DNA of 28,668 nt, taken from positions 1-28,668 of the IMG/VR virus record IMGVR_UViG_3300020469_000193. One strand, given 5' to 3'. Below are positions 1-28,668 of this stretch, one piece after another; the stretch's first letter is position 1, and each line of letters begins with the position of its first letter. The stretch is from a virus. A model generated the notes under the pieces. That model searched no databases, was not told the DNA's origin, and was given only the letters and a program-made list of their open reading frames with translations. A program made the position numbers and the translations under genes.

Positions 1-441
1 CATACTGTAGATATTCGTGAAACAGCAGATACTGTTGCAGATTTAAATGACGGAATTCCATTGCCTGATAACAGTGTAGGTGTTTTAAATGCAAGTCATA
101 TTCTTGAACACTTACACGACAAGACAAAAATTATGGGAGAAATACATAGAGTATTGGCACACGGCGGTTGGGCATTTATTGAAGTACCGAGTACAGATGG
201 TCGTGGAGCATTTCAAGATCCAACTCATGTGAGTTATTGGAATGAAAATAGCTTCTTATATTATACTGATAAATATCTTGGAGACTTCGTTGATAACGAT
301 ACGATTCGGTTTCAAGAGTTTAGAAAAGAAACTTATTATCCAAATGAATGGATGCAAAATTTAAATGTATTAGTAACTACTGCTTGGTTAACAGCCGTAA
401 AAGATGATAGCATTCGCTATCCACATGTTTTGAAAATTTAA
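1..441 (+). CDS. SAM-dependent methyltransferase, class I (3' part only)
   Basis: The reading frame is open from base 1, so the true start lies outside the window; the TTG at 61 is only an internal codon. The visible 146 residues hold the second half of a class I (Rossmann) methyltransferase. There is an acidic D-I-R stretch near the left edge, an ADLNDGIPLPDNS segment, the NASHILEHL motif where the strand-4 acid or Asn sits, and HRVLAHGGWAFIEVPS, the usual motif after helix D in Methyltransf_11 proteins. The later DPTHVSYWNENSF segment is typical of methyltransferases found beside sugar-nucleotide genes. The family transfers a methyl group from S-adenosylmethionine; the acceptor here is unknown, and a sugar is a guess from the adjacent RmlB-like gene 10 bases downstream. 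The SAM-binding glycine loop is off the left edge, so activity cannot be judged. Confidence 0.72.
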   Translation, partial: HTVDIRETADTVADLNDGIPLPDNSVGVLNASHILEHLHDKTKIMGEIHRVLAHGGWAFIEVPSTDGRGAFQDPTHVSYWNENSFLYYTDKYLGDFVDNDTIRFQEFRKETYYPNEWMQNLNVLVTTAWLTAVKDDSIRYPHVLKI

Positions 442-451
442 AGGTGAATGA

Positions 452-1471
452 ATGAAAAGAATTTTAATTACTGGCGGAGCTGGTTTTATTGCCCATCATT
501 TAATTGGACAAGTTCTAAAACGGACTGATTGGGAAATAGTAACTCTAGACCGTCTTGATTATAGTGGTAACTTAAATCGTTTGCATGATTTACTGCAGGA
601 TTATAGTCAGTCAGATCGTAAAAGAGTACGTACAATCTATCATGACTTTAAAGCTGAAATTAATCCAATGCTTAAATCAGATATCGGCAAAGTCGATATT
701 GTTGCGCATTTAGCTGCTGGTTCACATGTAGATCGTTCTATTGATAGACCAATGGAATTCGTAATGGATAATGTTGTTGGTACATGTAATGTATTAGAAT
801 TTGCAAGACAGCAAGAGAATCTAGAACGTTTTTTATATTTCTCAACAGATGAAATCTTTGGTCCAGCGCCTGATGGAATTAAATATAAAGAGAACGATAG
901 ATATAATTGTACAAATCCATATAGTGCTTCAAAGGCTGGTGGTGAAGAATTAGCAGTAGCATATGAAAATACTTATGGAATGCCGATTTACATTACGCAT
1001 ACTATGAATGTGTTTGGCCAAAGACAACACCCTGAAAAGTTTTTTCCGATGTGTATTAAGAAAGTACGTGATGGAGAAACAGTAACAATTCATTCTAATG
1101 CCGCAAGAACAACACCAGGATCTCGTCATTATATTCATGCCGAAGATGTAGCAGATGCTACTCTGTTCTTATTAAAAAATAAGTTTGAAGCTGTAGCCGA
1201 TAATACCGGGGCGAAATGTCCTAAGTTTAATATATGTGGAGCAAATGAGATAAATAACCTCGAATTAGCACTTATGATTGCTGATGCGCAAAATAAAAAA
1301 TTAAATTATGAAATGGTAGATTTCCATACGAGTCGACCCGGCCATGATTTAAGATATGCATTAGATGGATCTAAAATGAAATCGCTGGGATGGGAACCTC
1401 AACCAGTAAAAGAAAGAATTGAAGAAGTAGTTAACTGGACCCTATCAAATGATAGATGGCTTATGATATAA
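452..1471 (+). CDS. RmlB-like NAD-dependent nucleotide-sugar 4,6-dehydratase/epimerase
   Basis: A 339-aa short-chain dehydrogenase of the extended type, full length for the family. The NAD-binding loop TGGAGFI is at residues 7-13 and an acid for the adenosine ribose at D33. HLAAGSHVDRSI (from H86) closely matches the HLAAESHVDRS signature of dTDP-glucose 4,6-dehydratase. STDEIFG at 131-137 supplies the Thr-Asp-Glu active-site triad of that enzyme, and Y157-x3-K161 is the catalytic pair. The family oxidises C4 of an NDP-sugar and eliminates water to give a 4-keto-6-deoxy sugar. The substrate cannot be read from the sequence; related epimerases or decarboxylases are alternatives. The start ATG follows an AAGGTGA ribosome site. 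Phages use such genes for virion glycans or to alter host surface sugars. No RmlA, C or D partner is in the window. Confidence 0.85.
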   Translation: MKRILITGGAGFIAHHLIGQVLKRTDWEIVTLDRLDYSGNLNRLHDLLQDYSQSDRKRVRTIYHDFKAEINPMLKSDIGKVDIVAHLAAGSHVDRSIDRPMEFVMDNVVGTCNVLEFARQQENLERFLYFSTDEIFGPAPDGIKYKENDRYNCTNPYSASKAGGEELAVAYENTYGMPIYITHTMNVFGQRQHPEKFFPMCIKKVRDGETVTIHSNAARTTPGSRHYIHAEDVADATLFLLKNKFEAVADNTGAKCPKFNICGANEINNLELALMIADAQNKKLNYEMVDFHTSRPGHDLRYALDGSKMKSLGWEPQPVKERIEEVVNWTLSNDRWLMI

Positions 1472-1483
1472 GGATATAATGAT

Positions 1484-2887
1484 ATGTTACAATTTGGAAA
1501 TGAAAGAGTAGTTCAACAGCAGCAGAAGCCTGTTGAACAACAACAGCAGCAGGTTGAACAACCTCCTATGACCTCGGTTGAAGCATTTAAGCAACAGGGT
1601 TATATTGTTATTAGTGACGTTATTACCGAAGAAGAAGGTAAAAGACTAACAGAGCATATGTTTAAACTACATGCTGACGGTAAAACTACAAAAGATCCTC
1701 AATGTCCTTTATCTGATTCAATCTACGGTGATTTTGAATTTGATACTCTTATGGAAAAATTAGCTAAACCTTTGGGTGAAACTGTTGGCTATGAACTTTT
1801 ACCTACATATACATACGCTCGTATTTACAGAAAGGGTGATGAGTTAAAAGTTCATAAAGATAGACCATCATGCGAAATTAGCGCTACTATGACATTAGGA
1901 TTTTCTGATTATCCTATTTGGCCTATTAATATGGGAGATGCAAGAAATATTATATTAGATGTAGGTGATGCCACAATATACAAAGGGTGTGATCTTGATC
2001 ATTGGAGAGAACCCTTTAAAGGAGAATGGCAGTGCCAGGTATTCTTCCATTTTGTTGATGCAAACGGCCCTTATAAAGATCAATATAAAGATGGTCGTAA
2101 AGAACTTGGTAAACAAAAAACTGAAGATAATATGCGTGACGAATTTAAACATGGAGCGCAACAGCAACAACAAGGTCCAGTACCCGAGTTTATACAGCAA
2201 CTTCAGGGTTATCATATGGGACAAAAAATGGTATTCGGTGAAATTTATCATGGATATAGCACGTTGCCTTCTCATGATTATGATACGCCTGGCTATATGG
2301 CAATTGAACCTGATGAAGAAACAAAAGATATTACTTTAACACCTGAAGAATGTAAGATGCTTATCGATGAATACGTTAATAAGCAATATGGCGTAGACGC
2401 AGGTGTAGGATCTGATATGGCCGGAGGTGCTGAAGTTAAGAAAGAAGTTAGAAGCTGTAAAATTTATGCAGTTCCTAAAAATGATAATACTATTACAATC
2501 TATAATAAGATTTTATCGGCAGTAGCAATGGCTAATAAGTTTTATTATGATTATGAATTATCTGGTTTTGCCGGTGAAATTCAGCTATTAGAATATAAAC
2601 ATGATCCAAATAAAGATGTTGCAGATCATTATGACTGGCACATGGATACTGGACCAGGAGAATCTGCAACTCGAAAGCTTTCTGTAATAGTACAATTATC
2701 AGGTTCTGATGATTATAAAGGTTGCGAACTTATTATAAATAACATAGGTAACCAAGTAACTGGTTCTAGAGTGAAAGGATCGCTTCTTATGTTTCCTGGT
2801 CTCTTTATGCATACAATAACGCCAATTACAGAAGGCACAAGATATAGTTTAGTAGTTTGGATTCATGGAAATAAACGGTTTAGATAA
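1484..2887 (+). CDS. Tandem two-domain 2-oxoglutarate/Fe(II)-dependent oxygenase
   Basis: A 467-aa protein containing two oxygenase jelly rolls. It opens with a Gln-rich tail (residues 11-26, CAA/CAG runs), then domain 1 (about 30-205) with H124-x-D126 and distal H173 in the DHWREPF block. A second Gln-rich linker is at 225-230. Domain 2 (about 320-467) has H386-x-D388, distal H443 and R453, exactly ten residues later, the basic residue that binds the 2OG carboxylate. In domain 1 the equivalent position holds Gln or Trp, so its cosubstrate binding may differ, though HWREPF...QVFFHF looks like a conserved phage subfamily. Such enzymes hydroxylate proteins, sugars or nucleobases; the substrate is unknown. 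The gene is 12 bases after the RmlB-like gene and probably co-transcribed with it. Prolyl hydroxylation is possible but not shown. Confidence 0.82.
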   Translation: MLQFGNERVVQQQQKPVEQQQQQVEQPPMTSVEAFKQQGYIVISDVITEEEGKRLTEHMFKLHADGKTTKDPQCPLSDSIYGDFEFDTLMEKLAKPLGETVGYELLPTYTYARIYRKGDELKVHKDRPSCEISATMTLGFSDYPIWPINMGDARNIILDVGDATIYKGCDLDHWREPFKGEWQCQVFFHFVDANGPYKDQYKDGRKELGKQKTEDNMRDEFKHGAQQQQQGPVPEFIQQLQGYHMGQKMVFGEIYHGYSTLPSHDYDTPGYMAIEPDEETKDITLTPEECKMLIDEYVNKQYGVDAGVGSDMAGGAEVKKEVRSCKIYAVPKNDNTITIYNKILSAVAMANKFYYDYELSGFAGEIQLLEYKHDPNKDVADHYDWHMDTGPGESATRKLSVIVQLSGSDDYKGCELIINNIGNQVTGSRVKGSLLMFPGLFMHTITPITEGTRYSLVVWIHGNKRFR

Positions 2888-2904
2888 TAAAGGATTAATT
2901 AGTA

Positions 2905-3873
2905 ATGGCTAAAAAAGTAGCAAAAAAAGAAAGTGACGTGTTTAACAACTTTCCTATTATTGAACAAGTAAATCAGATTCTTGCAGAAGGAGATAAATTA
3001 GGAGGCACGCAGTTGCCTTTTGATGCTGTTGTTGGTTCATCCTCCTTTTTGCCTGATACACAATCATTTGGAAATAAAACGTTAAAAGAAAACGCTATCT
3101 TATGTCAAGAAGCCATGAACATTTCTGATGAGCTTCAAGAAATATGGAACCATGCTCATACGCAATTTGCATGGAAACATATTAACTTTTCTAATCATGA
3201 CCATATGTTGAATATGAGGCAGATTTCTGCAGAAATTTCTTCGAAAGCTGACGCGCTAAGAAATCTTAAATGGAGCCTATTGGATAATGAAATTAAGCAA
3301 GCTGAATTAGAAAGCAGAATTTCACAACTTGACGAGAATTCTTCGGATATTCAAAAATTTAAAAAGATGAGATTGATTCTTTCTTTAGCGAGAATGAAAG
3401 AAGACAAAGAAAGAACTCAGTTAATGATTGAAGGCACTATGAAAGATATGATTGCTATTAAATCATCATACGAAGATTTAAGTAAGCATGTTGAAAATCT
3501 CAGTGAAATGGATATTGAAGAAAGGCAAGCTCAACAACATATGTGTCGTTCTATTATGCAATGTTTAAGAGACGTAAGGCAGTTTGGTCATATTACTAAA
3601 GGTGAACAAGAATATGCCGAGCAGATTGGTATCAATCCAAGTAAACTATTACAAGCTATTAGAAATTATTTAGAAAGAGAAGCTCAATCAGATTCTTGGG
3701 ACACTAGAGAATTAAATCAGTTTATTAATCAATTAGCAGATGAACTATCTAATAATATGAAAGTTCATGAAAAAAGAATGGAATATTCTTTATTTAATCC
3801 TAAACCTATTGAAGCAGCGTCTTCAGTTCATAGATTACAGTTAAATAAAGCAGATAAAGCTTTAGAAGGATAA
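2905..3873 (+). CDS. Unknown helical protein with long coiled coil
   Basis: I do not recognise this 322-aa protein. It starts with a Lys/Ala-rich tail (MAKKVAKKES), followed by a mixed region to about residue 95. Residues about 105-200 form long, charged, Leu/Ile/Met-spaced helices that read as a coiled coil (for example AELESRISQLDENSS and LSKHVENLSEMDIEE). A second helical region follows to residue 280 and ends in a basic tail. There is no signal peptide and no membrane segment. It has an AAAGGA ribosome site, lies 17 bases after the oxygenase gene and 4 bases before the next gene, and heads the run of probable virion genes leading to gene 13. A structural, chaperone or fibre-assembly role is inferred only from position and helical content. 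Confidence 0.6.
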   Translation: MAKKVAKKESDVFNNFPIIEQVNQILAEGDKLGGTQLPFDAVVGSSSFLPDTQSFGNKTLKENAILCQEAMNISDELQEIWNHAHTQFAWKHINFSNHDHMLNMRQISAEISSKADALRNLKWSLLDNEIKQAELESRISQLDENSSDIQKFKKMRLILSLARMKEDKERTQLMIEGTMKDMIAIKSSYEDLSKHVENLSEMDIEERQAQQHMCRSIMQCLRDVRQFGHITKGEQEYAEQIGINPSKLLQAIRNYLEREAQSDSWDTRELNQFINQLADELSNNMKVHEKRMEYSLFNPKPIEAASSVHRLQLNKADKALEG

Positions 3874-3877
3874 TAAA

Positions 3878-4270
3878 ATGGCAGGAGCTCCAGGATTAGT
3901 AGAATATAAAAATCAGCCAGCAATACCGCCTGAAGTACAAATGACACCTACGTTTATTACTTACGGTGGATATGAATATAGTGAATCAGATTATTCGTAC
4001 GTTGGATGGGTTGGTAAATCTATGCAACAATATTACGTACCTGATACGTTGACATGGTTAGATAGCGCTGACTTCATTGCCAGATCTTTAAAACTAAAAT
4101 ACGCAAATCCTGGAAAATATATTAGACATACTGAAGAAGGAACTATACTTGGTTTCGATTCAGATGGATTCCCTCTTAAATATAGTGATGATTCTTGTCG
4201 CGCAATAGCGTCAAATTTACTAGATGAAATAATATCATATTGTAATGAACATGATAATATAGGTTATTAG
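3878..4270 (+). CDS. Unknown 130-aa protein, upstream of fibre-like genes
   Basis: A 130-aa protein I do not recognise. It is rich in Tyr and Gly in its first half (YGGYEYSESDYSYVGW) and has a helical C-terminal end (IASNLLDEIISYCNEHDN). It lacks a signal peptide, transmembrane helix, Cys pairs or any known catalytic motif. It sits 4 bases after the coiled-coil gene and 2 bases before the first of three fibre-like genes, so it is almost certainly translated from the same late message. A small virion or fibre-assembly protein would fit the neighbours, but the sequence does not prove this. The reading frame is supported by tight packing and by a start codon directly after the preceding stop. 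Confidence 0.6.
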   Translation: MAGAPGLVEYKNQPAIPPEVQMTPTFITYGGYEYSESDYSYVGWVGKSMQQYYVPDTLTWLDSADFIARSLKLKYANPGKYIRHTEEGTILGFDSDGFPLKYSDDSCRAIASNLLDEIISYCNEHDNIGY

Positions 4271-4272
4271 AA

Positions 4273-5706
4273 ATGCCTATATTAATTGATGCATCATCGA
4301 TAACCTTTAATGCTCAGCCGGGTCCTCAAGATTTAGGGCCTACAAATCAGCCTAGCTCATATGATGGTATAAAACAAACAATTACGCCTCAAAATCCTAC
4401 TGCACTAGCTTCATTAAAAATAGCAGGAGATGCATCTGGTTATACTATGGGTGGAGGTTATTTGCACGCGTTTAACCATCTTAATGGTATAGGACAAATG
4501 CCTTATGAACAAGCCGATATCGCGTTATATAATTCAGGCGGGCTTACCGCGCCACCACAATACGGATATAACTTTATTAGAATGCAGCCAATAGCTGGCA
4601 TTATGGCAGGTACTACGGCTTCTGCATTTGTACTAGGTGCCTTTAGGCTTACTAACGGCCAAGCTATTTTTAAAGGCTCTGGTGGCGATAATTCAAACGC
4701 ATATCAGAGTGCAGACGGAACTACATCATTTTATCCTAATTATAATTCTAGTATACCTGTTTCTAATTCAACTAAATTTCCATTTGCGGCGTCTGGAAGT
4801 GGCCCTATCGCTGTAGCTCTTACAACTGATTTATCTGCAAATGCCATCCCTGGGCGTTATTCACCAGTAGCTTCAGCTCCTGATAGAGCAAATAGCGGCT
4901 TCTTTTCTGGCACCAATTCATCTCGGAATTCCCCCGTGCCCACTCCACAAATCAATTCAGGGATGCAGTCAACGGATGCGAATTACTATATGCCATGGGC
5001 AAGTGAAACTAAAACTAATTTTGGTCCTACACTTTCGCCGCTGGCTCCTCAGATATCGGTAGGTGAAACAGGCCCTGGGAACATTTACCGCCAAGGTTAT
5101 GGCGGCGGTGCAAGATGGGTGCCCAGTGGGCATATCCATTATTGGGGATCAGCGGGCGGCACGCCCTCAGTGAATGCTATCAATAGATTTGGTGTAAAAT
5201 TTCCTACATCTAACTATGTCAGTATTAGTACTGCGGTGACAGTTAACCAATCCCCGTCGACTAATCCTTATTTTGGCGCTTCTGGCGCGGGTCGTCTGGT
5301 TGCACTTTCACCACCAAGCGCAGGCGTTCCTTCTAATATGATAATGGTAGGTGGCGGCGCATCTACTCCGTCTACTACTGTTCCTCAAAGAGGGATAACA
5401 AGATATCCAACAGCATCGGTTACTACTATAGCTGACGGTAGTCCATTAGGCCCCTTTCAAGCAGTTCCATCTCCTCAAATTCCAAGGCACCCGAATCGTA
5501 TGGTTGCAGAAAGCAGTTCTAGTCATTTAATTTATTATGGTGGTACTTCACCGCAACAATTCAACCAACGATATACGTATGTACTTCCATACGCTAGCTT
5601 TAATACAGCATCAGTAAGTTATCAAGGTACTATGTGGGAAGATGCTGCGCAGCCTCAATCGGCTATGCGATATCCTAAAACACAAGGGTTTTCAAATAAG
5701 GTTTAA
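4273..5706 (+). CDS. Probable tail fibre/adhesin with kelch-like GG motifs
   Basis: A 477-aa protein, very rich in Gly, Ser, Pro, Thr and Asn and almost without long helices, as in phage fibres and adhesins. Several segments share the pattern: hydrophobic strand, Gly-Gly, about 15 residues, then a strand ending in Pro. Examples are HYWGSAGG (295-296), IMVGGG (360-362) and IYYGG (423-424). This is like the GG doublet of kelch/beta-propeller blades, but too degenerate for a firm domain call. It shares LHAF (64-67) and GVKFP (307-311) with the gene at 6823 (LHAF at 85-88, GVKLP at 301-305), so the two are probably paralogues. It starts 2 bases after the previous stop. A surface-binding virion role is inferred from composition and location beside gene 13. 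It could instead be a neck or baseplate decoration. Confidence 0.6.
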   Translation: MPILIDASSITFNAQPGPQDLGPTNQPSSYDGIKQTITPQNPTALASLKIAGDASGYTMGGGYLHAFNHLNGIGQMPYEQADIALYNSGGLTAPPQYGYNFIRMQPIAGIMAGTTASAFVLGAFRLTNGQAIFKGSGGDNSNAYQSADGTTSFYPNYNSSIPVSNSTKFPFAASGSGPIAVALTTDLSANAIPGRYSPVASAPDRANSGFFSGTNSSRNSPVPTPQINSGMQSTDANYYMPWASETKTNFGPTLSPLAPQISVGETGPGNIYRQGYGGGARWVPSGHIHYWGSAGGTPSVNAINRFGVKFPTSNYVSISTAVTVNQSPSTNPYFGASGAGRLVALSPPSAGVPSNMIMVGGGASTPSTTVPQRGITRYPTASVTTIADGSPLGPFQAVPSPQIPRHPNRMVAESSSSHLIYYGGTSPQQFNQRYTYVLPYASFNTASVSYQGTMWEDAAQPQSAMRYPKTQGFSNKV

Positions 5707-5712
5707 GATATA

Positions 5713-6807
5713 ATGGCATTAACGTTTACAGAAGATAGTCCGTCTCAATTAACTATAAGTAATAGTGGAGGTAAGGATATAGTACTTACTAACGATCCTT
5801 CTAATCCAACTACTATACCTCAATTTGCGCATGGTTCTAAAGTATCAATACAAGGAACATTATATGGGCAAGTACCTTCAAGTTCTTATGGCGGAATAGG
5901 CGCGTCTGTTCCTGTAACGTATACTATGGCTAGATCTCCTGCAAGCGGTGCCGTAAATGAAGGAACTGCTGTTTCATTTACTGTTACAGCTTCTGATGGA
6001 TCTGCTTCTCCTTATCCTTACACAATTACCGGTATAACTTCAGCTGATTTAAATCCTTCTGGAACAAGTCTCACTGGAACAGGTACTACGGGCACTGCAG
6101 TGCCATTTACTCTTGCAAGTGATAATTCTACCGAAGGTACTGAAACAATGACTTTCACTATTCCAGGTAGTTATACTGGTCCTCAGCAATCGTTATCTAT
6201 TCCTATTTCCGATACTAGCACAACTCCAGGCGGGGGAGGTGGAGGAGGAGGTTCAGGTCCATTTATCGTATTAGGACCGCTATCGGCGCCATATATTACA
6301 TATCCAAATACCACAGGTGGAATTAATAACGTTTGGTTTAGAAGAGGTTTAGTTAGATATAATTTGATAGCCTCTGAACTTAGTGCTGCGGGTATGTCTG
6401 GCCCTACAGCTCTTACTAGTATTTCTTGGAATAATATTAACGTTCCTACCAGACCGACACAACCTCAGTTTACAATACTTTTAGCACCTACATCAAACCC
6501 TAGCGTTAACGCTGGCGCTGTGTCACCACAAACTACAGTTCGCGCATCATCGCCTTTTACTTGGACTAGTGTTGGACCTACAACATTTCCGTTTACAACG
6601 CCTTGGACATATCCAGGAAGTAATGGAATACAAGTTACAGTAATATGGGGTCAAGTTAGTCCAAATTACGCATCTTCCGGTCAAATGGCATTTAGAGCAC
6701 CTGGACGTATGTATTATGCTAGAACTGATGGCAGTGGTTTTTATCCATCAACTCAAGGTACTCCTCAGGCCACCAATACCGGGCGGCCGATAACGGTCTT
6801 TAATTAA
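5713..6807 (+). CDS. Putative virion adhesin: Calx-beta-like domain, poly-Gly linker, beta-rich C-domain
   Basis: A 364-aa beta-rich protein in three parts. After a short N-terminal region, residues about 68-168 resemble a Calx-beta repeat: VNEGTAVSFTVTASDG, then FTLASDNSTEGTETMTFTI, the usual glycine/acidic turn near the Ca-binding end, then LSIPISDTS. Residues 173-180 are eight consecutive glycines, a flexible linker. Residues about 183-364 form a beta domain. Its RGLVRYNLIASELSAAG...LTSISW segment looks like domains in bacterial secreted or cell-surface proteins (YTAAELxAAG...ITSIAF pattern). No signal peptide is seen, as expected for a virion protein. It lies between two related kelch-like proteins, 6 and 15 bases from its neighbours. 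A role in host-surface attachment is inferred; neither the C-terminal domain family nor the ligand can be named with confidence. Confidence 0.6.
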   Translation: MALTFTEDSPSQLTISNSGGKDIVLTNDPSNPTTIPQFAHGSKVSIQGTLYGQVPSSSYGGIGASVPVTYTMARSPASGAVNEGTAVSFTVTASDGSASPYPYTITGITSADLNPSGTSLTGTGTTGTAVPFTLASDNSTEGTETMTFTIPGSYTGPQQSLSIPISDTSTTPGGGGGGGGSGPFIVLGPLSAPYITYPNTTGGINNVWFRRGLVRYNLIASELSAAGMSGPTALTSISWNNINVPTRPTQPQFTILLAPTSNPSVNAGAVSPQTTVRASSPFTWTSVGPTTFPFTTPWTYPGSNGIQVTVIWGQVSPNYASSGQMAFRAPGRMYYARTDGSGFYPSTQGTPQATNTGRPITVFN

Positions 6808-6822
6808 AAGGTTTAATCTATT

Positions 6823-8241
6823 ATGACTATTTTGTTTGAACAAACACAAGACACTATTCGTGGTCATAATTTTATGCTAAGAGGCATTTTTAGTAATGTT
6901 AGTAGTCCTCAAGATAATCACGGAAACATACAGATAAGAACCGTAAGTTATAATACTCAAAATCCTCAAGATCCACAAGGCGATGGCGCGCCATCTGATT
7001 TTACTCATACTGCTTGGGTTTTTGCGGGGCATCCTGTAAATACGATTGCTCCTAATAATACTGCTTCGACACTTTTACATGCATTTACAATAGCTAAGCC
7101 TGGAAACCAATATATAAAATCCGATGATGGTTTTTTTAATTTTGGGTGGCACGGACCTTCTTTGCCTACCGCTCTGCAGCATAATGTTTATCAATTAACC
7201 TTTTCAAATAATACCGAAGTTGCCGTAGGAAGTGCGCAAGGTTATCCTAGCATATATGCGGCGGGCTCAGCGACTGGTCCTACTCAAGTTCTATTGATGG
7301 GTGGCCAAACATCATCAAATAGTGGAGAACAGCAAGCTATATGGTCAATGCCTAAAGCGTCGAAATCTGCGGTATCTATAAATCCGAGTGTGAATACTTA
7401 TTTACCTGCGGTTTTTTCTACAACTAGCAGAAATATAGGCTCAACCCAAGGAGAATCTCAAAATTGGAGTGAAAATGGAAACGATAAATGGTATTCCAAT
7501 GAAGCTGGCGATATATATTCTGGATCATTTGCTAGTGGAAATGGTAGTCGAATTTTGTCAGATATGCGTAATCCCGGTAACCAATCGTTTATGTCCAGTA
7601 GCGTGCTGGCAAACCCCGGTAATGTAGGATCTTCAGGCGAATTTTCTGTTCATTTTCTTAATGGGGATACTCATCCGTATCATCCATTAGTATCTTCTGT
7701 TCCAAATAGTCAACACGAACTTGGTGTAAAATTACCTTTTGCAACAGCTCAAGCAACAGGAGGTTCTATTTTATATCTGCCTCCAAGTCTTTTCGTAAAA
7801 GGCCGCGATATGTCACCAGCTGGCATTGGTAATATAGCAAAAGCTTCGCCAGGAAGTTGGAGATGGGATACTGGAGTAGCTTCTAACGCAGATGCAGTTT
7901 GGGTACACGGTGGTCTGTACTCCAACGTTGGCCCGTACCAACCCGCTTGGAAACAAGTAGGAAAAATTCCATTTTCTAGTATGACTAGTGCTGTTGCATC
8001 GGCCGGAGATGCCGGTCAGTGGGGAGTAAGATATACTCAAGGAAATAGTGATGCAAAAACTGTTTTTATGTCAAAGTCTTTGAATTCGGGATCTCCGGAA
8101 GTCAGCAATTGGAGAACATTTAATTTACAAAATTCAATTACAACTACTACTGTTGGTACAGCATCTGCTGCAGGCCCAGGATATATTCCCGCGGTTCGGG
8201 TAGGAATAAGCAAAGTTGGTGGTTTTGCTTACATCGGTTAA
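6823..8241 (+). CDS. Probable tail fibre/adhesin, paralogue of the gene at 4273
   Basis: A 472-aa Gly/Ser/Asn-rich protein with the same build as the gene at 4273. The two share LHAF (85-88 here), GVKLP (301-305 here) and hydrophobic strands capped by Gly-Gly: VLLMGG at 156-161 with Trp/Pro following (IWSMP), and AVWVHGG at 358-364 followed by AWKQVGKIP. The GG, then Trp, then Pro spacing is that of kelch blades, which suggests a beta-propeller-like body, but this needs a structure prediction. There is no signal peptide or membrane segment. It is the last gene of the fibre-like run; a late promoter begins 5 bases after its stop. Likely a virion surface protein; the receptor is unknown. The paralogy suggests the pair arose by duplication and then diverged. 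Confidence 0.6.
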   Translation: MTILFEQTQDTIRGHNFMLRGIFSNVSSPQDNHGNIQIRTVSYNTQNPQDPQGDGAPSDFTHTAWVFAGHPVNTIAPNNTASTLLHAFTIAKPGNQYIKSDDGFFNFGWHGPSLPTALQHNVYQLTFSNNTEVAVGSAQGYPSIYAAGSATGPTQVLLMGGQTSSNSGEQQAIWSMPKASKSAVSINPSVNTYLPAVFSTTSRNIGSTQGESQNWSENGNDKWYSNEAGDIYSGSFASGNGSRILSDMRNPGNQSFMSSSVLANPGNVGSSGEFSVHFLNGDTHPYHPLVSSVPNSQHELGVKLPFATAQATGGSILYLPPSLFVKGRDMSPAGIGNIAKASPGSWRWDTGVASNADAVWVHGGLYSNVGPYQPAWKQVGKIPFSSMTSAVASAGDAGQWGVRYTQGNSDAKTVFMSKSLNSGSPEVSNWRTFNLQNSITTTTVGTASAAGPGYIPAVRVGISKVGGFAYIG

Positions 8242-8245
8242 GTTG

Positions 8246-8253
8246 TATAAATA
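8246..8253 (+). promoter_or_regulatory. T4-type late promoter (TATAAATA) before gene 13
   Basis: An exact match to the T4 late promoter octamer, placed in the 38-base gap between the fibre-like gene and gene 13. If the octamer covers -13 to -6 as in T4, transcription would start near 8259, leaving a leader of about 21 bases that contains an AAGG ribosome site (8268-8271). It would be read by host RNA polymerase carrying gp55, whose gene is in this window. Confidence 0.8.
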
Positions 8254-8279
8254 GCTAAAAATATATTAAGGTTTATCAT

Positions 8280-9032
8280 ATGGCTAATCCGAATAATAGA
8301 CAAGGTTTAATTGATTACGCGATGAGATCTCTAGGAGATCCTGTCATAGAAATTAATATTGACCCAGAGCAGCAAGAAGATAGAGTTGATGAAGCTCTTC
8401 AGTATTATCAAGAATTTCATTCTGATGCTACATTAAGAACTTATCTTAAACATCTAATTACTTCGGACGATGTTACAAATGAATATATTTCTTTAGCATC
8501 AAATATAACATTTGTATCACAATTGTTTCCTATCCGCGGCGGATCAATAACAAGAGATTTCTTTGATATAAAATATCAATTACATTTAAATGATATAGCC
8601 AATCTTCAGACTTACATGGGAGATTTAGGTTACTATGAACAAATGCAACAATATCTTTCTTTGATTGATATGAGAATGAATGGTACTCCTCAAGTCCAGT
8701 TTTCAAGAAAGCAAAATAGACTTTATATTCACGGCGATTTCACAGATGGTGATTTAAAGGCCGGAGACTACGTTGTAGCAGAGGTATATGAAATACTTGC
8801 ACCAGATTCTCATACGAGTATTTGGAATGATAGATGGCTAAAAGAATATACGACGGCTCTATTTAAAAGACAATGGGGCCAAAATCTTATTAAGTTTGAA
8901 GGTATGACATTACCGGGCGGAGTTACGCTCAATGGCAGACAAATTTATGAAGACGCGCAATTAGATATCGATAGGCTAAAAGAAGCAATCCGCACTGAGC
9001 ATGAGATGCCAGCTGATTTCTTTATGGGGTAA
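8280..9032 (+). CDS. gp13: Neck protein gp13
   Basis: A 250-aa homologue of T4 gp13, which joins gp14 on the filled head to form the neck to which the tail binds. Recognisable blocks are the start MANPNNRQGLIDYAMRSLGDPVIEI, the EQQEDRVDEALQYYQEFHSD helix, the central aromatic-rich IRGGSITRDFFDIKYQLHLND region, and the C-terminal WLKEYTTALFKRQWGQNLIKFEGMTLPGG block, which is highly conserved in this family. It is shorter than T4 gp13 (about 309 aa), as in marine T4-like phages. It is the first gene behind a late promoter and is followed 3 bases later by gene 14, its assembly partner. Confidence 0.9.
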   Translation: MANPNNRQGLIDYAMRSLGDPVIEINIDPEQQEDRVDEALQYYQEFHSDATLRTYLKHLITSDDVTNEYISLASNITFVSQLFPIRGGSITRDFFDIKYQLHLNDIANLQTYMGDLGYYEQMQQYLSLIDMRMNGTPQVQFSRKQNRLYIHGDFTDGDLKAGDYVVAEVYEILAPDSHTSIWNDRWLKEYTTALFKRQWGQNLIKFEGMTLPGGVTLNGRQIYEDAQLDIDRLKEAIRTEHEMPADFFMG

Positions 9033-9035
9033 ATC

Positions 9036-9935
9036 ATGGCAACTAATATGTATTTCAGCCAGGGCAGTAGGTCAGAGCAACAATTATATGAAGAGATTAT
9101 AATTGAGTCGCTAAAGATTTATGGTCAAGATATTTACTATCTTCCTCGTGATATTGTTAATAAAGATAATATACTGAATGAGGATGCAAGTTCTCGTTTT
9201 AATTCGTCGTATAAGATTGAAATGTACATCGAAAATATCGAAGGCTTTGATGGTGAAGGCGATCTATTTACAAAGTTCGGTGTAGAAATAAGAGATCAAG
9301 CTACGTTTATTGTGGCTAAAAAACGTTGGGAACACACTGTCGCAAGATCTGATAATGAAATTGAAGGTGTAAGGCCATTTGAAGGTGATTTGCTTTATAT
9401 TCCATTTTCTAAAAAACTATTTGAGATAATGCATGTTGAGCACGAACAGCCGTTTTATCAGCTAAAAGATTTACCTACATATAAACTACGTTGTGAGTTG
9501 TTTGAATTTAGCGGTGAAGATTTCGATACAGATATTCCAGATATTGATAGTATAGAAAGACAATATGGATATGAGTATCTCTTAACTTTAGATTCAGCAA
9601 GTGGCGGATTTACATTAGGAGAAACCGTAAATCAAACTTTCTCGGATGGCGTTGTTATGTCTGGAGAGGTTTCAAGATGGAGCGATTCTGATAAAATACT
9701 TGGAGTAATTAATGCAGGCGCAGATGATGGCCTATATCATTCGTTTATAACAGGAAGACAAATTGTTGGAACTGAAGATATTGATTTAGGAATTGCAACT
9801 GCTAATTCAATCGCTACTGTAAGTGCAGTAGCCGAAGATAATCAGTTATCAAATACTGAACAGAATACATATTTTGATACGCTGACAAACTTCTTAGACT
9901 TTAGTGAATCAAATCCATTCGGAGACCCAAGCTAA
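9036..9935 (+). CDS. gp14: Neck protein gp14
   Basis: A 299-aa homologue of T4 gp14 (about 256 aa), the second neck/head-completion protein. The N-terminal block SEQQLYEEIIIESLKIYGQDIYYLPRD is the family hallmark and is followed by the RDQATFIVAKKRW and RPFEGDLLYIPFSKKLFEI segments. The last 100 residues are acidic and less conserved. It works with gp13 to close the packaged head and offer the tail-docking surface. It starts 3 bases after gene 13. Its stop TAA overlaps the start of the next gene (TAATG at 9933-9937), so translation is probably coupled. The protein is longer than in T4 at the C-terminus. Confidence 0.9.
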   Translation: MATNMYFSQGSRSEQQLYEEIIIESLKIYGQDIYYLPRDIVNKDNILNEDASSRFNSSYKIEMYIENIEGFDGEGDLFTKFGVEIRDQATFIVAKKRWEHTVARSDNEIEGVRPFEGDLLYIPFSKKLFEIMHVEHEQPFYQLKDLPTYKLRCELFEFSGEDFDTDIPDIDSIERQYGYEYLLTLDSASGGFTLGETVNQTFSDGVVMSGEVSRWSDSDKILGVINAGADDGLYHSFITGRQIVGTEDIDLGIATANSIATVSAVAEDNQLSNTEQNTYFDTLTNFLDFSESNPFGDPS

Positions 9936-10195
9936 TGGCTGATTTATTTGATTTTGGTTTTACAGCTGTAGATGAGACAGAATTAGAAGCCGTCCAAAAA
10001 GCCACTGCTACTGTAAAAGAAGTAGCATCAAGTGCAACATCGACTCAAGAAAAATTAGATAATTTATTTAATGCTATAATGCCTCTACTTAATAATCTAA
10101 AGAAAAATCCAGAAAAAGAATATATCCTTTGGCCAGATAGACTTGCAAAAGTAGAAGCCTTTGAGGATTCACTTCAAGCGATATATAAAGGCTAG
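9935..10195 (+). CDS. Small conserved-position protein between genes 14 and 15
   Basis: An 86-aa, acidic, mainly helical protein of unknown function. It opens with a hydrophobic DLFDFGFTAVDE stretch. The middle is a helix rich in Ala, Val, Thr and Ser (ETELEAVQKATATVKEVA). It ends in a motif-like ILWPDRLAKVEAFEDSLQAIY, with a Trp-Pro-x-Arg core. It overlaps the stop of gene 14 by one base and lies 2 bases before gene 15, so it is locked into the neck/tail-completion operon. T4 has no gene between 14 and 15; from memory, marine T4-like phages do carry a small gene here. A virion-assembly or head-tail joining role is inferred from place only. Confidence 0.65.
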   Translation: MADLFDFGFTAVDETELEAVQKATATVKEVASSATSTQEKLDNLFNAIMPLLNNLKKNPEKEYILWPDRLAKVEAFEDSLQAIYKG

Positions 10196-10197
10196 CT

Positions 10198-10986
10198 ATG
10201 TTCGGTACGTATTTTTATCACGAAAGAATTAGAAAGAGTGTTGCACTATTTGGTGCAATGTTTAATAATATATACGTACTAAGAAAAAATAGTAGCGGTG
10301 GTGTTATTAATACGATGAAGGTACCATTAGCTTATGGTCCTAAACAAAAGTTTTTAGATAGAATTAATGAGGTACCTGATTTAGTAAATGATTCAAAGGT
10401 AGCTATTAAGCTTCCAAGAATGTCATTTGAAATCGTAGGTATTTCTTATGATCTTAGTAGACAGCTTCAAAAGAATAATGCTTTTAGTCAAGTTGGAATA
10501 ACTACGCTTAATAGAAATAAAATAAACATATACGTACCATATATTATTAATTTTCAATTAAGTATATACGCTAAAAATCAAGATGACGCTTTGCAAGTGG
10601 TAGAGCAGATATTTCCGTTTTTCACACCTCAATATACTTTAACGATTAAACCATTAAGCGATCATCCAGATTTAAAAGAAGATGTGCCTATTAGTTTAAC
10701 GAGTGTAGGTTTTACTGACGATTATGAAGGCGCACAAGAACAAAGAAGAACAATCATTTATACTCTTGACTTTGATATGAAAGTTAATTTCTATGGTCCA
10801 GTTGGTACTAAGAAAATTATCCGTCAAAGCGATGCTAGACTTTATAATATAGATAATGGTTTGAATGATAGCGATGTTTTACTCGAAACTATATCAATAA
10901 CTCCGAATCCTGCTAATACATTTGGTTTAGCAGATAGTGATTTCGGTTTCAATGAAACTATAACATATAATGGTGATAGCGCGTAA
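10198..10986 (+). CDS. gp15: Tail sheath stabiliser / tail terminator gp15
   Basis: A 262-aa homologue of T4 gp15 (272 aa), the hexameric ring that caps the tail sheath and tube and joins the tail to the neck. Diagnostic blocks are the start MFGTYFYHERIRKSVALFGAMFNNIYV, the VPLAYGPKQKFLDRI segment, LPRMSFEIVGISYDLSRQLQK, and the later region IYTLDFDMKVNFYGPVG. The length is close to T4 and no key part seems missing. It follows the 86-aa gene by 2 bases. The stop TAA (10984-10986) is one base before the gene 16 start. A stretch of Asn/Asp-rich residues at the C-terminus is less conserved. Confidence 0.92.
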   Translation: MFGTYFYHERIRKSVALFGAMFNNIYVLRKNSSGGVINTMKVPLAYGPKQKFLDRINEVPDLVNDSKVAIKLPRMSFEIVGISYDLSRQLQKNNAFSQVGITTLNRNKINIYVPYIINFQLSIYAKNQDDALQVVEQIFPFFTPQYTLTIKPLSDHPDLKEDVPISLTSVGFTDDYEGAQEQRRTIIYTLDFDMKVNFYGPVGTKKIIRQSDARLYNIDNGLNDSDVLLETISITPNPANTFGLADSDFGFNETITYNGDSA

Positions 10987-10987
10987 A

Positions 10988-11317
10988 ATGGATTCTGATA
11001 CAGCAGATAATGATTTTGAATATGCAAGACAGACTTATCACGATTTATTAATTAAAGGATCTGATGCATTAGACGAAATGATGGAAGTAGCAAGAGCTAC
11101 AGAACATCCAAGAGCATTCGAAGTATTTTCGAATATGATGAAGCATGTTGCGGATATTAATGGCAACTTGTTAGATCTTCATAAGAAAAAGAATGATATA
11201 AAAAATAATGATAAAAAAGCTTTGCCTGCAGGTCAAACAACAAATAATGTTTTTGTTGGATCTACAACAGATTTGCAAAGATTATTGAAAGACGAAAAAA
11301 TAATAAATCATGAATGA
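10988..11317 (+). CDS. gp16: Small terminase subunit gp16
   Basis: A 109-aa small terminase subunit. I chose ATG 10988, not the longer frame from 10970, because it lies just after the gene 15 stop and avoids an 18-base extension into gene 15. The protein has the expected helical core (FEYARQTYHDLLIKGSDALDEMMEVAR, then HPRAFEVFSNMMKHVADINGNLLDLHKKK), which in T4 gp16 forms the coiled-coil oligomer, and a charged C-terminal tail. It is shorter than T4 gp16 (164 aa) at the N-terminus. The subunit recognises DNA and stimulates the gp17 ATPase during packaging. Its last 8 bases overlap the start of gene 17, which supports the assignment. Confidence 0.88.
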   Translation: MDSDTADNDFEYARQTYHDLLIKGSDALDEMMEVARATEHPRAFEVFSNMMKHVADINGNLLDLHKKKNDIKNNDKKALPAGQTTNNVFVGSTTDLQRLLKDEKIINHE

Positions 11318-12923
11318 TACATATCTCGGCAATCCGAATGTTAAGAGAGACGGGATTGTACAAAATTGGACAAATGATGAAGTAACAGAATATGCCAAAT
11401 GTATGACCAACCCGGCATATTTTGCTTCTGAATATTGTAAGATTATTTCACTTGATGTGGGGTTAGTTCCTTTCGAATTATATCCTTATCAAGAAAAAAT
11501 GTTTAACCAATTTAACAACAATAGATTTAATATTGTATTAGCATGTCGTCAATCGGGCAAATCAATCTCTAGTGTTGTTTATCTTTTGTGGTTTGCCATC
11601 TTTCACCCAGAAAAAACTATTGCAGTACTAGCCAATAAAGGTGCTACTGCTAGAGAAATGTTAGCAAGAGTTACACTTACTCTTGAGAATCTTCCGTTCT
11701 TTCTACAGCCTGGTTGTAAAGCCTTAAATAAGGGATCTATAGAATTTTCAAATAATAGTCGCATTATTGCGTCTGCGACTTCTGGTTCTTCTATTCGCGG
11801 TCTATCTGTCAACCTACTATATCTCGATGAGTTTGCATTTGTTGAAAGAGCAGCAGAGTTTTACACTTCAACTTATCCTGTTATCTCATCAGGTACAGAA
11901 TCTAAAATTATTATTACATCTACTGCGAATGGTATTGGTAATATGTTTCAAAAAATTTGGGAAGGTTCTGTACAAAAGACAAACGATTTTATACCGTTTA
12001 GAGTAGATTGGTGGGATGTTCCTGGTCGCGATAAAACTTGGAAAGCAGAAACTATTGCAAATACTTCTCAATTGCAGTTCGATCAAGAGTTTGGTAATAC
12101 TTTCTTTGGAACTGGTGATACACTTATATCAGGAAATACGTTATTAGAATTCAGAGCAAAAGAACCTTATAGAAGACTAGAACAAGATTCTGTTTGTATA
12201 TTTAAAGAGCCTGAAAAGAAACATGATTATATAATGACAGTCGATGTTTCGAGGGGAAGAGGACAGGATTATTCTACATTTAATGTGATCGATATTAGCA
12301 CAAGACCCTTTGAACAGGTTGCTGTTTATCGCAATAATACTATATCTCCATTACTCTTCCCGAATATTATTTATAAGTATGCGAATTTGTATAATCAAGC
12401 TTATGTTATAGTAGAAGCAAATGATCAAGGTGGCGTGGTATGCAATGGTCTATATCATGAATTAGAATATGAAAATATGCATGTAGAGTCTGCTATCAAA
12501 GCGAATGCGCTTGGTATAGAAATGACTCGTAAAGTAAAACGCATTGGTTGTTCTGCTATTAAAGATATTCTAGAAGAGAAAAAGTTAATAGTGCATGATG
12601 AGAACACAATCATGGAAATATCGACGTTCGTAGCTAAGGGACAATCCTATGAAGCGTCAGATGGCAACCACGATGATTTAATGATGAATTTGGTTCTATT
12701 TGGTTATTTTGCTACAAGTAATATATTTTCAGATTTAACTGATATTAATTTAAAACAGATGATGTTTGAACAAAGAATGAAAGAAATAGAAGATGATGTA
12801 GTACCATTTGGTTTTATAGAAGATGGATTAGATGATATTCAAGTAGTACCAAAAGCAGATCCATGGAGTGTAACAGATGAAGGTAGCGGTATACGGTTTG
12901 ATCCAAATCATAAAAATTTCTAA
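11310..12923 (+). CDS. gp17: Large terminase subunit gp17 (ATPase-nuclease)
   Basis: A 537-aa packaging motor. ATPase half: Walker A CRQSGKS at 79-85 (T4 has SRQLGKT), Walker B LLYLDE with D173 and catalytic E174, and the coupling motif TSTANG at 203-208. Nuclease half (RNase H fold): D312 in TVDVSRGRGQDYS, an acid near E369-D372, and the HDD at 454-456. The motor translocates viral DNA into the prohead through the gp20 portal and cuts the concatemer. The last 60 residues are acidic and variable. It is shorter than T4 gp17 (610 aa), lacking part of the N-terminal and C-terminal extensions. The start overlaps gene 16, and the stop is followed at once by the late promoter of gene 18. Confidence 0.96.
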   Translation: MNDTYLGNPNVKRDGIVQNWTNDEVTEYAKCMTNPAYFASEYCKIISLDVGLVPFELYPYQEKMFNQFNNNRFNIVLACRQSGKSISSVVYLLWFAIFHPEKTIAVLANKGATAREMLARVTLTLENLPFFLQPGCKALNKGSIEFSNNSRIIASATSGSSIRGLSVNLLYLDEFAFVERAAEFYTSTYPVISSGTESKIIITSTANGIGNMFQKIWEGSVQKTNDFIPFRVDWWDVPGRDKTWKAETIANTSQLQFDQEFGNTFFGTGDTLISGNTLLEFRAKEPYRRLEQDSVCIFKEPEKKHDYIMTVDVSRGRGQDYSTFNVIDISTRPFEQVAVYRNNTISPLLFPNIIYKYANLYNQAYVIVEANDQGGVVCNGLYHELEYENMHVESAIKANALGIEMTRKVKRIGCSAIKDILEEKKLIVHDENTIMEISTFVAKGQSYEASDGNHDDLMMNLVLFGYFATSNIFSDLTDINLKQMMFEQRMKEIEDDVVPFGFIEDGLDDIQVVPKADPWSVTDEGSGIRFDPNHKNF

Positions 12924-12925
12924 AG

Positions 12926-12933
12926 TATAAATA
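12926..12933 (+). promoter_or_regulatory. T4-type late promoter (TATAAATA) before gene 18
   Basis: An exact late-promoter octamer, 2 bases after the gene 17 stop. The predicted start is near 12939, giving a leader of about 63 bases before the gene 18 ATG, longer than at the other late promoters. The leader has an AAGG ribosome site at 12989-12992. It would give the very abundant sheath and tube proteins their own strong message. Confidence 0.8.
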
Positions 12934-13001
12934 GATTTAATGATTGATTAATCGTATTATGAAAACTTATAATTAGTTCAATGGAATAAGGAAAAATAAC
13001 A

Positions 13002-14615
13002 ATGGCATTAGGCGTACCTTCCGAGTCTCCGGCTATAGTTGTTAAGGAAGTAGATCTGACAGGCGGCGTGCCTAATGTACAGTCTACAACCGGAGCAATT
13101 GCTGGTAAGTTTCGTTGGGGCCCTGCAGGAGTAGCTAAAAAGATCAGTACAGAAACTGAATTAGTCTCTACCTTCGGAGCACCAGACGATGCACACTCAG
13201 TCGATTTTCATTCGGCTGCATACTTTTTAAAATATTCAAATGCACTTCAAGTAATTCGCGCAGTAGACACTAGTGCGTTTAATGCTGGTTCAGCTGATTC
13301 AGCCGGCGCCGCAGATTTTATTCGAAATGCAGATCACAGAGATGGCTTAACGGGTTTAAATACCTGGGCCGCTAAATATCCTGGTACCTTAGGTAACAGT
13401 TTAAAATATGTAAAAATCAATAGTACAGGTTGGGCTGGTGCTAACGCGTCATTTAAAGCACAATTTGATGCAGCGCCAAGCGCTGGTGAAGTTCATGTTT
13501 TAGTTTTAGACGAAGACGGCGTTATTTCTGGTACAGCAAATACAGTGCTAGAAAGATTCCCATTCTTGTCAACAACATCAACAGCGCAAAATGCTGATGG
13601 TTCAAGTAACTTTGCTCCAAGTGTAATTAACGCGCGTTCAGATTGGTTGTGGTATAATGACGCTGCATTCACTGATTCTACTGGTACAGCTTCAATGGCA
13701 CACGGTACTGATGGTTCAGTTGTTGCAGCAGATTATCAGACAGCATACAATCAGATTGAAGACAAAGATACAATCGAAGTTGACTTTCTTATTGCTGCCG
13801 GCATGGCAAATGCTACAGATCAAGAAACAATAGTTGACGATTTAGCAGCTACTGCTGGTACTACACGCAAAGATTGCGTTGTTGTTACTTCACCATCAAA
13901 GGCTTCTGTCGTAAATAACACAGATCCTGTAGCAGCTAGCGTAACAGAAGCTGATACTTTTGCAAGATCTTCTTATGTTGTAGTCGATAACAATCACCTA
14001 AAGATTTATGATAAATACAACGATAAGTATATTCATATTCCTGCCGCTTCTTCAACTGCCGGTATTATGGCTGCATCAGATAATGATACAGCTCCATGGT
14101 TCTCACCAGCAGGTGCACGCAGAGGCGGGTATCTAGGCGTAACAAATTTAGCATATACACCAACAAAATCTCAGAGAGATACGCTATATAAAGCAGCAAT
14201 CAATCCGATTGCTAATCTTCCTGGACAAGGTGTATTGTTATTCGGTGATAAAACACACTTAGCAAGACCATCGGCATTTGATCGTATTAACGTACGTAGA
14301 TTGTTCTTGGTTTTAGAAAGAGCAATCGCTTTAGCAGCAAGAAATACAATGTTCGAATTTAACGACGAATTCACAAGAGCAGAATTTGTTAGTATTGTAG
14401 AGCCGTTCTTAAGAGAAGTTAAAGGTCGTAGAGGTATTACTGATTTTAGAGTTGTATGTGACGAAACAAACAACACTGGAACAGTGATAGATAACAATGA
14501 ATTTGTAGCAAACATTTTCATTAAACCTGCGCGTTCTGTTAACTATATCACTCTTAACTTTGTAGCTGTTAGAACCGGAGTTGATTTTGAAGAAGTCGCT
14601 GGGCTACAGGTATAA
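13002..14615 (+). CDS. gp18: Tail sheath protein gp18
   Basis: A 537-aa contractile tail sheath subunit. The N-terminus (MALGVPSESPAIVVKEVDLTGGV) matches the start of marine T4-like sheath proteins, and the FRWGPAGVAKKISTETELVSTFG block is a general sheath motif. The C-terminal half has the conserved core RRGGYLGVTNLAYTPTKSQRDTLYKAAINPI...GQGVLLFGDKT, RINVRRLFLVLERAIALAARNTMFEFND and the final NYITLNFVAVRTGVDFEEV, which forms the interlocking strands between subunits. It is shorter than T4 gp18 (659 aa), which is common outside the close T4 relatives and reflects smaller outer domains. It follows its own late promoter, with the tube gene 11 bases downstream. Confidence 0.94.
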   Translation: MALGVPSESPAIVVKEVDLTGGVPNVQSTTGAIAGKFRWGPAGVAKKISTETELVSTFGAPDDAHSVDFHSAAYFLKYSNALQVIRAVDTSAFNAGSADSAGAADFIRNADHRDGLTGLNTWAAKYPGTLGNSLKYVKINSTGWAGANASFKAQFDAAPSAGEVHVLVLDEDGVISGTANTVLERFPFLSTTSTAQNADGSSNFAPSVINARSDWLWYNDAAFTDSTGTASMAHGTDGSVVAADYQTAYNQIEDKDTIEVDFLIAAGMANATDQETIVDDLAATAGTTRKDCVVVTSPSKASVVNNTDPVAASVTEADTFARSSYVVVDNNHLKIYDKYNDKYIHIPAASSTAGIMAASDNDTAPWFSPAGARRGGYLGVTNLAYTPTKSQRDTLYKAAINPIANLPGQGVLLFGDKTHLARPSAFDRINVRRLFLVLERAIALAARNTMFEFNDEFTRAEFVSIVEPFLREVKGRRGITDFRVVCDETNNTGTVIDNNEFVANIFIKPARSVNYITLNFVAVRTGVDFEEVAGLQV

Positions 14616-14626
14616 GGAGATAGACA

Positions 14627-15154
14627 ATGGCAATTTTAGGCGTAGATGATTTTAAAGCCAAATTAAGAGGTGGTGGTGCTCGTCCGAATTTATTCAAATC
14701 GACTATCACTTATCCTGGATATGCAGGTGGAGATGTAGAACTTACTTCTTTTCTTTGCGAAGCTGCACAGCTTCCAGGATCTACCATCGGAACAATTATT
14801 GTTCCATTCCGTGGTAGACAATTAAAAATGGCTGGCGATCGAGTGTTTGACGTTTGGACTCCAACAATCATCAATGATACGGACTTTAATGTTCGTGATG
14901 CGATGGAACGTTGGATGAACGGAATGAACGCTCACAGTGCAAATACTGGCTTGACAAATCCAGTTGACTACGAAGCAGATCTGCTTGTAGAACAGCTTGA
15001 TAAAGACGGTAGTGTACTTAAAACATATAACTTTAGAGGTTGTTTTCCAACAGCTGTTTCTCCGATTGATCTCGCATATGCGACAGAAAATGACATCGAG
15101 AGATTTACTGTTGAATTCCAGGTACAATACTGGGAAGCGGCTACTACTTCTTAA
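14627..15154 (+). CDS. gp19: Tail tube protein gp19
   Basis: A 175-aa tail tube subunit (T4 gp19 is 163 aa). Recognised by VDDFKAKLRGGGARPNLFKSTITYP at the N-terminus, CEAAQLPGSTIGTIIVPFRGRQLKMAGDR, the WTPTIINDTDFNVRDAMERWMNGMN helix region and the C-terminal IDLAYATENDIERFTVEFQVQYWE. Subunits stack as hexameric rings inside the gp18 sheath and form the channel for DNA ejection. It has an AAGGAG ribosome site and shares a message with gene 18. A late promoter and a hairpin lie immediately after its stop, separating it from the head operon. Confidence 0.94.
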   Translation: MAILGVDDFKAKLRGGGARPNLFKSTITYPGYAGGDVELTSFLCEAAQLPGSTIGTIIVPFRGRQLKMAGDRVFDVWTPTIINDTDFNVRDAMERWMNGMNAHSANTGLTNPVDYEADLLVEQLDKDGSVLKTYNFRGCFPTAVSPIDLAYATENDIERFTVEFQVQYWEAATTS

Positions 15155-15158
15155 GTGG

Positions 15159-15166
15159 TATAAATA
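15159..15166 (+). promoter_or_regulatory. T4-type late promoter (TATAAATA) before gene 20
   Basis: An exact late-promoter octamer only 4 bases after the gene 19 stop. By the T4 rule (octamer at -13 to -6) transcription would start near 15172, at the first base of the hairpin described next. The message would run through genes 20, 67, the 68-like gene, 21, 22 and 23. Confidence 0.78.
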
Positions 15167-15172
15167 ATCCTT

Positions 15173-15197
15173 AAGAGGGGCGTAATTGCCCCTCTTT
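15173..15197 (+). terminator. Hairpin terminator after gene 19 (9-bp stem), also 5' end of gene 20 message
   Basis: AAGAGGGGC (15173-15181) pairs with GCCCCTCTT (15188-15196) around the six-base loop GTAATT, followed by a short T run (TTT, then ATC). The stem is strong but the T run is short, so it may be a leaky terminator for the sheath/tube message. It lies at the predicted start of the next late transcript, so it may also cap that message with a 5' stem-loop. Confidence 0.75.
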
Positions 15198-15219
15198 ATC
15201 ATAATCTTTAGGATATTTT

Positions 15220-16752
15220 ATGGCTGATGATAGTTTAAAATTATTTGGTTTCGAAATCAGACGAAATCGAAAAGTAAAAGATGAGTTACTCCCATCTATT
15301 GTTCCACCATTAGATCAGGATGGAGCTGGCTACGTTACTGCAGCCGGAGCTCATTTTGGTACGTATGTCGATATCGAAGGCGACAAAAAAACCAAGGACG
15401 ATCGTCAACTCATAATGCAATATAGAGCTGTAGCTACGCACCCAGAAGTAGATGCTGCAGTAGAAGATATTATCAACGAATCTATTACGTCTTCTCAAAG
15501 TGAGCAAGCCGTAAGCATAAGACTAGATAAAGTAGAAGCTCCTGATAATATCAAAAAAGCTATTACAGAAGAATTTAATTTAATCTATAACATGTGTAAT
15601 TTTGGTGAGATGGGCCATGATATGTTTAAGAGATGGTATATCGACGGCAGAATGTATCATCATTTAGTTATAAATGATAAAAATCCTAAGCAAGGTATTC
15701 AAGAGATCAGACCAATTGATGCTGCTAAAATTAGAAAAGTGAAGCAAGTTAAAAAGGAAAAAGATCCGAATACTGGCATTAGTATTGTAAAAAACGTAGA
15801 TGAGTTTTACATTTATCAAGAAACGCCTGGTGCTCAGACGCAGGGCGTTAAACTTTCAAATGATTCTATTTCTTATGTTACATCTGGTCTATTAGATGAA
15901 AAACGTAAGAGAGTTGTATCGCATCTTCATAAAGCACTTAAACCTATCAACCAATTACGTATGATGGAAGACTCGTTAGTCATTTATAGACTAGCTAGAG
16001 CACCAGAACGTAGAATCTTTTATATTGATGTCGGTAACTTGCCAAAGGGTAAGTCAGAAGAATATATGAAAAACATTATGGCCAAGTATCGTAACAAGCT
16101 TGTCTATGATGCAGATAGCGGAGCTATTAGAGATGATCGCAAACATATGTCGATGCTTGAAGACTTTTGGTTACCTCGCCGCGAAGGTGGGCGTGGAACA
16201 GAAATTACTACACTTCCAGGCGGTGAAAATCTTGGACAAATCGACGACATCATCTATTTTCAAAAACGATTGTATAGATCATTAAATGTTCCTCTTGCTA
16301 GATTAGAACAAGAGCAGCAGTTTAGTTTAGGTAGATCTACTGAGGTTAGTAGAGACGAATTAAAATTCCAGAAGTTTATTGATAGAATTAGATCAAGATT
16401 TGATCACTTCTTTTTAAATATCTTAAAGAAACAGCTTATATTAAAAGGTATTATAACTGAAGAAGATTGGACTACATGGTCTAATAATGTAATGGTTGAT
16501 TATGTAAGAGATAATCACTTTACAGAATTAAAAGATGCAGAATTATTAAGAGAAAAACTACAGACTCTTGATGTTATGCAACAGTATGTCGGTGAATTCT
16601 ATTCAAAAGAATGGGTTATGAGAAACGTATTACATTTCGATGACGAAGACATTAAACAAATGAAAGATCAGATTGATGATGAAATGAAAAGTGGTGAAAT
16701 CGGACCAGACGATGACCACATAAATCCAGCACAAGGAAATGACAATGAGTGA
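15220..16752 (+). CDS. gp20: Portal vertex protein gp20
   Basis: A 510-aa portal protein, near T4 gp20 (524 aa). Conserved blocks include IVPPLDQDGAGYVTAAGAHFGTYVD, the MQYRAVATHPEVDAAVEDIINESI region, MEDSLVIYRLARAPERRIFYIDVGNLPKGKSEEYM (very characteristic), YDADSGAIRDDRKHMSMLEDFWLPRREGGRGTEI with LPGGENLGQIDDIIYFQKRLYRSLNVP, and RSTEVSRDELKFQKFIDRIR. It forms the dodecameric ring at one head vertex, starts prohead assembly, and is the channel onto which gp17 docks for packaging and gp13 later binds. It is the first gene of the head operon, behind its own late promoter. Its end overlaps gene 67 by 8 bases from ATG 16745. Confidence 0.96.
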   Translation: MADDSLKLFGFEIRRNRKVKDELLPSIVPPLDQDGAGYVTAAGAHFGTYVDIEGDKKTKDDRQLIMQYRAVATHPEVDAAVEDIINESITSSQSEQAVSIRLDKVEAPDNIKKAITEEFNLIYNMCNFGEMGHDMFKRWYIDGRMYHHLVINDKNPKQGIQEIRPIDAAKIRKVKQVKKEKDPNTGISIVKNVDEFYIYQETPGAQTQGVKLSNDSISYVTSGLLDEKRKRVVSHLHKALKPINQLRMMEDSLVIYRLARAPERRIFYIDVGNLPKGKSEEYMKNIMAKYRNKLVYDADSGAIRDDRKHMSMLEDFWLPRREGGRGTEITTLPGGENLGQIDDIIYFQKRLYRSLNVPLARLEQEQQFSLGRSTEVSRDELKFQKFIDRIRSRFDHFFLNILKKQLILKGIITEEDWTTWSNNVMVDYVRDNHFTELKDAELLREKLQTLDVMQQYVGEFYSKEWVMRNVLHFDDEDIKQMKDQIDDEMKSGEIGPDDDHINPAQGNDNE

Positions 16753-17026
16753 TATCGAAACAATGATTGATGCCGCAGTAAATCAGGATTTTAATTCAGC
16801 TAATGGAATTTTTAACGAATTAATTAACGCTAGATTAACTGATACATTAGAACAAGAAAAAATAAATACCGCAGCAAGTATTTTTGATCAAGAAAATGTA
16901 GACGTTGAAGACGACGAAGATGAGCAATTAGATCTCGACTTTGAAGATGATGATGCGGTTGAAGATGTTGATGAATTAGAAGATGATGCTGATTCTATTG
17001 AAACAGAAGAAGTTGACGAAGAGTAA
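16745..17026 (+). CDS. gp67: Acidic prohead core protein gp67
   Basis: A 93-aa protein with the unmistakable two-part build of T4 gp67 (80 aa). The N-terminal half is a helix (MIDAAVNQDFNSANGIFNELINARLTDTLEQEK) like T4's AIKSNDLVAARKLFAEAMAARTIDLIKEEK. From about residue 50 the protein is almost only Asp and Glu. gp67 is part of the inner prohead core with gp22 and gp68 and is cut by protease gp21 to small internal peptides. I chose ATG 16745 over ATG 16739 because an AAGGA ribosome site at 16733-16737 is then 7 bases away. The gene overlaps the end of gene 20 by 8 bases. Confidence 0.85.
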   Translation: MSDIETMIDAAVNQDFNSANGIFNELINARLTDTLEQEKINTAASIFDQENVDVEDDEDEQLDLDFEDDDAVEDVDELEDDADSIETEEVDEE

Positions 17027-17051
17027 TAAAATTTCTTAAAACGGTAATAAG

Positions 17052-17059
17052 TATAAATA
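17052..17059 (+). promoter_or_regulatory. T4-type late promoter (TATAAATA) before the 68-like gene/gene 21
   Basis: An exact late-promoter octamer in the 38-base gap after gene 67. Its predicted start (+1) falls at about 17065, the A of the next ATG, so it either makes a leaderless message for that gene or mainly serves genes 21-23 downstream. Confidence 0.72.
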
Positions 17060-17064
17060 AAACA

Positions 17065-17280
17065 ATGAATACATTTAAACAGTTAAGAGAGAAAATAAAT
17101 AAGGGCATGCCGCCAGGTGAGCATGTCTATGATAAGAAGTTCGGCAAAGTCGAGCTTATGATTCATAAAGAAAAAAACATGTTTACTGTTTATATTGACC
17201 GCGAAAAGCTCGATACCTATAAGACTCAGAAAGAAGCTGAGAAAATGGGGAAAGAGTTTATAAAGCAATATAAAGGATAA
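17065..17280 (+). CDS. Small basic prohead protein, possibly gp68-like
   Basis: A 71-aa basic protein. The MNTFKQLREKI start resembles many small T4-like virion/prohead proteins. The rest (GEHVYDKKFGKVELMIHKEKNMFTVYIDREKLDTYKTQKEAEKMGKEFIKQYKG) looks like two short strands followed by a helix. Its place between genes 67 and 21 is where T4 carries gene 68 (141 aa), a prohead core protein, and marine T4-like phages have a short gene annotated as 68 there. I infer gp68-like function from position rather than a firm sequence match. I see no ribosome site in the 20 bases upstream, and the late octamer lies 5 bases before the ATG. The gene ends 3 bases before gene 21. Confidence 0.65.
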   Translation: MNTFKQLREKINKGMPPGEHVYDKKFGKVELMIHKEKNMFTVYIDREKLDTYKTQKEAEKMGKEFIKQYKG

Positions 17281-17283
17281 GAA

Positions 17284-17943
17284 ATGAAACTGATTGCAGA
17301 ATATAACGACCAAAATATTGAAGTGATTACTGAAGCCAGAAAAGATGGCGGCACGAATCATTTTATTGAAGGCATTTTTATGCAGTCAGAAGCAAAGAAT
17401 AGAAACGGACGTATTTATCCCAGACCTATCATGGAAAAGGCGGTCGACAAATACGTTACTGAACAGGTTTCCAAGAACAGAGCGGTCGGTGAATTAAATC
17501 ACCCAGAAGGACCAACTGTTAACTTGGATAAAGTATCTCACAAGATCACGGAACTTAATTGGAAGGGAAATGATGTTGTGGGTAAGGCACAAATTTTAGA
17601 CACTCCTATGGGTAATATTGTAAAAGGTTTATTAAATGGTGGTGTTCAACTTGGTGTCTCAACTCGTGGTATGGGTAGCCTTGAGCAAAAAAATAATGCT
17701 ATGTACGTCAAAGACGACTTTGTTCTTAATACGGTTGATATCGTACAAGATCCATCTGCTCCGACAGCTTTTGTCAATGGAATCATGGAAGGTGTAGAGT
17801 GGGTTTGGAACAATGGTGTTATAGAAGCTCAAGTAATTGAAAATATGGAGACTGAAATTAAAAAAGCTCCACGCGCTGATCTCTATGAGACTCAGACTCG
17901 TGAGTTCAAGAATTTCCTCTCGTTAATGAAACGTAACTTATAA
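17284..17943 (+). CDS. gp21: Prohead core protease gp21
   Basis: A 219-aa T4-type prohead protease (T4 gp21 212 aa). The core GIFMQSEAKNRNGRIYPRPIM, the catalytic histidine H73 in GELNHPEGPTVN and the catalytic serine S126 in QLGVSTRGMG match the family's serine-protease active site. VDIVQDPSAPTAFVNGI is a further conserved block. The enzyme sits inside the prohead, cuts itself, the scaffold gp22, core proteins gp67/68 and the capsid protein gp23 after Glu in the pattern (Ile/Leu)-x-Glu, and so triggers head maturation. The protein itself has such sites (LIAE near the N-terminus, LYE near the C-terminus). It starts 3 bases after the small basic gene and is followed by gene 22. Confidence 0.94.
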   Translation: MKLIAEYNDQNIEVITEARKDGGTNHFIEGIFMQSEAKNRNGRIYPRPIMEKAVDKYVTEQVSKNRAVGELNHPEGPTVNLDKVSHKITELNWKGNDVVGKAQILDTPMGNIVKGLLNGGVQLGVSTRGMGSLEQKNNAMYVKDDFVLNTVDIVQDPSAPTAFVNGIMEGVEWVWNNGVIEAQVIENMETEIKKAPRADLYETQTREFKNFLSLMKRNL

Positions 17944-17956
17944 TAAGGAGATCAAC

Positions 17957-18895
17957 ATGGCTGATCAAATCGACCAGGATGTAGAGCTCGACGAGGAAAT
18001 CGAAGAAGCTCACGATCCAGCAAACGCAGAAGCACAATCTGTTGCCTCTGTTGATGCCGCCGAAGATAAAGGCCCTAAAGCTAAAAAGCGTAAGGGTGAC
18101 AAGGATGCCGGCGATAAAGCACCTATTCCTGCCGCAACAAAAGCAGCTGCTCCACAAGCAGAGTCTATCGATTTTAATGGGGACTTCAGTGAAGACTTGA
18201 ACGCTCTAGTGGAATCTGAGGCAACACTCAGCGATGAGTTTAAAGCCAAAACAGCTGTAATTTTTGAAGCTGCAGTAAAATCAAAACTTTCTGAAGAGAT
18301 CACTCGGTTAGAATCAGAATATGCTACTCAACTTGATGAGGAAGTATCTTCTATGAAAACTGATATGGTCGAGAAAGTTGATAGCTACCTCAACTATGTT
18401 GTTGAGAACTGGATGGAAGAAAATAAACTTGCGATTCAATCAGGTCTTCGTACCGAAATCGCAGAAGGTTTCATGGGTAAGTTGAAAGACTTGTTTACTG
18501 AATCTTATGTGGAAGTTCCAGAATCCAAAGTAGACCTCGTTGACGAACTTGCTACTGCAAACGAAGAACTTGAAGAAGACTTCAATAACGCTGTTGCTAA
18601 ATCAATTGAGCTTCAAGAAGAGTTAGAAACATATAAGCGTGAAGCGATCATTCGTGAAGCGTCAAAGGATCTGGCTGAAACTCAAGTAGAAAAACTAAAG
18701 TCACTGGTTGAATCCATCGATTTTGAAGATGAAGACACTTTTGCTTCAAAAGTATCTACCATCAAAGAATCATATTTTAAACAGCAAGCTGCTGAATCTG
18801 TAATTTCTGATGACACTTCTGAAGAAGCAATCGAAGAAGAAGTATCAGACACTATGGCTCAGTATATTGCTGCAATCCGTAAAAATAAACACTAA
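17957..18895 (+). CDS. gp22: Prohead scaffold (core) protein gp22
   Basis: A 312-aa, highly charged, Glu/Ala/Lys-rich protein, mostly helical, of the T4 gp22 kind (269 aa). The first 60 residues are disordered and of mixed charge (AKKRKGDKDAGDK). Residues about 75-270 form long helices with coiled-coil spacing, including LNYVVENWMEENKLAIQSGLRTEIAEGFMGKLKDLF, the most conserved stretch in scaffold homologues. The end, DTMAQYIAAIRKNKH, is typical of the family. It forms the inner scaffold around which gp23 assembles and is later cut to peptides by gp21. It lies between protease and capsid genes in the same operon, with an AAGGAG ribosome site before its ATG. Confidence 0.93.
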   Translation: MADQIDQDVELDEEIEEAHDPANAEAQSVASVDAAEDKGPKAKKRKGDKDAGDKAPIPAATKAAAPQAESIDFNGDFSEDLNALVESEATLSDEFKAKTAVIFEAAVKSKLSEEITRLESEYATQLDEEVSSMKTDMVEKVDSYLNYVVENWMEENKLAIQSGLRTEIAEGFMGKLKDLFTESYVEVPESKVDLVDELATANEELEEDFNNAVAKSIELQEELETYKREAIIREASKDLAETQVEKLKSLVESIDFEDEDTFASKVSTIKESYFKQQAAESVISDDTSEEAIEEEVSDTMAQYIAAIRKNKH

Positions 18896-18910
18896 GTAGG
18901 AGATCCTATA

Positions 18911-20230
18911 ATGGAAACTTATGATCGTCTCGTAGAGAAATGGTCTCCGGTTCTGAATGAATCATCAGCCGGCGATATCTCTGACGCACACCGTAAAGCT
19001 GTAACCGCAGTTGTACTGGAAAACACTGAAAAAGCTCTTCGCGAAGAGCGTAGTCAAGCAAACTTCTTGTCAGAAGCTTCACCTGCAACATCATCAGGTA
19101 ACTCTTCTGTTGCTAACTGGGACCCAGTCCTTATCTCACTTGTACGTCGTGCAATGCCGAACATGATGGCATACGATGTATGCGGTGTTCAGCCAATGGC
19201 CGGTCCAACAGGCTTGATCTTCGCAATGAAGTCACGCTATGGCACAGGTACAACTGGTGCAACTGAAGCATTGTTCAACGAAGCAGATACCACATACGCT
19301 GGTGACTCAGGTGCCACACAATCAGCAAGCCCATCAGGCTTGTCTGGTTTGACAGATACCGACAATGACTCAACTATCGATGACTCACGTGGTTCAAACC
19401 CAACATTCGGTACAGGTACAACTACTGCTGAAGCAGAACTTTCAGGTGCATTCCGTAACATGGGCTTCACCATTGAAAAGCAAACTGTTACTGCGAAGTC
19501 ACGTGCATTGAAAGCAGAATACAGCTTGGAACTAGCACAAGACCTTAAAGCGATCCACGGTTTGGACGCTGAGACAGAATTGTCAAACATTCTGTCAACA
19601 GAGATCTTGGCTGAAATCAACCGTGAAGTTATCAGAACAATTAACGGTCAAGCTAAAACTGGTGCTGGTACAGCTAACACAGCAATCAACGGTATCTTTG
19701 ACTTGTCAACAGATGCTGATGGTCGTTGGTCAGTAGAAAAATTCAAAGGTCTGCACGTACAGTTGGATCGTGAAGCTAACACAATCGCGAAAGAAACACG
19801 TCGCGGTAAAGGTAACTTCATCATCTGTTCATCAGACGTTGCTTCAGCTTTGGCTGCTGCAGGTACTTTGGATTATGCTCCAGCATTATCAACTAACTTG
19901 AATGTAGATGATACAGGCAACACATTTGCCGGTGTTATCAATGGTCGCATGAGAGTATACATCGATCCATATGCAACTGCTGATTATATCACAGTAGGTT
20001 ATAAGGGTACTAACCCATATGACGCCGGTGTATTCTATTGCCCATACGTACCGCTAACTATGGTACGTGCAGTTGGTGAGAATGACTTCCAGCCAAAAAT
20101 CGGCTTCAAAACTCGTTACGGTATGGCCGCAAATCCATTCGTACCTGGTGCGATTTCGAACAATGGTTTGGGTACTGCTCGTTCTAACCAGTACTACAGA
20201 ATCTTCCGCGTGGATAACATTCTACAATAA
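18911..20230 (+). CDS. gp23: Major capsid protein precursor gp23
   Basis: A 439-aa major capsid protein (T4 gp23 is 521 aa; marine relatives are shorter). Recognisable blocks are NWDPVLISLVRRAMPNMMAYDVCGVQPM and GPTGLIFAMKSRYG, then FRNMGFTIEKQTVTAKSRALKAEYSLELAQDLKAIHGLDAETEL, EINREVIRTI, and near the end YKGTNPYDAGVFYCPYVPL and KIGFKTRYGM. The fold is HK97-like; the N-terminal part acts as a scaffold-facing propeptide. A likely gp21 cut is after E55 in FLSE-A. Codons shift to AAC, TTC, TTG and GGT, unlike the AT-rich usage of the accessory genes, as expected for the most abundant virion protein. No gene 24 (vertex paralogue) follows; a strong terminator does. Confidence 0.97.
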   Translation: METYDRLVEKWSPVLNESSAGDISDAHRKAVTAVVLENTEKALREERSQANFLSEASPATSSGNSSVANWDPVLISLVRRAMPNMMAYDVCGVQPMAGPTGLIFAMKSRYGTGTTGATEALFNEADTTYAGDSGATQSASPSGLSGLTDTDNDSTIDDSRGSNPTFGTGTTTAEAELSGAFRNMGFTIEKQTVTAKSRALKAEYSLELAQDLKAIHGLDAETELSNILSTEILAEINREVIRTINGQAKTGAGTANTAINGIFDLSTDADGRWSVEKFKGLHVQLDREANTIAKETRRGKGNFIICSSDVASALAAAGTLDYAPALSTNLNVDDTGNTFAGVINGRMRVYIDPYATADYITVGYKGTNPYDAGVFYCPYVPLTMVRAVGENDFQPKIGFKTRYGMAANPFVPGAISNNGLGTARSNQYYRIFRVDNILQ

Positions 20231-20254
20231 GAATCGGATTAACCGATCGAAACT

Positions 20255-20280
20255 AAGGGCGCTTCGGCGCCCTTTTTTTT
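20255..20280 (+). terminator. Strong intrinsic terminator after gene 23
   Basis: AAGGGCGC (20255-20262) pairs with GCGCCCTT (20267-20274) around the very stable tetraloop TTCG, followed by a T run to 20280. It ends the head operon. The stop of the antisense oxygenase gene overlaps the T run, so from the other strand the same stem may also stop that message, though less well, since only a short T run (AGTTT) follows there. Confidence 0.93.
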
Positions 20281-20944
20281 AATTCTCGTATCCTATTTCC
20301 CAATTACTTTGTTGATCAAAAACATCCCCTATAACCGTATATTGTTTATGAGAATTTGGGATCGGGTGAGATTCTTCATCCATTGATGATAATTTAACAT
20401 GGCCATTATTTAAAGGATCTACATATATAAACCAGCCCGTGATAATATATTTAGTGCGTTCTTCACTTATTTGACCGACGTGAGGATGAGTAAACTCAGC
20501 TGGCCAAATAAGGGTATTTCCTATTGTAGCTTCTGCAGTGTAATCTTGTTCTGGAAAATGAGTGCCGCCGTTAGGAACGTCATTTAAATAAGTCATAAAA
20601 ACAAAACAGCGGTATGGAATAAACACATCTCTTTCGTAATGTACTTGTTTAAATCCTTGGCCTGGCTTGTATTTTTGTACATTAGCCATTTCTAAAGTAA
20701 AATTAGATACTTTCGCTTTTTCTGCGAATTTGTATATTTCAGGCATAATAGAATCAAAATATTTTGTCCAAAGCTTTGTAAAATCAAGTTTAGTAAAAGA
20801 ACAATCCATGCTGTCTTTTATATGAGGCTGAACTTTATCAGAAGATAATCCGGGTGAAGTTTCTACAGCACCATGCTCAAAAACTCTGATAACATTTTTA
20901 CAAAGTTGTTCATCTATTTTAAATGATTTGATCCAGTTATTCAT
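20279..20944 (-). CDS. 2-oxoglutarate/Fe(II)-dependent oxygenase (P4H-like), antisense
   Basis: A 221-aa oxygenase, the only convincing minus-strand gene. The start at 20944 is chosen because a GAGGAG ribosome site lies just before it, while the longer frame would run through the divergent gene at 20997. The core (about residues 85-175) shows KYKPGQGFKQVHYERD with H102-x-E104 in place of the commoner H-x-D, YRCFVFMTYLNDVPNGGTHFP, then WPAEFTHPHVGQ with distal H155, and K165 ten residues later in TKYIITGWF for 2OG binding. This is the P4H-like subfamily often seen in marine T4-like phages. The substrate is unknown: a phage or host protein residue, or a sugar. It sits as an insert between gene 23 and the recombination genes, convergent with gene 23. 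Confidence 0.85.
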   Translation of the reverse strand: MNNWIKSFKIDEQLCKNVIRVFEHGAVETSPGLSSDKVQPHIKDSMDCSFTKLDFTKLWTKYFDSIMPEIYKFAEKAKVSNFTLEMANVQKYKPGQGFKQVHYERDVFIPYRCFVFMTYLNDVPNGGTHFPEQDYTAEATIGNTLIWPAEFTHPHVGQISEERTKYIITGWFIYVDPLNNGHVKLSSMDEESHPIPNSHKQYTVIGDVFDQQSNWEIGYEN

Positions 20945-20965
20945 AAAATACTCCTCATAATGTAT

Positions 20966-20973
20966 TATAAATA
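20966..20973 (+). promoter_or_regulatory. T4-type late promoter (TATAAATA) before the tail-tube-fold gene
   Basis: An exact late octamer in the 52-base divergent gap between the antisense oxygenase and the gene at 20997. The predicted start is near 20979, giving an 18-base leader with GGAG at 20986-20989. Readthrough could carry late transcription into uvsY and uvsW. Confidence 0.77.
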
Positions 20974-20996
20974 TAGTCAACCTATGGAGACTATTT

Positions 20997-21545
20997 ATGC
21001 CTGAATTAAATCCAAGCGTTAAAGTTAATGTTTCAGATGTCACACCCACAAGCGGGTTAAATAACTTGAATCTATTACAACCTAATGCGTTTAAATTAAT
21101 TATAGATAGAAAGAACTTTTCAAATTTAGAGTTCTTTGCACAAGCTGTAATACATCCCGATATTTCTGTTCAAGCTGCAGATGTAGCGTATCAAAGAATT
21201 AGTAGTATAGCGATGGCCGGTGATAAGCTAACATTTGGCGAATTATCTGCTATGATTATATTAGATGAAAATCTTAATTCTTATATTGAAATGTACAATT
21301 GGGTGAACAGATTAGTAGAATCAAATGACAGAACGCCGATCAATAGAGATGTTGCAAAACCTCCTACTTATTGCGATATCACTCTTAGTATATTGTCAAG
21401 CCACAATAATCAAACCCGAAAAGTTAAATATATAGACTGTGTACCTACCGGTCTTGGTAACATTTCTTTCGAATCTACGAGTGGCGGTGAGGCGTTTATA
21501 ACTTATCCAGCGAACTTTAGATTTTCTTACTTTGAAATTGAATAA
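20997..21545 (+). CDS. Tail-tube-fold virion protein (gp19/gp54-like; gp3 tail completion is an alternative)
   Basis: A 182-aa protein with the plan of T4-type tail-tube relatives: LLQPNAFKLIIDRKNFSNLEFFAQAVIHPDIS (strand, then the FFxQxVxxPxxS motif), AMAGDKLTFGELSAMIILDENLNSYIEMYNWVNRL (the GDxLxFxxLxxxxxxDExxxxYxxxxxW pattern), and a closing TYPANFRFSYFEIE strand. Those patterns occur in tube-like proteins of the baseplate-tube interface. In marine T4-like genomes the slot between genes 23 and uvsY is, as I recall, annotated as gene 3, the tail completion/sheath stabiliser, and the length (T4 gp3 176 aa) would fit. I cannot choose between these by eye. It has its own late promoter and a GGAG ribosome site, consistent with a virion protein. 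Confidence 0.62.
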   Translation: MPELNPSVKVNVSDVTPTSGLNNLNLLQPNAFKLIIDRKNFSNLEFFAQAVIHPDISVQAADVAYQRISSIAMAGDKLTFGELSAMIILDENLNSYIEMYNWVNRLVESNDRTPINRDVAKPPTYCDITLSILSSHNNQTRKVKYIDCVPTGLGNISFESTSGGEAFITYPANFRFSYFEIE

Positions 21546-21562
21546 ACTTAGGATTATATATC

Positions 21563-22006
21563 ATGAATTTAGAAGAAATACTGGGCCAGTGGTCCATAGA
21601 ATGTGTTATAGATAAAGTTAGTTTAGACGAAACATCAAGACAAACTCCGGTTTTACACGCTAAATATTTACAACTATTAACACACGCGAAGCTTATGTTA
21701 AAACGAGCAGAAGCTTCTCAGAAAGTATTACTAAAAAATAAATGGCTTTATTACAATGGTAAGTTAGATCAAGCTGCTATTGAGAATTTTGGTTGGGACC
21801 CAGATCCTTTCGATGGACTAAAAGTTCTGAAAGGTGAAATGGATTATTATTATGACTCAGATCCTGATATTCAGAAATCAGAAGAAAAAATTCAATACTA
21901 TAAAACTATTATTGAAACTCTTACTGAAATTGTAACGAGTTTAAACTGGAGACATCAGACAATTGGTAATATTATAAGATGGAAACAATTTGAAGCAGGT
22001 GGCTAG
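21563..22006 (+). CDS. uvsY: Recombination mediator UvsY
   Basis: A 147-aa homologue of T4 UvsY (137 aa). The first part, LEEILGQWSIECVIDKVSLDETSRQTPVLHAKYLQLL, and the Lys-rich middle KLMLKRAEASQKVLLKNKWLYYNGKL are clearly UvsY-like, followed by a helical C-terminal region (SEEKIQYYKTIIETLTEIVTSLNWRHQTIGNIIRWKQFEAG). UvsY is a hexamer that binds single-stranded DNA and loads the UvsX recombinase onto gp32-coated strands. The stop TAG (22004-22006) overlaps the GTG start of uvsW, so the two are translationally coupled. uvsX is not in this window. Confidence 0.93.
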   Translation: MNLEEILGQWSIECVIDKVSLDETSRQTPVLHAKYLQLLTHAKLMLKRAEASQKVLLKNKWLYYNGKLDQAAIENFGWDPDPFDGLKVLKGEMDYYYDSDPDIQKSEEKIQYYKTIIETLTEIVTSLNWRHQTIGNIIRWKQFEAGG

Positions 22007-23496
22007 TGGAAGATTTATCGGTAAAACTTAATAACTATAGTATGTTAAACATAGATTGTGATCGTGGAATAGCTCAAGAGCTTTCCGATTACTTCTCATT
22101 CTTTGTTCCTGGATATAAGTTTATGCCAGCATATAAGAACAGAGTATGGGACGGTAAAATCCGTTTATTTAATAGCATAACCGGTGAGCTAAACGCGGGC
22201 CTGTTCGCTTATTTACAGAAATTTGCTCGAGAACGTAACTACACCGTTGGTCTTGAGGAAAGTCGATATGGACTACCTGCTCAGAAGGAACGTGTAACTC
22301 AATTCGACGAGTGGCTAAAGTTGGAAAAACTACCATTTGAGCCCAGAGAGTACCAGTACCGAGCAGCGGTGAAAGCGTTAGAAGAATGTCGGGCAATTCT
22401 GTTATCTCCTACAGGATCAGGTAAATCTTTTATTATTTATATGCTAGCCAAATATTGGTTACAAATGATTACTGAAGGCGTACAATATCCAAAGGCTGGA
22501 CGTGTTTTAGTTGTAGTACCGACTACTTCGTTAGTAGAACAAATGACAAATGATTTTGAAGAATATGGTCAAAATCCGAGAGGCATACATAAGATATATT
22601 CAGGAAAGGATAAAGAAAATATAGATTCTGCTATAGTAATTAGTACATGGCAGAGCATATATAAACTACCTAAAAAATGGTTCGAACAGTTTGGAATGGT
22701 AATAGGCGATGAATGCCATAATTTTAAGGCAAAGTCGTTATCGTCTATATTGAATAAAGCTACTGAAGCTAAATATAGATTCGGAACAACCGGAACTTTA
22801 GATGGAACGCAGACTCATAAACTTGTACTCGAAGGTTTATTTGGTCCGACATATAAAGTAACAACCACGAAAGAACTGCAAGATAATGATACCTTAGCAC
22901 CCCTTGATATAAAGGTTCTTTTACTCAACTATTCAGAAGAAGTGAGGAAGAATTTTGGAAAACAAACTTATCAAGATGAAATCGATTTTATCATTGGAAA
23001 CGATGCTCGTAACAGGCTCATTTGTAATTTGGCTATTGATGCTAACGGAAACACTTTGGTATTATTCAATCGTGTGGATGCTCATGGAAAACCCTTATTT
23101 GAAATGATAAATAGTAAAAGCAAAGAAGAAAGAAAAGTATTCTTTGTATCTGGTGAAGTAGCAACATCTGATCGCGAAGCTATAAGAAAAATTGTAGAAG
23201 GCCAAAAAGATGCTATCATTGTCGCTAGTCTTGGTACTTTCAGTACTGGTATTAACATACGGAACCTGCATAATATTATATTTGCAAGTCCCTCGAAATC
23301 ACAAATCAAAGTCCTACAATCGATTGGGCGAGGTTTACGGAAATCAGATAATGGACAGACTACTACGCTCTATGATGTAGCTGATGATTTACATTGGAAA
23401 AAACGTAACAATTTTACATTGATGCATTCGGCAGAACGTGTTAAGATTTATGAAAAAGAACAGTTTAAATTTAAAGTGATAAAGGTAGATATATGA
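22006..23496 (+). CDS. uvsW: Recombination DNA helicase UvsW
   Basis: A 496-aa SF2 helicase, near T4 UvsW (about 500 aa). The N-terminal domain (residues 1-100) matches T4 (SFFVPGYKFMPAYKNRVWDGKIRLF). Helicase motifs: Walker A SPTGSGKS at 134-141, motif Ia VVPTTSLVEQM, Walker B GDECH with D235-E236-C237-H238, motif III TTGTLD (261-266), FVSGEVATSDR, the ASLGTFSTGINIRNLHNIIFA segment, and motif VI QSIGRGLR at 438-445. It branch-migrates Holliday junctions, unwinds R-loops and helps change replication from origin-dependent to recombination-dependent modes. The start is GTG at 22006, next to the AGGTGG ribosome site inside uvsY. The end overlaps the following gene by 4 bases (ATGA). Confidence 0.95.
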   Translation: MEDLSVKLNNYSMLNIDCDRGIAQELSDYFSFFVPGYKFMPAYKNRVWDGKIRLFNSITGELNAGLFAYLQKFARERNYTVGLEESRYGLPAQKERVTQFDEWLKLEKLPFEPREYQYRAAVKALEECRAILLSPTGSGKSFIIYMLAKYWLQMITEGVQYPKAGRVLVVVPTTSLVEQMTNDFEEYGQNPRGIHKIYSGKDKENIDSAIVISTWQSIYKLPKKWFEQFGMVIGDECHNFKAKSLSSILNKATEAKYRFGTTGTLDGTQTHKLVLEGLFGPTYKVTTTKELQDNDTLAPLDIKVLLLNYSEEVRKNFGKQTYQDEIDFIIGNDARNRLICNLAIDANGNTLVLFNRVDAHGKPLFEMINSKSKEERKVFFVSGEVATSDREAIRKIVEGQKDAIIVASLGTFSTGINIRNLHNIIFASPSKSQIKVLQSIGRGLRKSDNGQTTTLYDVADDLHWKKRNNFTLMHSAERVKIYEKEQFKFKVIKVDI

Positions 23497-23951
23497 AAAA
23501 TGATCGTATAAGACAGTTTAGGCTTACTTCTGGTGCTGAAGTGCTTTGCGAAGTTTTGCAATGGGATGATGAAAATACTTCGGAAGTTGTAGTAAGACAT
23601 ATTTACGAAATTGATAAATATGATCATATACAGAAAGGTGTTAGAGTCTATTCTATAAAACCATATCTTTCTTTTCAGTATGGAGAAGAGCAAGTCTCTA
23701 GTTTAAATGCTGAGCAAATTATGATTACAGCATTACCTTCTGCAGAAATTATAGAGCAATATAAAGTTTCTATCTTAAATAATGCTAAAGAAGATCAAGA
23801 GCGCGTTGAAGATGAAGATCTTAATGACTTGCTATCAGATCGAGTACAAAAAATAAAAAAGTATCTCGATGGTTTGGATTTAGATTTAAATGATAGCGAA
23901 GGCGGTAATATTCTAATGTTTCCTGGTATGGATAAGAATAAGTTTCACTAG
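23493..23951 (+). CDS. Unknown protein with Sm-like N-terminal half, after uvsW
   Basis: A 152-aa protein of unknown function. The first half (FRLTSGAEVLCEVLQWDDENTSEVVVRHIYEI, then SIKPYLSFQYG and AEQIMITALPS) has the strand pattern of Sm/Hfq-like small beta barrels: Leu-x-Ser/Asn-Gly, an acidic turn, paired hydrophobic strands. The second half is helical and acidic (EDQERVEDEDLNDLLSDRVQKIKKYLDGLDLDLND) and ends in NILMFPGM. It overlaps uvsW by 4 bases (ATGA), so it is made with it. In other marine T4-like phages I recall similar small proteins after uvsW. An RNA- or DNA-binding helper role is only a guess. It is the last gene before the gene 55 promoter. Confidence 0.65.
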   Translation: MKNDRIRQFRLTSGAEVLCEVLQWDDENTSEVVVRHIYEIDKYDHIQKGVRVYSIKPYLSFQYGEEQVSSLNAEQIMITALPSAEIIEQYKVSILNNAKEDQERVEDEDLNDLLSDRVQKIKKYLDGLDLDLNDSEGGNILMFPGMDKNKFH

Positions 23952-24045
23952 TATACTATCCTCTCCTTAAAAGCTACTCTTTTATTATACACTGTTCTCC
24001 GGGTTTGTAAACCCATAAAACGCATAAAATAAATATTTTTTTCAG
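23952..24045. other. Non-coding leader region before gene 55 with inverted repeats
   Basis: This 149-base gap (23952-24100) is the longest non-coding stretch in the window. Besides the promoter listed next, it has the palindrome GGGTTTGTAAACCC (24001-24014) and a distant inverted repeat TACACTG (23988-23994) / CAGTGTA (24043-24049). The right arm touches the proposed -35 box. The palindrome lacks a T run, so I do not call it a terminator; it could be a protein-binding site. Confidence 0.4.
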
Positions 24046-24074
24046 TGTACAATAGTATTGACATGTGTTAGAAT
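24046..24074 (+). promoter_or_regulatory. Sigma70-like promoter of gene 55
   Basis: TGTACA (24046-24051, 4 of 6 to TTGACA), a 17-base spacer, then TAGAAT (24069-24074, 5 of 6 to TATAAT). Start expected near 24081, just before an AAGGA ribosome site (24085-24089). A perfect TTGACA at 24058 also exists but has no good -10 box at the right distance. A host-type promoter is expected for an early or middle gene such as 55. Confidence 0.5.
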
Positions 24075-24100
24075 ATATTAAATCAAGGAAAAATTTTGTT

Positions 24101-24697
24101 ATGGCTAAAACTAAAAGAAAAAGTATTCACTACGTAAACAATAAAGAGTTTTCTCAGGCAGTGGTTGAATATTGTAAAGAAGTAAAAGACTGTAAAGAGA
24201 CTGATGACGCATTACCAATTATTCCTGATTATATCGCATCTTGCTTTCTAAAAATTGCTGAAGGTCTATCTCATAAATCTAACTTTATTCGTTATACATA
24301 TCGTGAAGAAATGGTCATGGACGCTGTCGAGAACTGCCTGAAAGCTATAGAGAACTATAATATCGAAGCTGCTACACGTACCGGTAATCCTAACGCATTT
24401 GCGTATTTCACACAGATTAGTTGGTATGCATTTCTTCGCCGTATTGCAAAAGAAAAGAAACAGCAAGATGTCAAACTAAAATATCTTTCTGAAAGTGGTA
24501 TCGAACAATATATTATTGGTAACTCAGAAGATGCCGCAGCGAATAATGTTATTAACTCATTTATCGATACACTCAAAGATCGTATTGATAAAGTAAAAGA
24601 AAAAGATACTGAATTTACGGAATTTGCTAAGAAAGAGAAAAGCAGAAAGAAAAGGATTATAAAAGTTGATTCAGATTTACAGGATTTTTTTGAATGA
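24101..24697 (+). CDS. gp55: Late-transcription sigma factor gp55
   Basis: A 198-aa homologue of T4 gp55 (185 aa), the small sigma-like protein that directs host RNA polymerase to TATAAATA promoters. Start ATG 24101 is preferred to the upstream GTG at 24065, since the likely transcript begins after it. IHYVNNKEFSQAVVEY matches the T4 start (YNYVNNKELLQAI), SCFLKIAEGLSHKSNFIRYTYREEMVMDAVENCLKAIENYN the sigma-2-like helix, and AFAYFTQISWYAFLRRIAKEKK (100-120) the core. The last residues DLQDFFE resemble the C-terminal sliding-clamp-binding tail of T4 gp55 (SLDFLYE region), which ties late transcription to gp45. Its stop overlaps the gene 47 start (ATGA at 24694-24697). Confidence 0.92.
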   Translation: MAKTKRKSIHYVNNKEFSQAVVEYCKEVKDCKETDDALPIIPDYIASCFLKIAEGLSHKSNFIRYTYREEMVMDAVENCLKAIENYNIEAATRTGNPNAFAYFTQISWYAFLRRIAKEKKQQDVKLKYLSESGIEQYIIGNSEDAAANNVINSFIDTLKDRIDKVKEKDTEFTEFAKKEKSRKKRIIKVDSDLQDFFE

Positions 24698-25755
24698 AGG
24701 TATGCATTCTCAATGACACTCACTGTGGTATCCGCAATAGTTCTGACATATTTCTCGATAATGCAGAAAAATTTTATAGCGATGTATTGTTTCCTTATCT
24801 TTTGGAACATAATATTAAGCATATTGTGCATCTTGGTGATTACTACGATAACCGGAAGTTTATCAACTTCCGTGCTCTTAACCGTAACCGCCATCACTTT
24901 CTTAAACCGTTAAGAGACCATGGCATTACTATGGATATCATTTGTGGTAACCATGATACATACTACAAAAATACAAATGATTTAAATAGTTTAAAAGAGC
25001 TATTAGGTCATTATATGAATGAAGTTAATATCGTTCATAAGCCGACAGTTATGGATTACGATGGTATGAAGATGGCTCTTCTACCGTGGTTATCACCGGC
25101 AAATGAAGCCGAATCATTAAGTTTTGTTGAAAATTGCAAAGCCGATATATTAGGTGGTCATTTAGAATTAAAAGGTTTTGAACTATTTAAAGGCATGGAT
25201 AGTCCGCATGGAATGGATGCTTCTATGTTTAATAAGTTTGAAATGGTTTTAAGTGGCCATTTTCATACTAAATCTCATAAGGACAATGTGTATTACTTAG
25301 GTTCTCAGATGGAGTTTTTCTGGAATGATGCACATGATAAAAAGTATTTTCACATTCTTGACACAGATACTAGGGAACTTACTCCTGTTCTTAATCCTCA
25401 TACTTTGTTCCATCGTATCAGATATGATGACAACAACCATGATTATATGGATTATGATCTATCTCAGCTAGACAATAAATTTGTAAAAATAGTTGTAATT
25501 AATAAAACTAACCAGTTTACATTTGACCGATTTGTTGATAGAATACAGAATAAGAAAATACATGAATTAAAAATAGCCGAGAACTTTAGCGAGTTCATTG
25601 GCTCGAGTGTAGAAGACGAAGGCATATCTTTGGAGGATACGACTACGCTGCTGAATACTTATGTTGATAATGTTGATACGGATCTCGATAAAGATCTTAT
25701 TAAAAATAAAATGCATGAGTTAATGATTGAGGCGCAGTCACTAGAAATTGCATGA
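24694..25755 (+). CDS. gp47: Recombination nuclease subunit gp47 (Mre11 family)
   Basis: A 353-aa Mre11/SbcD-type nuclease (T4 gp47 339 aa). All five metal-binding phosphoesterase motifs are visible: D8-x-H10 in LNDTHCG, GD with D49 in HLGDYYDNR, GNHD at 85-88, GGH with H156, and SGHFH at 187-191. With gp46 it forms the complex that resects DNA ends, giving single strands for UvsX-driven recombination and helping degrade host DNA. It overlaps gene 55 by 4 bases and gene 46 by 4 bases (ATGA in both), so the three are translationally chained. The C-terminal part is a helical gp46-binding region typical of the family. Confidence 0.95.
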   Translation: MKVCILNDTHCGIRNSSDIFLDNAEKFYSDVLFPYLLEHNIKHIVHLGDYYDNRKFINFRALNRNRHHFLKPLRDHGITMDIICGNHDTYYKNTNDLNSLKELLGHYMNEVNIVHKPTVMDYDGMKMALLPWLSPANEAESLSFVENCKADILGGHLELKGFELFKGMDSPHGMDASMFNKFEMVLSGHFHTKSHKDNVYYLGSQMEFFWNDAHDKKYFHILDTDTRELTPVLNPHTLFHRIRYDDNNHDYMDYDLSQLDNKFVKIVVINKTNQFTFDRFVDRIQNKKIHELKIAENFSEFIGSSVEDEGISLEDTTTLLNTYVDNVDTDLDKDLIKNKMHELMIEAQSLEIA

Positions 25756-27473
25756 TTATATTTAAAACTATTCGTTACAAGAATTTCCTTTCAACCGGTA
25801 ATTCTTGGACTACCATTGATCTATTGTCTACTAAGACTACACTTGTAGTTGGGCATAACGGCGCTGGTAAGTCAACAATGCTTGATGCATTGGCATTTGC
25901 TTTGTTTGGCAAAGCACACAGAAATATTAGTAAACCACAACTCGTTAATACAATCAATAATAAAGATTGCGTAGTCGAGATTGAGTTTACTGTATCAGGT
26001 TCAAATCTTAAAGTAGTACGTGGCATCAAGCCAAATAAATTTGAGATTTGGAAAGACGGCTCGATGATAAACCAATCGTCGCATGCCAAAGAGTACCAGA
26101 AGATTCTCGAGCAAAACATTATCAAGCTTAATCACAAAAGCTTTCACCAAATTGTTGTGCTTGGATCATCCTCCTTTATTCCCTTCATGCAGCTCCCGGC
26201 TCAGCATAGGCGAGATGTTATCGAGGATCTTCTGGACATTAATGTTTTTTCTAAAATGAACCAGATATTAAAAGAGAAAAATAGTATTTTAAAAGACGAT
26301 CTTAAGAGTGTCGACTATGATGCAGAACTAAATAAAGAAAAACTAGATCTCCAGAATAAATACATCAAAGAAGTGGAGGCCTTATCAGTTGAGCAAATCA
26401 ATAGTAAAGAAGCAGACATCAGCAATGCACAAGAAGAAATTAATACCCTTCAATGTGAAAATGTTTCATTATCAGCTGAGATCGAAGAAAGGTCAGATGG
26501 CTTGCAAGAAAGCCTCAAAGAAAACCACGACAAACGGCAAAGTCTCTTACACTACCAAGCCGAGTTCAATCAAAAAATCAAAACACTGGTCAAAGAAACA
26601 AAGTTCTACGAAGAAAATGATACATGCCCCACATGTACCCAAGATATTGGTTCGGAAGTTAGAGACTCTAAGTTGGCAACCGCTAAAGAAAAAGCTACAG
26701 AACTCAATAGTGCCGTACGTGATGTCAGTGAAAAGTCGGTTATTGTGGAATCAGCTATTGAAAGGCTCACAGATACCGCAGGCGAAATTAGAGATAAAAC
26801 CTCTATTATTACTTCTAACAACAAAGCGATTGGTCGGTTACAAGAACAAATTAAATCTATCAATAGTTCGATCGAACAGATTCGGGGATCTAGTGGAGAT
26901 TTAAGTAAATCGCGTGAAGAGCTAGAGACTCTTAAAAAATTAAAAGATGATTTATTCGAAAAAAGATTGTACTTAAACGAATCTTTGTCGTATAATACTA
27001 TTATACTTGAAATGCTTAAGGATACTGGTATTAAGACAAAAATCATAAAGCAGTATTTACCGGTTATAAATAAACTCGTCAACCAATATTTACAAGTGCT
27101 TGACTTCTTCGTCTCATTTAATTTAGACGAATCATTCTCAGAAACAATTAGATCAAGGCATAGAGATAACTTCTCTTACGATTCTTTTTCTGAAGGTGAA
27201 AAGCAGCGTATTGATTTGGCATTACTCTTTACATGGCGACATATCGCCAAAATGAAAAACTCTGTATCAACTAATTTATTGATACTTGACGAAACGTTTG
27301 ATTCATCGCTAGACTATGAAGGCGTAGATAATTTAATGAAAATTATTCATACGCTTGATGATGATACGAATATCTTTGTGATTAGTCATAAAGGTGATAT
27401 TCTTGATGGTAAGTTCCAAAGCAAATTGGAATTTCACAAAGAGAAAAACTTTAGTAAGCTAAAAGGAAGCTAA
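25752..27473 (+). CDS. gp46: Recombination ATPase subunit gp46 (Rad50 family)
   Basis: A 573-aa Rad50/SbcC-type ATPase (T4 gp46 560 aa). Walker A GHNGAGKST at 34-42, a coiled-coil arm from about 170 to 400 interrupted by the zinc-hook CPTC (292-295), ABC signature SFSEGEKQR (478-486), Walker B LLILDET (509-515) and the H-loop ISHK (544-547) are all intact. The dimer clamps DNA and controls the gp47 nuclease. The GC-richer middle of the gene contains long open frames in other phases (26389-26904 and 26606-27082), which are shadows. It overlaps gene 47 by 4 bases and ends just before gene 45. Confidence 0.96.
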   Translation: MIIFKTIRYKNFLSTGNSWTTIDLLSTKTTLVVGHNGAGKSTMLDALAFALFGKAHRNISKPQLVNTINNKDCVVEIEFTVSGSNLKVVRGIKPNKFEIWKDGSMINQSSHAKEYQKILEQNIIKLNHKSFHQIVVLGSSSFIPFMQLPAQHRRDVIEDLLDINVFSKMNQILKEKNSILKDDLKSVDYDAELNKEKLDLQNKYIKEVEALSVEQINSKEADISNAQEEINTLQCENVSLSAEIEERSDGLQESLKENHDKRQSLLHYQAEFNQKIKTLVKETKFYEENDTCPTCTQDIGSEVRDSKLATAKEKATELNSAVRDVSEKSVIVESAIERLTDTAGEIRDKTSIITSNNKAIGRLQEQIKSINSSIEQIRGSSGDLSKSREELETLKKLKDDLFEKRLYLNESLSYNTIILEMLKDTGIKTKIIKQYLPVINKLVNQYLQVLDFFVSFNLDESFSETIRSRHRDNFSYDSFSEGEKQRIDLALLFTWRHIAKMKNSVSTNLLILDETFDSSLDYEGVDNLMKIIHTLDDDTNIFVISHKGDILDGKFQSKLEFHKEKNFSKLKGS

Positions 27474-27474
27474 T

Positions 27475-28149
27475 ATGGAATTGTCCACATTTACTATGAA
27501 TTTATTGAAAAACTATTCTGGCATCAATCCCAATCTGGTTATTCGACCAGGTAATTCTATTATGACTATGTCTGAAGCCAAGAATGTTTTAGCTCAGGCT
27601 ACTGTACCAGAAACATTTGATCGTGAAGTTGGTATCTACGATTTATCTGAATTTTTGTCTGTAATCAATCTATTTGATACATCAAATATTCAACTCGAAG
27701 ATAAGCACATGACTATCAGTGATTCTTCTGGTCGTTCTAAAATAAAATACTTTTTGTCAGATATAGAAATGCTTACGTCACCGACAAAACCAATTTCTAT
27801 GCCTGATCCTGAAGTACAGTTTGATTTAGATCAAGATACGTTTAATCGTATCAAACGAGCTGCATCTGCTCTTGGGCATGATCAACTATCTATTACGAAT
27901 GGTGAAGGTGTGATTAAACTCACTGTAATCAATATCGATAACCCTACATCTAATACATACTCCATTGATGTACCTGGTCAATCGACCGGTGATTACAACT
28001 TCATTCTTAATATTAAAAACCTACAGATGATTCCTGGCAATTATTCGGTTGCTATCTCATCTAAATTAATTTCACAATTTACTCTTACTTCGGCTGAAAG
28101 CGATATGAAGTATTGGGTTGCACTTGAAAAAACATCGACATATCAATAG
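27475..28149 (+). CDS. gp45: DNA polymerase sliding clamp gp45
   Basis: A 224-aa sliding clamp (T4 gp45 228 aa). The ATG is 1 base after the gene 46 stop, with AAAAGGAAG as ribosome site. Recognisable parts are the start STFTMNLLKNYSGINPNLVIRPGN, the REVGIYDLSEFLSVINLFD segment, GRSKIKYFLSDIEML, the basic, DNA-facing helix FNRIKRAASALGHDQLSI, and GDYNFILNIKNLQMIPGNYSV near the C-terminus. The ring-shaped trimer holds gp43 polymerase on DNA and, in T4, also activates late promoters through gp55 and gp33. It is loaded by gp44/gp62; the gene 44 start is 260 bases downstream. Confidence 0.94.
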   Translation: MELSTFTMNLLKNYSGINPNLVIRPGNSIMTMSEAKNVLAQATVPETFDREVGIYDLSEFLSVINLFDTSNIQLEDKHMTISDSSGRSKIKYFLSDIEMLTSPTKPISMPDPEVQFDLDQDTFNRIKRAASALGHDQLSITNGEGVIKLTVINIDNPTSNTYSIDVPGQSTGDYNFILNIKNLQMIPGNYSVAISSKLISQFTLTSAESDMKYWVALEKTSTYQ

Positions 28150-28158
28150 GAGAATATA

Positions 28159-28356
28159 ATGTCAGATAACCAAATTTATGATCTTGCAGGCCGTTCAAGC
28201 CGTAGTACAGTTGCAGTAATTGATGCTATCGTTCAACGCGGTGGATTCCGAGGAGAAGAACTTACTTCAATCGGTACTCTTCGAGATCAATGCATTCAAA
28301 TCATTTCACTATGTGAAAATCGTGCAGAAGAAGAAGCTGCCGAAAGTGAAGACTAG
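28159..28356 (+). CDS. Unknown 65-aa protein between genes 45 and 44
   Basis: A small acidic protein I do not recognise. It has a clear AGGAG ribosome site. The N-terminal half (QIYDLAGRSSRSTVAVIDAIVQRGGFRGEE) looks like a short helical domain with a GGFRGEEL turn. The middle is a helix with two Cys (DQCIQIISLCEN) and the end is Glu/Ala-rich. In T4 the gene between 45 and 46 is rpbA (129 aa); this one lies on the other side of 45 and is much shorter, so I do not equate them. It has no clamp-binding tail like gp55. Linked genes suggest a replication or transcription accessory role, but this is inference. Confidence 0.6.
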   Translation: MSDNQIYDLAGRSSRSTVAVIDAIVQRGGFRGEELTSIGTLRDQCIQIISLCENRAEEEAAESED

Positions 28357-28385
28357 TTTACAACTAGCACCGATTGCTGTATAAT
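28357..28385 (+). promoter_or_regulatory. Sigma70-type promoter of gene 44 with overlapping palindromes
   Basis: TTTACA (28357-28362), exactly 17 bases, then TATAAT (28380-28385), a near-perfect host promoter with start expected near 28392. Three inverted repeats lie over it: CTAGTT/AACTAG (353-358/362-367 after 28000) covering the -35, GATTGC/GCAATC (372-377/386-391) flanking the -10, and ATAATG/CATTAT (381-386/391-396). They could be operator or hairpin sequences. Early host-type transcription fits a replication gene. Confidence 0.8.
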
Positions 28386-28412
28386 GCAATCATTATATTA
28401 TGGAGTATGTGA

Positions 28413-28668
28413 ATGAACGATTTTTTATGGGTCGAGAAATATCGACCACAAACTATTTCTGAAACAATTTTGCCTAAGTCATTAAAGGACACGTTTCAGA
28501 AAATGGTAGATTCCGGCGAACTTCAAAACATGATGTTTGCCGGAACTGCCGGCTTAGGTAAGACTACCGTAGCCAAAGCTCTGTGTCATGAAATTGGCGC
28601 AGATTATATTATAATCAATGGCTCAGAGGAAGGTAACATTGATACACTCAGAGGAAAAATCAAACAGT
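28413..28668 (+). CDS. gp44: Clamp-loader large subunit gp44 (5' part only)
   Basis: The first 85 codons of an AAA+ clamp loader; the frame is open to the window edge and the rest is missing. The start MNDFLWVEKYRPQTISETILP matches T4 gp44 (EQKYRPSTIDECILP). Walker A is GTAGLGKTT at 44-52, followed by VAKALCHEIGADYIIINGSEEG, as in T4 (VAKALCHDVNADMMFVNGSD). With gp62 it opens the gp45 ring and loads it at primer ends. The ATG at 28413 has GGAG at 28402-28405, 7 bases away, and lies about 20 bases after the predicted transcript start. It was too short for a minimum-length search because it is cut by the edge, but the assignment is clear. Confidence 0.92.
   Translation, partial: MNDFLWVEKYRPQTISETILPKSLKDTFQKMVDSGELQNMMFAGTAGLGKTTVAKALCHEIGADYIIINGSEEGNIDTLRGKIKQ

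Follow-up and report, generated by a model that had tools for sequence, protein, structure and literature searches.

A candidate fibre adhesin of an uncultured marine T4-like phage, with a C-terminal domain related by homology to a Bacteroidota secreted-protein module

Introduction

Among the closest described systems are phage proteins whose domains have been recruited or exchanged. In crAss-like phages, tail-associated BACON repeats represent a Bacteroides-associated domain recruited into tail proteins (PMC6949934); among the papers found on type IX secretion, tail fibers, phages and domains, this study is the closest precedent. The collar fibre of T4, fibritin (wac), is described as having swapped C-terminal modules, of which the Ig-like ones are proposed to be accessory adhesins (PMC3797505), and a study of gut phages describes phage Ig-like proteins acting as adhesins on epithelium (PMC13370021). 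Two further precedents apply by fold: domains with carbohydrate-binding folds in the central fibre gp20 of mycobacteriophage Douge bind host (mycobacterial) glycans (PMC13033339), and a CBM-like domain of the esterase PbeAcXE helps in substrate binding (PMC9105624).

Here, we analyse a protein encoded at positions 5713–6807 of a 28,668-base viral record (hereafter the window, meaning the whole stretch of DNA analysed). Its C-terminal domain (C-domain) is comparable to crAss-like BACON, as described, in that BACON is a Bacteroides-associated domain in phage tail proteins; BACON differs in being another, named family that occurs in tandem repeats, and the two are likened by description rather than by sequence. 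Similarly, T4 fibritin is a phage fibre with exchanged C-terminal modules but one in which, as described, the N-terminal domain is conserved and the shaft is a coiled coil; none of the fibritin models in the Pfam and PHROG scans matched our protein. No paper joining Calx-beta, phage and tail fiber was found in the literature, and among the listed titles and abstract openings on Calx-beta and phages none describes such a protein.

Results

Genomic setting of the protein

The nearest cultured phages by the window's major head protein are T4-like, the best being Phage C48C1 (66%), and include phages of Methylophilales, Pelagibacter and Synechococcus. The window represents part of a T4-like phage genome. 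The features discussed below are as follows.

4273–5706, + strand: upstream neighbour in the fibre cassette, 477 aa, unnamed and fast-changing
5713–6807, + strand: ORF of 364 aa with an ATG start, proposed fibre adhesin
5713–5910, + strand: residues 1–66, proposed virion attachment; start conserved in relatives
5911–6228, + strand: residues 67–172, Calx-beta-like phage stalk module (262-module family, with its Calx-beta match, Big_9 comparison and acidic positions given below)
6229–6252, + strand: Gly8 linker, codons 173–180 (GGC GGG GGA GGT GGA GGA GGA GGT)
6253–6804, + strand: residues 181–364, C-terminal lectin-like beta-sandwich, homologous to a Bacteroidota secreted-protein module
6823–8241, + strand: downstream neighbour in the fibre cassette, 472 aa, unnamed and fast-changing
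8280–9032, + strand: gp13-like head-tail adaptor (phrog_211, E 2.2e-41), marking the T4-like neck locus

The ORF (+ strand, ATG start, 364 aa) agrees with the original prediction, and the domain boundaries given there (residues 68–168 and 183–364) are close to those found here (67–172 and about 183–364). A scan of viral contigs recovered 15 loci related to the protein: 12 with the C-domain, and three with the N-terminal module alone. In two of the 12, the protein is 100% identical to that of the window, and eight relatives from other assemblies share 47–89% identity with it. Because of this conservation, together with synonymous variation among the glycine codons, we regard the ORF as a true gene rather than a frame open by chance.

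Direct scans of the window protein against Pfam, NCBIfam, PHROGs and PDB sequences gave nothing significant, and for residues 1–66 no library match was found in the Pfam and PHROG scans. Searches of cultured phages by tblastn found no match for the whole protein, for a distant copy of the C-domain or for its bacterial counterpart; the same type of search of plasmids found no match for the C-domain. A full-length AlphaFold model, made from nine alignment rows, reached a pLDDT of 45 and was set aside as of low confidence.

The ORF sits within a fast-changing gene cassette that ends at the gp13-like adaptor. The order of the genes starting at 2905, 3878, 4273, 5713, 6823 and 8280 is the same in a distant relative, L010, in which the protein is 50% identical to that of the window (residues 65–361) and the products of the two flanking genes are 27–29% identical over the aligned parts. 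The latter range also holds for the flanking proteins' counterparts in L012 and L013; these two proteins matched no family strongly in library scans and nothing in cultured phages. The genes immediately upstream of the neck genes carry structural or tail fibre annotations in Phage C48C1 and Melnitz-3. Both the order beside the gp13-like gene and the annotation of this slot place the ORF in the fibre locus; by gene order, the neck genes lie downstream of the fibre slot that it occupies. The protein probably belongs to a fibre of the tail or neck, and residues 1–66 would attach it to the virion.

Several other genes of the window were noted by eye. A nucleotide-sugar epimerase-like gene and a two-part oxygenase-like gene (452–2887) adjoin the fibre cassette, a position that they keep in the related contig L313, and a 256-aa ORF on the - strand (20279–21049), among head and tail genes, resembles an iron-dependent oxygenase. 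An Interferon match of the ORF at 2905 (E 0.0007) was discarded as chance or composition.

The C-domain is homologous to a bacterial module

The suspected counterpart of the C-domain was a module of Bacteroidota secreted proteins, of which we take TPFxWDGxxN to be a motif. A first scan of genome contigs, with profile A2, found no relative. Scanning the DNA of genome contigs for the motif gave at least 120 stretches which, among the matches listed, were mostly from Bacteroidota, with some from Cloacimonadota and other phyla. A bacterial HMM was built from 122 modules taken from these stretches. It matched the window protein with 39.6 bits (E 1.4e-11) and, among 554 viral ORFs, all 13 ORFs of the family and no others above threshold. 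The C-domain alone scored 42.6 bits; of 3000 shuffles the best reached 11.2, and the reversed sequence scored -3.6. With the motif region masked, 27.6 bits remained (E 6.8e-8) and thus the homology result is not carried by the choice of motif; the part after the motif, taken alone, matched weakly (E 1.3).

The comparison holds in the other direction. Aligned by hhalign, a phage-only profile matched the bacterial module at 98.6% (E 9.4e-16) over 159 columns, nearly end to end, and reverse searches with this profile found the module in four of five chosen genomes and in 7 of 198 Bacteroidota genomes (one of the seven being the chosen centre). With the mixed profile A9, the count rose to 32 of 198. 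Profile homology therefore runs across the whole Bacteroidota module, and the bacterial surface-like domain proposed in the original prediction has found its counterpart. A match of profile A4 to IcmE/DotG, in which no stretch passed alone, was discarded as chance or composition.

Collinear as they are, with HMM matches in both directions, the two forms differ in three respects. Firstly, they share only about 20% identity. Secondly, the full motif is absent from the C-domain: phage copies of the family read TPWTYPG or TPFTYPG, so that YPG stands where the bacterial motif has its fully conserved WDG, and a scan of viral contigs for the exact pattern TPFxWDGxxN gave no match. Thirdly, the ends differ. 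The tails of 57 bacterial modules in ORFs closed at the 3' end were read by eye, and many are presumably type IX sorting domains; inspected in the same way, the phage ORF carries no such tail and ends with the C-domain, at ITVFN.

The regions upstream of the bacterial module (n=92) contain Ig_7 (24), fn3 (16), Calx-beta (5) and other domains. When 24 members of the family (two phage, 22 bacterial) were scanned, none had a Pfam or NCBIfam match better than E 0.03. The family thus lacks a model in the copies of Pfam and NCBIfam searched, even though many Bacteroidota carry the bacterial form.

Predicted fold of the C-domain

An AlphaFold run on the C-domain, with bacterial rows added to give 61 alignment rows, predicts a beta-sandwich with confidence (pLDDT 85.6, pTM 0.88). 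Its neighbours by VIA-align are the CBM-like parts of the esterases PbeAcXE (Z 10.7; 3.2 A over 148 residues) and CspAcXE (Z 10.2), a polyvinyl alcohol esterase (Z 10.0), and tail proteins of phages phi812, Bxb1 and Douge (Z 9.1 to 9.9), these being the best among those listed, where middling Z values are common. Any likeness to the CBM-like domain that acetyl xylan esterases of the FjoAcXE type carry would be one of fold, at a middling Z: identity is about 9%, a sequence match is absent (sequence searches with the C-domain found no solved CBM), and the phage protein has no esterase domain. The Douge match (Z 9.1, 8% identity) covers residues 487–683 of the central fibre gp20, a segment that may lie outside the glycan-tested constructs. 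Foldseek ranks first, in the PDB, one chain from the capsid unit of cyanophage A4 (E 6.3e-05) and, in BFVD, an uncultured phage protein (E 7.8e-08).

The original prediction had set similarity to bacterial domains against an ordinary phage-fibre fold; here the two coincide, with a profile similarity to the bacterial module and a predicted fold that is also phage-fibre-like. Likeness of a modelled fold does not by itself show function, and these neighbours serve as precedents by fold rather than as proof. From the fold, the most likely surface ligand of such a domain would be a glycan.

Other phage copies and the origin of the module

Two further pattern scans of viral contigs yielded 15 stretches; 12 contain the module, four of these being members of the known family. 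Six contigs (L306, L309 and L311 to L314) hold a more distant copy. One of them, L313, was read gene by gene: it is syntenic with the window, and its module lies in the C-terminal half of a 430-aa protein at the same locus, preceded by a faint stalk match (15.5 bits). In L304 and L305, the module ends a 408-aa protein (73 bits). L305 is an unrelated phage contig in which the module protein (4019–5245) is encoded downstream of a tape-measure-like gene, in a tail locus; its module keeps the bacterial-type TPFVWDG. Against 1000 shuffles each, the L305 module scored 76.8 bits (best shuffle 9.5) and that of L313 27.0 bits (best shuffle 9.1).

In a 63-row tree of the module, the T4-like copies form one clade (100/99), which groups with a Flavobacterium copy (97/90); L305 is placed elsewhere among the Bacteroidota. 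The tree suggests two separate phage gains, but a topology test does not reject a single phage clade (p-AU 0.773), and the likelihood of the tree in which the phage copies are kept together is higher; the data fit either one or two acquisitions.

We infer a phage-ward direction of transfer from where the module is common. It could instead be an old fold, of fibre or lectin type, that phages and Bacteroidota have in common, the phages not being recipients and the link being ancient or a transfer in reverse. The resemblance of the C-domain to domains of unrelated phage tail proteins would suit such a history, as would the long branches of some parts of the tree and its lack of an outgroup. It is harder to reconcile with the distribution of the module (32 of 198 Bacteroidota genomes, versus viral contigs only of the window's T4-like group plus L304 and L305) and with the grouping of the T4-like clade with a Flavobacterium copy, and we regard it as rather improbable, though deserving some weight.

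The Calx-beta-like stalk module

For the stalk module (residues 67–172), a second scan found 241 relatives; from the best 80 of these, 91 ORFs yielded 262 unique modules, which were aligned. The resulting phage profile matched a set of 33 bacterial Calx-beta domains, found with Pfam's Calx-beta model (PF03160), at 97.4% by hhalign (E 1.2e-11, ~91 columns), as compared with 2.7% for Big_9 and 0.5% for the bacterial family of the C-domain. There is, therefore, profile homology along the Calx-beta domain. In direct searches, the window protein matched no family at E 10, and none of nine records exceeded Pfam's cut-off for PF03160; among 36 single stalk modules scanned against Pfam at E 0.01, one matched Calx-beta and three matched Big_9. 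Going by these scans, single stalk copies are too divergent for Pfam models. The Calx-beta-like part of the original prediction accordingly stands in the profile-profile match and fails in direct library scans of the window protein; since the Pfam, NCBIfam and PHROG scans gave nothing significant, the label is valid at the profile-profile level only.

Six positions (E83, D112, D137, E141, E144 and D167) are acidic in 95–99% of 263 aligned rows. They may correspond to the calcium ligands of known Calx-beta domains. Calcium binding in the stalk is putative, and the conserved acidic residues suggest that calcium possibly stiffens it.

The module can also be repeated in tandem, with as many as 13 copies in one ORF, after which the C-terminal ends differ; in several array proteins (L209 2927–4621, L205 2390–6463 and others), the array is followed by a cupredoxin-like tail of about 105–110 residues. 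Separately, joint acquisition of the Calx-beta part and the C-module as one bacterial unit was considered and found unsupported: of the 92 bacterial cases, only 5 have Calx-beta ahead of the module, and the phage stalk profile found no match among the 2219 ORFs of the bacterial loci (best E 0.12).

In cultured phages, relatives of three stalk modules were found in 14 records, comprising cyanophage gp5-type baseplate hub proteins and hypothetical proteins. The presence of a related module in hub proteins, like the A4 capsid unit chain as best PDB match, would fit a neck or baseplate decoration or a structural spacer, in which the C-domain joins subunits instead of forming a receptor-binding tip. 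We consider this unlikely, given that the gene lies in the fibre slot and that the domain is C-terminal in each setting seen. The latter includes L313 (same locus) and L305 (tail locus), both of which count towards a fibre tip, the reading that we favour.

The glycine linker

The pure Gly8 linker lies exactly where it was originally predicted. The tract is eight residues long in the window and in the two assemblies identical to it, seven in L004 to L009, and three to five in L010 to L013. The glycine codons vary synonymously between relatives, and nearly all copies use a mixture of them; three GGT are found in L010 and in its twin, L011. The three assemblies of the window virus have identical DNA across the whole gene.

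The original prediction also held that the tract might slip, which would make it a switch altering linker length or frame. A G-rich tract with three consecutive GGA codons, differing in length between lineages, is what such a switch might look like. With codons mixed, three assemblies identical in DNA, and lengths (8, 7, 3–5) that track lineage, slippage is a most improbable explanation, and this part of the prediction finds no support. The pattern fits a flexible linker, the length of which drifts between lineages.

Discussion

The analysis supports, at the level of sequence, a modular protein consisting of a Calx-beta-like part, a pure glycine linker, and a C-terminal module that shares homology with a domain found in secreted proteins of Bacteroidota. 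On balance, we favour the view that it is a virion surface fibre adhesin of a T4-like phage, with a stalk, a hinge and a lectin-like, ligand-binding tip. From these homologies and the position of the gene, we infer a location on the virion and a role in adhesion. The proposed arrangement is that (i) the N-terminal residues anchor the protein, (ii) the Calx-beta-like module, a member of a widespread phage family, provides a short and perhaps calcium-stiffened stalk, (iii) the glycine tract would act as a flexible hinge, and (iv) the C-terminal beta-sandwich would form the tip and bind a surface ligand, presumably a glycan.

A broader and distinctly speculative proposal is that the module defines an undescribed lectin-like family, present in secreted surface proteins of Bacteroidota and at the fibre tips of at least two kinds of tailed phage, and binding the same kind of ligand in both. 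If this were true, the bacterial modules would be a guide to phage receptors. For the phage of the window, a protein in the fibre slot of an uncultured T4-like phage becomes a receptor-binding candidate, and whatever the bacterial module binds offers a route to its ligand. The protein family also illustrates a simple design, in which a common phage stalk module is combined with exchangeable C-terminal ends.
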